Assembly (NCBI GenBank): GCA_018819925.1 | Contig: JAHJPG010000017.1 | Coordinates: 1 to 50,524, forward strand | DNA from: Pseudomonadota bacterium | Lineage (GTDB): Bacteria; Desulfobacterota; Desulfarculia; Desulfarculales; Desulfarculaceae | Length of the DNA: 50,524 bases | Direction of reading: 5' to 3' | Shown here: positions 1 to 50,524 of the stretch, piece after piece | How the letters are laid out: each line of letters starts with the position of its first letter | Position numbering within the stretch: the first letter of the stretch is position 1 | Position numbers and translations under genes: made by a program | Notes under the pieces: generated by a model | Database searches by the model: none | Seen by the model: only the letters and a program-made list of their open reading frames with translations | What the model was told of the DNA's origin: nothing

Positions 1-1
1 G

Positions 2-457
2 CTTAAGAAACTCAGCCTGAGCGCGCAGCGCAACGCCGATTACCAGCAGCGACTGGAAGAGGCCTTTCAAGCCAGCTTGGAGCGCCTGGGGGGCCAGATG
101 TTGGAGCGGGTGGGCAGTTCCATGGCCGCGGTTAACGACCTGGCCCGCCTGGACGAGCTGTTCAAGGCCGCCTGGGAACAAGGGCAGGAGCTTCCCCTGG
201 GGCCGGACCGCCAAGGCAGCCTGCGCGACTTGTTCGAGATGAACGCCGAGCGCCTGCGGGCCCAGGTGCTCTCCCGCCTGACCACCCGCCTGGAGCGGGT
301 GGGCAGCTTTGCCGAGTTGGACGAACTGTGGCAACGGGCAAAAGGCCAACTAAGGGACCAAAGCCGCTATCTGGGCCAGTCTTTCCAGTTGGAGGTGTCG
401 CGGCGCTTCGACCGCCGGGCCCAGGAGCTGAGGGGGCGCGCCCGCGCCACCTTGTAG
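2..457 (+). CDS. Unrecognised helical protein, 3' part only
   Basis: The reading frame is open from the left edge of the window to a TAG at 455-457, so the gene starts outside and only its last 151 codons are visible. A TTG at position 77 could be read as a start, but nothing there marks it as one and the frame continues upstream. The product is rich in Leu, Glu, Arg and Ala and looks almost wholly alpha-helical. Two segments resemble each other: RVGSS...LARLDELFKAAWE and, about 60 residues later, RVGSFAELDELWQRAK. This suggests an internal helical repeat. I recognise no catalytic motif, membrane segment or family. Confidence 0.6.
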   Translation, partial: LKKLSLSAQRNADYQQRLEEAFQASLERLGGQMLERVGSSMAAVNDLARLDELFKAAWEQGQELPLGPDRQGSLRDLFEMNAERLRAQVLSRLTTRLERVGSFAELDELWQRAKGQLRDQSRYLGQSFQLEVSRRFDRRAQELRGRARATL

Positions 458-643
458 TCGGCGGCTTCGCCAGACGGCGCTATGCTGCGTTGCGGGCAGC
501 GCTCGCCTCCTCGGCGTATTAGCATATACGCCTGCGGGTTTCGCTTGCCCGACGCCTTGCCTAGCGCCGCTTGGCAAACCCGCTGGTGGGGCGGTTCCCA
601 AGAAAATCTAAGTCAAGGCCAGGGCCGTTAAGCGGGGTGCTGT
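458..643. other. Intergenic region with a small inverted repeat
   Basis: This gap separates two convergent genes. It holds a 7-bp perfect inverted repeat, GGCGTAT at 513-519 and ATACGCC at 526-532, with a 6-nt spacer, inside a Cys/Arg-codon-poor, oddly patterned stretch (TTGCGGGCAG, CGCTCGCCTC, CCTGCGGGTT) that looks like a dispersed intergenic repeat rather than a decayed gene. No T-run follows the stem, so it is not a standard Rho-independent terminator. No gene is supported here. Confidence 0.4.
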
Positions 644-1249
644 TTACTTGCCGCCGTAACGCTCCCAGTGCAGCAGGTTGTCCAGGGCCCGCTTGGGCAC
701 GAAGTGCTTGCCGCTTTCATCGCGCCAATACCGAATGACCTCCTTGCCCTGGTCTCCGGGCTCCAGGTCCACGGCCACCGGCTCCTCGGCCGGGCGGCCC
801 AGGGCGATCACCGAATCCAGCTTCAGCTCCGGGGGCAGTCCCAGCAGTTTGGCGGCCCGGGGGGCGTTGACGCTGCGTATCCAGCAGGAGCCCACCCCTT
901 GGTCAACGGCCAACAGGAGCATGGCCATCACCGCCGCGCCCAGGTCGAAGTCGCTGCCGATGGGCGGGAGGTACTCCTGGCGCACGCACACCACGATGTA
1001 GGCGGTGGGGCGGTGCTGGGGATCAGGGGTGCCCACCGGGGCGGTGTAGGCGGCCCATTTGAGGCAGTCGAAAATGTCCTCGCGGACCCCGGGCTCGGTG
1101 ACCACCACGTATTCCAGGGGTTGCAAATTGGCCGCCGCCGGGGAAAGGCGGGCCGCTGCCACCAACTCGCGCAGCAGGGCCGGGTCCATGGGGTCTTGGG
1201 CGAAGCTGCGCACCGTGCGCCGGGCCAAGATGGCTTGACGGGTTTCCAT
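644..1249 (-). CDS. Nitroreductase family protein
   Basis: This 201-residue protein fits the FMN-dependent nitroreductase fold, which reduces nitro groups, quinones or related acceptors with NAD(P)H. The N-terminus carries the usual RRTVRSF phosphate-binding stretch (residues 10-16), followed by the LSPAAANLQPLEYVVV segment typical of the family and a GSCWIRSV-like motif in the middle. There is no signal peptide. It begins 10 bp after the stop of the IspH-UbiA gene on the same strand and so is probably the last gene of a dus, ispH-ubiA, nitroreductase operon. The true substrate cannot be read from sequence. Confidence 0.85.
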   Translation of the reverse strand: METRQAILARRTVRSFAQDPMDPALLRELVAAARLSPAAANLQPLEYVVVTEPGVREDIFDCLKWAAYTAPVGTPDPQHRPTAYIVVCVRQEYLPPIGSDFDLGAAVMAMLLLAVDQGVGSCWIRSVNAPRAAKLLGLPPELKLDSVIALGRPAEEPVAVDLEPGDQGKEVIRYWRDESGKHFVPKRALDNLLHWERYGGK

Positions 1250-1259
1250 GTTGCCCTCC

Positions 1260-3002
1260 TTAAAGAATCCACCAGGCCAGGGCCAATACCCCGGCCAGCC
1301 AGAAGTTGAAATCCACCAGCGCCTCGCTCATGGCCCCGGGCAGCATGTCCCGCCGGGAGTGGACCCGTTGCATCAGGGCCATCCCTGCGATGGGCGCCAG
1401 CAGCAAGAAACACAAAACCGCCGGGGGCCCGGCCAGGGGAGCCAGGATCATCAGCAGGGCCAGGGCGGCCAAGAGCCAATTGACCAGGCGCAGGGTGACC
1501 GCCTCGCCAAGCATGATGGGAATGGTCTCCTTGCCCACCACCAGATCGCCCTGCACATCCAGCACGTCGAAGACGGCGCAGCGGCAAAACACCAGCACCG
1601 CGGTGTAGACCATGGCCAAGCCCAAGGCCAGAGGGTGCCAGACCTCGAGGCTAACCGCGGGCAACAGGGCCACCACCACCGCCCAGGCCCCAGCGGCGCT
1701 GGCCGTCTTGGAACCGGGAATGTCCTTGAGGCTGGCGAAGCCCAGGCGGTCCCGCAGGGCCCGGGGCACCACCGGCACCGAGTAGAGGATGCCCAAGAGG
1801 CTCATGAGACCCACGATGATAAAAGGCAGCAGCCCCAGCAGGGCGCAAAGGGCCAAGGCGGCGGCGGCGCTGAACACCCCCGAGCCGATCAAAAACCCCC
1901 GGTGCTTGGCCAAAAAATGGGCCCGGTCCGGGTCGTTGTATTGCCCGGCCTCCTTGTCCAGAAAGTGGTTGAGGATGTGCATGGCGTAGATATAGAAAAA
2001 GGCGGCCGCCGCCAGGGCCGGATGGGGGGCCAGGCCCTGCAGCAGGCTGGCCGCGCAGGCCATGCCCACCGCGCCCAGGGCCACCAATAGCTGGCTACGC
2101 ACGAAGAAGCGGAACACCCGGCGCAGCAGGTAGGAGCCGCCGCCCTCGCGTTCGCTACGGATGGCCACCAGTTCCCTTAGCACCCGCTTGATGAGCCAGT
2201 TGGGGGTGGAGGCCCCGGCGGTGACACCCACCAGGTCCAGACGGGCCAGCTGCTCCCGGGGCAGCTCCTCCTCGGTCTCCACCGCGAACACCGGCTTGTT
2301 TGACTCGGCGGCCACCTGGGCCAGCCGCTGGGTGTTGCCGCTGTTGCGCCCGCCCACCACCACCACCCCGTCCACCTCGTGGGCCAGGCTTTTCACCTCG
2401 TCCTGGCGGCGGTGAGTGGCCTCGCAGATGGTTTCATGCACCTCCACCGGGCCGAAGCGCCGGCCCAAGGCCCTCACGATGGCCGCGAAGTTCTCGCTGG
2501 TCTGGGTGGTTTGGGCCACCACCACCACCTCGCGCAGCTCGGGCAGCTCGGCCACTTCTCCGGGCCGGGAAACCACCCGTCCCCGGCTCTGGGCATGGCC
2601 CAACAGGCCCACCACCTCCGGGTGGCTGGCGTCGCCCACGATGATCACCTCGGCCCCGCGCTTGGCCGCCCGGGCGATGATGGCCTGCACCCTTATCACC
2701 CGGGGGCAGGTGCCCTCCACGATCTGGCTGAAGCCGGCCTGCTTGAGGCGGGCCTTGTCCTGGGGCGGCACCCCGTGGGCCCTTATGATCACCGTGCCGC
2801 CGGACACGCTGCCCGGCGGGGGCACCTCCTTGAGCACCTGGATGCCCTTGCTGGCTTGAAGCTCCAGCACCTGGGGGTTGTGGATCAAGGGGCCGTAGGT
2901 AAACACCGGGCCCTGGGCGTGGTGGGCCTGGGCCAGGGCCAGCTCCATGGCCCGGCGCACTCCCATGCAAAATCCGGCGTGGCGGGCCAGGCGAACCCTC
3001 AT
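1260..3002 (-). CDS. ispH: IspH (HMBPP reductase) fused to a UbiA-family prenyltransferase
   Basis: The 580-residue product has two domains. Residues 1-285 are IspH, the 4Fe-4S enzyme that reduces HMBPP to IPP and DMAPP at the end of the MEP pathway. The three cluster cysteines are present at C12 (GFCMGV), C99 (GTCPRV) and C193 (TICEAT), with H41, H76, H127 and E129 and the NSGNT and TAGASTPN motifs. Residues 295-580 form a multi-pass membrane UbiA-type prenyltransferase with the two Asp-rich motifs NHFLD (345-349) and FDVLDVQGD (478-486). The ATG at 3002 overlaps the preceding dus stop as ATGA; an upstream in-frame extension to 3395 overlaps dus, looks like shadow coding and is rejected. The acceptor of the prenyltransferase is unknown; a quinone precursor is one option. 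Confidence 0.88.
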   Translation of the reverse strand: MRVRLARHAGFCMGVRRAMELALAQAHHAQGPVFTYGPLIHNPQVLELQASKGIQVLKEVPPPGSVSGGTVIIRAHGVPPQDKARLKQAGFSQIVEGTCPRVIRVQAIIARAAKRGAEVIIVGDASHPEVVGLLGHAQSRGRVVSRPGEVAELPELREVVVVAQTTQTSENFAAIVRALGRRFGPVEVHETICEATHRRQDEVKSLAHEVDGVVVVGGRNSGNTQRLAQVAAESNKPVFAVETEEELPREQLARLDLVGVTAGASTPNWLIKRVLRELVAIRSEREGGGSYLLRRVFRFFVRSQLLVALGAVGMACAASLLQGLAPHPALAAAAFFYIYAMHILNHFLDKEAGQYNDPDRAHFLAKHRGFLIGSGVFSAAAALALCALLGLLPFIIVGLMSLLGILYSVPVVPRALRDRLGFASLKDIPGSKTASAAGAWAVVVALLPAVSLEVWHPLALGLAMVYTAVLVFCRCAVFDVLDVQGDLVVGKETIPIMLGEAVTLRLVNWLLAALALLMILAPLAGPPAVLCFLLLAPIAGMALMQRVHSRRDMLPGAMSEALVDFNFWLAGVLALAWWIL

Positions 3003-3964
3003 GCCGCTTGCTCCCGCTCCAGGAAAAAACGGTCGCACAGGGCCCACAGGGGCTCCAGTTCGCCACAGGCCCCGGCCTGGCGGCGGAACTGGGAGGCGCC
3101 GGGCAGGCCCCGGGAATACCACATCATGAATTGGCGCACGAAGTGCACCGCGTGGCCCTCGCCCCCCAGGCTTCGGGCCAGCTCCAGGTGCTCGGCCAGG
3201 GCCTGGCGCTTCATGGCCGGGGTCACCGGCTGGGGCTCGCGCCCGGCCAGCCGGGCGGCGGCCCGGTGGAATATCCAGGGGTCGCCCATGGCCCCCCGGC
3301 CGATCATCACCGCCGCGCAGCCGGTTTCGGCCAGCATGCGCACCGCGTCCCGGCCGCTGGTCACGTCGCCGTTGCCGATCACCGGCACCGGACACCAGGA
3401 GGCCAGGCGCTTTATGGCCGCCCAGTCGGCCCGGCCGGAAAAGCCCTGGCGGGTGGTGCGGGCGTGCAGGGTGATGGCCCGCGCCCCGGCCTTGACCAGG
3501 CGCGGCACCAACTCCTCGGTGATGTCGTGGCTGGGGCCCAGGCGGATCTTGACGCTCACCGGCAGGGCCGAGGCCTCGGCCACCGCGGCCATGATCTCCA
3601 CCGCCCTGTCCGGGTCTTCCAACAGGGCGCTGCCCGCGCCGGGGCGGCGCACCTTTTTGGCGGGGCAGCCCATGTTCACGTCCAGGGCGTCCACCTCCAG
3701 GCGGCTGGCAATGGCGGCGGCCTGGGCCATCTGCTGGGGGTCGGCCCCAAAGATCTGCAAGACCAGGGGCCGCTCGCCGGGCAGGATCCGGGTGAGGCGC
3801 AGGGTTTGGGGCTGGTGGCGCAACAGGCCGGGCGCGCTGACCATTTCGCTGTAGACCATGGACGCGCCGGCCCGGCGGGCCATTAGCCGGAAGGCAGGGC
3901 CCGACACCCCGGCCATGGGCGCGGCCACGAATGGTGTTTGCAGTGTAAGCCCCAGTAGTTGCAT
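2999..3964 (-). CDS. dus: tRNA-dihydrouridine synthase (Dus family)
   Basis: This 321-residue FMN enzyme reduces specific uridines in tRNA to dihydrouridine. It opens with the TIM-barrel APMAGVSGPAFR motif near residue 15, has DVNMGCPAKKV with catalytic C100, the KIRLG strand, the TLHARTT motif and the phosphate-binding IGNGDV and MIGRGAMGDPW segments. The length is normal for DusB-like enzymes. Its stop overlaps the start of ispH-ubiA by 4 bp, so the two are likely translationally coupled. Which Dus subtype it is cannot be settled by eye, so no subtype letter is given. Confidence 0.92.
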   Translation of the reverse strand: MQLLGLTLQTPFVAAPMAGVSGPAFRLMARRAGASMVYSEMVSAPGLLRHQPQTLRLTRILPGERPLVLQIFGADPQQMAQAAAIASRLEVDALDVNMGCPAKKVRRPGAGSALLEDPDRAVEIMAAVAEASALPVSVKIRLGPSHDITEELVPRLVKAGARAITLHARTTRQGFSGRADWAAIKRLASWCPVPVIGNGDVTSGRDAVRMLAETGCAAVMIGRGAMGDPWIFHRAAARLAGREPQPVTPAMKRQALAEHLELARSLGGEGHAVHFVRQFMMWYSRGLPGASQFRRQAGACGELEPLWALCDRFFLEREQAA

Positions 3965-4090
3965 GGGGTTGAGTCTACCTTAGGCCTTTTGAACTGTAAA
4001 CCGGGCCCGCGAGGGAGTCGCTTGACATGCGGGCGGCCAAGGACGAACATTTAAACGGCCCCAAACCTTGGATGGCGGGAGGACGTAAAA

Positions 4091-5029
4091 GTGAGTGGTT
4101 CCAGCGGCCAACAGGCCGTCTTCGGGCCGGTGCCCAGCCGCAGGCTGGGCCTGAGCCTGGGGGTGGATTTGGTCTACCCCAAGACATGCCCCCTGGACTG
4201 CATTTACTGCGAGCTGGGGCGCACCACCGCGCACACCGCCCAGCGGGGCCTGTTCCGCGACGCCGACGAGGTCTTGGCCCAGGTGGAAAAGCGCCTGGCT
4301 GAGATGGAGACCCCGCCGGACTTCGTGACCCTGGCCGGCAGCGGCGAGCCCACCCTGCACCTGGATTTGGGCCGGATAATAGCCGAGCTCAAGCGTATCA
4401 GCCCCTGCCGGGTGGCGGTGCTCACCAACGGGGTGCTGTTGGCCGACCCCCAGGTGCGCCGGGACCTGGCCCTGGCCGACGTGGTTATCCCCAGCCTGGA
4501 CGCGGTCACCCAGGAAATATTTGAGTGCATCAATCGGCCCGCGCCTGGGATTATAATAGAGGACGTCATCGCGGGCCTTAAAGCCTTTGCCAAAGGCTTT
4601 GGGGGACGCCTGTGGCTGGAGGTGCTCTTGGCCGCCGGGATCAACGACAGCCCGGAGCACTTGGCCGCCCTGGCCACCACGGCCCGGGACATCGGCCCGG
4701 AGTTGGTGCAGCTCAACACGGTTATCCGCCCTCCGGCGGTGGCCGGGGTGGGGGCCCTTTCCCTGGAGCGGCTGGAGGAGATCGCGGCGGGCTTCGGCCT
4801 TCCCTGCACGGTCACCGCCCCGCCACGGGCGGCGGCGGCCGGCGACCGGGGCGACCTGGAGCGCCAGGTTTGCGAAATGACCCGGCGGCGGCCCTGCACC
4901 ATCTCCGACGTGGCGGCCATTGCCGGGGTGGAGCCCGGCCGGGCCGAGAGGCTTTTGCACGAGTTGGCCCGCCAGGGCAGGGTGCGGGCCGAAAATTTCG
5001 GGGGCGAGACTTTTTACCGCGGCGTGTAG
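4091..5029 (+). CDS. Radical SAM protein with C-terminal winged helix
   Basis: This 312-residue protein carries the radical SAM cluster motif C33-x3-C37-x2-C40 (KTCPLDCIYCELG), the GSGEPT motif near residue 83 for SAM binding and an LTNG strand. The C-terminal 65 residues (ERQVCEMTRRRPCTISDVA and onward) look like a winged helix, as in a known group of radical SAM proteins of unknown reaction. The GTG at 4091 follows a GGGAGGA ribosome site; no closer ATG fits. It is divergent from dus, and the activase gene starts 21 bp after its stop, so the two may be co-transcribed. Confidence 0.85.
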   Translation: MSGSSGQQAVFGPVPSRRLGLSLGVDLVYPKTCPLDCIYCELGRTTAHTAQRGLFRDADEVLAQVEKRLAEMETPPDFVTLAGSGEPTLHLDLGRIIAELKRISPCRVAVLTNGVLLADPQVRRDLALADVVIPSLDAVTQEIFECINRPAPGIIIEDVIAGLKAFAKGFGGRLWLEVLLAAGINDSPEHLAALATTARDIGPELVQLNTVIRPPAVAGVGALSLERLEEIAAGFGLPCTVTAPPRAAAAGDRGDLERQVCEMTRRRPCTISDVAAIAGVEPGRAERLLHELARQGRVRAENFGGETFYRGV

Positions 5030-5050
5030 GGTCAGCAAGAAAGGCGAGGC

Positions 5051-7612
5051 ATGAGAGAATCCTCCGTTAGCCCGGAAATGGCGGATAAAAGCAAGCTCTA
5101 CCTGGGCCTGGACGTTGGCTCGGTCAGCTTGGACACGGTGGTGCTGGACGCTGACGGCCAGATGCTTTTGGCCGAATACACCCGCACCCGGGGCCGGCCC
5201 CTGGCCGTGGCCGCCGAGGTGCTGGGCCGGGTCCTGGAGCGCTTTGGCCGGGAGTCCTTCGCCGCAGTGGCGGTCACCGGCAGCGGAGCCCCCACCGTGG
5301 CCCCTCTGTTGGGAGGGGAGGTGGTGAACGAGATCATCGCCGCCGCCCGGGGGGTGCAGCGGCTCTGCCCCCAGACCCACACCATCATCGACATGGGCGG
5401 CGAGGACGCCAAGCTGATCCTGGTGAGCCCCGGGTCCGGCGGCCAGTTGCGCATCGAAGACTTCGCCATGAACACCATGTGCGCGGCGGGCACCGGCTCC
5501 TTCTTGGACCAGCAGTCCCACCGGCTACAGCTGACCATCGAGCAGTTTTCCGAGATCGCCATGGGCAGCGCCAACCCGCCCCGCCTGGCCGGGCGTTGCT
5601 CTGTCTTCGCCAAGAGCGACATGATCCACTTGCAGCAGGAAGCCACCCCGGACTACGACATCGTGGCCGGCCTGTGCTTCGCCATGGCCCGCAACCTCAA
5701 GTCCAACATAGCCAAGGGCAAGAAGGTGGTGCCGCCGGTGGCCTTCATTGGAGGGGTGGCGGCCAACCAGGGGGTGCACCGGGCCCTCAAGGAGATCCTG
5801 GGCCTGGAGGAAGGCGAGCTGTTGGTTCCGCCGGATTTCGGCTGCGTGGGAGCCCTGGGCGCGGCCCTGTTCGTCCAGGACAAGGGCTTGGTTGCCCCTC
5901 TGGCCGGGCTGGAGGCCTTGGAGCAGCGAGCGGCCGAGACCGCCTCGGAAACCAAGCGGCTGCCCAGGCTCAAGCTGGGAGACCACCACCGCGACAAGGA
6001 CCTGCAAAAGATCCGGGTCCCGGAAGGACATCTGACCGGCTACCTGGGGGTGGACGTGGGCTCCATCTCCACCAACGTGGTGGTCATCGATGAAAAGGGC
6101 CGGGTGCTCTCCAAGCAATACCTGCTCACGGCGGGGCGCCCCCTGGAAGCGGTCAAGGAGGGCCTGCGCCTGGCCGGGGCCGAGATCGGCGACCGGGTGA
6201 CCATCCTGGGGGCGGGCACCACCGGCTCGGGCCGCTACCTCACCGCCGACTTCATCGGGGCGGACATCGTGCGCAACGAGATTACCGCCCAGGCCACCGC
6301 CGCCGCCCACATCGACCCGGAGGTGGACACCATCTTCGAGATCGGCGGCCAGGACTCCAAGTACATCTCCCTGGAAAACGGGGCCATCGTCGATTTCATG
6401 ATGAACAAGGTCTGCGCGGCGGGCACCGGCAGCTTTCTGGAAGAGCAGGCGGAAAAGCTGGGCATTCAGATCAAGGACGAGTTCGGGGCCAGGGCCCTGG
6501 GCGCGCCCAACCCGGTGCGCATGGGCGAGCGCTGCACCGTGTTCATGGAGTCGGACCTGGTGTCGCACCAGGCCTCCGGGGCCGAGATAGACGACCTGGT
6601 GGGCGGACTGAGCTACTCCATCGTGCATAACTACTTGAACAAGGTGGTTGAGGACCGCAGGATCGGCAATCGCATCTTCTACCAGGGGGCCACGGCGGCC
6701 AACCAGGGCATAGTGGCCGCCTTCGAGGCGGTGACCGGCCGGCCCATCATCGTGCCGCCCCACCACGACGTCACCGGGGCCATCGGGGCGGCCCTGCTGT
6801 CCATGCGCGAGCGCACCTGGAAAGAGAGCTCCTTCAAGGGCTTCGCGGTGAGCAAGACCGGCTACGAGATCACCACCTTCGAGTGCTCCGGCTGCCCCAA
6901 CACCTGCTCCATCCGCAAGGTGAAGGTGGAGGGCCTGGCCAAGCCCTTGTTCTACGGCTCACGCTGTGAAAAATACGACGTGGACCGCGACAGCAAGGTG
7001 CGCGAGGACATCCCCGACCTGTTCGCCGAGCGCGAGGAGTTATTGCTGTCCTACGCGGGGCCGGTGGAACCGGGGCGCAAAAAAGGCGTGGTGGGCATTC
7101 CCCGCACCATGTTCTTTAGGGAGTGGTTGCCATTTTTCAGCGCCTTTTTGAACCGCCTGGGCTTTGAGGTGCGGGTCTCGGGCCCCAGCACCAAGCGCCT
7201 GATCCACAAAGGGGTGGAGGCGGTGGTCAACGAGCCCTGCTTCCCGGTGAAGGTGGCCCACGGCCACCTGGCCGAGCTTATCGAGGCCGGCTTGGATAAG
7301 ATTCTTTTGCCCTCCCTGATCAACGTGCCCGCTCCGGGCAACGAGCTGACCTACGGCCAAGTGTGCCCCTACGCCCAGACCCTGTGCTACACCGCCCCGG
7401 CGGCCCTGGACTTCGGCCAGAGCGAACTCATCGACACCCCCCTGCGTTTCGGCTACGACGCCGACACCATGCGCGGCGACCTCAAGGCCCTGGCCAAGCG
7501 TCTGGGGGCCGGTTCCCGGGGCTGGGCCAGGCCATCGCCGCCGGCTGGGAGGCCCAGCGCGACTTCAACCGCCGCCTGGTGGAGCGGGGCCGTGAGGTCT
7601 TGGCCTCCATGA
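5051..7612 (+). CDS. BcrA/BadF-type acyl-CoA reductase/dehydratase activase, N-terminal part (frameshifted)
   Basis: This frame encodes two tandem BcrA/D-type ATPase domains and the start of the DUF2229 region. Such proteins hydrolyse ATP to drive low-potential electrons into benzoyl-CoA reductase or 2-hydroxyacyl-CoA dehydratase systems. Domain 1 has LGLDVGSVSLD (residues 18-28), the cluster cysteine in MCAAGTGSF (about C144) and GRCSVFAKSD; domain 2 repeats these as DVGSIST (about 335), VCAAGTGSF (about C455) and ERCTVFMESD. A conserved IPRTMFFREWLPFF segment follows. Family-like sequence ends at GCC 7508-7510; after that this frame gives unrelated residues until 7612, while the expected protein continues in the -1 frame. 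The intact product would be about 1,400 residues, the normal size for the long form. Confidence 0.85.
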   Translation: MRESSVSPEMADKSKLYLGLDVGSVSLDTVVLDADGQMLLAEYTRTRGRPLAVAAEVLGRVLERFGRESFAAVAVTGSGAPTVAPLLGGEVVNEIIAAARGVQRLCPQTHTIIDMGGEDAKLILVSPGSGGQLRIEDFAMNTMCAAGTGSFLDQQSHRLQLTIEQFSEIAMGSANPPRLAGRCSVFAKSDMIHLQQEATPDYDIVAGLCFAMARNLKSNIAKGKKVVPPVAFIGGVAANQGVHRALKEILGLEEGELLVPPDFGCVGALGAALFVQDKGLVAPLAGLEALEQRAAETASETKRLPRLKLGDHHRDKDLQKIRVPEGHLTGYLGVDVGSISTNVVVIDEKGRVLSKQYLLTAGRPLEAVKEGLRLAGAEIGDRVTILGAGTTGSGRYLTADFIGADIVRNEITAQATAAAHIDPEVDTIFEIGGQDSKYISLENGAIVDFMMNKVCAAGTGSFLEEQAEKLGIQIKDEFGARALGAPNPVRMGERCTVFMESDLVSHQASGAEIDDLVGGLSYSIVHNYLNKVVEDRRIGNRIFYQGATAANQGIVAAFEAVTGRPIIVPPHHDVTGAIGAALLSMRERTWKESSFKGFAVSKTGYEITTFECSGCPNTCSIRKVKVEGLAKPLFYGSRCEKYDVDRDSKVREDIPDLFAEREELLLSYAGPVEPGRKKGVVGIPRTMFFREWLPFFSAFLNRLGFEVRVSGPSTKRLIHKGVEAVVNEPCFPVKVAHGHLAELIEAGLDKILLPSLINVPAPGNELTYGQVCPYAQTLCYTAPAALDFGQSELIDTPLRFGYDADTMRGDLKALAKRLGAGSRGWARPSPPAGRPSATSTAAWWSGAVRSWPP

Positions 7613-9261
7613 AGCCCGGGGATCGGGCCATGGTGGTGGTCAGCCGGCCCTACAACGGGGCCGATCCGGGGCTGAACCTGGGCATCCCTCAGAAGATGCG
7701 CCACCTGGGGGTGTTTCCCATACCCATGGACTTCCTGGATCTGGACCAGCACATGGGCCACCCCGAACTGGCCGAGATGTACTGGCGCTACGGCCAGAAG
7801 ATTCTGGCCTCGGCCCTTCAGGTGCGCCAGGATCCCCGCCTGCACGCGGTGTACATCACCAACTTCGGCTGCGGGCCCGACAGCTTCATCGGCCATTTCT
7901 TTAGGCGCATCATGGAGGGCAAGCCCTTCCTGGAGATCGAGATCGACGAGCACTCGGCCGACGTGGGGGCCATCACCCGCCTGGAGGCCTTCCTGGACTC
8001 CCTGGGCAACGTGACCACCGCCGCGCCCCAGGCCAAGCCGTCCCGCCGCCGGGACATCAAGCCCGGCAAGCGCACCATCTACATACCCCCCATGACCGAC
8101 CATTCGGTGGCGGTGGCCGCGGCGTTCGTCGCCTGCGGGGGCCATGCCGAGGTGCTGCCCGAAAGCGACCAGCGCACCCTGGAGTTGGGCCGGCGCTACA
8201 CCTCGGGCAAGGAGTGCTACCCCTGCGCCCTGACCGCCGGCGACCTCTTGAAGCTGCTCATGGACAGGGGGGTTCCCCCCCGGGAGGTGGCCTTTTTCAT
8301 GCCCGGGGGCACCGGCCCCTGCCGCTTCGGGCAGTACCATCGCTATCACCGCCTGATCTTGGACGAGTTGGGCTACGAGGAGGCCCGCATCTATTCGCCG
8401 GACCAGTCGGAGGTGTTCTACAAGGAACTGGGCATGGTGGGGGGCAGCGATTTCACCCGCCTGGCCTGGCAAGGCCTGGTGGCGGTGGACCTGCTCAAGA
8501 AGGCAATGCACGAAACCCGGCCCTACGAGGCCCACCCCGGCGACAGCGATGAACTCTACGGCCACTTTCTGCAAAAAGTGGCCGCAACCATGGGGCGCAA
8601 GGGCGACCTCAAACCGGTGATGGCCGAGGCCCGGGCCGAGTTCGAGGCGCTGGTGCGCTCCGGGGAGAACCACCGGCCCCTGGTGGGGGTGGTGGGCGAG
8701 ATCTACACCCGGGCCAACCGTTTCGCCAACGAGGACATAGTTCGCACCATCGAGGAGTTGGGCGGCGAGGCCTGGACCCCCACCATCGGCGAGTGGGTGC
8801 TCTACACCAACCACACCTCCGCGTTGCGGGCCAAGAAGCTCAAGAGGCGCCAGGCCCTTATCAGCACCCTGCTGGAGAACTACTTCCAGCACAAGGACGA
8901 GCGCACCCTGGCCCAGCCCTGGGCAGGGGCGCTGAAGACCCTGCACGAGCCCGAGGTCAAACAGGTGCTGAGGATGGCCCATCCCTATCTGGAGCCCAGC
9001 TTCGAGGGCGAGGCCATCCTCTCCCTGGGCAAGAGCCGGGACATGCTCAACCGGGGGGCTTGTGGGGTTGTCAACGTGATCCCCTTCACCTGCATGCCCG
9101 GCACCATCGTCAACGCCCTCATGAAGCGCTTCCGCGAGGACCACGGCAACCTGCCTTTTCTGCCCATGGCCATGGACGGCCAGGAGCAGAGCGGCAGCCG
9201 CATCCGCCTGGAGGCTTTCATGCACCAAGTGCGCCAGTTCCAACAGGCCCGCGAGAACTGA
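7513..9261 (+). CDS. BcrA/BadF-type activase, C-terminal part (continues after frameshift)
   Basis: This is the in-frame continuation of the activase after one base appears to be missing at 7511-7512. It resumes with FPGLGQAIAAGWEAQ and runs to a TGA at 9259-9261. The segment belongs to the CoA-substrate-specific activase-related region (DUF2229 and CoA_E_activ-like), with VSRPYNGADPGLNLGIP, NFGCGPDSF, SGKECYPCALT and FMPGGTGPCRFGQ motifs; the Cys residues are conserved in this family as likely cluster ligands. The start given is the first codon after the break, not a real start codon. Whether the break is a mutation, a sequencing error or a recoding site is not decidable here. Confidence 0.8.
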   Translation, partial: FPGLGQAIAAGWEAQRDFNRRLVERGREVLASMKPGDRAMVVVSRPYNGADPGLNLGIPQKMRHLGVFPIPMDFLDLDQHMGHPELAEMYWRYGQKILASALQVRQDPRLHAVYITNFGCGPDSFIGHFFRRIMEGKPFLEIEIDEHSADVGAITRLEAFLDSLGNVTTAAPQAKPSRRRDIKPGKRTIYIPPMTDHSVAVAAAFVACGGHAEVLPESDQRTLELGRRYTSGKECYPCALTAGDLLKLLMDRGVPPREVAFFMPGGTGPCRFGQYHRYHRLILDELGYEEARIYSPDQSEVFYKELGMVGGSDFTRLAWQGLVAVDLLKKAMHETRPYEAHPGDSDELYGHFLQKVAATMGRKGDLKPVMAEARAEFEALVRSGENHRPLVGVVGEIYTRANRFANEDIVRTIEELGGEAWTPTIGEWVLYTNHTSALRAKKLKRRQALISTLLENYFQHKDERTLAQPWAGALKTLHEPEVKQVLRMAHPYLEPSFEGEAILSLGKSRDMLNRGACGVVNVIPFTCMPGTIVNALMKRFREDHGNLPFLPMAMDGQEQSGSRIRLEAFMHQVRQFQQAREN

Positions 9262-9289
9262 CCCCTGGCCGTTTTCGATAGTCGCAAGC

Positions 9290-9324
9290 GCGGGCCGGCC
9301 CTGGGATCGCCGGGGCCGGCCCGC
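9290..9324 (+). terminator. Strong stem-loop after the activase gene
   Basis: GCGGGCCGGCCC at 9290-9301 pairs perfectly with GGGCCGGCCCGC at 9313-9324 across an 11-nt loop. It lies 28 bp after the activase stop. No T-run follows, so it may end transcription weakly or protect the 3' end. Confidence 0.45.
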
Positions 9325-9426
9325 TTCCGCCAAGGCGGCGCCCGGCTGGGATGGGGGCTGTCTCATATGAAAAACTTTGTCACGACCTCATAGCAAAAAT
9401 TCAAGCATTCGGGTAAGCTGGCCTAC

Positions 9427-11397
9427 ATGTCACGCAAGATGCTAATAAACGCCACCGGGGTGGAGGAGCTGCGGGTGGCGGTGGTCGAGGAGGGCCGCTT
9501 AGAGGCCTTTTATGTGGAGACCGCCGCCCAGGCCCAGACCCGAGGCAACATTTACAAAGGCGTGGTGGCCAACGTGGAGCCCAGTCTCCAGGCCGCCTTT
9601 ATAGATTACGGACGGCCCAAACACGGTTTTTTGCAGATAGCCGACCTGCGCAATGACCTTTGGGACGACCACCAGGCTCCGTCCAAGGGCCTTCCGCCCC
9701 TGCAGGAGGTGCTCAAAAAGGGCCGCCAGCTCCTGGTGCAGGTGGTCAAGGAAGAAACCGGCAACAAGGGAGCGGCCCTGACCACCCACCTGTCCATACC
9801 CGGCCAATATTTGGTGCTTACCCCGGGGCACTCCCACGTGGGGGTTTCCCGCCAGATCGCCGACGAAAAGGAGCGCAGCCGCATCAAGGAGGTGCTGGAA
9901 TCCCTGGAGCGGCCCGGGGATCTGGGGGTTATCGCCCGCACCGCCGCCGAGGGCCGCAGCAAGCGCGACCTGACCACCAATTTGAAACAGCTTTTGCGCC
10001 TGTGGGAGGACCTGGAGGCACGGGGCAAGGCGGCCAAGCCACGCAGCCTCATCCACAAGGAAGAGGAACTGGCGGTGCGCACGGTGCGCGACCTGTTCAC
10101 CTCGGACCTCAGCGAGATTTTGGTGGACGACCCCGAGGTGCTCGAGCGGGTGAGCACCTTCGTGGGCACGGTGAACCCCCGGCGCAAGAAGATCGTCAAG
10201 CTCTACCAGCAGCAGCGCCCCATCTTCGCCAAGTACGACCTGGAGGAGCAGATCTCCAGCGTATACCAGCCGGCGGTGCGCCTGCCCTCCGGGGGCAGCA
10301 TCGTCATCTCCCCCACCGAGGCCCTGGTGGCGGTGGATGTGAACTCGGGCAAGACCGCCGGGGGCAAGCAACTGGAAGACACCGCCCTGGCGGTGAACAA
10401 CGAGGCGGCCGCCGAGATCGCCCGCCAGTTGCGCCTGCGGGACCTGGGCGGGCTTATTGTCATCGATTTCATCGATATGCGCGACCGCGCCAACCAGCGC
10501 AATGTGCGCAAGGCCCTGATGGACGCCCTCAAGGGAGACAAAGCCAAGACCACGGTGGGCCACATAAGCCGCTTCGGCCTGTTGGAAATGAGCCGCCAGC
10601 GCATCCGTCCGGCCATCGACTTCGGCTCCACCCGCACCTGTCCGGTGTGCCAGGGCCGAGGCCTGCTGCTCACCACCGAGACCCTGGGCCGCAGGGTGCT
10701 GCGGGGGCTGGAGTTGAAGCTGAGAGGGTACGGCGGAAAGGGGCTGAAGGTTCGCCTGGCCCCGGAGACGGCCCACTACCTGCAAAACGTGAAAAGGGCC
10801 GAGTTGTCCCGCCTGGAAGACAACAGCGGGGTGTGCCTGGAGTTGGTGATCGACTCCGGAGTGGCCCTGGACGATTTCAAGACCGAAGCCTGCGGAGAGC
10901 CCTGGTCCGTGGCCGCCCCGGCGCCGCATCCGGAGCCGGCGGCTCCCCCGGCGCCCACGGTTTCCCCGGCGCCCGCGCCCGCCCGCCAAGGTGGTGGACA
11001 AGAACGGCTATCCCATACGGTTTCCCCGGCGCCCGCGCCCGCCCTCAAGCCGGGGGCCCCGGAGCCGGCGGCGGCGGATGCCGTTCCGCCCAAGCCGGCG
11101 GCCAGCGGCCGCAAGCGCCGCCGCAGCCGCAAAAAACCCGCCGCCCCCGCCGAAGGGCAATCAGCCGCCGAGGCCCAGCCCCAGCCCGAGGCCCCACCGG
11201 CAACGCCCCAAGCTTCGGCCGGCCCGCCAGCCGAAAAACCGGCGGCCGAGGCGAACAACGGCCAGCCCGCCGGCCAGGATGCCGATTCCCCGCCCGCTCC
11301 CAAGAAGCGCCGCCGCCGCCGGCCCTCGGGCGCCCAGCGCCGGGCCCGGGCCAAGGCCAACAAGCCCAAGAGCGAGGGGGAGGAACCGGCCGCCTAA
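9427..11397 (+). CDS. rng: Ribonuclease E/G family endoribonuclease
   Basis: This 656-residue enzyme belongs to the RNase E/G family, which cleaves single-stranded RNA in rRNA maturation and mRNA decay. An S1 RNA-binding domain lies at about residues 36-125 (GNIYKGVVANVEPSLQAAF). The catalytic metal site is visible as AVDVNSG (about D302) and VIDFIDMRD (about 343-351), and the zinc link is CPVCQGRG (about 405-412). The core is close to E. coli RNase G in length; roughly 170 extra C-terminal residues are Pro/Ala-rich and end in a very basic KKRRRRRPSG-type stretch, likely disordered and RNA-binding. A 28-bp direct repeat sits in this tail. Its stop overlaps the stop of the convergent CoA-transferase. 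Confidence 0.93.
   Translation: MSRKMLINATGVEELRVAVVEEGRLEAFYVETAAQAQTRGNIYKGVVANVEPSLQAAFIDYGRPKHGFLQIADLRNDLWDDHQAPSKGLPPLQEVLKKGRQLLVQVVKEETGNKGAALTTHLSIPGQYLVLTPGHSHVGVSRQIADEKERSRIKEVLESLERPGDLGVIARTAAEGRSKRDLTTNLKQLLRLWEDLEARGKAAKPRSLIHKEEELAVRTVRDLFTSDLSEILVDDPEVLERVSTFVGTVNPRRKKIVKLYQQQRPIFAKYDLEEQISSVYQPAVRLPSGGSIVISPTEALVAVDVNSGKTAGGKQLEDTALAVNNEAAAEIARQLRLRDLGGLIVIDFIDMRDRANQRNVRKALMDALKGDKAKTTVGHISRFGLLEMSRQRIRPAIDFGSTRTCPVCQGRGLLLTTETLGRRVLRGLELKLRGYGGKGLKVRLAPETAHYLQNVKRAELSRLEDNSGVCLELVIDSGVALDDFKTEACGEPWSVAAPAPHPEPAAPPAPTVSPAPAPARQGGGQERLSHTVSPAPAPALKPGAPEPAAADAVPPKPAASGRKRRRSRKKPAAPAEGQSAAEAQPQPEAPPATPQASAGPPAEKPAAEANNGQPAGQDADSPPAPKKRRRRRPSGAQRRARAKANKPKSEGEEPAA
10957..11044 (+). 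repeat. 28-bp direct repeat in the rng tail
   Basis: The same 28 bases, starting ACGGTTTCCCCGGCGCCC, occur at 10957-10984 and 11017-11044. The copies are exactly 60 bp apart, so the frame is kept and both encode TVSPAPAPA. This is a sign of a recent in-frame duplication or slippage in a low-complexity tail. Confidence 0.85.
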
Positions 11398-12554
11398 GCG
11401 GTGGCCAACACCCCCCGCGCCGCCATGTCATCAATTTCCGCTTGGCTATAGCCCAGTCCGGCCATTACCTGCCGGGTGTCCTGGCCCAGGGCCGGGGGCG
11501 GCGCGGCCGGAGCCGGGGGCGAGCCGGACATCTTCAGGGGGCAAGCCAACTGGACCCCCTGGGGGGCCTGCTCCACCATGCCCCGCTGCCGGGCCAGGGA
11601 CGATTCCATCGCCTCGGGCAGCGACAGCACCGGCTCACAACAGGCGTCGTAACCGGCCCAAAACTCCGTCCATTCATCACGGGTGCGCCCGGCGAAGATG
11701 GCCGCCACCTCTTCCACCACCTCCCGCCCCGCGAGCTGCTTGTCCAACAGGTCCGGGCGCTCCAGGGCCTCGCAGAAGTTGAGCCAGAACTTGGGCTCCA
11801 GGGCTCCCAAGGAGAACCATCCGCCTTCAGCGGTGCGGTATAGGTTGTAGCATGGCCGGGCCCCGTTGAGGGTCATGCCCGCCGGGCGGGGATCGTCCAG
11901 GCCGGCCTGGGCTCCGGACCAGACCATGGTGGCCATGGACATGGAGCCGTCGAACATGGCCGCGTCCACGTATTGCCCCGCGCCGGTTCGCTCACGCTGG
12001 TAAAGGGCGGCCAGCAGCCCGGCCAGGCCCATGAGGGAGCCCCCGGCCAAGTCGGCCACCTGCACCCCGGGGATGGCCAGGCCTCCCTCCCGGCTGCCGG
12101 TCATGTCGAGCACCCCGGCCAGGGCCAGGTAGTTGACATCGTGCCCGGCCCTCTGGGCCAGGGAGCCCTCTTGGCCGTAGCCGGAGACGGCCACCTGGAT
12201 CAGGCGGGGCTGGGCCTGGCTGAGAAGGGGGAAATCCAGGCCCAGGCGGGCCATGACCCCCGGACGGAACCCCTCCACCAACACGTCGTAATCCTTTAGC
12301 AGGCGCAGGAAAATTTCTCTGCCCGCCGGGTCCTTGAGGTTGAGGGCCAGGCTCTTCTTGCCCCGGTTCACCGCTAGGAAATAGGGCGAATCGTTCCCGT
12401 CCATGCTGCCGATGGCGCGGCTGTAGTCTCCTCCGTCCGGGTTTTCCACCTTTAGCACCTGGGCGCCCAGGCAGGCCAAAAGCCAGGTGAGATAGGGCCC
12501 CGGCAGGTTCATGGAAAGATCCAGCACCTTGACTCCGTTAAGAGCTCGCTCCAT
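11394..12554 (-). CDS. CaiB/BaiF family CoA-transferase
   Basis: This 386-residue protein is a class III CoA-transferase or racemase-type enzyme, which moves CoA between carboxylic acids or epimerises 2-methylacyl-CoA. The N-terminus shows the family pattern (ALNGVKVLDLSMNLPGPYLTWLLACLGA is broken here by position 28), followed by KVENPDGGDY, NRGKKSLALNLK, DVLVEGFRPGVM and the VADLAGGS strand with the expected catalytic Asp. The ATG at 12554 is chosen because AGGAGG lies 5 bp before it; a GTG two codons upstream would overlap that site. It may activate or recycle acids handled by the neighbouring catabolic operons. Confidence 0.87.
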   Translation of the reverse strand: MERALNGVKVLDLSMNLPGPYLTWLLACLGAQVLKVENPDGGDYSRAIGSMDGNDSPYFLAVNRGKKSLALNLKDPAGREIFLRLLKDYDVLVEGFRPGVMARLGLDFPLLSQAQPRLIQVAVSGYGQEGSLAQRAGHDVNYLALAGVLDMTGSREGGLAIPGVQVADLAGGSLMGLAGLLAALYQRERTGAGQYVDAAMFDGSMSMATMVWSGAQAGLDDPRPAGMTLNGARPCYNLYRTAEGGWFSLGALEPKFWLNFCEALERPDLLDKQLAGREVVEEVAAIFAGRTRDEWTEFWAGYDACCEPVLSLPEAMESSLARQRGMVEQAPQGVQLACPLKMSGSPPAPAAPPPALGQDTRQVMAGLGYSQAEIDDMAARGVLATA

Positions 12555-12717
12555 GTCCACCTCCTAAGCCGCGCATTTCATGAGGGCCGTGCGTCCGGCT
12601 GGCTGTGCCGGGCCCGGATACAAACCATACCCCAACAAGACGAACGCTATTTTCATAAGAATCCCATAAATAATAAGTAGCTGTTCGATGCCGCCCGACC
12701 TTCATGAAATGTGCGGG

Positions 12718-13722
12718 TTAAGCCGCCCCGGGCACGAAGCCCGGCTGGCGGGCCTCTCCCAGGTTCAGCGCCTCGCTGGGACAGGTTGTCAGGCACAGGC
12801 CGCAGCCCATGCAACGCTCCGGGTCCACCACCGCCGTGGCCCCTTCCGCCTCGCCCAGGGAGATGGCCGAGAAATAGCAGCGCTCAAGGCAGGTTTCGCA
12901 GCCGGTGCACAGTTGGGGGTCCACCACGGCCACGAAGCGGCTGGGGTCTATCACCCGGATGCCGCCCTCGATGAGTACGGGCATGGTCTGGCAGCAGCAG
13001 GGGCAGCAGTTGCAGATGAAATTGTTGCCCTCGTGCCGGTTTATGGTCACGTGCAGCAGGCCAGCCTCCTCGGACTGGCGCAGGATTTCCATGGCTTGCT
13101 TGGCGGTCACCGCCCGGCCGGTGCCCCGGGCGAGGCTGTAGTCGGCCGCGCCGTCCAGTTGCAGGCACACCTCCAGGGGCCGGTCGCATTTGCGCATGCT
13201 CAGGCGGCAGGTGCATTTGGTCACCGCCAGGCTCTTGGCCTTTTCGATCATCTTGGCCACGCTGTCGAAATCCAGGACCGAGGTGCGGGCCTCGATGGAC
13301 ACCCCCACCGGGATCACCCGGGTGAAGGGCTTGGTAACCGCGGCGCTCATGGTCTTGGCGATGGAGAACCACTCCTGGTCCATGAATTCGCGCCACAGGT
13401 CCAGGAACTCCGGGGGCGCCTCGGGCCAGAGGATGCTGGCATCGTGGAACTGCACCAGGTCCCGGCACATGCGCCAGGTGGGAGGGTCGGTTTTCCGGGA
13501 GGGAAACACCACGCCCTTGACGAACAGCGCGTCCATCATTCGCCGCACCTGATCGGGCTCGCGCCCCAACTTCCGCGCCGCCGTGGGCACGTCCGCCGGC
13601 AGGGCCAGCAAAAGGTCGGCCTCGTCGGGGCCGGCGAGCATCTGAAACAGGCGGCCGATGCGCGTGGACGGCCCCAGGCCGATGCGCGAGGCTATTTCGC
13701 GGTAACGCTGGTCCAGATCCAT
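12718..13722 (-). CDS. 4Fe-4S protein with winged-helix-like N-terminus and Cys-rich core
   Basis: This 334-residue soluble protein has three parts. The N-terminal region (about residues 40-90) resembles a winged helix. The centre has CTCRLSMRKCDRP and, later, NCCPCCCQ, a Cys pattern seen in a family of uncharacterised redox proteins. The C-terminus is a dicluster ferredoxin with CTGCETCLERC and CMGCGLCLTTCP. It is probably an electron carrier or electron-transfer adaptor. The ATG at 13722 is preferred over one 33 bp upstream because GGAAGGA lies just before it. It is transcribed toward caiB, 163 bp away, and divergently from the first ABC operon. Confidence 0.8.
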   Translation of the reverse strand: MDLDQRYREIASRIGLGPSTRIGRLFQMLAGPDEADLLLALPADVPTAARKLGREPDQVRRMMDALFVKGVVFPSRKTDPPTWRMCRDLVQFHDASILWPEAPPEFLDLWREFMDQEWFSIAKTMSAAVTKPFTRVIPVGVSIEARTSVLDFDSVAKMIEKAKSLAVTKCTCRLSMRKCDRPLEVCLQLDGAADYSLARGTGRAVTAKQAMEILRQSEEAGLLHVTINRHEGNNFICNCCPCCCQTMPVLIEGGIRVIDPSRFVAVVDPQLCTGCETCLERCYFSAISLGEAEGATAVVDPERCMGCGLCLTTCPSEALNLGEARQPGFVPGAA

Positions 13723-13850
13723 GTCAGTCCTTCCGTTTGTAGCTTGAGGGGTCATGATCCCGCCCCGAGGCCGGGCTTGTCAACCTGCCCAAGAATTCAA
13801 GATATAAGAAATATGACTTGACTGGCGTTCTAAATACTTATTATTTTGCA

Positions 13851-13874
13851 AATGATCTATGATTATAGGTCATT
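13851..13874. promoter_or_regulatory. Imperfect palindrome upstream of the first ABC operon
   Basis: AATGATCTAT at 13851-13860 is mirrored by ATAGGTCATT at 13865-13874, with only a few mismatches over 24 bp. It sits in the AT-rich 253-bp divergent region, about 100 bp before the binding-protein gene, where an operator would be expected. No regulator is assigned. Confidence 0.35.
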
Positions 13875-13975
13875 TCTTCTCATGCGTTGACAGTTTGGAC
13901 CATATATAGGCCGCCGGGTCCTTGCTGGCGGTGGGGGACGTTCGAATCACAACATAGGCAGGAGGGGAGATAAAG

Positions 13976-15265
13976 ATGTCCAAAAAAGGTTTGACCAGGA
14001 GACAATTCGTCAAGGCGGGTCTGTTGACCGGCACCGGCGCGGCCTTGGGGGTGGGCGTTCTCAAACCCACCGGATTGTGGGCCGCCCCTGCCAAGATCAA
14101 GGGGCCGGTGAAGGTCGGCTACCAGGCCATCATGTCGGGAACCCTGGCCGGCTACGGGGAATTCCACAAGATGGGCGTGGTCATGGCCATGGAAGAGATC
14201 AACAAGGCCGGCGGCATCGCCGGGGTGCCCTTGGAGGTTGAGTTCCGCGACTCCACCCTGAAGAAACCTCAAGCCATCCAGAACGCCCGCTACTTCGTGG
14301 ACTCTTGGGGCGCCGACTTCCTGGCCGGGGTTGACTCCTCGGGCCAGGCCTTGGCCCTGGCTCCGGTCATGGCCCAACTGGGCAAACCTCTGATGGTCAC
14401 TCACGCGGCCACCGAGAAGCTCACCGAGATCGAGGTGTACAAGAAGGGCATCAAAGAGATATTCCGCATCTGCACCCCCACCTACCAGGACGGCAACGCG
14501 GCGGCCTTCGTGGCCCAGGGACTGCCGGCCAAAAAATGGGCCACCATCAGCCCCAAGTATGAATACGGCTACACCTGCTGGAACATGTTCAAGGACACCC
14601 TGGGCAAGCTCAAGCCCGGCGTGGAGTTCGTCGCCGAGTCCTGGGCGCCCTTTGGCACCACCGACTTCAGGCCCCACATCAACACCATCCTCGACGCCAA
14701 ACCCGACGGCCTGTACTCGGTGGAGTGGGCCGGCGAACTGATCACCATGATCAAACAGGCCAACCAGGCCGGGCTGTTCAAGAAGATAAAGCACATCATG
14801 CTGCCGGTGGGCGCGGCCATGGACGTCTTGGAAGGCTTGGGGGCCGAGATGCCCGACGGGGTGTGGATCTCGGGCCGCTACTTCTTCATGTTCCCTAACG
14901 ATCAGCGCAACATCGATTGGGTGGCCCGCTTCCGGAAGCGCTGGAACCACTACCCGGCCTATGTCTCCGAGACCGGCTACTCGGCCATGTACGCCTATAA
15001 GCAGGCGGTGGAGGCGGCCGGCTCCAAGGAGTCTAATGCGGTCATCGGCGCTCTGGAAGGCATGAAGATGGGCAGCCCCGCCGGCGAGCGGGTGTTCCGT
15101 AAACAGGATCACCAGGCCATGTATGAGGTGCCCTGGGGGCTGACCACCACCAATCCCAAGTACCCCTTCAAGGTCATGGGCAAGCAGGTGATCATTCCGC
15201 CTTCGGAGTTCTTCAACCGGCCGCCCTTCGAGGGCCCGAACACCCATCCTCCCTTCAAGGGGTAA
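13976..15265 (+). CDS. ABC transporter substrate-binding protein (branched-chain type), Tat-exported
   Basis: This 429-residue periplasmic protein belongs to the type I LivK-like binding family. The N-terminus has a twin-arginine signal (TRRQFVKAG, residues 7-15) followed by a Gly/Ala-rich hydrophobic stretch and a likely cut near LWAAPAK. Mature-protein motifs fit the family: VKVGYQAIMSGTLAGYGE, AMEEINKAGGIAGVPLEVE and a GVDSSGQALALAPV ligand-side strand. An AGGAGGGGAG ribosome site precedes the ATG. It leads an operon with two permeases, two ATPases and CoA-ester enzymes, so the ligand is more likely a small carboxylate than an amino acid. Export by Tat suggests folding before transport. 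Confidence 0.9.
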   Translation: MSKKGLTRRQFVKAGLLTGTGAALGVGVLKPTGLWAAPAKIKGPVKVGYQAIMSGTLAGYGEFHKMGVVMAMEEINKAGGIAGVPLEVEFRDSTLKKPQAIQNARYFVDSWGADFLAGVDSSGQALALAPVMAQLGKPLMVTHAATEKLTEIEVYKKGIKEIFRICTPTYQDGNAAAFVAQGLPAKKWATISPKYEYGYTCWNMFKDTLGKLKPGVEFVAESWAPFGTTDFRPHINTILDAKPDGLYSVEWAGELITMIKQANQAGLFKKIKHIMLPVGAAMDVLEGLGAEMPDGVWISGRYFFMFPNDQRNIDWVARFRKRWNHYPAYVSETGYSAMYAYKQAVEAAGSKESNAVIGALEGMKMGSPAGERVFRKQDHQAMYEVPWGLTTTNPKYPFKVMGKQVIIPPSEFFNRPPFEGPNTHPPFKG

Positions 15266-15274
15266 CGCCAAGCA

Positions 15275-15304
15275 CCCCGGCCGCCGCACTGCCGGCGGCC
15301 GGGG
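15275..15304 (+). promoter_or_regulatory. Intercistronic stem-loop between binding protein and permease genes
   Basis: CCCCGGCCGCCG at 15275-15286 pairs perfectly with CGGCGGCCGGGG at 15293-15304. It begins 9 bp after the binding-protein stop. A partial stop or 3'-end protection would give more binding protein than permease. No clear T-run follows. Confidence 0.6.
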
Positions 15305-15357
15305 CCGTTATTTCCATCCAGGCGCCGGCGCGCCCCGGCGCGGGGGGGAGGGCCTAG

Positions 15358-16230
15358 ATGCTTCAATCCATCGTCCACGTCTGCCTGGCCGGATTGTCCC
15401 AAGGTATGTTCATCTGGCTGGTGGCCAGCGGCCTGACCCTCATCTTCGGGGTGTTGGGAGTGCTCAACTTCGCCCACGGCGCCTTTTACATGCTGGGGGC
15501 CTATTTCTGCTACACCGTCCTGGCCAGCCTGGGGGACAATTTCTGGCTGGGGCTCATCTTTGGCCCCCTGTTCGTCTGCGCGGTGGGTTATTTCGTGGAG
15601 CGCTACTTCCTGCGCTACGTATACCACCTGGACCTGCCCTACCAGCTGCTTTTGACCTTCGCCTTCGTGCTCATCTTTGACGACTTGGTCAAGATCGTCT
15701 GGGGAGCCGGCTCCATCGGGTCCCCCACCGTGCCCGGCCTGGGGGGCAGCGTTTCCATTTTGGGGCGCATGTTCCCCACCTACAGTCTGTTCATCATAGC
15801 GGTGGGGCCCCTGGTGGCCCTGGGTTTGTGGGCGGCCCTGGAGCGCACCTGGGCCGGGCGCGTCATCCGGGCCGCCTCCTCGGACCGGGAGATGGCCGCG
15901 GCCCTGGGGGCCAAGGTGCCCCTTATCTTCACCGGAGTTTTCGTCTTCGGCACCTGGCTGGGGGCTTTGGGCGGCGGCCTGGCCGTGCCCTATGTGGGGC
16001 TGTTGACCCCGGGCATGGGCGAGGCGGTTATCATTGAGGCCTTCGTGGTGGCGGTCATCGGCGGCCTGGGCAGCCTCAAGGGGGCCTTCCTGGGGGCGCT
16101 TATCATCGGCCTGCTCAGTTCCTTCGGCACCCGCTTCTTGCCGACCTTCGACATGTTCCTCACCTTCATCCTCATGGCGCTGGTCCTGCTCTGGCGGCCC
16201 CAGGGCTTCTTTGGGGAGGCGTCGCGATGA
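15358..16230 (+). CDS. Branched-chain-type ABC transporter permease, LivH-like
   Basis: This 290-residue inner-membrane protein has about eight hydrophobic segments and the LivH pattern: GLTLIFGVLGVLNFAHGAFYMLGAY near the N-terminus, the cytoplasmic IRAASSDREMAAALG coupling loop and the closing AFVVAVIGGLGSLKGAFLGAL segment. It pairs with the LivM-like permease that overlaps its stop by 4 bp. The ATG at 15358 is preceded by GGGGGGAGGG. It forms half of the membrane channel of the first importer. Confidence 0.92.
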   Translation: MLQSIVHVCLAGLSQGMFIWLVASGLTLIFGVLGVLNFAHGAFYMLGAYFCYTVLASLGDNFWLGLIFGPLFVCAVGYFVERYFLRYVYHLDLPYQLLLTFAFVLIFDDLVKIVWGAGSIGSPTVPGLGGSVSILGRMFPTYSLFIIAVGPLVALGLWAALERTWAGRVIRAASSDREMAAALGAKVPLIFTGVFVFGTWLGALGGGLAVPYVGLLTPGMGEAVIIEAFVVAVIGGLGSLKGAFLGALIIGLLSSFGTRFLPTFDMFLTFILMALVLLWRPQGFFGEASR

Positions 16231-17189
16231 ACTCCAAAGGCACCCACGCCATCTATCTGGCGATTATCCTGGGCCTGGCCGTCCTGGGGCTGGTGGCCGA
16301 CCGTTTCGTGCTCTATATGGGCATGAGGGTGATGCTGCTGGCCATATTCGCCATGGGCTACAACCTGCTGCTGGGGCGCACCGGCCTGCTCTCTTTCGGT
16401 CACGGCGCCCTCTACGCCACCGGGGCCTACGGCATGGCCTTGGTTAACCTGCACCTCACCCCCGACCCCCTTCTCGGCATCCTGGCCGGGGTGGCCCTGG
16501 CCACCGCCTGCTCCCTGATCGTGGGCTTTTTTTGCGTTCGCCACACCGAAATCTATTTCGCCATGCTCACCCTGGCCTTCGGCATGATGATCTTTTCGCT
16601 CATCTGGAACCTGCGGGAGCTCACCGGCGGCGATGACGGCCTGGTGGGCATCAGCCGGGGCAGCGTCCTGGGCCTGCCCATCGCCAAGGACGGGCAGTTC
16701 TATTTCCTGGTGTTGTTCTTCTTCGCCCTGACCCTGTGGCTAATCCACCGGCTGCGGGGCTCGGCCTTCGGCCTGATATTGGCCGGCATCCGGGAGAACA
16801 ATCAGCGCACTTCCTTCGCGGGCATCCCGGTGAAAAGCTACCGCTTGGCCGCCTTTGTTATCAGCGGGGTCTTCGCGGGCCTGGCCGGCAGCCTGGGAGC
16901 CATGCTGGAGTCCAACACCGACCCCTTCTCGGCCCATTGGAGCCACTCGGCCGAGCCGATCCTGGTCAGCCTGATCGGCGGACTGCAGACCTTCAGCGGG
17001 CCCCTGGTGGGCAGCGTGATCTTCGTGGTGCTGCGCGAGATCATCCAGCGCTTCACCCAGAACTGGATGCTCTGGTTCGGCGTCATACTGCTGGCCATCA
17101 TCATGGGGATGCGCGGCGGGGTCATGGGGGGCCTGGAGAAGCGCCTGAAACGGGGGCCGGCCCCCGCCGGCAAGGGAGAGGGATCATGA
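16227..17189 (+). CDS. Branched-chain-type ABC transporter permease, LivM-like
   Basis: This 320-residue inner-membrane protein has the LivM hallmarks: LLLGRTGLLSFGHGALYATGAY, VGFFCVRHTEIYFAMLTLA and the coupling loop GIRENNQRTSFAGIPVKSYR, then LIGGLQTFSGPLVGSV. Its start overlaps the LivH-like stop and its stop overlaps the LivG-like start, both as ATGA, so translation is coupled through the transporter genes. It is the second channel subunit. Confidence 0.92.
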   Translation: MNSKGTHAIYLAIILGLAVLGLVADRFVLYMGMRVMLLAIFAMGYNLLLGRTGLLSFGHGALYATGAYGMALVNLHLTPDPLLGILAGVALATACSLIVGFFCVRHTEIYFAMLTLAFGMMIFSLIWNLRELTGGDDGLVGISRGSVLGLPIAKDGQFYFLVLFFFALTLWLIHRLRGSAFGLILAGIRENNQRTSFAGIPVKSYRLAAFVISGVFAGLAGSLGAMLESNTDPFSAHWSHSAEPILVSLIGGLQTFSGPLVGSVIFVVLREIIQRFTQNWMLWFGVILLAIIMGMRGGVMGGLEKRLKRGPAPAGKGEGS

Positions 17190-17947
17190 GCTCACCCTTG
17201 TTGAGAGTGGAGAACCTGAACAAGGCCTTCGGAAAGGTGGTCACCGCCCGGGACCTGAACTTCACCGTCGAGGCGGGGGTGCTCACCTCCATCATCGGGC
17301 CCAACGGGGCGGGCAAGTCCACCCTGATCAACGTGCTCAGCGGTCTGCTGCCGGCCGACAGCGGCCACGTCTACTTCCAGGGCGAGGAGATCACCCACCT
17401 GCCCACCCACCGGCGGGTGCGCCTGGGGCTGTGCCGCTCCTTCCAGGTGGTCAACGTCTTTCCCCACCTCACGGTGTTTGAAAACGTGGAGATTCCCGTG
17501 CTGGCCCAGATGCGCAAGGCCGCCCACCTGTTCCGGCCGGTGGCCCGGGAAAAGGCGGTTGGCCAGCGGGTCATGGAGGTGCTGGAGCGCACCAACCTGG
17601 CCGGTCAAGCCAACGGAACCGCCTCGGCCCTGAGCCACGGGGACCAGCGCCTGCTGGAGGTGGGCATCGCCCTGGCGGCCAAGCCCAGCCTCTTGTTCCT
17701 GGACGAGCCCACCGCCGGGATGAACCCGGTGGAGCGAGTGGACATCCTCAGGCACATCCGCCGCCTCTCGGCCAGCGGCGAGACCACCTTTGTCATCGTC
17801 GAGCACGACATGGACATCGTGTTCTCCCTTTCGGACCGGGTGATGGTGCTCAACCGGGGCGACATCATCTGCGATGGTGGCCCGGATCACGTCAAGGGAG
17901 ACAGGCAGGTGCGCGAGTGCTACCTGGGAGAGGAGGTGGTCGCATGA
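17186..17947 (+). CDS. ABC transporter ATPase, LivG-like
   Basis: This 253-residue cytoplasmic ATPase energises the first importer. Walker A is GPNGAGKST (residues 38-46), the signature is LSHGDQR in place of the textbook LSGGQ, as is usual in LivG proteins, Walker B is LLFLDEPTAGM, and the switch is IVEHDMD. The ATG at 17186 overlaps the LivM-like stop; a longer in-frame extension to 16736 lies wholly inside livM and is rejected. Confidence 0.92.
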   Translation: MSSPLLRVENLNKAFGKVVTARDLNFTVEAGVLTSIIGPNGAGKSTLINVLSGLLPADSGHVYFQGEEITHLPTHRRVRLGLCRSFQVVNVFPHLTVFENVEIPVLAQMRKAAHLFRPVAREKAVGQRVMEVLERTNLAGQANGTASALSHGDQRLLEVGIALAAKPSLLFLDEPTAGMNPVERVDILRHIRRLSASGETTFVIVEHDMDIVFSLSDRVMVLNRGDIICDGGPDHVKGDRQVRECYLGEEVVA

Positions 17948-18645
17948 TTCTCTCGCTGGTTGAAGTCAACACCTATTACGGCACCTCTCATGTCCTGCAG
18001 GACGTCTCCCTGGGCGTGGCCCAGGGAGACGTGGTGGCTCTGTTGGGGCGCAACGGGGTGGGCAAGACCACCACCCTCAGGACCATCATGGGCCTGACCC
18101 CGCCTGCCACTGGGGGCATCCTGTTCAATGGCCGGGAGGTGCGGGCCGAGCCGCCCTGGAACAAGGCCAAGATGGGCCTGGCCTACATGCCCGACGACCT
18201 GCGCATCTTCTCGGATCTGACCTGCGAGGAAAACCTGGACATCGCCGCCTATCTGGTCAAGCGCAAGGGGTATTGGGACAAGAAGAAGGTGATGGACCTG
18301 TTCCCGGTGTTGGCCGAGCGGCGCGGCCAAAAGGGACTGAACATGTCCGGCGGCGAGAAGAAGATGCTCTCCCTGGCCCGGGCCCTTATGTCAAACCCTT
18401 CGGTTGTGCTGCTGGACGAAGCCAGCGAGGGCTTGGCCCCCATGATCGTGCGCTCCCTGGCCGAGGCCATCGGCACGATCCGCTCCCACGGCATGACCAT
18501 CCTCTTGGCGGACCAGAACTTGAAGTTTTGCCGCCGGGTCTGCGACCGGGGGTACATAATCGAGAAAGGCCAGATAGTGCACGAAGGCGGCATGGAAGAG
18601 ATTTGGCAAGACCAGGAAGTGGTGAACAAATACCTGGCCCTTTAA
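17944..18645 (+). CDS. ABC transporter ATPase, LivF-like
   Basis: This 233-residue protein is the second ATPase of the first importer. It has Walker A GRNGVGKTT, signature NMSGGEKKML, Walker B VVLLDEASEGL and the LivF-type AYMPDDLRIFSDLT segment after the Q-loop region. The switch His found in most ABC ATPases is replaced here (LLADQNLKFCRR), which is common in LivF. The ATG at 17944 overlaps the LivG-like stop as ATGA, which fixes the start. Confidence 0.92.
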   Translation: MILSLVEVNTYYGTSHVLQDVSLGVAQGDVVALLGRNGVGKTTTLRTIMGLTPPATGGILFNGREVRAEPPWNKAKMGLAYMPDDLRIFSDLTCEENLDIAAYLVKRKGYWDKKKVMDLFPVLAERRGQKGLNMSGGEKKMLSLARALMSNPSVVLLDEASEGLAPMIVRSLAEAIGTIRSHGMTILLADQNLKFCRRVCDRGYIIEKGQIVHEGGMEEIWQDQEVVNKYLAL

Positions 18646-18661
18646 GACGCCTGGAGCAAAT

Positions 18662-19435
18662 GTGAGCGCGAAGCCATTGCAGCATTTCGACCTAGGCGGC
18701 AAGACCGCCCTGGTCACCGGGGCCACCCGGGGCCTGGGCGAGGTGGCCGCCGGGGCCCTGGCCAAGGCCGGGGCCGACGTGGCCGTTTGCGGCCGCAGCC
18801 GGCCCGACCTGGAGCGGGTCAGCGCCGCCCTTCGGGAGTTGGGGGTGCGGGCCCAGGGCTTTGAACTGGACGTTTTGTCCAAGGCCAAGGTGGAGGCGGC
18901 GGTGGAGAAGATAACCGCCGAGATGGGCCCCATCGACATCCTGGTGAACAACGCCGGGGTCAATCACCGAGTGCCGGTGGTGGAGTTCCCGGAAGAACAA
19001 TGGAACCGCATCATCGACACCAACCTCAAGGGCTATTTCCTGGTGGCCCAGGCGGTGGCCCCGGGCATGCTGGAGCGCGGCTACGGCAAGGTCATCAACA
19101 TGAGCTCCATCTTCGGCGGGGTGGGCATGATGAACCAGCTGGCCTACGCCTCCTCCAAGGGCGGGGTGGACCAGATGACCAAGGTCATGGCCCTGGAGTG
19201 GGCCAAGCAGGGCGTCAGGGTCAACGCCATCGCCCCCACCTATTTCGAGACGGAGATGGTCACCCAAATCAGAAACGATCCCGAGCGCTTCAACTTCATC
19301 AACGAGCGCACCCCCATGGGCCGCTGGGGCTACCCGCCCGAGTTGGAGGGCATCGTGATTTTCCTGGCCTCGCCGGGCAGCGACTTCATCACCGGGCAGA
19401 CCATCTATATCGACGGCGGCTGGACCGCCTGGTAG
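18662..19435 (+). CDS. SDR family NAD(P)-dependent oxidoreductase
   Basis: This 257-residue classical short-chain dehydrogenase has the nucleotide motif TGATRGLG (19-26), the structural NNAG motif, catalytic Ser in NMSSIFGG (about 147) and YASSK (Tyr about 161, Lys about 165), and a C-terminal GQTIYIDGG. Such enzymes oxidise or reduce a hydroxyl or keto group. The GTG at 18662 starts 16 bp after livF, following GGAGCAAAT. Its place between transporter and CoA ligase suggests it oxidises the imported substrate or a later 3-hydroxyacyl intermediate; which is unknown. Confidence 0.88.
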   Translation: MSAKPLQHFDLGGKTALVTGATRGLGEVAAGALAKAGADVAVCGRSRPDLERVSAALRELGVRAQGFELDVLSKAKVEAAVEKITAEMGPIDILVNNAGVNHRVPVVEFPEEQWNRIIDTNLKGYFLVAQAVAPGMLERGYGKVINMSSIFGGVGMMNQLAYASSKGGVDQMTKVMALEWAKQGVRVNAIAPTYFETEMVTQIRNDPERFNFINERTPMGRWGYPPELEGIVIFLASPGSDFITGQTIYIDGGWTAW

Positions 19436-19447
19436 TGGGAGGGAGCC

Positions 19448-20983
19448 TTGCTGATCCACGAAATATTGGCCTATTCCGCCGGCCGCCTGCCGGACAAGCC
19501 CTTCCTGGTCGAGGGTGGGCGCCGTTTGAGCTACGCCGAGACCCTGGCCGGCGCCTCGGCCGTGGCCGCCCAGTTGCAAAAGGGCGGGGTGGGTCCCGGC
19601 GACCGGGTGGCCCTGCTGTTCCCCAACTGCATCGACTATTGCTTGTGCTACTTCGGGGCGCTGATGCTGGGGGCGGTGGTGGTGCCCGTGAACAACCGCC
19701 TGGCCCCTCCCGAGATGGCCTACGTGCTGATGGATTCGGACCCCAAGGTCCTGATCGTGGAGGATCAGTTCTGGTCCGCGGCCCAGGCGGTGGGCGAACT
19801 GACCGGCCTGCCCCCCCGGGTGATCCAGGCGGGCGCTGGCAAGCTCCAAGGCGTGGAGCAACTGGACGACCTGCTGGCCGCCGGCGGCGAGCCGGGGGGC
19901 GCGCCCGGGTTGAACCGCCACAGCCCGGCGGCCATCATGTACACCTCGGGCACCACCGGCCAGCCCAAGGGGGCCGTTCTCACCCACGGCAACGTGGCCG
20001 CCAACGCGCGCAACTGCGGGGCCCATCTGCATTACAAGGAAAGCGACACCACCCTGATCGTGGTGCCCCTGTTCCACGTCACCGGCCTGCACACCCAGCT
20101 GGTGGCCTTCTGTTACGTGGGCGGCACCTGCGCCATCATGCGCTCCTACAAGACCGCCGACATGATAAGGCTCATGGCCGAGCACCGGGTGACGGTGACC
20201 TTCAAGGTGCCCACCATGTACACCCTGATGCTGGTCAACGAGGCGCTGGCGTCCAGCGACCTGAGCGCCCTGCGCCTGGCCTGCTACGGCGGGGCTCCCA
20301 TGGCCCCGGAGACCATCATGCAGCTGCAGCAGCGCCTGGGGGTGGATCTTGTCAACGTCTACGGCCTCACCGAGTCCACCAGCCTGGTCATCACCCTGGC
20401 GCCCTGCGAGGCGCTCAGGAAGGGCGGCTCCGTCGGCCTGCCCAGCTCCGGCAACCGGCTCAAGGTGGTGGGCGAGGACGGCGTGGAGTTGCCGCCCGAC
20501 GCGGTGGGCGAGCTGCTGGTAAAGGGGCCCATGCTGATGCAGGGCTATTGGAACAAGCCTGATGCCACCACCGCGGCTCTCAGGGGCGGCTGGATGCACA
20601 CCGGCGATTACGCCCGCATCGACCCGGAGGGTTTCGTCTACATCGCCGACCGCAAGAAAGACATGATAATCAGGGGCGGGGAAAACGTGTACTCCATCGA
20701 GGTGGAGTCGGCTCTGGTGGCCCACCCCGGGGTGCTGGAAGCGGCGGTGGTCCCCCGCCCCCACAGCATCTTCGGCGAGGTGGTGCATGCCTTCGTGGTC
20801 TGCGCCCCGGGAGCCGCGCCCGGCGAAGAGGAGATCATGGTCCACTGCGCCGGGCTCATCGCCGATTACAAGGTGCCGGCCTCGGTGAGCTTCGTCGCCG
20901 CGCTGCCCCGCAATCCGGGAGGCAAGGTGCTCAAGAATCGGCTCGTGGAGCAGGTGCCCCCCGGTGATCCGCCGAGGCGCTAG
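19448..20983 (+). CDS. Acyl-CoA synthetase (AMP-binding)
   Basis: This 511-residue enzyme of the adenylate-forming class makes acyl-CoA from acid, ATP and CoA. Motifs in order are YTSGTTGQPKG (about 165-175, phosphate loop), YGLTEST, GWMHTGDYARIDPEGF, RKKDMIIRGGENVYS (hinge) and RNPGGKVLKNRL with the catalytic Lys. The rare TTG start at 19448 is used because GGGAGGGAG stands just before it and no better codon exists. It likely activates the acid that the downstream dehydratase uses, perhaps 4-hydroxybutyrate, but substrate choice is inferred from context only. Confidence 0.9.
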   Translation: MLIHEILAYSAGRLPDKPFLVEGGRRLSYAETLAGASAVAAQLQKGGVGPGDRVALLFPNCIDYCLCYFGALMLGAVVVPVNNRLAPPEMAYVLMDSDPKVLIVEDQFWSAAQAVGELTGLPPRVIQAGAGKLQGVEQLDDLLAAGGEPGGAPGLNRHSPAAIMYTSGTTGQPKGAVLTHGNVAANARNCGAHLHYKESDTTLIVVPLFHVTGLHTQLVAFCYVGGTCAIMRSYKTADMIRLMAEHRVTVTFKVPTMYTLMLVNEALASSDLSALRLACYGGAPMAPETIMQLQQRLGVDLVNVYGLTESTSLVITLAPCEALRKGGSVGLPSSGNRLKVVGEDGVELPPDAVGELLVKGPMLMQGYWNKPDATTAALRGGWMHTGDYARIDPEGFVYIADRKKDMIIRGGENVYSIEVESALVAHPGVLEAAVVPRPHSIFGEVVHAFVVCAPGAAPGEEEIMVHCAGLIADYKVPASVSFVAALPRNPGGKVLKNRLVEQVPPGDPPRR

Positions 20984-20998
20984 CTTGGTGAATATTTC

Positions 20999-21265
20999 AT
21001 GAGAGTGGCGTTCAAGTTTTGCGGGGGCTGCGACCCCGCCTATGAGCGCGTAGAATATTGGGAGGCCATCCGAGAGGCGGCCGGGGAGCGCATAAGCTGG
21101 CAAACCACCGGCCAGGGCGGGGGCGAGGTTTTGCTGCTCATCTGCGGCTGCGAGAGGGCTTGCCCCCTGGAAGACCTGCCTGCGGGCAGGCCAGTGGTCA
21201 TCGTTAAAAACAACCGCCAGGCTCCGGCCGGGGTGGTGGCCCGCCTGCTGGGCCAAGGGAGTTGA
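20999..21265 (+). CDS. Small Cys-motif protein of unknown function, partner of the dehydratase gene
   Basis: This 88-residue protein starts MRVAFKFCGGC, putting Cys at 8 and 11, followed by DPAYERVEYW; later come LLICGCERACPLED and a C-terminal VVIVKNNRQAPAGVV. The four-to-five cysteines could bind a metal or cluster. There is no signal peptide or membrane segment. It lies 15 bp after the ligase and 1 bp before the dehydratase gene, so co-expression with the latter is nearly certain. I do not recognise a named family and suggest only that it may help mature or serve the dehydratase. Confidence 0.75.
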   Translation: MRVAFKFCGGCDPAYERVEYWEAIREAAGERISWQTTGQGGGEVLLLICGCERACPLEDLPAGRPVVIVKNNRQAPAGVVARLLGQGS

Positions 21266-21266
21266 A

Positions 21267-22712
21267 ATGGAGCGCATCGTAACCAAGGACGATTACCTGG
21301 CCAGCCTCCGGGAGCAGGGGCACCTGGTCTACTTCAACGGCGAGCGGGTCCAGGACGTGACCAGCCACCCCGCCTTTGTGCCCCACGTCAACGCGGCGGC
21401 CAAGACCTACGAGATGGCCCTGATGCCCGAGTACGAGGACTTGGCCAACGCCACCAGCCACCTCACCGGCGAACGCATCAACCGCTTCACCCACATCCAC
21501 CAATCGGTGGAGGACCTGATAAAGAAGGTGCAGCTCTTACGGGCCATCGCCCATGAGACCGGCTCCTGCTTCCAGCGCTGCGTGGGCTGGGACGCCCTCA
21601 ACGCCACCTACATGACCACCTACGACATAGATCAAAAGCACGGCACCGACTATCACCAGCGCTTCATCGAGTACCTGGGCTACATCCAGAAAACCAACAG
21701 GATGGTGGTGGGCGGCATGACCGACACCAAGGGCGACCGGTCCCTGGCGCCCCACCAGCAAAAGGACAAGGACCTGTTCACCCACGTGGCCCAGCGGCGC
21801 GATGACGGCATCGTCATCCGGGGCAACAAGGCACACCAGACCGGCGGGGCCAACAGCCACGAGATCCTAATAATGCCCACCCAGTTCATGCGCGAGGAGG
21901 ACGCCGACTTCGCCCTGGTGTGCGCGGTGCCCTTGAACGCGCCTGGGGTGACGCAGATTTTCGGCCGTCAGACCAACGACGAGCGGCGCATGAGCAGCCC
22001 CCTGGACGCCGGCAACTCCGAATACGGCCTGGTGGGCGGCGAGACGCTCATCGTCTTCGAGGACGTATTCGTGCCCTGGGAGCGGGTGTTCATGTGCGGG
22101 GAGCACGGGTTCTCCGGCCTGCTGGTGGAGCGCTTCGCCACCATGCACCGGCAAAACTACGGCGGCTGCAAGGGCGGGGTGTCCGACGTGCTGGTGGGGG
22201 CCTGCGCCCTGGCCACCGAGATGCAGGGCACGGCCAAGGCCGGCCACGTGAAGGAGAAACTGGCCGAGATGATGCACCTGACCGAGACGCTTTACGCCGG
22301 CTCCATCTCCTGCTCGGCCATGGGCTTCAAGACCGCCAGCGGGGCCTATTACCCGGACCCCCTGCTGGCCAACTGCACCAAGCACAACGTGACCCGGCAC
22401 GTCTACGAGATAGCCCGCCTGGCCCACGACGTGGCCGGGGGCATCCTGGCCACCATGCCCTCCGAGGCCGACCTGAGGCATCCGGAGATCGGCAAATACG
22501 TGCGCAAGTACCTGGCCGGGGTGGAGGGGGTGTCCACCGAGAACCGCATGCGCATCCTCAGGCTCATCGAAAACATGACCGGCGGCACCGCCCTGGTGGA
22601 GTCCATGCACGGGGCCGGCTCGCCCCAGACCCAGAAGGTCATGTACGGCCGCCTGGGCAAGCTGGACATGAAGAAGAAGTGGGCGGCCAAGCTGGCCAAG
22701 ATCGAGCCGTAG
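21267..22712 (+). CDS. abfD: 4-hydroxybutyryl-CoA dehydratase / vinylacetyl-CoA isomerase
   Basis: This 481-residue flavo-iron-sulfur enzyme converts 4-hydroxybutyryl-CoA to crotonyl-CoA by a ketyl-radical route and isomerises vinylacetyl-CoA. The fold is that of the HpaB/acyl-CoA dehydrogenase type. The four 4Fe-4S ligands known from Clostridium aminobutyricum (C99, C103, H292, C299) are all found here, shifted by two: C101 and C105 (CFQRC), H294 and C301 (HRQNYGGC). That spacing is what separates true dehydratases from 4-hydroxyphenylacetate monooxygenases. It ends the operon, directly before a terminator. Its presence says that the operon handles a 4-hydroxyacyl-CoA or a close analogue. 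Confidence 0.9.
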   Translation: MERIVTKDDYLASLREQGHLVYFNGERVQDVTSHPAFVPHVNAAAKTYEMALMPEYEDLANATSHLTGERINRFTHIHQSVEDLIKKVQLLRAIAHETGSCFQRCVGWDALNATYMTTYDIDQKHGTDYHQRFIEYLGYIQKTNRMVVGGMTDTKGDRSLAPHQQKDKDLFTHVAQRRDDGIVIRGNKAHQTGGANSHEILIMPTQFMREEDADFALVCAVPLNAPGVTQIFGRQTNDERRMSSPLDAGNSEYGLVGGETLIVFEDVFVPWERVFMCGEHGFSGLLVERFATMHRQNYGGCKGGVSDVLVGACALATEMQGTAKAGHVKEKLAEMMHLTETLYAGSISCSAMGFKTASGAYYPDPLLANCTKHNVTRHVYEIARLAHDVAGGILATMPSEADLRHPEIGKYVRKYLAGVEGVSTENRMRILRLIENMTGGTALVESMHGAGSPQTQKVMYGRLGKLDMKKKWAAKLAKIEP

Positions 22713-22740
22713 GCTGGCGCATCCACGGCAAGCAAACCTG

Positions 22741-22769
22741 GGGGCGGGGTTCATCCCCGTCCCTTTTTT
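22741..22769 (+). terminator. Rho-independent terminator of the first catabolic operon
   Basis: GGGCGGGG at 22742-22749 pairs with CCCCGTCC at 22755-22762 with one G-T wobble over a short loop, and six Ts follow at 22764-22769. It lies 29 bp after the dehydratase stop. Confidence 0.85.
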
Positions 22770-22831
22770 ATTGGCGGTTGCAAGGGGGCCAGGGAGTGGC
22801 GGGGTAGGGCCAGGCTCAAGTTCGGCGGTGC

Positions 22832-22971
22832 CTACGGCTCCACCACGATGCGCACCGGGTCGCCCTGCTTGTCGTGCAGGATGTTCAGGGCGTCGTTGCC
22901 CCGCGCCAGGGGCAGGGCCAGGGGGCGGCCCATCCCGTGAAAACGCGCCGCTCGCATGAGGCCCGCGCCGT
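22832..22971 (-). pseudogene. Remnant of an alcohol dehydrogenase C-terminus (MDR type)
   Basis: Read on the minus strand, a frame ending at the TAG 22834-22832 gives GRPLALPLARGNDALNILHD and then DPVRIVVEP, which matches the usual last 30-35 residues of zinc-type medium-chain dehydrogenases (an N-x-AL...G-x-x-VRIVV-x-P end). Nothing upstream continues the gene; the frame runs straight into the 3' end of the XRE gene. This looks like a leftover from a deletion. The match is from memory of the family and is short, so confidence is modest. Confidence 0.4.
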
Positions 22972-23514
22972 TTACCAACTGGGGGGGTGGTTGACCCACA
23001 GAATGCGGCAGTCCCTGTCGCCGGGATTGGTGAAACTGTGCTTTGTGTCGGATTTGAAATAGAAGCTGTCGCCTTGGCCCAGGGTGTAGTCGGCCCCGTT
23101 GATGCTCAACTCCAGGGTGCCCTCCAGGATAAGGCCGAACTCCTCGCCCTCGTGCTGATAGTCGCCCTGGCTGCCGCCGCCGGGGCCCACGATGGCCAGG
23201 CGGGCGTCCATGGCCCGCTCGGGCCCTGGTGGCACAAGCACTTCGATGAACAGCTTGGAGCGGTGGAAGGAGGCGCGGGGGCGCTTGGCCTGGCGCATCA
23301 CCACCTCTTCGGCGCCGTTGTCGTCGAACAGCTTGATGATGGTGCTGCCCAGGCCCTCGGCGATCTTTTTCAGGCGGCTGATGGAGGGATCGACCTTGTC
23401 GTTTTCCACCATGGACAAATAGGAAGGGGCGCAGCCGACGCGCTCGGCCACTTGCTTGAGCGACAGCTTTTGGCCCTTGCGCAGCTGCCTGAGTTTGGCC
23501 CCCAAAGACTCCAT
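22972..23514 (-). CDS. XRE-family regulator with C-terminal cupin
   Basis: This 180-residue protein has an N-terminal helix-turn-helix (LSLKQVAERVGCAPSYLSMVE, split near residues 17-37) and a C-terminal cupin sensor domain (HEGEEFGLILEGTLEL, DSFYFKSDTKHSF). Such regulators bind a small ligand in the cupin and repress or activate catabolic genes. It is divergent from the sigma-54 activator gene, and a perfect 16-bp palindrome lies 30 bp before its start, a likely site for self-control. The ATG at 23514 has GGAGCTG before it. Confidence 0.88.
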   Translation of the reverse strand: MESLGAKLRQLRKGQKLSLKQVAERVGCAPSYLSMVENDKVDPSISRLKKIAEGLGSTIIKLFDDNGAEEVVMRQAKRPRASFHRSKLFIEVLVPPGPERAMDARLAIVGPGGGSQGDYQHEGEEFGLILEGTLELSINGADYTLGQGDSFYFKSDTKHSFTNPGDRDCRILWVNHPPSW

Positions 23515-23543
23515 TTTTCAGCTCCTACATAACGCTTGCCTGG

Positions 23544-23559
23544 GTTCAATATATTGAAC
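23544..23559. promoter_or_regulatory. Perfect 16-bp palindrome between divergent regulator genes
   Basis: GTTCAATATATTGAAC is identical to its reverse complement. It lies 30 bp upstream of the XRE-cupin gene and 90 bp upstream of the sigma-54 activator gene. Position, symmetry and AT core suit an operator for the XRE regulator controlling both genes. Confidence 0.65.
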
Positions 23560-23648
23560 ATAATGGGGGGCAGCAAGGAGGTCAAGCAAAACCAAACGGT
23601 TTGCGCCTCGACCGGGCCGCCCGCCGGCGCCGGTTCTGCGGGAGAGCG

Positions 23649-25401
<1,753 letters not shown>

Positions 25402-25409
<8 letters not shown>

Positions 25410-25429
25410 TGTTGCAACAATGCAATGCA
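25402..25429. promoter_or_regulatory. Candidate activator site 1 (TGCATT / TGTTGCAACA / AATGCA)
   Basis: A perfect 10-bp palindrome TGTTGCAACA at 25410-25419 is flanked by TGCATT (25402-25407) and AATGCA repeats (25420-25429). It overlaps the stop codon of the activator gene and is about 150 bp upstream of the sigma-54 promoter, a normal enhancer distance. It shares TGCAAT-type half-sites with site 2. Confidence 0.5.
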
Positions 25430-25483
25430 CCATAAAGTTCATTAATTAAGGGCAATTAGGCATGTCTTTTTAGGCAGGGCGGG

Positions 25484-25511
25484 CCTTGTATTGCATTTTT
25501 GCAATACAAGG
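25484..25511. promoter_or_regulatory. Candidate activator site 2, 12-bp perfect inverted repeat
   Basis: CCTTGTATTGCA at 25484-25495 and TGCAATACAAGG at 25500-25511 are perfect inverted copies around TTTT. It lies 68 bp upstream of the -24 element. As a DNA element it fits an enhancer-binding site; as RNA it would be a hairpin, but no T-run follows, so a terminator for the activator gene is less likely. Confidence 0.6.
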
Positions 25512-25578
25512 TCGGGGACCAAGGAGAGTCATCGCCTTACAATATTAATAAAATCAACAAATTAATAATACGGCCTCC

Positions 25579-25594
25579 CGGCACGCAAATTGCT
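25579..25594 (+). promoter_or_regulatory. Sigma-54 (-24/-12) promoter of the second ABC operon
   Basis: CGGCACGCAAATTGCT matches the sigma-54 consensus TGGCAC-N5-TTGC at all but the first base, with GG at 25580-25581 and GC at 25592-25593 exactly 10 bp apart. Transcription would start near 25605, leaving a leader of about 115 nt before the binding-protein gene. The neighbouring activator gene supports the call. Confidence 0.82.
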
Positions 25595-25721
25595 AGAAAG
25601 TTAGGGAGGCTAGGGTCAGACGAGCAAAAAGCAGCCTCGCGGTCCGGCTAGGGGAGCCGGAAGCACCGTGTCGCCGCAATTGTATTTATAAGCCGTCAAA
25701 CCCGATCAAATGGAGGGAGAT

Positions 25722-27047
25722 ATGGCCCAGAAGACCAATCGGAGGCAGTTTTTGAAAATGGCCGGCGCGGCCGGTCTGGGGGCCGGCGCGGTGAGCGTGA
25801 TGGGCACCAAAGCCCTGGCCGCCAAAAAATCCATCCCCAAAACCCCGATCAAGGTGGCCGCCATCAGCTTCCTTAGCGGCCCGGCGGCCGGCCCCTTCGG
25901 CATCCCGGGCGACAACGCCTACAAGATGATGGCCGACGTCTACAACAAGCAGGGCGGCATACTGGGCCGCAAGATAGACCTCATCAGCCTGGACGAGGCC
26001 GGCGGCGCCAAGACCCAGGTGGAGTTGGCCCGCAAGCTGATCCTGGAGGACAAGGTAGACGTCATCCTGGGTTACATCTCCTCCGGCGACTGCAAGGCGG
26101 TCTTGCCCCTGTCCGACGAGTTGGGCGGGCTGATGCTGGCCTATGACTGCGGGACCCACGTGCTGATGGAGGGCAAGAAGTCCCCCTACAAGACCCCCAA
26201 GTTCCAGTTGGGCTTCAGGACTAGCGCCCACCTGGGCCAGGACAACATCGCCCTGGCCCTGGCCATCAAAAAGTACATGCCGGACGTGAAGAAGATCGCG
26301 GGCATCAACCAGGACTACGCCTGGGGCCGCGACTCCTGGCACATCTTCGAATTGGCCATCAAAAAGCTGCTGCCCCAGGTCGAGATCGTAAAGACCCTGT
26401 GGCCCAAGATATTCACCACCGACTACACCGCCCACATCAGCGCCCTGCAAGGCTCCGGCGCCCAGATCATCCACAGCTCCCTGTGGGGCGGCGACGCGGT
26501 GACCTTCATCAAGCAGGCCAAGGCCGCCGGGTTGTTCAAGCAGGCCAAGATGGCCATGAGCCGGGGCGAGCCCTACCCGCAGGAACTGGGCGCCGAGTTC
26601 CCCGAGGGGCAGTTCCTCTGCTGCGCCGGCGCGCACTACTTCCTCTATCCCGCCTGGGACAAGTGGCCGCTGAACAAGTGGTTCGTGAGTGAGTTCAAGA
26701 AGCGCTACGGCAAGTACCCCACCTATCCCAGCTACCACGCCTACCAGGCCATCACCGCCTACAAGACCGCGGTGGAGAAGGCTTCGTCGCTGGTGGGCGG
26801 CTGGCCCACCATGGAGCAGACCGCCAAGGCCATGGGCAACCTGAGCTTCGAGACGCCCAGCGGCTACTGCGTGATCAACAAGGACCACAACGCCCGCGAG
26901 GACTGCCTGGTGGGCATTTCCAAGATGACCAAGGACTACCCGTTCCCCATCCTGGACCCGCAGCGGTTGGAGGTGTTCCCCTCCTTCCAGGTCAACGCCC
27001 CCGCCGGCTTGACCACCGAGGAATGGATCGCGGGCTGGAAGTCCTAG
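25722..27047 (+). CDS. ABC transporter substrate-binding protein (branched-chain type), Tat-exported
   Basis: This 441-residue periplasmic binding protein of the second importer has a twin-arginine signal (TNRRQFLKMAG, about residues 4-14), a hydrophobic Gly/Ala stretch and a cut near ALAAKK. Family motifs include FLSGPAAGPFGIPG, YNKQGGILGRKIDLI and VDVILGYISSGDC. The ATG at 25722 is chosen over the one at 25710 because GGAGGGAG lies between them at the right distance. It differs clearly from the first binding protein, so the two importers probably take different ligands. Expression is likely sigma-54 dependent. Confidence 0.9.
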   Translation: MAQKTNRRQFLKMAGAAGLGAGAVSVMGTKALAAKKSIPKTPIKVAAISFLSGPAAGPFGIPGDNAYKMMADVYNKQGGILGRKIDLISLDEAGGAKTQVELARKLILEDKVDVILGYISSGDCKAVLPLSDELGGLMLAYDCGTHVLMEGKKSPYKTPKFQLGFRTSAHLGQDNIALALAIKKYMPDVKKIAGINQDYAWGRDSWHIFELAIKKLLPQVEIVKTLWPKIFTTDYTAHISALQGSGAQIIHSSLWGGDAVTFIKQAKAAGLFKQAKMAMSRGEPYPQELGAEFPEGQFLCCAGAHYFLYPAWDKWPLNKWFVSEFKKRYGKYPTYPSYHAYQAITAYKTAVEKASSLVGGWPTMEQTAKAMGNLSFETPSGYCVINKDHNAREDCLVGISKMTKDYPFPILDPQRLEVFPSFQVNAPAGLTTEEWIAGWKS

Positions 27048-27066
27048 AACTCCCCGCTTGTTGCCC

Positions 27067-27097
27067 GCCGCCGCCGGGCCACGCGCCCGGCGGCGGC
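27067..27097 (+). promoter_or_regulatory. Intercistronic stem-loop between binding protein and permease genes
   Basis: GCCGCCGCCGGG at 27067-27078 pairs perfectly with CCCGGCGGCGGC at 27086-27097 across 7 nt, 19 bp after the binding-protein stop. It occupies the same place as the hairpin in the first importer operon. Confidence 0.6.
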
Positions 27098-27164
27098 TCC
27101 TCCAACCCTTGGCCCGCGGCGCCCTTGCCCACGTCCGGGCGGCGGTTTAAGGAGAGTTCATACC

Positions 27165-28034
27165 ATGGGGCTGATCTACGCCCTCAACGGACTATACTTC
27201 GCGGCCTTTTTGTTCCTCACCTCCCTGGGACTCAGCATCATCCTGGGGGTGATGGGCATCTTGAACCTGGCCCACGGCTCGCTGTACGCCATCGGGGGGT
27301 TCGTCGCCGCGTACTTCATCGGCATGATGACCGGCTCCCCGGCGGTGCTCATGCTCGTGACCGCCGCGGCCGCGGCCATGGTCCTGGCTGGGGCGGTGGG
27401 GCTGGTCATGGAAACCACCCTCCTCAAGCCCATGTACAAGCGCCCCCTGGAATACCAACTTTTGATCACCTTCGGCATCCTGATGCTCATCGAGGACCTT
27501 ATCAAGCTGGTCTTCGGAGGCGAAAGCCGCTATGCCAGCGCGCCCTTCGACGCCATGGGCAGCATCGAGATCACCGGGCACACCTATCCCGTGTACTTTT
27601 TGTTCGTCATGGGCATAACCGCCCTGGCCGGGCTGTTCATCTGGTGGCTAATGGCCAAGACCAAGCTGGGCATCATGCTCCGGGCCATCGAGATGGACCG
27701 CGACATGGCCCAGGCCATGGGCATCCCCATGCGGCGGCTCACCGTGGTGGCCTTCGTGTTGGGCGCGGCCCTGGCCGGCCTGGGCGGGGCGCTGGTGGTG
27801 CCCACCACGCCGGCGGTGCTGGGCATGGGCATGGACGTTCTCATCATGGCCTTCATCGTGGTGGTCATCGGGGGGCTGGGCAGCCTCAAGGGCACCCTGG
27901 TGGGCTCGCTCCTCGTGGGGCTCACCCGCTCTTTCACCGTGGCCTTCTACGCCGAGTTGGAGATGCCGCTGTTGTTCATGATCGCGGTGCTCATCCTGGT
28001 GGTGAAGCCCGAAGGCCTCTTTGGGCAGAAGTGA
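27165..28034 (+). CDS. Branched-chain-type ABC transporter permease, LivH-like
   Basis: This 289-residue inner-membrane protein of the second importer shows the LivH pattern: SIILGVMGILNLAHGSLYAIG, the coupling loop LRAIEMDRDMAQAMGIPM and the final VVVIGGLGSLKGTLVGSL. About eight hydrophobic helices are visible. The ATG at 27165 has AAGGAGAG before it. It pairs with the LivM-like protein that begins 9 bp later. Confidence 0.92.
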   Translation: MGLIYALNGLYFAAFLFLTSLGLSIILGVMGILNLAHGSLYAIGGFVAAYFIGMMTGSPAVLMLVTAAAAAMVLAGAVGLVMETTLLKPMYKRPLEYQLLITFGILMLIEDLIKLVFGGESRYASAPFDAMGSIEITGHTYPVYFLFVMGITALAGLFIWWLMAKTKLGIMLRAIEMDRDMAQAMGIPMRRLTVVAFVLGAALAGLGGALVVPTTPAVLGMGMDVLIMAFIVVVIGGLGSLKGTLVGSLLVGLTRSFTVAFYAELEMPLLFMIAVLILVVKPEGLFGQK

Positions 28035-28043
28035 GGTGGCGCC

Positions 28044-29036
28044 ATGACTAACTACCTGTTCAGCTCCCGCGCCCTGGGCTACCTCCTGGCGCTCATCGTC
28101 CTGCTGCTGCTGCCCCAGGTGTTGAGCCCCTACCACCTGACCCTGGTGGAGACCGGGCTGTCGCTGGCCATCATGGCCCTGGGGCTCAACCTGCTCTTGC
28201 GTTACGCCGGAGTGCTCTCCTTCGGCCATGGGGCCTACTTCGCGGCGGGCGCCTATGCGGTGGGCCTGCTCAACATGTATTTCCCGGACAATTTCAGCTT
28301 CGAGCTGGCCATGCTGGCCTCCCTGGGCGTGTCCGCCCTGGTTTCGGCTCTCTTCGGCTTCGTGTGCGTGCGGCACACCCGCATCTTTTTCTCCATCCTC
28401 ACCCTGGCCCTGGCCATGCTCATGTTCGCGATATTGGAGAAGGCCTACCACTTCACCGGCGGCTCCGACGGCATCCGCATCCCCCTGCCCACCTTCTTCG
28501 GCATCGAACTAACCGGTATGCGCCGCTTCCAGTTCCTGGTCGGGCCCTACTACTACATCGTGGTGGGCATCTTCGCGGCGGCCACCCTGGTCATGCTGGC
28601 CGTGGTCAACTCGCCCTTCGGCAAGGCCCTCCAGGCCACCCGGGACAACGAGGTGCGGGCGGAGATGGTGGGCATCAGGGTGAAGCGCTTCCGCTGGTAC
28701 GCCTTTGTCATTTCCGGCACTTTCTGCGGCTTGTCCGGAGGGGTTTGGAGCTTTGTCAACGGTCACATTACCCCCGAGATATCAGGCTGGGTCTTCTCCG
28801 GAGAAATCGTCTACATGGTGCTCCTGGGAGGCTTCATGATCTTCGAGGGGCCCATAGTGGGGGCCATGCTGTTCACCTACCTGAGGCTCTACGCGGTGGC
28901 CTGGACGGAGTACTGGATGCTCATCGTGGGCGGCACCCTGGTGCTGCTGGTGCTTCTGCTGCCCGGCGGAGTCACCGGGGGCATAGCCGGCCTGGCGGCC
29001 CGCCTGCGGCCCGGGCGAGGCGGGGGGAGGGGCTGA
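28044..29036 (+). CDS. Branched-chain-type ABC transporter permease, LivM-like
   Basis: This 330-residue inner-membrane protein is the second channel subunit. It has LNLLLRYAGVLSFGHGAYFA, FGFVCVRHTRIFFSILTLA and the coupling loop TRDNEVRAEMVGIRVKRFR, followed by VLLGGFMIFEGPIVGAM. The ATG at 28044 follows GAGGTGGC. Spacing to the next gene is 3 bp. Confidence 0.92.
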   Translation: MTNYLFSSRALGYLLALIVLLLLPQVLSPYHLTLVETGLSLAIMALGLNLLLRYAGVLSFGHGAYFAAGAYAVGLLNMYFPDNFSFELAMLASLGVSALVSALFGFVCVRHTRIFFSILTLALAMLMFAILEKAYHFTGGSDGIRIPLPTFFGIELTGMRRFQFLVGPYYYIVVGIFAAATLVMLAVVNSPFGKALQATRDNEVRAEMVGIRVKRFRWYAFVISGTFCGLSGGVWSFVNGHITPEISGWVFSGEIVYMVLLGGFMIFEGPIVGAMLFTYLRLYAVAWTEYWMLIVGGTLVLLVLLLPGGVTGGIAGLAARLRPGRGGGRG

Positions 29037-29039
29037 GTC

Positions 29040-29783
29040 ATGCTGGAAGTAAAAGACGTAGTCAAGGCCTTCGACAAGTCCCTGGTCATCAACGGGGTCA
29101 GCTTTTCCATCGCCGAGAACGAGGTGGTGGCCCTGCTGGGTCCCAACGGCGCGGGCAAGACCACCATGGTCAACCTGATATCGGGCCATTTGCAGCCCAC
29201 CTCGGGCAAGATCCTGCTGAACGGCGAGGACATCACCAACGCCTCCCCCTACCAGCGCATCAAAAAGGGCATCGCCCGCAACTTCCAGATCACCCACCTG
29301 TTCGAGGACCTGAGCGTTTTGGACAACGTGCGCACCTGCGTACTCAGCAACAGGAACCAACTGGGGCGCTTTTTCAAGCCGGCCTCGGGCTACAAGGAAG
29401 CCACCGAGGAGGCCCGGGCCATCCTGGGCATCTTCAATCTGGAACAGTTCTCGGATCAGCCGGGGTCGGAGCTTTCCGAGGGCGACAAAAAGGTGTTGGA
29501 CACGGCCATGACCTTCGCCCTGAAGCCGGACTTCCTGCTGTTGGACGAGCCCACCAGCGGAGTGGCCACCGCCGACAAGTTCAAGGTGATGGACACCATC
29601 ATCGATGCCATCGGCAAGCGGGGGACCGCCACCTTGATAATCGAGCACGACATGGACATCGTCAGCGACTACTGCCAGCGGGTCCTGGTGCTGGCCGAGG
29701 GCACCATCCTGGCCCGGGGCACGCCCCAGGAGGTCATGGACGACCCCCGGGCGCAGGAGACCCTGTTTGGAGTTAGTGAGTAG
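29040..29783 (+). CDS. ABC transporter ATPase, LivG-like
   Basis: This 247-residue ATPase has Walker A GPNGAGKTT, the altered signature LSEGDKKVLDTA, Walker B FLLLDEPTSGV and switch IIEHDMD. The phrase IARNFQITHLFEDLSVLDNV is the LivG-type Q-loop region. It begins 3 bp after livM and ends 2 bp before the next ATPase, so the genes are tightly coupled. Confidence 0.92.
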   Translation: MLEVKDVVKAFDKSLVINGVSFSIAENEVVALLGPNGAGKTTMVNLISGHLQPTSGKILLNGEDITNASPYQRIKKGIARNFQITHLFEDLSVLDNVRTCVLSNRNQLGRFFKPASGYKEATEEARAILGIFNLEQFSDQPGSELSEGDKKVLDTAMTFALKPDFLLLDEPTSGVATADKFKVMDTIIDAIGKRGTATLIIEHDMDIVSDYCQRVLVLAEGTILARGTPQEVMDDPRAQETLFGVSE

Positions 29784-29785
29784 CC

Positions 29786-30493
29786 ATGCTGCTAAAAATG
29801 GATAAAGTCGATTTCTTCGTGAAGAAGACCCAAATCCTGCGCTCGGTCTCCCTGGAGGTGACGCCGGGCGAGATCGTGGGCCTGCTGGGCCGCAACGGGG
29901 CGGGCAAGAGCTCCATCATGAAGAGCGTCATGGGCCTGTACCAGCCCAAGAACGGCAGCATCACCTTCCTGGACCGGGATGTCACCAAGGACAGCACCCG
30001 CTCCCGGGTCTTGTCCGGCCTGGCCTACGCGCCCGAGGACTCGCGGGTTTTCCCCGAGCTCACCGTGGCCGAGAACATAAACCTGGGCGTGTGGGTGAGC
30101 TCGGACCGCCCCCAAGGCGCCGACTTCCACCACGAGCAGGGCTTTGAGATCTTCCCCAAGCTCCAGCAGCTATGGGACCGCAAGGGCGGCACCCTTTCCG
30201 GCGGCGAGAAAAAGATGGTGGCCGTGACCCGGGCGCTGGCCCTGAGCCCCAAGCTGCTGTTGCTCGACGAGTCTTTCGAGGGCCTGGCTCCCCTGGTGGT
30301 GCGCCACTTCATGGACGCCATGCGCCGCATCCGGGGCATGGGCATCTCCATCATCCTGGCCGCCTCCAACCTGGGCAACGCCTCCAAGGTGGTGGACCGG
30401 GCCTATGTGGTGGAGCGGGGCGAGATCCTGTTCCAGGGCACGCCAGAGCAGATAATGGCCGATGAAAAGCTGACCCTGATCGTGGGCCGCTAG
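29786..30493 (+). CDS. ABC transporter ATPase, LivF-like
   Basis: This 235-residue protein is the second ATPase of the importer, with Walker A GRNGAGKSS, a canonical LSGGEKKMV signature, Walker B LLLLDESFEGL and the LivF-type YAPEDSRVFPELTVAENI segment. The usual switch His is absent (ILAASNLGNA), as in the LivF of the first importer. Its stop is 22 bp before the dehydrogenase gene. Confidence 0.92.
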   Translation: MLLKMDKVDFFVKKTQILRSVSLEVTPGEIVGLLGRNGAGKSSIMKSVMGLYQPKNGSITFLDRDVTKDSTRSRVLSGLAYAPEDSRVFPELTVAENINLGVWVSSDRPQGADFHHEQGFEIFPKLQQLWDRKGGTLSGGEKKMVAVTRALALSPKLLLLDESFEGLAPLVVRHFMDAMRRIRGMGISIILAASNLGNASKVVDRAYVVERGEILFQGTPEQIMADEKLTLIVGR

Positions 30494-30515
30494 GGCAATA
30501 AAAGGAGAGTGACCG

Positions 30516-31676
30516 ATGAGCGCGCGCATTAGCATATTCCGCACCACTCCCCGAATCGTCATGGGTCCCGGCTCGGTGGCCGGGGTGGGCAAAGAGGCCC
30601 TGGACCTGGGCGCCCGGCGGGTGCTGGTGGTTACCGACCCGGGCATAGTGGACGCGGGGCTGCTGGACCCGGTGCGCCAGTCGCTGGAGGCGGCGGGCTT
30701 GGAGTTCAGCCTGTTCAGCGAGGTGGCCCCCGACCCCCGCTACCAAACGGTGAAAACCTGCCTGGGCGTCCTGGAAGGCGACAAGCCCGACTGCGTCATC
30801 GGCCTGGGCGGGGGCAGCCCCATAGACATCGCCAAGACGGTGGCGGTGATGCTGAACAACGCCGGGGACATCAGCGACTACTGCGGGGTGGACCTGGTGC
30901 CCAAGGCCGGAGCCCCCACCATCATAATCCCCACCACCGCTGGCACTGGCAGCGAAGTGACGCCCATCGCCATCCTCAGCGACGAGCAGGAGAAGCTGAA
31001 AAAGGGCGTGGTGAGCCCCCACCTTATGCCCCGGGTGGCCGTCCTGGACCCGGAACTAACCGTGGGCCTGCCTCCGGCCATCACCGCCGCCACGGGCATG
31101 GACGCCCTGATCCACGCCATCGAGGCCTACACCAGCGTGGGCGCCACCGGCATGACCGACATGCTGGCCGCGCGGGCCATCGAGTTGATCGGCGACAACC
31201 TGCGCACCGCCTACGCCCGGGGCCATGACCTCCAGGCCCGGGAGGCCATGCTGGAAGGCAGCCTGCTGGCCGGTATCGCCTTTGCCAACGCGGGGGTCAC
31301 CGCGGTGCATGCCTTCGCCTATCCCATCGGCGCCGAGTTCCACATCCCCCACGGGGTGGCCAACACCCTCATGCTGGCCCCGGTTATGCGTTTCAACCTG
31401 GTGGGCAACCTGATAAAATTCGCCGAGGTGGCCGAGTTCATGGGCCAGCCGGTGGAGGGACTTAGCCTGCGCGAGGCGGCGGAGATGGCCGTGGAGGCGG
31501 TCTGGGAGCTGGCCGACGACCTGGGGGTGCCCAAAAGCTTGAAGCAGTTCGGCGTCACCGAAGAGCACCTGCCCGCACTGGCCCAGGGGGTGATGAAAGT
31601 CACGCGCCTGCTGGCCAACAACCCGCGGACCATCACCGCGGCCGACGCCGAGAAGATATACCGCCAGGCCCTCTAG
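30516..31676 (+). CDS. Iron-containing (type III) alcohol dehydrogenase
   Basis: This 386-residue enzyme oxidises a primary alcohol or hydroxyacid with NAD+. It has the nucleotide motif GGGSPIDIAK (about residues 96-105), the PTTAGTGSEVTP segment, and the metal ligands in GMDALIHAIEAY and HAFAYPIGAEFHIPHG. The length is typical of the 4-hydroxybutyrate dehydrogenase / butanol dehydrogenase group. It follows the importer genes and precedes an aldehyde oxidoreductase, so the pair can take an alcohol to an acid. The exact substrate cannot be read from sequence. Confidence 0.92.
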   Translation: MSARISIFRTTPRIVMGPGSVAGVGKEALDLGARRVLVVTDPGIVDAGLLDPVRQSLEAAGLEFSLFSEVAPDPRYQTVKTCLGVLEGDKPDCVIGLGGGSPIDIAKTVAVMLNNAGDISDYCGVDLVPKAGAPTIIIPTTAGTGSEVTPIAILSDEQEKLKKGVVSPHLMPRVAVLDPELTVGLPPAITAATGMDALIHAIEAYTSVGATGMTDMLAARAIELIGDNLRTAYARGHDLQAREAMLEGSLLAGIAFANAGVTAVHAFAYPIGAEFHIPHGVANTLMLAPVMRFNLVGNLIKFAEVAEFMGQPVEGLSLREAAEMAVEAVWELADDLGVPKSLKQFGVTEEHLPALAQGVMKVTRLLANNPRTITAADAEKIYRQAL

Positions 31677-31702
31677 GCCGGCGGTTCCAGGAGGAGAGGA
31701 CC

Positions 31703-33478
31703 ATGCACGGATTTTACAACCGAGCCTTGTTGGTGAACCTGAGCGACCAAAGCCAGGGAACCATGGAATTAAGCGATGATCTGCTGGCCCGCACCATGGG
31801 AGGACGGGGTCTGGCCGCCCATCTGCTGTTGGAGCTCAACCCAGCCGGGGTGGACCCCCTGGGGCCGGAAAACCGGCTCATCTTCGCCACCGGCCCCCTG
31901 ACCGGCACCAGCGTTTGGGGTTCCTGCCGCCACGGCATCTACAGCAAGTCGCCCCAGACCGGCTTCGTGGCCGAGTCCTATTCCGGGGGCACCGTGGCCG
32001 AGCCCATGGCCGCCACGGGCTGGGACGCTGTGGTGGTCAGCGGCCAGGCCGCCGATCCCCTTTGGCTGGAGATCACCCCCGAGGGGGCGGCCTTCCACGA
32101 CGCCGCCGGGGTGTGGGGCCAGGACACCTACGCCAGCGAGGACCAGATAAAGGCCTGGGTCAAGGACAACCGCCCCGAGGCGGGCCGGGCCGGGGTGGTG
32201 GTCATCGGGCCGGCCGGTGAGAACCAGGTGGTGCTCTCGGTGGTGGAAAACGACTACTGGCGCTCGGCCGGGCGCACCGGGGTGGGCGCGGTGATGGGCT
32301 CCAAGCGGCTCAAGGCGGCGGCCTTCTGGGGCAAGGCCAAAAAGTCGGTGGCCGATCCCGAGGCGGCCAAGGCCTTCGCCAAGGAGATCGCCGCCGTGGG
32401 CAAACAGGACAAGGGGGTGGCCGCCTACAAGTCCATGGGCACTCCCATGATGGTGGATGTCATGAGTCACGTGGGCTCCTTCCCCAGCCGCTATTGGCAT
32501 GAGGGGCAGGTGGCCCACCGCGAGCAGATCAACGCCGCCGCCCTGCACGAGCGCTGCGAGGTGACCCCCAACGCCTGCCTCAAGTGCTTCATCGCCTGCG
32601 GCCGCATGTCCACCGTGCTCCACGGCCGCCACAAGGGCATGAAGATGGAGGGCCCGGAGTACGAGACCCTCTACGCCTTCGGCGGCCTGTGCGAGGTGGA
32701 CAGCATCGAGGAGATCATCCACCTCAACGACATCTGCGACCGCCTGGGCCTGGACACCATCAGCGCGGGCAACCTCTGCGCCCTGGCCATCGAGGCCAAG
32801 GCCCAGGGCAAGACCGGCTATGACATCGAATACGGGGCGGTGGACAAGATCGCGCTTCTTTTAGAGGATATCGCCTACAAACGCGGCCTGGGGGCGGTGC
32901 TGGCCCAAGGCATCAAAAAGGCCTCGGCCGAACTGGGCATGGCCGACCAAGCCATTCACGTCAAGGGCCTGGAGCCGGCGGGCTACGACCCCCGGGTGCT
33001 CAAGGGCATGACCCTGGCCTACGGCACCACCCCGCGCGGCGCCTGCCACCTGCGGGCCACTTTTTACAAGCCCGAACTGGTTGGCATGGTGGATTCGGAG
33101 GAGATTCCCGGCAAGGCGGCGGTGTACGTGGAATGGGAGGACCGCCTGAGCTTCTTCGACACCCTGGTGCTGTGCCGCTTCTACCGCGACCTCTATCAAT
33201 GGGACCAATTGGGCAGGATGGTTTCGGCGGTCACCGGCCTTGAGTTGAGCGAGCAGGACATGCGCGACATCGGTCGCCTGGCCACCGACAACCTGCGGCG
33301 ATTCAATTTGCGCGAGGGGCTGACCCCGGCCGACGACCGGCTGCCCAGGAGGTTTTACAGCGAGCCCCTGCCCGAGACCGGCCAGAGCCTGGGCGAGGGC
33401 CAAATGGAGCAGATGATTGCCGAGTATTACGCCGCCCGGGGCTGGGACGAGATGGGCATCCCTGTAGATATGGCCTAA
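31703..33478 (+). CDS. Aldehyde:ferredoxin oxidoreductase (tungsten type)
   Basis: This 591-residue enzyme oxidises aldehydes to acids and passes electrons to ferredoxin using a tungstopterin and one 4Fe-4S cluster. The cluster ligands are present as C292-x2-C295-x3-C299 (CLKCFIAC) and C491 (LVLCRF), matching the known AOR arrangement. Pterin-site motifs GVGAVMGSKRLKA, EYETLYAFGG and LGLDTISAGN are intact. It is cytoplasmic. An AGGAGGAGAGG site precedes the ATG, 26 bp after the alcohol dehydrogenase. Its last 4 bp overlap the end of a MoaD-like gene on the opposite strand. Confidence 0.93.
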   Translation: MHGFYNRALLVNLSDQSQGTMELSDDLLARTMGGRGLAAHLLLELNPAGVDPLGPENRLIFATGPLTGTSVWGSCRHGIYSKSPQTGFVAESYSGGTVAEPMAATGWDAVVVSGQAADPLWLEITPEGAAFHDAAGVWGQDTYASEDQIKAWVKDNRPEAGRAGVVVIGPAGENQVVLSVVENDYWRSAGRTGVGAVMGSKRLKAAAFWGKAKKSVADPEAAKAFAKEIAAVGKQDKGVAAYKSMGTPMMVDVMSHVGSFPSRYWHEGQVAHREQINAAALHERCEVTPNACLKCFIACGRMSTVLHGRHKGMKMEGPEYETLYAFGGLCEVDSIEEIIHLNDICDRLGLDTISAGNLCALAIEAKAQGKTGYDIEYGAVDKIALLLEDIAYKRGLGAVLAQGIKKASAELGMADQAIHVKGLEPAGYDPRVLKGMTLAYGTTPRGACHLRATFYKPELVGMVDSEEIPGKAAVYVEWEDRLSFFDTLVLCRFYRDLYQWDQLGRMVSAVTGLELSEQDMRDIGRLATDNLRRFNLREGLTPADDRLPRRFYSEPLPETGQSLGEGQMEQMIAEYYAARGWDEMGIPVDMA

Positions 33479-33714
33479 CCGCCGCCCATCACTGGAAATA
33501 TACCCACCAAGTCGCCGTCGGCCAGCACCTGGCCGGCGGCGGCTGGTTTTCGGTTGACCAAGACCAGATTCACCTCCGGGGCGGGGATGCCCACCCGGGC
33601 GATGAGTTGCTCGGCCGACAAGCCGGCGGCATCGTCCAAAAGCAAGCCCTGGAGAGGGTCATAGGACACTACATAACGCCGGAGCGAGGAGCTTATTTCC
33701 ACCCTGACCGCCAT
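33475..33714 (-). CDS. MoaD/ThiS-family sulfur carrier protein
   Basis: This 79-residue beta-grasp protein ends in PVMGGG, the Gly-Gly tail that is adenylated and thiocarboxylated to supply sulfur, for example in molybdo- or tungstopterin synthesis. The strand pattern VNLVLVNRKPA and DGDLVGIFPVMGG is typical. Such genes often travel with AOR, but normally on the same strand; here it converges with AOR and shares 4 bp with it. It may serve the tungstopterin of that enzyme. It could also be a general ThiS/MoaD-like carrier. Confidence 0.82.
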   Translation of the reverse strand: MAVRVEISSSLRRYVVSYDPLQGLLLDDAAGLSAEQLIARVGIPAPEVNLVLVNRKPAAAGQVLADGDLVGIFPVMGGG

Positions 33715-33884
33715 GGTGAGCCAAGCTTACCACGCCGCCCGGCCGCCCCACCAGGCCGGCCTTTCCTCCAATTAAAGACTCTGCTTATCGCATTGGAAAA
33801 ACAAAACAAGTTATCCCGGGTGGCGCGGGCGGAAAATCCCCGGGACTTTGCTGGGGGTAGCTTGTGACTATTAACACATTTTTC

Positions 33885-33913
33885 TTGACAACCAAGTTGA
33901 GGCTGCGTTAGAA
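33885..33913 (+). promoter_or_regulatory. Candidate sigma-70-type promoter for aprBA
   Basis: TTGACA at 33885-33890 is followed after 17 bp by TTAGAA at 33908-33913. The -35 is perfect and the spacing ideal, but the -10 is poor. If used, the aprB leader would be about 345 nt. Confidence 0.35.
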
Positions 33914-34178
33914 AAGGCCGACCCCAATGGAAAAAAGTTGACCGAGCCTTTTGCGGCGGAAGGGTAGCCCAAGGGCCATAGGCCGTTCCGCAACTAAGAG
34001 GCGAAATAGCTTGACAAGCGGGGTGCTTTTGCGAGACAGTTTGTTCCAAAGCGCACAATCGCGGGTTGCCGCCTCGGGGACCAGGGCTTTGGGGCGGATT
34101 GCCCGGACCAAAGATTAGGCAGAAACCAAACTCGAGTAAATAGCTCGAAGGAGGTGTTGGGAAAATAGAGAGGTGAAC

Positions 34179-34205
34179 TAGCCCCGCCCAGGTCGGGTTG
34201 GGCTA
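34179..34205 (+). promoter_or_regulatory. Leader stem-loop before aprB
   Basis: TAGCCC at 34179-34184 pairs with GGGCTA at 34200-34205 and, inside, CCC pairs with GGG around AGGTC, giving about 11 pairs with one mismatch. It lies 61 nt before the aprB start and could stabilise the mRNA or tune translation. Confidence 0.4.
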
Positions 34206-34266
34206 ATTTGGTAGTCGTTCAGGTGGGTTGCAATAGGTCAGCCCGTCAACACTACGGAGGAACTGA

Positions 34267-34722
34267 ATGCCAAGTTTTGTCATTGTTGAAAAGTGCGATG
34301 GCTGCAAGGGTCAGGATAAGACCGCTTGTATGTACATCTGCCCCAACGACCTTATGCTCCTGGACAAGGACGGGTCGCTTGGCTACGGCGAGATGAAGGC
34401 CTTCAACCGCGACCCCAGCATGTGCTGGGAGTGCTACAACTGCGTCAAGATCTGCCCCCAGCAGGCCGTTGACGTTCGCGGTTATGCCGACTTCGTGCCC
34501 ATGGGTGCCAGCGTCGTGCCGCTACGCGGCTCGGACAACATTATGTGGACCGTCAAATTCCGTGACGGCGCGGTAAAACGCTTCAAGTTCCCCATCCGGA
34601 CCACCGCTGAGGGTTCGGCTGCTCCCTTGGGCGGATTCGACGAGGGCGACGGCGACATCAACAGCGCTAACCTGATGACCGAGCCGGCCTCCACGGGCCA
34701 GGACACGCTGCCCACCCTGTAG
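34267..34722 (+). CDS. aprB: Adenylylsulfate reductase, beta subunit
   Basis: This 151-residue iron-sulfur subunit carries electrons to the FAD of AprA for reduction of APS to sulfite and AMP. Two 4Fe-4S clusters are bound by CDGC...CMYIC near the N-terminus and CWECYNCVKICP in the middle; the C-terminal tail wraps AprA in known structures. The length is normal. Codon choice here (more GGT, CGT, GCT) differs from most genes in the window, as expected for very high expression. It precedes aprA by 30 bp. Confidence 0.97.
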   Translation: MPSFVIVEKCDGCKGQDKTACMYICPNDLMLLDKDGSLGYGEMKAFNRDPSMCWECYNCVKICPQQAVDVRGYADFVPMGASVVPLRGSDNIMWTVKFRDGAVKRFKFPIRTTAEGSAAPLGGFDEGDGDINSANLMTEPASTGQDTLPTL

Positions 34723-34752
34723 GGGGCGCGAAGGTTTAGGAGGTAAGGAACT

Positions 34753-36618
34753 ATGGCGAATTTTGAGACTGTGGAGGTCACCACTGACCTTCTGATTTGT
34801 GGCGGTGGCATGGCTGCCGCGGGCACGGCTGTCGAGGCTGCCTACTGGGCCAAGAAAAACGGCCTGAAGGTGACCTTGGTCGACAAGGCCGCTTTTGACC
34901 GCTCCGGCGCGGTGGCCATGGGCCTGAGCGCCATCAACGAGTACGTTGGCTACGGCGCGGGCGACAACACCCTCGCGGACTATGTCAACTACGTAAAGCA
35001 AGACCTGATGGGCATCGCCCGTGACGACCTGGTGTACAACATCGCCCGTCACGTTGACAGCTCGGTGCATCTGTTTGAAAAATGGGGTCTGCCCATCTGG
35101 ACCGACGAGAACGGCAAGTACGTTCGCGAGGGTCGTTGGCAGATCATGATCAACGGCGAGTCCTACAAGGTGATCGTGGCCGAAGCGGCCAAGAACGCCA
35201 TGAACGATGCCGGATTCGAGATCATTGAGCGCGTGTTCATCGTCGGTCCCATCATGGACGGCGATCGCGTGGCTGGCGCCTACGGCTTCAGCACCCGCGA
35301 CAACAAGTTCTACGTGTTCAAGGCCAAGGCGGTTTGCGCCATGATGGGCGGCGCGGTTCACGTGTTCCGTCCCCGGAGCGTCGGCGAGGGTCTGGGCCGT
35401 TCCTGGTATCCGCCCTTCAACAGCGGCTCCAGCGCTTACTTCACCATCCAGGCCGGTGCCGAGATGACCTGCCAGGAGATCCGCTTCATCCCCGTGCGCT
35501 TCAAGGACGCTTATGGTCCGGTGGGTGCGTGGTTCCTGCTCTTCAAGAGCCGTGCGACCAGCGCGACTGGCGGCGAGTACATGGTGGAGCGTAAGGCCGA
35601 GTTGCAGAACTGGGCTCCCTACGGCTTGGTGAAGCCGATCCCGGCCAACCTGCGCAACTACTTGGGCATGCTCGACGTAGACGCCGGTCTGGGCCCGTTG
35701 TACATGGAGACCGCCGAGGCCATCCAGAAGTTGGCCGCCGCCGCTCCCGACGAGAAGGCCTTCAAAAAGAAGATGAAGTCCCTGGAGGCCGAGGCCTGGG
35801 AAGACTTCCTGGACATGACCGTGAGCCAGGCCATCCTTTGGGCCGCCAGCAACATCTACCCCGAGAAGAGCCGCTCTGAGATCGCCGCGTGCGAGCCTTA
35901 CTTCATCGGTTCTCACTCCGGTGGCTCCGGTGCCTGGGTTTCCGGCCCCGAAGATCTCGAGACCCCCTACAAGTGGGGCTACGGCAACATGACCACGGTG
36001 CAGGGCCTGTTCAGCGCCGGTGACGGCACGGGCGCCAGCAGCCACAAGTTCTCCAGCGGTTCTCACGCCGAGGGCCGTTACGCTGGCAAGCAGGCTATCC
36101 GGTTCATCCTGGATAACAACAGCCAGCCCAACGTGGGCGACGTGGACGCTCTCAAGGCCGCTTGCCTCGCTCCCCTGGACCGCTTCGAGGCCAACAAGGG
36201 CATGACCACCGATCCGGAGATCAACCCCAACTACATCCGTCCCATGAGCTTCATGTTCCGTTTGCAGAAGATCATGGACGAGTACGCGGGTGGCGTGGTC
36301 AGCGCCTTCAAGACCTCCAAGGCCCTTCTGGAGCGTGGCCTTGAGCTGCTGGACATGCTGAAGGAAGACTCCGAGAAGCTGGGCGCCGAGGACAACTACG
36401 AGCTGGAGCGCTGCTGGGAGAACGTGCACCGCATGTGCCAGGCCGAGGCCCACGTGCGCACCATCCTCTTCCGCGAAGAGACCCGTTGGCCCGGCTACTA
36501 CTTCCGCGCCGACAAGCCCACCATGGACGAGGCAAACTGGAAGTGCTTCGCAAACTGCACTTTCAAGGACGGCGAGTGGAAGTTCGAGAAGAAGGAAGTC
36601 GTCGACCTGATCGGCTAA
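34753..36618 (+). CDS. aprA: Adenylylsulfate reductase, alpha subunit
   Basis: This 621-residue flavoprotein of the fumarate-reductase type reduces APS to sulfite and AMP in the cytoplasm and is the marker enzyme of dissimilatory sulfate metabolism. The FAD-binding GGGMAAAGTAVEAAYWAKK (residues about 17-35), GLSAINEYVG and the diagnostic RPRSVGEGLGRSWYP and SAGDGTGASSHKFSSGSHAEG motifs are all intact. Its ribosome site TTAGGAGGTAAGG is strong. A perfect terminator follows. As in most sulfate reducers, aprBA is next to qmo genes, but here the two units are separately terminated. Confidence 0.97.
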   Translation: MANFETVEVTTDLLICGGGMAAAGTAVEAAYWAKKNGLKVTLVDKAAFDRSGAVAMGLSAINEYVGYGAGDNTLADYVNYVKQDLMGIARDDLVYNIARHVDSSVHLFEKWGLPIWTDENGKYVREGRWQIMINGESYKVIVAEAAKNAMNDAGFEIIERVFIVGPIMDGDRVAGAYGFSTRDNKFYVFKAKAVCAMMGGAVHVFRPRSVGEGLGRSWYPPFNSGSSAYFTIQAGAEMTCQEIRFIPVRFKDAYGPVGAWFLLFKSRATSATGGEYMVERKAELQNWAPYGLVKPIPANLRNYLGMLDVDAGLGPLYMETAEAIQKLAAAAPDEKAFKKKMKSLEAEAWEDFLDMTVSQAILWAASNIYPEKSRSEIAACEPYFIGSHSGGSGAWVSGPEDLETPYKWGYGNMTTVQGLFSAGDGTGASSHKFSSGSHAEGRYAGKQAIRFILDNNSQPNVGDVDALKAACLAPLDRFEANKGMTTDPEINPNYIRPMSFMFRLQKIMDEYAGGVVSAFKTSKALLERGLELLDMLKEDSEKLGAEDNYELERCWENVHRMCQAEAHVRTILFREETRWPGYYFRADKPTMDEANWKCFANCTFKDGEWKFEKKEVVDLIG

Positions 36619-36994
36619 CTTCCATGTCTTAGCTAAAGCAACTCCAGGCGCCGCCCCTAGGCGCCTGGAGTTTTTTGCCCGGTTCGGGTCAAAACGCCCC
36701 CGGAACGGACAAAAGACCCCGCTCGGTGGAGCCCCCTGGGCCCACCGCCGGGAAGTTGCCGTGCTAATTGGGCAAAATGGTTTCGCCCTGGACGGGTTTT
36801 TCTGGACGGGGCCGGCGCGGTCATAGTATATTCTGGCGTTGTTTATGAGCCGGCAGCCCCCTGCGGAGGCCGGCCAAGCGCCCAGCAGCAAGCGCGGATA
36901 AAAAGGCGGAGCCAAGCGCCGTCTGGACCGCGGCTCTGGGGTGTTATTAGTTACATAGGTTAATAGCTATATCCTTTGTGAGGAGGACAGCACG
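36619..36994. other. Intergenic region between aprA and qmoA
   Basis: This 376-bp gap holds the aprA terminator and then the presumed qmo promoter. An AT-rich stretch around 36822-36832 (CATAGTATATT) could be a -10 region, but no convincing -35 is seen. GTGAGGAGGACAG before 36995 is the qmoA ribosome site. No gene is supported. Confidence 0.5.
36641..36676 (+). terminator. Strong Rho-independent terminator after aprA
   Basis: ACTCCAGGCGCC at 36641-36652 pairs perfectly with GGCGCCTGGAGT at 36660-36671 over a 7-nt loop, and a run of six Ts starts at 36671. Confidence 0.95.
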
Positions 36995-38233
36995 ATGGGC
37001 CAAACCATACTGGTCGTCGGCGGGGGCATGAGCGGCGTCAGCGCGGCGCTGGAAGCGGCCGAAGCCGGCTATGACGTAGTGCTGGTGGAGAAAAATCCTT
37101 ATCTCGGCGGCCGGGTGGCCCAGCTCCACCAATACTTCCCCAAACTCTGCCCGCCCTACTGCGGGTTGGAGATCAACTTCAAGCGCATAAAGTCCAACCC
37201 GCGCATCAAGCTCTACACCATGAGCGAGGTGACGGGCATCGAGGGCGGGCCGGGCAGCTACAAGGTGACAATCAACCAGCTGCCCCGCTACGTCAACGAG
37301 CGCTGCACCGTCTGCGGCAAGTGCGCCGATGCGGTGGAAACCACCATCCCCAACCCCTTTGACTACGGGCTGGGCACCATCAAGGCGGCCTACCTGCCCC
37401 ACGAACTGGCCTATCCCTTCCGCTACGTCATCGATCCCAGCATCGTGGAGACCGAGGACGGAGCCAAGGCCAAGGAGGCTTGCCCCTACGACGCGGTGGT
37501 CCTGGACGATGCGGCCAAAGAAGTGACCGAGGAAGCCGGGGCCATTGTCTGGGCCGCCGGCTGGACCCCCTACGACGCCTCCAAGGTCGAGTACTACAAC
37601 TTCAACAGCAGCCCGGACATCATCACCAACGTGCAGATGGAGCGGCTGGCCACGGCGGGCGGCCCCACCGGCGGCAAGATCGTGAAACTGAGCAACGGCG
37701 AGGCCCCCAAAAAGGTGGCCTTCATTCAGTGCGCCGGAAGCCGGGACGTGAACCATCTGCCCTTCTGCTCCACCGTATGCTGCCTGGCCAGCCTGAAGCA
37801 GGCCACCTACGTGCGCGAGCAACTGCCCGAGGCCGAGGTGACCATCTACTTCATCGACATTCGGGCCATGGACCGCAACGAGGATTTCTATACCAAGGTA
37901 AAGGCCGACGAGAAGATCAGCTTCGTAAAGAGCAAGATCGGCCTTATCGAGCCCGGTGAGAACGGCGTGCTGGTGCTGGAGGGCGAGAACACCACCACCG
38001 GCGAACGCTTCAAGGCCGAACACGACATGGTGGTCTTGGCCACGGGCATGCAACCCAACACCGATTTGAGCAAGATTCCGGCCGATATGGTCTATGACGA
38101 GTACGGCTTCGTGCAGGCCGCCGAAGGCATCTTCGGCGCAGGCACGGTTCGCCGGCCTGGCGAGGTGCACGTAAGCGTGCAAGACGGAACGTCGGCGGCG
38201 CTCAAGGCTATACAAGTAGTGGCCGGGAGGTAG
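36995..38233 (+). CDS. qmoA: Quinone-interacting oxidoreductase subunit QmoA
   Basis: This 412-residue HdrA-like flavoprotein belongs to the Qmo complex that feeds electrons to APS reductase. It has an N-terminal FAD motif VVGGGMSGVSAALEAAEAG, the HdrA-type GGRVAQLHQYFPKLCPPYCG, a CTVCGKC site, and the IQCAGSRDVNHLPFCSTVCC segment. The length equals that of characterised QmoA proteins. It is cytoplasmic. The stop overlaps the region of the qmoB ribosome site, giving close coupling. Confidence 0.95.
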   Translation: MGQTILVVGGGMSGVSAALEAAEAGYDVVLVEKNPYLGGRVAQLHQYFPKLCPPYCGLEINFKRIKSNPRIKLYTMSEVTGIEGGPGSYKVTINQLPRYVNERCTVCGKCADAVETTIPNPFDYGLGTIKAAYLPHELAYPFRYVIDPSIVETEDGAKAKEACPYDAVVLDDAAKEVTEEAGAIVWAAGWTPYDASKVEYYNFNSSPDIITNVQMERLATAGGPTGGKIVKLSNGEAPKKVAFIQCAGSRDVNHLPFCSTVCCLASLKQATYVREQLPEAEVTIYFIDIRAMDRNEDFYTKVKADEKISFVKSKIGLIEPGENGVLVLEGENTTTGERFKAEHDMVVLATGMQPNTDLSKIPADMVYDEYGFVQAAEGIFGAGTVRRPGEVHVSVQDGTSAALKAIQVVAGR

Positions 38234-38238
38234 TGATC

Positions 38239-40467
38239 ATGGATAAGAACCAAGCGTGCTATCTCTGCAAGGGCTGCGGCCTCGGCGAGGCCCTGGATTT
38301 TGACAACCTCGAGGAAGTCCTGGGTGAGTCCGGTATCAGCGAGGTTAAAACCCACGACGCCCTGTGCTCTCCCGATGGCGTGGCCCTGATCCAGGGCGAC
38401 GTGGACGGTGGGGTCAACGCCATGCTCATCGGGGCCTGCTCCTCGCGGGTCAAGAGTGATGAGTTCAACTTCGGCTCCCAGGTGATCGTGGAGCGGGCCA
38501 GCCTGCGCGAGCAGGTCCTTTACTGCTCCGAGGCCGAGTACGAGGGCGAGGAAGAGGCCGGCGAGGACCGCCAGATGCTGGCGGCGGACTACCTGCGCAT
38601 GAGCGCGGTGAAGCTGGCCAAGTCCAACGTGCCCGTGCCCTTCAAGCTGGAGCTGGAGCCCGAGACCGCCCTGTTGGTGGTGGGCGGCGGCGTGGCCGGC
38701 ATCAACGCGGCCCTGGCTGCGGCCAAGGCCGGCGTCCAGGTGTTCCTGGTGGAAAAGGAAGCGGAGTTGGGCGGCTTCTTGGTCAAGATGGCCAAGCTGG
38801 CCCCGGAGAGCCCGCCCTACCAGGAGCTGGAGGACACCGGCCTGGAAGAGCTGGTGGCCCAGGTGGAAGCCGACGACAAGATAAAGGTCTACACCGGCAC
38901 CACCGTGGACAAGACCGAAGGCGCTCCCGGCAACTTCACCATTGCCCTCTCCGGCGGCGACACCTTGCGTTGCGGCGCCATCGTGCAGGCCACCGGCTGG
39001 CTGCCCTACGAGGCCGAGAAGCTGGCCGAGGAGCTGGCCTACGGCTCCAATCCGGGCATCATCACCAACGTGGACATGGAAGCCAAGGCCAAGGCCGGCG
39101 ATCTGGGCGGCCTGAACGGCGTGGCCTTCATTCAATGCGCCGGCAGCCGCGACCAAAACCACCTGCCCTACTGCTCGGCGGTATGCTGCACCGTGAGCCT
39201 CAAGCAGGCCATGATGGTCAAGGAGGCCAACCCCGAGGCGGCGGTCTACGTCATCTACAAGGACATCCGCACCCCCGGCCAGAGCGAGGAAGTGTACCGC
39301 GAGGCCCAGCGCAAGGGCGTGGTGTTCATTCGCCGCGACGAGGACTACCCCAAGATCAGCGAGTCCGGCGGCAAGCTGGCCATCGAGACCAAGGACATGA
39401 CTCTCAACGACACCGTTGAGATCGATGAGCTGGACATGGTGGTGTTGGCCACGGGTCTTAAGCCCAACAACCCCAAGGTGGTGGACGCGCCCCTGGTGGC
39501 CCTGGGCATGGACCAGGAAGCAGCCAAGAAGCTGGCCGCCGAGTCCAAGGCGCAGTGCGACAGCTGGTCGGTGCTCAACCTGCAGTACCGCCAGGGACCC
39601 AACCTGCCCACTCTGAAGTACGCCTATCCCGACAGCCACTTCATCTGCTTCCCCTACGAGACCCGGCGCACCGGCATCTACGCGGCGGGCGCCGTGCGCC
39701 GTCCCATGCGGGTGAGCCAGGCGGTGGAAGACGCAACCGGCGCGGCGCTCAAGGCCATCCAGGCCGCCCACGCGGCGGCGGAGGGCGTGGCGGTGCATCC
39801 GCGCAGCGGCGACATGAGCTTCCCCGAGTTCGCCATGCAGCGTTGCACCCAGTGTAAGCGCTGCACCGAGGAGTGCCCCTTCGGGGCCATCAACGAGGAC
39901 GAGAAGGCCAACCCCCTGCCCAACCCCACCCGCTGCCGCCGCTGCGGCGTGTGCATGGGCGCCTGCCCCGAGCGCATCATCAGCTTCAAGAACTACTCCG
40001 TGGACATGATCGGCTCCATGATCAAGTCCATCGACGTGCCCGAAGAGGATGAGGAGAAGCCCCGGGTCATCGTACTCACCTGCGAGAACGACGCCCTGCC
40101 GGCCATCGACTTGGCTGCGCGCAAGGGCCACAAGTGGAGCCCCTACGTACGCTTCATTCCGGTGCGCTGCCTGGGCTCGATCAACCTGGTATGGATCGCC
40201 GACGCCCTGTCTTCGGGCATCGACGGCGTGATGCTCTTCGGCTGCCGTCACGGCGACGACTACCAATGCCACTTCATCAAGGGTTCGGAGCTGGCCAACG
40301 TGCGCATGTCCAAGATTTCCGAGACCCTGGACCGCTTGGTGCTGGAAAGCGACCGGGTGCGGGTCGAGGAAATCAGCTTCAACGAGGTTGACCGCATCCC
40401 CGAGATCATCAGCGAGTTCATGGAAACCATCGAGGAAGTGGGACCCAACCCCTACAAGGGCTTCTAG
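38239..40467 (+). CDS. qmoB: Quinone-interacting oxidoreductase subunit QmoB
   Basis: This 742-residue protein combines an HdrA-like flavin domain with extra electron-transfer modules. After an N-terminal CYLCKGCGLGEAL stretch and a flavin motif VVGGGVAGINAALAAAKAG come CAGSRDQNHLPYCSAVCC, two 4Fe-4S sites (CTQCKRCTEECPFG and CRRCGVCMGACPE), and a C-terminal MvhD/FlpD-like domain (VRCLGSINLVWIADAL, GCRHGDDYQC). The ATG at 38239 is preferred to a GTG at 38233 because GGGAGG at 38225-38230 has proper spacing only to the former. With QmoA it forms the cytoplasmic module that contacts AprBA. Confidence 0.95.
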   Translation: MDKNQACYLCKGCGLGEALDFDNLEEVLGESGISEVKTHDALCSPDGVALIQGDVDGGVNAMLIGACSSRVKSDEFNFGSQVIVERASLREQVLYCSEAEYEGEEEAGEDRQMLAADYLRMSAVKLAKSNVPVPFKLELEPETALLVVGGGVAGINAALAAAKAGVQVFLVEKEAELGGFLVKMAKLAPESPPYQELEDTGLEELVAQVEADDKIKVYTGTTVDKTEGAPGNFTIALSGGDTLRCGAIVQATGWLPYEAEKLAEELAYGSNPGIITNVDMEAKAKAGDLGGLNGVAFIQCAGSRDQNHLPYCSAVCCTVSLKQAMMVKEANPEAAVYVIYKDIRTPGQSEEVYREAQRKGVVFIRRDEDYPKISESGGKLAIETKDMTLNDTVEIDELDMVVLATGLKPNNPKVVDAPLVALGMDQEAAKKLAAESKAQCDSWSVLNLQYRQGPNLPTLKYAYPDSHFICFPYETRRTGIYAAGAVRRPMRVSQAVEDATGAALKAIQAAHAAAEGVAVHPRSGDMSFPEFAMQRCTQCKRCTEECPFGAINEDEKANPLPNPTRCRRCGVCMGACPERIISFKNYSVDMIGSMIKSIDVPEEDEEKPRVIVLTCENDALPAIDLAARKGHKWSPYVRFIPVRCLGSINLVWIADALSSGIDGVMLFGCRHGDDYQCHFIKGSELANVRMSKISETLDRLVLESDRVRVEEISFNEVDRIPEIISEFMETIEEVGPNPYKGF

Positions 40468-40473
40468 CTGAAA

Positions 40474-40503
40474 AAGGGGGCCTGCCGCAAGGTGGGCCCC
40501 CTT
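40474..40503 (+). promoter_or_regulatory. Stem-loop between qmoB and hdrC-like gene
   Basis: AAGGGGGCC at 40474-40482 pairs perfectly with GGCCCCCTT at 40495-40503. It begins 7 bp after the qmoB stop. No proper T-run follows, so read-through into the hdrC-like gene is likely, possibly at a lower level. Confidence 0.6.
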
Positions 40504-40558
40504 CACCTTATCGAGGTTTTACAATATTTCGTTTAACCGCTTTGCAGTGAGGATGCCA

Positions 40559-41161
40559 ATGGCCACCAAGGCCTACGACAAAAGCTTCCGCGAAGAGGTG
40601 TACCAGAACGTCGATTCGGGGGAAGACGTCAAACTCTGCATGCAATGCGGAGTTTGCGGCATCACCTGCCCTCTGCGCGGGGAGATGACCCACGGTCCCC
40701 GTCAACTCTGGGCCCTCATCCGTGCCGGCAAACGCGATGAGGTGATGAACAGCCCCGACATCATGCTGTGCACCTCCTGCTATTCCTGCAAGGTTCGCTG
40801 CCCCCGGGGGGTCAAGGTCATCGACGTGATGCATGGCCTGGCCCACTACGCCCTTGAGCAGGGCATCGTGCCGCGCAAGGAAACCGCCAAGTTCGGCAAG
40901 GTCTTCTGGAACAGCATCTACAAGACCGGCCGGGTTGACGAAACCGAAGTGCCCATGCGCTACACCATGATGGCCGGCCCGGTGCATGGCATCTTCGCCA
41001 TGTTGGAGATGATGGACATCGGCCGCGCCTTGCTTTCCCACAAGCGCATGAAGTTCAAGCTGGGCCCCGGCCTGCCCCCCTCCAAGAAGATCAAGGGCAT
41101 CAGGGGGCTGAAGAAGATGCTGGACAAGGCGGCCGCCATGAGCCCGGGAAAGGAGGGTTAA
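40559..41161 (+). CDS. hdrC: Heterodisulfide reductase subunit C-like iron-sulfur protein
   Basis: This 200-residue soluble protein has the two 4Fe-4S sites of HdrC: CMQCGVCGITCPL and CTSCYSCKVRCPRG, followed by a helical HdrC-type region. It has no membrane segments, unlike QmoC, which joins HdrC-like and cytochrome-b-like parts. The ATG at 40559 is chosen over GTG 40547 and ATG 40553 because GTGAGG stands at the right distance only from it. It is 1 bp from hdrB. In this place it probably links QmoAB to a thiol/disulfide or ferredoxin pool through HdrB. Confidence 0.92.
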   Translation: MATKAYDKSFREEVYQNVDSGEDVKLCMQCGVCGITCPLRGEMTHGPRQLWALIRAGKRDEVMNSPDIMLCTSCYSCKVRCPRGVKVIDVMHGLAHYALEQGIVPRKETAKFGKVFWNSIYKTGRVDETEVPMRYTMMAGPVHGIFAMLEMMDIGRALLSHKRMKFKLGPGLPPSKKIKGIRGLKKMLDKAAAMSPGKEG

Positions 41162-41162
41162 G

Positions 41163-42041
41163 ATGACTTACTTCCTATACCCCGGATGCTCCCTGGAGGC
41201 TGGAGGCTCCCATTACCTGGTGAGCGTGGAGGCCGTGGCCAAGGCCCTGGGCCTGCAACTCAAGGAGATCAATGACTGGAACTGCTGCGGCGCCTCCATC
41301 CACTATGTGGGCGGCACCGAGTTGCAGACCAAGACCCTCAATGCCCGCAACCTGGCCTTGGCCCAGAAGCAGGGCGGCTATGACATCATCGCCCCTTGCT
41401 CCTCCTGCTACATCCAGATGATAAAGGCCGCCCATGAGTTTGAGGACGAACCCGAGTTGGCCGCCCAGTTGAACCAGATTTTGGCCGAGGGCGGGCTGAA
41501 CTACACCGGCGGGGTCAAGGTGCGCCACGTCCTGGACGTGCTGTACAACGACCTGGGCCTGGAGCGCATCGCTGCGGGGGTTAAAAAACCCCTGACCGGA
41601 CTCAAGGTGGCCGCCTACTACGGCTGCCAGACCACCCGGCCCTACGGCGAATACGACTCGGTGGAATATCCCCACACCATGGACGATATCCTCGAGGCCC
41701 TGGGGGCCGAGGTGGTGCCCTTTGAACACAAGGCCAAGTGCTGCGGTTCGGGCATCTTCTTCACCGAGATGGAGACTTGCGCTCCCCTGGCTGGCGGCAT
41801 CCTGGGCGAGGCCGCCGAGCAAGGCGCCGACCTCATCGTCACCGCCTGCCCCATGTGCCAGATGAACCTGGAAATCTACCAGCCCCGGCTCAACAAGATG
41901 CTGGGGACCGAGTACGACATGCCGGTGGTTTTCGTGACCCAGTTGATGGCCCTGGCCTTTGGCGGCGACTTCAAGAAAGACGCCGCCCTGGACCGGAACA
42001 TCGTTTCTGCGGCCGAGGTGTTGAAAAAAGCTGCTGCGTGA
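41163..42041 (+). CDS. hdrB: Heterodisulfide reductase subunit B-like protein
   Basis: This 292-residue protein has both CCG domains that bind the unusual noncubane 4Fe-4S clusters used in HdrB: NCCGAS...PCSSCY in the first half and KCCGSG...CPMCQMN in the second. The YPGCSLE start and YGCQTTRP segment match catalytic HdrB. All cluster cysteines appear present, so it may carry out disulfide reduction or oxidation and not only electron transfer. It is cytoplasmic and lacks any membrane anchor. A GC-rich hairpin follows 24 bp after its stop. Confidence 0.93.
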   Translation: MTYFLYPGCSLEAGGSHYLVSVEAVAKALGLQLKEINDWNCCGASIHYVGGTELQTKTLNARNLALAQKQGGYDIIAPCSSCYIQMIKAAHEFEDEPELAAQLNQILAEGGLNYTGGVKVRHVLDVLYNDLGLERIAAGVKKPLTGLKVAAYYGCQTTRPYGEYDSVEYPHTMDDILEALGAEVVPFEHKAKCCGSGIFFTEMETCAPLAGGILGEAAEQGADLIVTACPMCQMNLEIYQPRLNKMLGTEYDMPVVFVTQLMALAFGGDFKKDAALDRNIVSAAEVLKKAAA

Positions 42042-42065
42042 TTAACTTCTAAGGCAGGACGTATT

Positions 42066-42098
42066 GCCCGCGCCTGGGACTAGCGCCCGGGCGCGGGC
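42066..42098 (+). terminator. Stem-loop after hdrB
   Basis: GCCCGCGCC at 42066-42074 pairs with GGCGCGGGC at 42090-42098, and four more inner pairs extend the stem. A short TTT follows at 42101-42103, so it is a plausible but weak terminator. Confidence 0.55.
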
Positions 42099-42133
42099 TG
42101 TTTAAACAACACCAACCTCCCAAGGAGGACACC

Positions 42134-42409
42134 ATGGCCGAATTCGACGAGAGCAAGACCATCTGCCCGCACTGTGGCGAATCTATGCAGAAGTGGGTTT
42201 CCCCGGCGGTGGATAGCTGGGGCGGCGATTGCCTGTATATTTGCTTCAACGACCAGTGCGGCTATTACCAGCGAGGCTGGGACCACACCTTCAAGAAGAT
42301 CGGCATCAAGGCCAGCTACCGTCACCGCTACGATCCCAACACCGGCCAGACCGGGCCTTTCCCGGTCAACAGCCCTGACGCCGGGCGGGATTTCATAGTA
42401 ACTGAATAA
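42134..42409 (+). CDS. Small zinc-ribbon-like protein
   Basis: This 91-residue protein has CPHCG (Cys 11 and 14) and, later, CLYICFNDQCGYYQRGW, giving two Cys pairs that should bind zinc, as in Ogr/Delta-like or ribbon domains. There is no signal peptide. A strong AAGGAGGACACC site precedes the ATG. Placed directly after the hdr genes, it may be expressed with them, yet no electron-transfer role can be read from it. I do not know its function. Confidence 0.78.
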   Translation: MAEFDESKTICPHCGESMQKWVSPAVDSWGGDCLYICFNDQCGYYQRGWDHTFKKIGIKASYRHRYDPNTGQTGPFPVNSPDAGRDFIVTE

Positions 42410-42446
42410 ATAAACCCTAAAGGGCGATATTGGCCGCGGGTGACAC

Positions 42447-43196
42447 ATGGACCTCACTGATATAGGACGCAACGACCCCTGCCCCTGCGGGAGCGGCAAA
42501 AAGTTCAAGCGCTGCCACATGGGGCGTGAAAAAGACCTGGTCACCGACCGTTTGGTTCAGGACCCCGGCCAGATCGCCCTGGCCATAACCAAGCTTCCGG
42601 CCTGCGATCATCCCCGCGCTGCGGAAATGACGGCGGATTTTTCGCTTACTTCCCCGGCGGGCAAAAAAGTGACCATCAAGCTGGTGGATCTGGCCGCCTA
42701 CGCCAAACTGCAAGCCGGAGCCAGCGACGCTCCCCGTTCAACCTCGGGCGGGGTGCTCATCAACCCCCAGAAGACCCGGGTGCTGGACCCAACCCATCTT
42801 TACCTGGCGCTCAGTCCCGACGCCGACGACTCCCTTATCATCCACCAACTGGCCCACGCCGCCGATCTGATATGCGGCTCCTCATTGCCGCCGGGCAAGG
42901 CCGCGGCCCTGTCCCGGGAAACCAACCTGCCGTTGGAGTTGTTGGAGCATCCCCAGGAGTTCGGTGAAAAGCTCATGGAACTGTCAGAGCGCTTTGGGGT
43001 GGAGTTGGACGCCGAGGACGAGATCGTGGCTTTTTTGACTCACCGCAAGATGCTCTTGCCCGGCCGGCTGGTGGCGGGGGGCAACAGCACCGAACTGGTG
43101 GCTGCCGGGGAAAAGACCCTGCGCCTGCTGCAAGACTCCAAGGATGAGATCAACGCGCGCATCAGGAACCGGGCGGGCTACACCGGCGGCAAATAG
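42447..43196 (+). CDS. SEC-C motif protein
   Basis: This 249-residue protein begins with a zinc-binding SEC-C motif, [15 protein letters not shown] (residues about 10-24), the same type found at the SecA tail. The remainder has no recognised catalytic pattern; [13 protein letters not shown] near the centre contains His and Cys that could also bind metal. It is 37 bp after the zinc-ribbon gene and before a clear terminator, so it ends that small operon. The SEC-C part is certain; the role is unknown. Confidence 0.8.
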
Positions 43197-43231
43197 GCGC
43201 GGCGCACAGCGGGCTTCTGGGGCCACTGACG

Positions 43232-43263
43232 AGGGCGGGGATGATCCCCCGCCCTTTGTTTTT
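43232..43263 (+). terminator. Rho-independent terminator after the SEC-C gene
   Basis: AGGGCGGGG at 43232-43240 pairs with CCCCGCCCT at 43247-43255 over 6 nt, followed by a T-rich run, TTGTTTTTT. Confidence 0.9.
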
Positions 43264-43310
43264 TGGTAAGGTGGGAGGGTGGGAAAAAACAGAGAGAGGG
43301 GGGATTTGCT

Positions 43311-44240
43311 ATGTCTACCGTTTATCTGTTGGGAGCAGGCTTCACCCACGCAGTGCTTGGGAATGTCGCGCCTCTGAACGATGAGGTTATAGGCAGGCTC
43401 AAATTGAGGAAATATTCAGAGCTGGAAACCGAATACGGGCAAGCTAACCCGAGCATCGAGCAATTTTTGACCTTGTTGGACTTAAAGCTGGCTCGTGCCG
43501 AGCAGCGAAAATATATCGGTACTAGCCGCCTTAGAAAAATTCGCAAGAAAATCATTGAAAGAATTGTCGATGTTTTTAGCTACGAGCGCCTTTACATTGA
43601 TGATCTAGACCAGAAAGAAGTTTTAAAAAAATTTGTTTTAAGCCTTCCAACTCCGGCCCTAATCCTTACACTAAATTATGACTGTGTATTAGATCAAGCC
43701 TTGTGGTACAGCGGACGCTGGTCGCCTTATGATGGATATGGGATTCGTGTCCCTTCGGATGAGGAAGAACTGTCCACAAAAAATATCAGGCTGTTCAAAC
43801 TGCACGGATCGGTAAATTTTAAGGAACGGTCAGATGACCAGGAATATCCCTTTGTTGAAATAAATAACAAGCTGTTCCCTGGGGCTTTTAGTGAAAGGAA
43901 TAAAAGGGGATCTTCGCACATCATTGCAATGAGCTACATAAAAGCATTCCGCAATGGCCTTATGAGGTTTTGGAGAGATGCTATCGTTGCCATGCGAGAA
44001 GCAGAACACTTAATTATCATAGGGTGCTCTCTCAGAGATGAAGATACCTTTTTAAGGTTTTTGCTTTACAATTTTGGCATGAAAAAATCGTGCGATACAT
44101 TCAAAATAGATATTGTAGATAAGGGCAAGAAAAACGCTAACGCGATCAAAAAGAAAGTGGAAGGGTTGGTCGCATGCCCAAAGTTGCAAAAAATTTCCAC
44201 ACATGACAAAGGCTTGGAGCACTATCTGAGTAACAAGTAG
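43311..44240 (+). CDS. SIR2-like domain protein, likely NADase and possible phage-defence gene
   Basis: This 309-residue protein has SIR2-type NAD-site motifs: YLLGAGFTHAV at the start, LTLNYDCVLDQAL, FKLHGSVNF, and IIIGCSLRDEDTF. This arrangement is found in SIR2-like domains of Thoeris, DSR and related antiphage systems, where they deplete NAD. The gene is AT-rich (24 of 60 bases are G or C at 43561-43620) and uses codons unlike its neighbours, a sign of transfer. No partner gene is seen next to it. The ATG at 43311 is chosen because GAGAGGGGGG precedes it. A housekeeping role is also possible. Confidence 0.8.
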   Translation: MSTVYLLGAGFTHAVLGNVAPLNDEVIGRLKLRKYSELETEYGQANPSIEQFLTLLDLKLARAEQRKYIGTSRLRKIRKKIIERIVDVFSYERLYIDDLDQKEVLKKFVLSLPTPALILTLNYDCVLDQALWYSGRWSPYDGYGIRVPSDEEELSTKNIRLFKLHGSVNFKERSDDQEYPFVEINNKLFPGAFSERNKRGSSHIIAMSYIKAFRNGLMRFWRDAIVAMREAEHLIIIGCSLRDEDTFLRFLLYNFGMKKSCDTFKIDIVDKGKKNANAIKKKVEGLVACPKLQKISTHDKGLEHYLSNK

Positions 44241-44313
44241 GAACTGCCCGTCTCTCTTTCATTCATAACTTCTTCCGTGCGGCTGCACGCTGGAACTTCC
44301 TACCCTCAAATTA

Positions 44314-44339
44314 AAACCGGCCCCGTGAAGGGCCGGTTT
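44314..44339 (-). terminator. Terminator between convergent genes
   Basis: AAACCGGCCC at 44314-44323 pairs perfectly with GGGCCGGTTT at 44330-44339. On the minus strand the stem is followed by TTTTAATTT, so it ends the 44362-45276 gene; it could also act weakly on the plus strand. Confidence 0.8.
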
Positions 44340-44361
44340 GCGTTGCACGAGACGCTTGCAC

Positions 44362-45276
44362 TCAGGCCAGGGGCGCGGGCGGGGGCGGCAGCTCGCCGCG
44401 CTCCTGGGCCTCTCGGGCCGCCTTGACCGGTATGCCGCTCTCGCAGGGCACCCCCACCTGGCACAGGCCGCAGCCGTAGCCGGTGAAGTTGTAGGTCTTG
44501 GCCACGTAGTCCCGGCTGCGCACCAGGTGCTCACGGCACTTTTCCTTGTCATGCCCGGCGGTGGTTATGGCCCGGGCCGGACAGCGGTCGATGCACTTGC
44601 CGCAGCTTCCGTCCACGAAAAAGCTGCAATAGGCGTGGTGGTCGTTGTAAGGCCGGGGGGTGGGCTCTATGGCCATGCGCACCACCACCGAGCCCACCCG
44701 CATGGCCTTGCCCTTGGCGGTGATGAGCCCGTCGCACAGGCCGAAGGTGCCCAGCCCGGCGGCGTGGGCCGCGTGGCGCTCGGACCAGGAGGAGGCGTAG
44801 CCGAAGCGCTGGGAATTGACGATGGTCCAGTTGGGCACCAGCATGGGGGCCACCGCCGGATACCCGGCCTTGGTCAGGCTGTCCTTCACGTGGTTGCGCA
44901 GGGCCGCGTTGCATTTTTCGCCAAAGATGCGGATGCGGGCCCATTCCTCGGCGGGGTATTTCTTGGCCCGGCGGTTGGCCAGGCGCACCATCTCCCGCTG
45001 GGGCAGCACCCAGGAGATTACGCTTAGTTCCCCGGCCGGGGCGGGCTGGCCCGGCTGGTGCTGGTTGTAGACCTCCCAGGGCGTCCAGTGGAAAGGCCCC
45101 ACGTATTCTTTATATTGCTGCCAGATGGGATCGCTTCCGGCGGCGAAACCCACCAAGGCCTGGTCCCAGGCCGGCTCGCCGGGCGGGTTGGCCATGTCGT
45201 TGGTGGGCGAGGAAGCCAGGAAGTCGTTGACCAGGCCGGTGATCCAGGTGCGGGGGTTGGCAATTTTCTTGGGCAT
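44362..45276 (-). CDS. Epoxyqueuosine reductase-like 4Fe-4S protein
   Basis: This 304-residue cytoplasmic protein has the C-terminal double-cluster signature of the QueG / reductive-dehalogenase group: CGKCIDRCPARAI and, further on, CGLCQVGVPCESG. The middle part (GLGTFGLCDGLIT and RVGSVVVRM) also fits the QueG-like fold. The full QueG N-terminus is not obvious, so it may not act in queuosine synthesis; many anaerobes have such paralogues of unknown role. It appears to be a single-gene unit with its own promoter (45333-45363) and terminator. Confidence 0.78.
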   Translation of the reverse strand: MPKKIANPRTWITGLVNDFLASSPTNDMANPPGEPAWDQALVGFAAGSDPIWQQYKEYVGPFHWTPWEVYNQHQPGQPAPAGELSVISWVLPQREMVRLANRRAKKYPAEEWARIRIFGEKCNAALRNHVKDSLTKAGYPAVAPMLVPNWTIVNSQRFGYASSWSERHAAHAAGLGTFGLCDGLITAKGKAMRVGSVVVRMAIEPTPRPYNDHHAYCSFFVDGSCGKCIDRCPARAITTAGHDKEKCREHLVRSRDYVAKTYNFTGYGCGLCQVGVPCESGIPVKAAREAQERGELPPPPAPLA

Positions 45277-45332
45277 GGGGCCTCCTCCAGGGTGAGGCGG
45301 CCCCAGCCGGGCCGCCGTGGTTGGCGACCCTT

Positions 45333-45363
45333 AGAATACCGGCCCGGGCCCCCGGCTTGTCAA
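45333..45363 (-). promoter_or_regulatory. Candidate promoter of the epoxyqueuosine reductase-like gene
   Basis: On the minus strand TTGACA (45363-45358) is followed after 19 bp by TATTCT (45338-45333). The -35 is perfect and the spacing slightly long. It would start transcription about 50 bp before the gene. Confidence 0.4.
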
Positions 45364-45380
45364 CAAGAGGATGGCCGGGA

Positions 45381-46142
45381 TTAACCCTGCTGCTTAAGGC
45401 GCAGGGTGGGCTCGCCGAACAGGCTGAACCTGAGCCAGTCGAAGGCGAACTTCAAGAGCTGCGCCTCGTTGCTCTGGATCAGCTCCAGGCGAATGGGGTC
45501 CAGGTCGATTAGCTGGGTCAGGCGGCTGTTGGTGACGAAGAGCTTGAACTGGTCCAGGTTGTAGCAGGCCATGAAGAACATCTGCATCTTCTTCTGGGCC
45601 TCGGCCGCGCTGGCCGCCGGGGCCTGGCGGGTGACCAGGGGCAGGAACAGGTCGTTGGAGGCGTTGTAGGCGTCCAGCCCCTGATCCTTGGTCCACTCCT
45701 GGGGCGTCCAGGCGGGCCCCTCTTCGAAGCCCCGGCAGTGGGGCTCCTTTACCAAGAACCAGCTCTCTTCCTGGGGGCCGCCGGCGTCGCCGCCCTTGGT
45801 GGCCCGGCCCAGGGGGTAGGTGCGGCAGGCCCCGGGGCGGTCGGGATAGACGGTGCAGCCCTCCGGGCTTAGGAAGGGGCAGGTCTTTTCCTGGTTGTCG
45901 GCCATGGCCAGGCGGGGCAGGGGCCAGCCGTTTTGGCCGCTTTCCACCACGGTGTGGCGCTCGATGAACTCCTCTGAGCTCAGGCCAAGGTGATTCTTCA
46001 GGCGCAGCACGTCATAGGGGGTGAGCACCAGATTGAGGCGGCGGCAGCACTGGTTGAAGCAGGGCACCTCGGGGTGACAGGCAAAGGAAAAGCCTTCCGG
46101 CCCCAACTCGCTGAAACGCTGGTCTTCTACATCGGGCAGCAC
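45381..46142 (-). CDS. YkgJ-type Cys-cluster protein, copy 2
   Basis: This 253-residue protein belongs to the YkgJ-like group of zinc/iron-chelating Cys-cluster proteins. Its cysteines lie in CHPEVPCFNQCC, CPFLSPEGCTVYPDRPGACR and PHCRGF. The GTG at 46142 is taken as start because it overlaps the TAG of the preceding paralogue (TAGTG), a typical coupled junction; longer in-frame extensions overlap that gene. It is about as long as copy 1 and shares its order of motifs, so the two arose by duplication. The exact role of the family is not known to me; metal binding is inferred from Cys spacing. Confidence 0.78.
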   Translation of the reverse strand: MLPDVEDQRFSELGPEGFSFACHPEVPCFNQCCRRLNLVLTPYDVLRLKNHLGLSSEEFIERHTVVESGQNGWPLPRLAMADNQEKTCPFLSPEGCTVYPDRPGACRTYPLGRATKGGDAGGPQEESWFLVKEPHCRGFEEGPAWTPQEWTKDQGLDAYNASNDLFLPLVTRQAPAASAAEAQKKMQMFFMACYNLDQFKLFVTNSRLTQLIDLDPIRLELIQSNEAQLLKFAFDWLRFSLFGEPTLRLKQQG

Positions 46143-46894
46143 TACTGGGCGTTCCCGGCCGGGGGCTGCTGCTCCTTGAGCTGCAGGGTTTTCTGTCCGA
46201 ACAACCCGAAGCGCACCCAGGCATAGCCCAGGTCCATGAGGGCCACGTCGTCGGTCTTGACCGCGAAGATGGTGTCCTCGTCCAATTCGAAGCGGTCCAG
46301 GAAGGACGAGCCCAGGATGAACTCCCGGAAGCGATCCAGGTCGTAAAGGGCCAGGAGTATCATCTGCTGGACCTTGGGGTTGTCCAACTCGCCCAGCTTG
46401 GTGATCCATTCGTGGCTGACCAGGGACTCGTAGGAGCCGTCCATCTCCTTGGACTGAGTGGCGCCCTGGTCCTTGAGCCATTCGCGCACCTTCCAGGGGT
46501 CGCCCTTGGCCAGGCCGTGACAACGCTGGGAGGTCACCGCCACCTGGAAGCCGCCCTGGGCGTGCTCATCCAGGGGGAACATGCGGCAGGCCCAGGGGCG
46601 GTGGGCATAGATGGCGCAGCCGGAGGGGCCCACGAAATGACATCTTTTGTTGTTGTCCTCATTCATGCGGAACTGCACCAGAGGCACCGCCTTGCCCGGC
46701 ACCTGCACCAGTTGGGTGTATTTTTCCAGAAATTCGCTTGAGGTGAGCCCCAAGGCTTTTTTCATGCGTAGCACGTCGTAAGGCGTGAGCATAATGTTTA
46801 CGTCGCCGCAGCAGGAGGTGTAGCACTCCAGGCCTTTGTGGCAGGCGAAAATGAAGTCGTCTTCAAGGTTCAACTTGGGGCGGTCGTCGCTCAT
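46142..46894 (-). CDS. YkgJ-type Cys-cluster protein, copy 1
   Basis: This 250-residue protein has the same pattern as its neighbour: CHKGLECYTSCC near the N-terminus, NIMLTPYDVLRMKKALGL, then CHFVGPSGCAIYAHRPWACR and QRCHG. The ATG at 46894 is preferred because GAGGGAC lies just before it; a longer reading to 46909 has no such site. No export signal is seen. It and copy 2 form a two-gene operon. Confidence 0.8.
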   Translation of the reverse strand: MSDDRPKLNLEDDFIFACHKGLECYTSCCGDVNIMLTPYDVLRMKKALGLTSSEFLEKYTQLVQVPGKAVPLVQFRMNEDNNKRCHFVGPSGCAIYAHRPWACRMFPLDEHAQGGFQVAVTSQRCHGLAKGDPWKVREWLKDQGATQSKEMDGSYESLVSHEWITKLGELDNPKVQQMILLALYDLDRFREFILGSSFLDRFELDEDTIFAVKTDDVALMDLGYAWVRFGLFGQKTLQLKEQQPPAGNAQ

Positions 46895-46907
46895 TAGGTC
46901 CCTCGCC

Positions 46908-46931
46908 AAAACCCGGCCGATGATGGCCGGG
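46908..46931 (-). terminator. Weak minus-strand terminator after the ferredoxin gene
   Basis: CCCGGCC at 46912-46918 and GGCCGGG at 46925-46931 form a 7-bp stem with a 6-nt loop; on the minus strand it is followed by TTTT. It may separate the thioesterase-ferredoxin pair from the YkgJ genes. Confidence 0.45.
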
Positions 46932-47129
46932 CCGGTTGTGGCAAATGCCGATTTTTTCAGTGGTGCTGATTATGTACCAGGAGTAACAAGCGGGGTCAAC
47001 GTGGATTTGACGCCCCGGAAACGGAACTGCGGCCGCCTGGGCCGCGCGGGCCAAGCGACCCCGCGCCGAGCCCGTGGACCTGGCCGGTCCAGAGGACCCC
47101 TAACCCCCTGATGGGCACGCCTCGGGCGG

Positions 47130-47480
47130 TTATTTTTCTTCGCTTGGCACGGGTGCCAGGCGTTCGGGGCTGCTGCTGGGCGGCTGGGCCGGCCTTTGAC
47201 AGCGTTGGGCCGGGGCCTGGGCCGCGCCGGGTTCGGGCTCGCCCAGGCTGATGGCGAAATCCGGACAGAGCATCTCGCACAGGCCGCAGCTGGTGCAGCG
47301 GTCCGGCCGGGACAGGAAGGGATAGCCCCACTCGTCGGTGGCCAGGGCTTTGCGGGGACAAAAGGAGGAGCAATTGCCGCAACGCTTGCACCAAGCGGGA
47401 TAAAAACTGAGTTTGTGCTGCTCGGGCTGCTGGGCCGGGCTGGCCGGCGGTGTGCCCGTCGCCTTGCTTTTGGGGCTCAT
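47130..47480 (-). CDS. Dicluster 4Fe-4S ferredoxin
   Basis: This 116-residue protein carries two 4Fe-4S sites, CKRCGNCSSFCP and CTSCGLCEMLCP, between a short polar N-terminus and a Pro/Gln-rich tail. It resembles the delta subunit of 2-oxoacid:ferredoxin oxidoreductases, yet no such enzyme genes are adjacent. It overlaps the thioesterase stop by 4 bp (ATGA), so the two are co-translated. A general low-potential electron carrier is the safest reading. Confidence 0.85.
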   Translation of the reverse strand: MSPKSKATGTPPASPAQQPEQHKLSFYPAWCKRCGNCSSFCPRKALATDEWGYPFLSRPDRCTSCGLCEMLCPDFAISLGEPEPGAAQAPAQRCQRPAQPPSSSPERLAPVPSEEK

Positions 47481-47884
47481 GACTGGCTCCCTTGCTCTGA
47501 CTTTTGCTCCACGCCTTTGAAGAAACGCTCCCGTTCCACCACGTAGCGCACGTGCACCGCCCGGGCCACCTGATCCACTCCGTCATGGGCGCTCACCGTG
47601 AAAACCAGCTTGGGGCCCTTGACCTCGCTGAGTTCGGCAACGGCGGTGACCTTGAATCCCGGCGGGGTGGGGGCCAGGTGGTCCATCTCCATGCGGGCCC
47701 CCACGGTCATTTGCCCTTGTTCCAGCCGTTCACCGATGGCCGCCAGGCACGACTGCTCCAGCAGGGTCATCAGGGTCATGGAAGAGAGGACATCCGCCCC
47801 TGGGTTGCCAAAGGCGCTGGCCAGATCAGAGGTTTTCACGACCTTGCTCATCTGTCCGGTCAGGCCGGAGGTGAATTGGGACAT
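47477..47884 (-). CDS. Hotdog-fold thioesterase, FlK-like
   Basis: This 135-residue protein fits the small hotdog thioesterases resembling fluoroacetyl-CoA thioesterase: a conserved SSMTLMTLLEQSCLAAI helix, GARMEMDHLAPTPPG and the closing strand AVHVRYVVERERF. It would hydrolyse a short acyl-CoA in the cytoplasm. It is the first gene of a pair with the ferredoxin. The substrate is unknown. Confidence 0.78.
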   Translation of the reverse strand: MSQFTSGLTGQMSKVVKTSDLASAFGNPGADVLSSMTLMTLLEQSCLAAIGERLEQGQMTVGARMEMDHLAPTPPGFKVTAVAELSEVKGPKLVFTVSAHDGVDQVARAVHVRYVVERERFFKGVEQKSEQGSQS

Positions 47885-48011
47885 GGGCTCTCGCTATCCG
47901 CAGCCAAGGAAAAATCGGCCGCATTGCCACAACATAGGGTGATAATAAAATCTAACCGGAATTCAGCCCGAGCACAAGGGCGCCGGAAGCAGAGAATGGG
48001 GGCGGCTCTTC

Positions 48012-48040
48012 TTGACACTCCACTCCACGCGTGGTAAAAA
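48012..48040 (+). promoter_or_regulatory. Sigma-70-type promoter of the tRNA pair
   Basis: TTGACA at 48012-48017, then 17 bp, then TAAAAA at 48035-48040. Transcription would start about 10 bp before tRNA-Lys, as expected for a stable-RNA promoter. Confidence 0.65.
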
Positions 48041-48058
48041 TCCAATCTCTGTAAAAAC

Positions 48059-48134
48059 GGGCCGTTAACTCAGTTGGTAGAGTATCTGCCTTTTAAGCAG
48101 AGAGTCGCGTGTTCGAATCACGCACGGCCCACCA
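48059..48134 (+). tRNA. tRNA-Lys (anticodon UUU)
   Basis: A full cloverleaf can be drawn: acceptor GGGCCGT pairs with ACGGCCC (48124-48130), the anticodon loop is CTTTTAA with anticodon TTT, and the T arm is GCGTG-TTCGAAT-CACGC. The CCA end is encoded at 48132-48134. Confidence 0.97.
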
Positions 48135-48148
48135 GTTTTGGTGGAAAC

Positions 48149-48226
<78 letters not shown>

Positions 48227-48236
48227 AATAATATCG

Positions 48237-48269
48237 CGGGGTTCAGCTATAGGGCTGGACCCCGTTTTT
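48237..48269 (+). terminator. Rho-independent terminator of the tRNA operon
   Basis: CGGGGTTCAGC at 48237-48247 pairs with GCTGGACCCCG at 48254-48264 (one G-T pair), followed by TTTTT. Confidence 0.92.
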
Positions 48270-48516
48270 GTTTGGTGAAGTAGGAGGTGAAGTAGATTCT
48301 TTGATGAGGGGACGGTTTTACCAGGGGTCTCCATTAGCTGAGACCTCAAAATTGTATCACGGGCTCTGACGCCAAACAGTGTTACCCATTGGATCACCGG
48401 CATCCATAACCATTGATAGCGATGGGTCTAAAGCGGGATGTCGCAAATACATCCATCCCGTGACCTGATCCGCACCTGATCCGCGCCCGTATTTTCAGCC
48501 TATGGTCCTTACCTCA
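48270..48516. other. Non-coding junction region after the tRNAs
   Basis: No gene is supported. Two small structures are visible: a 7-bp inverted repeat CGGGATG (48434-48440) / CATCCCG (48454-48460), and an 11-bp tandem duplication ACCTGATCCGC at 48463-48473 and 48474-48484. They fit an element boundary or decayed attachment region, but no copy of the tRNA-Glu 3' end was found. Confidence 0.35.
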
Positions 48517-48849
48517 TTACCTATAGCAACGGGCCTGACCTTTAACTACACGAAATTTTGGGTATTGCGATGGACATTTTTGAAGGCAGGCAGGCTTGCC
48601 TCCCTGAATTGGAAACGGACTGAGACCGTTTGGGCATTTGAAACAGGTGCACCGAGTGTAAACACCTTGTTGCTTGATGTAAGTGACCCTGTAGCCGCTG
48701 GGACATCGACACGTGGGTTTGGTGTATGCTGAAGGCGAAGAAAATCCGGCGGAAAGCCAATCACCGGCAGCCTCGGCCGAACCGTGTGACCATGAGATTA
48801 ACGACAGGATAAATAAAGTTAAAACGCCCAGCCATGCCACTTGTTTCAT
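48517..48849 (-). CDS. Small exported Cys-rich protein
   Basis: This 110-residue protein starts with a clear Sec signal peptide (MKQVAWLGVLTLFILSLI, then a likely cut near GSAEAAG). The mature part has eight cysteines in a compact pattern, CRC, CTCFKC, CLQKC and a final RCYR, which suggests disulfide bonds outside the cytoplasm. The ATG at 48849 has a GGGG-containing site before it. No homologue is recognised. It lies in the mobile-element junction beside tRNA-Glu and differs in base composition from the core genes, so it may have come in with the element. Confidence 0.65.
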   Translation of the reverse strand: MKQVAWLGVLTLFILSLISWSHGSAEAAGDWLSAGFSSPSAYTKPTCRCPSGYRVTYIKQQGVYTRCTCFKCPNGLSPFPIQGGKPACLQKCPSQYPKFRVVKGQARCYR

Positions 48850-48902
48850 TGAAAGCACCCCTTTCTTTATTTATCGAGTTGGCAACCTCCGAGTTGTGTG
48901 AA

Positions 48903-48920
48903 TTGCCCATATATTGGCAA
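48903..48920. promoter_or_regulatory. Near-perfect palindrome upstream of the Cys-rich gene
   Basis: TTGCCCATATATTGGCAA differs from its own reverse complement at only one base pair. It lies 54 bp upstream of the Cys-rich gene, a possible operator. Confidence 0.4.
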
Positions 48921-49158
48921 CCGTCCCCATGATACCATAGGATTCATCTCAGATTATGCGGCTGTCGCCGCGTTCACCCTCATTTTGAGCCTTCTGATGA
49001 TCCCAGTGCATATGCCCTCGCTCAAACGATCAGCCTCCCAGTGCTCCCCAGTTCACCTTTTGCGTTGAAGCAGGTTGACGGGCGGTTCGTAGTTAGAGGG
49101 ATTAACCGGTTGATGGATAAATTTTATACTTTTTGGGCTTGCCTCAAGTCAACCCCCT
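48921..49158. other. Non-coding stretch before the recombinase remnant
   Basis: No supported gene. The DNA is less GC-rich than the core genes and carries stop codons in all frames. It is probably island sequence between the 3' end of the recombinase and the Cys-rich gene. Confidence 0.4.
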
Positions 49159-49268
49159 TCACCCCATCCTCAGCATCCCCACCGTATCCCGCAAGTCACT
49201 CGATATACGCTGCACGTACCTCTCAGTGACCTGCAAGCCCTGGTGCCGCAGCAGCCCCTGCATCGCCT
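49159..49268 (-). pseudogene. Tyrosine recombinase (integrase), C-terminal remnant cut by IS3
   Basis: On the minus strand the frame ending at 49159 reads MQGLLRHQGLQVTERYVQ, then LRDTVGMLRMG. This is the end of a tyrosine recombinase: H in LLRHQ is the conserved active-site His and Y in ERYVQ the nucleophile. The frame stops being integrase-like exactly at the left inverted repeat of the IS3 element (49269). The 5' part should lie beyond the right end of the window. Its location next to tRNA-Glu suits an integrative element. Confidence 0.75.
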
Positions 49269-49299
49269 TGATCCTGCCCAGTTTTGACGGACACCTTGC
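49269..49299 (+). repeat. IS3 left inverted repeat
   Basis: TGATCCTGCCC...ACGGACA...TTGC aligns with the reverse complement of the right end (TGATCTTACCC...ACGGACA...TTGC), sharing most positions over 30 bp. The TGATC start is typical of IS3 itself. Confidence 0.8.
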
Positions 49300-49331
49300 T
49301 AAGCGAGTAAATTTCGCGAGAGAGGTGATCC

Positions 49332-49631
49332 ATGACCAAGCAATCAAGTGGGCAGAAGTCTTCCCGGCGGCGCTACTCGCCGGAATTCAAGACCGAGGCA
49401 TTGGGTTTAGCAGATCAGGTTGGCGTGGGCGGTGCGGCCAAGCAACTGGGTCTGCATGAATCGCAGCTTTACGCCTGGCGCAAGAAGACACGGTACGAGC
49501 AGAGCCGGAGCGAGCCGGAAAAGGAACTGGCCACAGAGAATGCCCGTTTGAAGCGACAGGTGGCCAAACAAGCCGAGGAGCTCGCAATCTTAAAAAAGGC
49601 CGCGGCGTACTTCGCGAAAAGCCTGAAGTGA
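49332..49631 (+). CDS. IS3-family transposase OrfA
   Basis: This 99-residue DNA-binding protein has an N-terminal helix-turn-helix (RRYSPEFKTEALGLADQVG, GAAKQLGLHESQLYAWR) and a Leu-rich coiled coil (ENARLKRQVAKQAEELAILK). It binds the element ends and, by frameshifting, forms the N-terminal part of the OrfAB transposase. GAGAGAGG lies before the ATG at 49332. It looks intact. Confidence 0.93.
   Translation: MTKQSSGQKSSRRRYSPEFKTEALGLADQVGVGGAAKQLGLHESQLYAWRKKTRYEQSRSEPEKELATENARLKRQVAKQAEELAILKKAAAYFAKSLK
49592..49598 (+). other. Programmed -1 frameshift site of IS3
   Basis: AAAAAAG at 49592-49598 is in the A-AAA-AAG phase of the OrfA frame. Slipping back one base gives a continuous frame into OrfB with no stop in between. 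This is the usual IS3-family recoding signal. Confidence 0.8.
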
Positions 49632-50494
49632 AGTACGCCTTTATGCACGACAATACAGGCAATTTCAGCATCAAGGCCCAGAGTGTCGTCTTCGACGTCT
49701 CTCGGGGTGGCTATTACGCTTGGCTGCGTCGGAAGAAGCACCCAAGCAAAAGACAGCTAGAGCGTGAGAAATTGGATTGCCTGGTGGCCCAGGCATTTGC
49801 TGCCCGCAAGGGGCGCAGTGGCGCGCCGGGGCTGACCATTGATCTGGACGAACAAGGTTACCCCTATAACCGCAAGACGGTGGCGACCAGCATGCGCAGG
49901 CAGGGACTGAGGGCCAAGGCAGCCAAAAAGTTCAAGGCCACCACCGATTCTGGGCACAGCCTGCCTGTGGCCCCAAACCTTTTGGATCAGGATTTTACGG
50001 CCACGGCTCCTAACCAGAAATGGGTGTGCGACATCACCTATTTGTGGACCGGAGAGGGCTGGCGGTATCTGGCAGTGGTTCTTGATCTGTTCTCGCGCAT
50101 GGTGATCGGCTGGGCCATGGACAAGCGCATCAAGGCCAAGCTGGTCTGTGATGCCCTGCAGATGGCCCTTTGGCGCAGACGGATGCCAAAGGGCGTGACT
50201 GTTCATTCAGACCGGGGCAGCCAAGACTGCTCGGGCCAATACCAGGCCCTATTGGCCAAGCATGAAATACTTTGCAGCATGAGTGGCAAGGGCAATTGCC
50301 ACGACAACGCCTGCGCCGAGAGCTTCTTCCACACGCTCAAAGTGGAGTTGGTCCACGGCGAGAGCTTTGCCACTCGCGAAACCATGCGCCGGGCCGTTTT
50401 CGAGTATATTGAGGTGGACTACAATCGAACCAGGAGGCACAGTGCCAACGGGAACATCAGCCCAATGGCCTTCGAAACCAACATGGTAGCTTAA
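49628..50494 (+). CDS. IS3-family transposase OrfB (DDE integrase)
   Basis: This 288-residue part carries the catalytic core: the first Asp in WVCDITYLWT, the second in VHSDRGSQ and the Glu in HDNACAESFFHTLKVE, a complete DDE triad with usual spacing. The N-terminal RGGYYAWLRR segment is the HTH_21-type region. The frame opens before its GTG at 49628, consistent with expression as an OrfAB fusion. The C-terminus (RRHSANGNISPMAFE) is intact, so the element may still be active. Confidence 0.94.
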   Translation: MKYAFMHDNTGNFSIKAQSVVFDVSRGGYYAWLRRKKHPSKRQLEREKLDCLVAQAFAARKGRSGAPGLTIDLDEQGYPYNRKTVATSMRRQGLRAKAAKKFKATTDSGHSLPVAPNLLDQDFTATAPNQKWVCDITYLWTGEGWRYLAVVLDLFSRMVIGWAMDKRIKAKLVCDALQMALWRRRMPKGVTVHSDRGSQDCSGQYQALLAKHEILCSMSGKGNCHDNACAESFFHTLKVELVHGESFATRETMRRAVFEYIEVDYNRTRRHSANGNISPMAFETNMVA

Positions 50495-50524
50495 GCAAAT
50501 GTCCGTTGTTCTCGGGTAAGATCA
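50495..50524 (+). repeat. IS3 right inverted repeat
   Basis: GCAAATGTCCGTTGTTCTCG and the following GGTAAGATCA form the right end, complementary in most positions to the left repeat. It directly follows the OrfB stop and reaches the window edge. Confidence 0.8.

Follow-up and report, generated by a model that had tools for sequence, protein, structure and literature searches.

What does a membrane domain of the UbiA prenyltransferase family do when it is made as the C-terminal half of IspH? IspH, an essential and oxygen-sensitive enzyme that is also a drug target, normally occurs as a separate protein. In the stretch of DNA considered here (the window, 50,524 nucleotides) a single gene specifies both, and the membrane half might be an enzyme in its own right, a regulator of IspH, or a module in its service.

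A single frame for two domains

1260..3002, minus strand: ispH-ubiA fusion gene, 580 aa (ATG at 3002-3000, stop at 1262-1260)
2154..3002, minus strand: IspH half, residues 1-283 (Pfam LYTB; residues invariant in 109 fusions; model compared with E. coli IspH:HMBPP)
2121..2153, minus strand: junction, residues 284-294 (open frame; pLDDT about 79-89 in the model)
1263..2120, minus strand: UbiA-family membrane half, residues 295-580 (Pfam UbiA, structural matches, TM-like segments, motif alignment)

From 3002 down to 1260 the window holds 580 codons and a stop, without internal stop or frameshift. The IspH domain is N-terminal and the UbiA-like domain C-terminal, as in the known IspH-UbiA hybrids. 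The first occupies residues 3-278 (Pfam PF02401, LYTB/IspH; E 3.7e-86, 289.2 bits against a cut-off of 24.5) and also lies above the NCBIfam cut-off for TIGR00216 (266.6 bits against 187.85); the second occupies residues 310-551 (Pfam PF01040; E 9.5e-10, 38.6 bits against a gathering cut-off of 34.2), and the fusion scored 46.9 bits with the same profile when the genome was searched. An AlphaFold2 model, computed from the window protein and 56 relatives, has a mean pLDDT of 89 and a pTM of 0.80. The uninterrupted frame and the two Pfam domains thus bear out the initial annotation, which had read IspH and a UbiA-family domain in one frame.

That annotation named a missed stop or frameshift at residues 285-300 as an observation that would undo it. 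The region is uninterrupted here, and relatives agree: a protein search of 395 genomes of the phylum gave stop-free matches along the whole length in four members of the genus (identity 77-87%; a 4.48-Mb single contig among them) and, at lower identity, in well over 100 more. The open frame and the full-length relatives rule out a missed stop or artefact at this place. More generally, an error of sequencing or assembly, or a recent chance fusion, can be dismissed with near certainty: nothing was found in its favor, the same frame recurs in over 100 genomes, some of them single-contig assemblies, and the fusion has already been published (PMC4746011). It is a genuine and ancient fusion, found widely across the phylum.

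The window gene is a member of that published family, and the fusion itself is not new. In 2015 Rao et al. (Chem Sci; PMC4746011) described 47 IspH-UbiA hybrids in sulfate reducers, mainly Desulfobacterales, and proposed that the UbiA domain localizes IspH to the membrane and raises the local concentration of IPP/DMAPP for a prenyltransferase; an attempt at expression of the hybrids gave mostly truncated, insoluble protein. Apart from one mention in 2025, no later papers on IspH-UbiA function were found in the open-access literature. Three things go beyond the published descriptions found: this UbiA subfamily was never detected unfused, solo IspH proteins are nested within fused clades, and the conservation of IspH residues contrasts with that of the Mg2+-ligand positions.

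The IspH half

The cysteines of the [4Fe-4S] cluster (C12, C99, C193) and the residues of the HMBPP site (H41, H76, H127, E129, T166, S221, N223, S265) are all in place, so that the description of this half as a fully motif-bearing IspH stands. All eleven are invariant in 109 of 109 distinct fusions, a sample of whole genomes gathered without patterns and with close relatives counted singly rather than by clade; a pattern-selected set would have been biased upwards for such counts, and the pattern-free one was used instead. In the model, residues 1-283 adopt the IspH trefoil fold and match E. coli IspH with bound HMBPP (3ke8) at Z 33.0 and rmsd 1.6, with 279 residues aligned.

Nor does the genome hold a spare. 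The assembly comprises 4.03 Mb in 145 contigs and is 96.4% complete; within it the fusion supplies the sole ispH, and a search for a second, suggested at the outset, found none. The other isoprenoid genes are one for IspG and two for polyprenyl diphosphate synthases.

The UbiA half: fold and ligand positions

Nine TM-like segments lie within residues 305-580, in keeping with the 8-9 of the UbiA fold. Residues 302-580 of the model match ApUbiA (4od4) at Z 19.9 over 257 residues, and the UbiA half matches AfUbiA at Z 19.4; no direct sequence match to the solved UbiA structures was found. Since fold and Pfam place it there, this half is filed as a member of the superfamily: on sequence and predicted structure it is a UbiA-fold domain and a putative prenyltransferase.

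In AfUbiA, Mg2+ is bound by N68, D72, D198 and D202, D76 being too distant for a direct ligand (PMC4106721). The corresponding positions here are N345, D349, D482 and D486, by a mapping that rests on an alignment to the other UbiA proteins encoded in this genome and on where the motifs fall in the model, rather than on residue-level superposition. The initial annotation credited this half with both Asp-rich motifs. The second is intact (DXXXD, as D482-VQG-D486); the first (N345-HFL-D349-KEA-G353) departs from the consensus NDXXDXXXD, keeping N and the D at N+4 and lacking D at N+1 and N+8. Archaeal UbiA homologs likewise depart from that consensus (PMC9835599).

One way to understand this half, the ‘Rosetta stone’ reading of Rao et al. 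(2015), is as a working prenyltransferase that needs Mg2+, serves an acceptor of its own and is fed by the DMAPP/IPP that IspH makes or by products of the polyprenyl synthases; the fusion would then be a bifunctional enzyme. The alignment of N345, D349, D482 and D486 with the UbiA ligand positions (AfUbiA, PMC4106721) favors this, as do the conserved cavity residues: H342 is kept in 102, R474 in 101 and E492 in 99 of the 109 fusions. Both halves are also under purifying selection, of similar strength in close relatives (omega 0.19 vs 0.22, and 0.33 vs 0.26; rough estimates, owing to strong GC bias).

The ligands themselves speak less clearly for catalysis. N345 is kept in 97/109 and D486 in 106/109 fusions, D349 in 80/109 and D482 in 60/109, and the four occur together in only 38/109. 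D is found at N+8 in only 10/109, and at N+1 it is outside the eight commonest residues. In two divergent fusions (L159, from genome G028, and L158, from G032) most motif residues are gone, including most Mg2+ ligands, and a membrane domain of similar length persists, with 7-8 TM-like segments. The conserved cavity residues argue that in most lineages the UbiA half still binds something there; the bifunctional reading as a whole is possible but not the one we would choose.

Distribution and probable loss of the UbiA half

If the UbiA half were an independent enzyme, its failure to turn up as a separate gene would count against that reading. A profile of this half matched 153 of 390 genomes of the phylum, a figure in which a few of the weakest matches are probably other UbiA proteins and from which some very divergent fusions are missing; G028 is such a case, with no profile match yet an IspH frame that runs 291 residues beyond the GAST motif, and is thus fused. 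Each of the 80 best genome-contig loci either carries IspH and UbiA in a single frame or is truncated where its contig ends. Two apparent stand-alone halves (G278 and G113) were rejected, both being cut at contig ends, and no unfused member of the subfamily was detected among the strong matches in the 153 genomes and the 80 best loci.

Some loci stand apart. Two carry outlying taxonomic labels, Nitrospiraceae (L135) and Zixiibacteriota (L140); each comes from a metagenome bin, and its label is taken as given. In another (L233, from G022; 1489-3273, minus strand) the frame of the IspH part differs from that of most of the UbiA half and stops intervene, the result of sequencing error or of a decaying UbiA half. 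No IspH match was found in G358 (same genus, 93% complete) or G089 (same family, 99% complete), which is either an assembly gap or true absence.

IspH, for its part, is often alone. The unfused proteins do not form a single group when 76 IspH domains are placed in a tree: nine changes of state are needed, at least six of them forced by well-supported branches. Solo G015 lies within the fused Desulfarculaceae (support 99/99); solo G037 stands beside fused G106 and is grouped with fused G211 (100/96 and 100/100); solo G210 is inside a fused group (100/99); solo G156, a weaker case of nesting, is sister to the fused L048 and L049 (100/91). In the DNA checked, no UbiA half lies beside the solo ispH of these four genomes, and all four are absent from the 153 that match the UbiA-half profile. 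The simplest reading of these sequences is that the UbiA half has been lost repeatedly, on three or more occasions, and no copy was detected elsewhere; repeated gain is a less likely alternative on this unrooted tree. Such apparent loss without replacement is not what one would expect of a bifunctional enzyme.

Gene neighborhood

2999..3964, minus strand: dusB (tRNA-dihydrouridine synthase), immediately upstream, with a 4-base overlap with the ispH start
644..1249, minus strand: nitroreductase-family gene, 10 bases downstream of the fusion

A dedicated acceptor might be betrayed by the genes nearby. dusB is upstream of the fusion in 44 of 88 related loci. Directly downstream, a gene for a GT2 glycosyltransferase adjoins or overlaps the fusion's 3' end in 35 of the 88 (for example L085:6885-7712 and L120:6858-7724), and such an enzyme could act on a prenylated product of a bifunctional protein. 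The downstream neighbors vary among lineages, which tells against the bifunctional reading: in several Desulfarculaceae relatives the nitroreductase gene occupies the position found here, replacing GT2, and L039, L047 and L050 have other neighbors, including a deaminase. With no neighbor common to all lineages, gene context names no acceptor.

The initial annotation suggested testing quinone precursors as substrates. The genome has three UbiA-family genes including the fusion; the other two score best as UbiA/MqnP-like and MenA-like, though below the specific equivalog cut-offs for MqnP and MenA. These separate genes fit a quinone prenyltransferase better, and that role is less likely for the UbiA half. 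The window also carries aprA (TIGR02061, 842.7 bits against a cut-off of 641.75), and the host is therefore probably a sulfate reducer.

Elsewhere in the window (5051-9261, plus strand) a BadF/BcrA-type CoA-enzyme activase gene lies in two frames, with a shift near 7519-7522; in the same-genus L057 a single uninterrupted frame encodes it (1320 aa, perhaps truncated where the locus ends). The split in the window reflects a sequencing error or a broken gene.

A proposed module in the service of IspH

A second perspective puts the UbiA half in the service of IspH, as a membrane dock with a possible prenyl-diphosphate site and not as an independent pathway enzyme. Judged from sequence comparison and the model, this is the reading we favor, with a probability of roughly 55%. 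Its grounds are that IspH is often alone and the UbiA half never detected alone, and that the IspH residues are fixed and the UbiA ligands eroding. That is, the IspH half would reduce HMBPP to IPP/DMAPP on the cytoplasmic side of the inner membrane; the UbiA half would hold it there, adjoining membrane users of prenyl diphosphates, having evolved as a module of IspH. In the window's lineage the cavity keeps residues suited to Mg2+ and prenyl diphosphate and may retain or act on a ligand of that kind; in others the ligand site would have eroded while the membrane domain was kept. An unusual small-prenyl transfer, the alternative offered in the initial annotation, may be possible in this protein, where the four ligand positions are kept; because they are often lost in other fusions, docking is favored as the shared function. 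Tethering of IspH to the membrane, as first suggested for this locus, gains support from the fusion frame, the sole ispH, the AlphaFold2 model and the structural match to the UbiA fold.

Some observations weigh against this reading. H342, N345, R474, D486 and E492 are conserved beyond the needs of a pure anchor, and the two halves are similarly constrained in close relatives; moreover, the profile missed the fused G028 and could likewise miss an unfused copy, were one divergent enough. A binding module with no prenyl transfer, which would sense prenyl diphosphates and control IspH by feedback, accommodates a conserved cavity with eroding metal ligands, as well as the strict association of the UbiA half with IspH. 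There is a precedent in human UBIAD1, which, as described in PMC9314443, controls HMG-CoA reductase, an isoprenoid-pathway reductase, by binding; a weak structural match to 8djk points the same way. Lineages that dispense with the UbiA half sit poorly with regulation of this kind, and this reading seems improbable.

A more specific version of the favored service role can be put forward tentatively. The UbiA half might be a repurposed prenyltransferase without free-standing catalysis: a membrane receptor for IspH that binds prenyl diphosphate in some lineages, where feedback or C5 channelling would be possible, and is a pseudoenzyme anchor in others. If so, it would be a bacterial analog of a UbiA protein that governs an isoprenoid-pathway reductase. 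On the favored reading, IspH would be bolted to the membrane in many bacteria of this large, anaerobic phylum. The survey also sharpens the ‘Rosetta stone’ link: fusions with all four Mg2+ ligands could be enzymes, while L158 and L159 look like anchors only.

Comparison with known systems

The window protein shares with the published IspH-UbiA hybrids (PMC4746011) its domain order, nine predicted TM helices, a probable sulfate-reducing host and a separate UbiA/MenA gene in the genome. It differs in that its relatives here are Desulfarculaceae and the published set is mainly Desulfobacterales; in addition, only one of the three Asp of NDXXDXXXD is present in its first motif, and two DXXXD repeats are described there. 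The IspH-RPS1 fusions (PMC4746011; NCBIfam PRK00087) likewise occur in anaerobes and have IspH as the N-terminal of two domains, but with ribosomal protein S1 as partner instead of a membrane domain; the window protein scores 284.8 bits against the PRK00087 cut-off of 624. With the archaeal ApUbiA and AfUbiA (PDB 4od4/4od5 and 4tq3/4tq4) the UbiA half has in common the fold and the four Mg2+-ligand positions; those proteins are unfused, identity is 14-17%, and D76 of AfUbiA (N+8) is absent here. The UBIAD1-HMG-CoA reductase complex offers an analogy only: there too a UbiA-fold protein is physically tied to a reductase of the isoprenoid pathway, but the partners are separate proteins, the reductase is unrelated and the system is eukaryotic.

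Follow-up and report, generated by a model that had tools for sequence, protein, structure and literature searches.

A lone, AT-rich SIR2_2 gene in a Desulfarculaceae genome as a candidate one-gene antiphage defence module

Why should a single AT-rich gene with SIR2 motifs stand in GC-rich chromosomal DNA, and is it a working defence gene or what is left of one? The gene lies in a stretch of 50,524 nucleotides (hereafter the window; GenBank assembly GCA_018819925.1, contig JAHJPG010000017.1), which is one whole contig of a 4.03-Mb draft genome (G000) of a bacterium placed in the Desulfarculaceae, with a completeness of 96% and a contamination of 3.9%.

An intact gene at a variable site

The gene (Table 1) encodes a protein that matches the Pfam family SIR2_2 (PF13289) with an E value of 1e-9 and 39.1 bits, against a Pfam cut-off of 24.5, and that contains no other Pfam domain at E values up to 1. 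The PADLOC models for SIR2 and for Argonaute-associated SIR2 also match it (E values of 9e-11 and 2e-8, respectively), and nothing in NCBIfam comes close to its cut-off. All four SIR2-type motifs that a preliminary description had attributed to the gene can be read in the protein. Two of them contain the residues that match the Asn-His dyad of SIR2 NADases, and these residues are invariant across an alignment of 35 rows, one of which is the window protein. No CxxC pair or other paired zinc-binding cysteines can be read in the protein, which places it apart from canonical sirtuins with their zinc module. The full-length homologues described below (one in genome G146, two in G214 and locus L022) are 318–328 amino acids long, and the window copy agrees with them in frame, length and active site. 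On these grounds the window copy is, as judged from sequence, an intact gene and not a remnant, as the preliminary description had thought possible.

Table 1. Features of the SIR2_2 locus (positions in the window)
Feature	Position	Strand	Remarks
SEC-C motif protein, left neighbour	42447..43196	+	close orthologue in G003–G007, five of the seven congeneric genomes
Intrinsic terminator of upstream SEC-C gene	43231..43266	+	stem 43231–43256, T-rich tail; from terminator scan; also in G004 empty site
Segment present here, missing at matching G004 site	43266..44301	.	from alignment to 158-bp site; ends uncertain by several bases
SIR2_2-domain gene	43311..44240	+	ATG to TAG, 309 amino acids, single domain, frame intact
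GAGFT nucleotide-binding motif	43332..43346	+	residues 8–12
LNYD motif	43671..43682	+	residues 121–124; dyad Asn122
LHGS motif	43800..43811	+	residues 164–167; dyad His165
GCSLRDED motif	44022..44045	+	residues 238–245
Downstream hairpin	44314..44339	-	perfect 10-bp inverted repeat; T-run on minus strand; also in G004 empty site
4Fe-4S protein, right neighbour	44362..45276	-	close orthologue in the same 5 of 7 congeneric genomes

As previously noted, the base composition of the gene is far from that of its surroundings, with a GC content of 0.423 compared with 0.638 for the window; sliding 930-bp stretches had a mean of 0.639 (s.d. 0.046), and the minimum outside the gene was 0.495. Neither of the two directly adjoining genes encodes a TIR, HerA, STAND or Argonaute protein, which bears out the earlier view of a lone gene. 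The call of a 4Fe-4S protein on the right scores 28.9 bits, slightly below the cut-off of 30, and by our reading of its sequence this protein is probably epoxyqueuosine reductase-like. Further to the left, at 38233–42041, the translations read as a row of HdrA/HdrC/HdrB-like redox genes.

A terminator had also been proposed on each side of the gene. The positions were right, but the right-hand hairpin is a poor plus-strand terminator for the SIR2_2 gene; with its T-run on the minus strand it probably serves the converging 4Fe-4S gene, and it was missing from the sites returned by our terminator scan. That scan found 3 terminator-like sites compared with 2.1 ± 1.5 in shuffled sequences, a count that is in itself at chance level. 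The left-hand terminator ends 45 bp upstream of the SIR2_2 start codon, and within those 45 bp (43266–43310) we found no sigma-70-like promoter; scanning 43000–44600 yielded one promoter-like site, inside the gene, with 1.1 expected by chance. Expression of the gene may depend on read-through of the terminator or on an atypical promoter.

We compared this site with those of relatives. Both neighbours have their orthologues on one contig in four of the five congeneric genomes that carry them (G004–G007), and a SIR2 gene lies between them in none of the four, contrary to what would be expected of a gene held at this locus by all relatives. In the nearest relative, G004, whose neighbour proteins are 90% and 94% identical to those of the window, the two genes are 158 bp apart with no gene between them. 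Because both hairpins are kept at this empty site, they did not arrive with the SIR2_2 gene. The two sequences together indicate that ~1.04 kb was either gained in G000 or lost in G004. In G005, G006 and G007 the gap is 1.2–2.3 kb and holds other ORFs with a GC content near that of the genome. One gap ORF may, to judge by a motif, encode a CDGSH iron-sulfur protein; it was found in G003, G005, G006 and G007 and was absent from G000, G001, G002 and G004, and three of its four matches were flagged with internal stops, yet open frames of 242 and 237 amino acids are present in G006 and G007, respectively. With 158 bp in G004, the SIR2 gene here and other ORFs in G005–G007, the intergenic place at 43196–44362 is variable in the genus. 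In one simple order of events, G000 and G004 shared a loss and the insertion followed in G000; the alternative order, in which the SIR2 gene was lost from G004, is also conceivable. Elsewhere in its genome G004 has two other, longer SIR2_2 frames (L101 and L107, with open frames of 884 and 599 amino acids), and different SIR2 genes thus occur within the genus.

Signs of a carrier were sparse. The alignment with the G004 empty site revealed no target-site duplication, and as candidate terminal inverted repeats we found only pairs of 11–12 nt with mismatches spanning the ends, which we considered unconvincing. The window protein had no match in 72,556 plasmid records, 50,697 phage records or a viral-contig collection; a search with the alignment returned one distant viral-contig match. 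A tRNA-Lys/tRNA-Glu pair lies at 48059–48226, ~4 kb from the SIR2_2 gene, and the clade locus L018 also sits behind a pair of this type, but we rejected tRNA targeting because no tRNA gene was found in L015, L016 or L017 (L022 and L023 fell outside the scan).

Sporadic homologues and a clade of seven

We found a close homologue in none of the seven congeneric genomes. In the relatives search, which covered 59 genomes besides that of the window, two genomes matched weakly, at 31% and 23% identity, and none closely. In a sample of the phylum, 11 of 395 genomes had a match, the window's own counted, and close full or partial homologues (44–46% identity) were present in 3 of the 394 others (G146, G214 and G168), with a second homologue at 34% identity in G214. 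At E values up to 1e-10, G214 itself was the only matching genome among the 17 of its class, and 3 of the 63 genomes in the class of G146 matched, strongly in G146 only; the four genus mates of G146 that we searched had no match.

Scanning a genome collection with a five-row alignment identified 38 loci, mostly of distant SIR2_2 proteins. In a maximum-likelihood tree of 35 of 42 sequences (seven fragments or over-long frames were left out, and L023 was kept), seven proteins formed one group with support of 100/99: the window protein, L015 (from G146), L020 and L021 (which we take to be the two G214 copies), the fragment L006 (from G168), L022 and L023. The six other proteins come from five further genomes and from unrelated genomic places. 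When the seven loci were compared all against all (227 ORFs of at least 80 amino acids in 86.8 kb, with a contig end hiding one side in G168 and L023), the only ORF common to any two of them was the SIR2 gene, and the same comparison over 39 collection loci found no recurring neighbour near the four clade members that these loci include. The Pfam and PADLOC domain scans covered 78 of 79 neighbours (a short ORF was omitted), at most two per side at 22 of the 39 loci. The commonest neighbour families among those listed (25 of 86 and 25 of 185) were restriction genes, in two to three members, and a rare partner could have gone unnoticed among the families beyond those listed.

The annotated neighbours of the clade include chemotaxis, purine-synthesis, polyamine and DNA-glycosylase genes. 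G146 differs, its homologue lying in a small cluster (L015, 6826–10550) with ORF6N, Fic and PIN-domain genes; among the homologue loci that we read, this is the only one resembling a small defence or toxin cluster, the others having ordinary annotated neighbours. In a separate SIR2_2 group outside the clade, L026 and L029 have related small ORFs (7251–7589 and 5643–6032, respectively) that precede the SIR2 gene by 28 bp and may be its partner.

All six clade genes measured (G168 was left out) are more AT-rich than their flanks, by 0.01–0.02 in GC content for the two G214 genes and by 0.06 to 0.20 for the others. In two of the seven members the start is damaged or missing. The fragment L006 has an in-frame stop just 5′ of the first motif, its other end being cut by the contig end, and in L023 the GAGFT motif is absent from the three forward frames of the first 330 bases, the contig starting 67 bp before the frame. 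These two members, together with the lack of a promoter found 5′ of the window gene, would fit a passenger that is selfish or in decay and now serves no function, but the window copy is full length with all of its motifs in place, and we consider a functionless passenger improbable.

Predicted structure and likely role

We modelled the window protein with AlphaFold, using as input 26 SIR2_2 sequences (the window protein and those of 25 of the 39 fetched loci, hand-picked for length and spread, with L023 kept). The model (pLDDT 85.9, pTM 0.88) has a SIR2 fold across its whole length. Its best fold matches were nine SIR2 chains of SIR2-HerA entries, with Z scores of 17.2–19.8, the top one aligning at 3.3 Å over 270 residues, and the fold is thus like that of the SIR2 subunit; the title of the top entry is 'trimeric HerA', and SIR2 family protein is the name given to its chains. 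The next scores belonged to KomC (15.6), ThsA (15.0) and SPARSA (14.9). Canonical sirtuins reached 14.6, tied with these three and above some ThsA, SPARSA and DSR2 matches (13.5–14.2), and the fold ranking therefore clearly favours defence enzymes only for SIR2-HerA. Foldseek likewise placed SIR2-HerA first and a canonical sirtuin next. Profile searches gave SIR2-HerA proteins followed by human FAM118B when a wide alignment was used, and a SIR2-HerA protein as the sole such protein found (E value of 6e-5) when a narrow one was used; FAM118B was not among the best 50 fold matches of either structure search. Best matches to non-defence SIR2-like proteins would have counted against the earlier proposal of a defence gene, and in both the PADLOC and the structure searches the best matches were defence SIR2 proteins.

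These results leave some room for an NAD-dependent enzyme outside defence, such as a sirtuin that modifies proteins or acts in regulation, or an enzyme producing a cyclic ADP-ribose signal, in that fold and dyad are as in canonical sirtuins, whose fold scores are tied with those of most defence SIR2 proteins. Such an enzyme is nevertheless unlikely here, because the protein lacks the paired zinc-binding cysteines of the module that, according to one study (PMC12700824), canonical sirtuins require for deacetylation, and because scattered presence and foreign composition are ill-suited to a housekeeping role. The prominence of the SIR2 protein of SIR2-HerA, at the top of both the profile and the fold matches, would also be explained if the gene were the SIR2 half of a Nezha-like pair that has lost its HerA-type partner and is now either idle or switched by an ATPase in trans. 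We doubt this as well: recent loss at each of the seven clade loci is at odds with the absence of any neighbour common to two of them (one-sided for G168 and L023), and the window protein is ~70–120 amino acids shorter than the solved SIR2-HerA proteins.

Taken together, the SIR2_2 family, the fold and the sporadic spread make a defence module the likeliest role. FAM118 proteins, which are SIR2_2 proteins lacking the zinc module, process NAD as filaments (PMC12700824), and two further studies report that mutation of the matching dyad leaves SPARSA without NADase activity (PMC10781750) and Nezha without immunity (PMC11559045). From these precedents and the invariance of the dyad we infer a NADase in abortive defence. 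We therefore favour, at a probability of roughly 60%, the reading that the gene was acquired horizontally, is intact and encodes a SIR2_2 NADase working as a one-gene system, most likely in abortive antiphage defence, with its function argued from homology to a family known chiefly from defence. The window protein would bind NAD, infection would trigger cleavage of the NAD by the Asn122/His165 dyad, and growth of the cell would stop before the phage matures. As to the switch, we conjecture that it may lie in how the protein itself assembles, or in its directly contacting some component of the phage or the host, these being the likeliest for a protein with essentially one SIR2 domain, no recognised sensor domain and no adjoining partner.

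More tentatively, the seven-member clade might constitute a distinct minimal SIR2 defence system that consists of a single gene with a single catalytic domain and has neither sensor nor partner. A protein of 309 amino acids would then sense, switch and cleave NAD by itself, with its activity set by its assembly, making it a bacterial counterpart of the bare human FAM118 proteins. Among open-licence literature (titles and the openings of abstracts), we found no description of this clade. The gene belongs to the known SIR2_2 kind, and its lone, sensor-less architecture is the one point of interest: a bare SIR2 clade that travels alone would make it possible to ask how little suffices for NAD to be cleaved in response to infection. 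Comparing the occupied and the empty insertion site would likewise make it possible to ask how modules of one gene come into chromosomes with no visible mobile element.

Comparison with known SIR2 systems

The SIR2 defence enzymes with which we compared the window protein (SIR2-HerA, KomC, ThsA, DSR2 and SPARSA) all have a further domain or partner. The SIR2 protein of SIR2-HerA (Nezha, GAO_19) resembles the window protein in its whole-length SIR2_2 fold and in its Asn-His dyad; it differs in size (381–428 amino acids for the solved proteins, compared with 309), in sequence (15–17% identity) and in its gene context, as the window gene adjoins SEC-C and 4Fe-4S genes and no HerA ATPase gene. Dyad and fold are also common to the window protein and the Sir2-APAZ protein of SPARSA (Aga_SIR2 in PADLOC), but the window protein has neither an APAZ domain nor an Argonaute neighbour. 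The C-terminal SLOG domain of Thoeris ThsA is absent from the window protein, which is also shorter than the solved ThsA-type chains (476–497 amino acids), and so is the long C-terminal region of DSR2, whose solved chains have 1004–1005 residues.

PDC-S21 is a PADLOC candidate family of 336 positions, the 'S' presumably denoting a single-gene candidate; among ten homologues scanned, L015 matches it with an E value of 3.8e-8 and L022 weakly (0.003), and the window protein itself does not match at E values up to 1. KomC, of the KomBC system (which we take to be the one named Kongming), is likewise small, consists of a single SIR2 domain and was deposited as a NADase, with Z scores of 15.0–15.6 to the window model; it was solved in complex with KomB, whereas the window gene has SEC-C and 4Fe-4S neighbours. 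Human FAM118B, finally, is a SIR2_2 protein that matches the profile of the window family, built from the wide alignment, with an E value of 1.4e-8; it is a vertebrate protein that is active together with FAM118A and as head-to-tail filaments.
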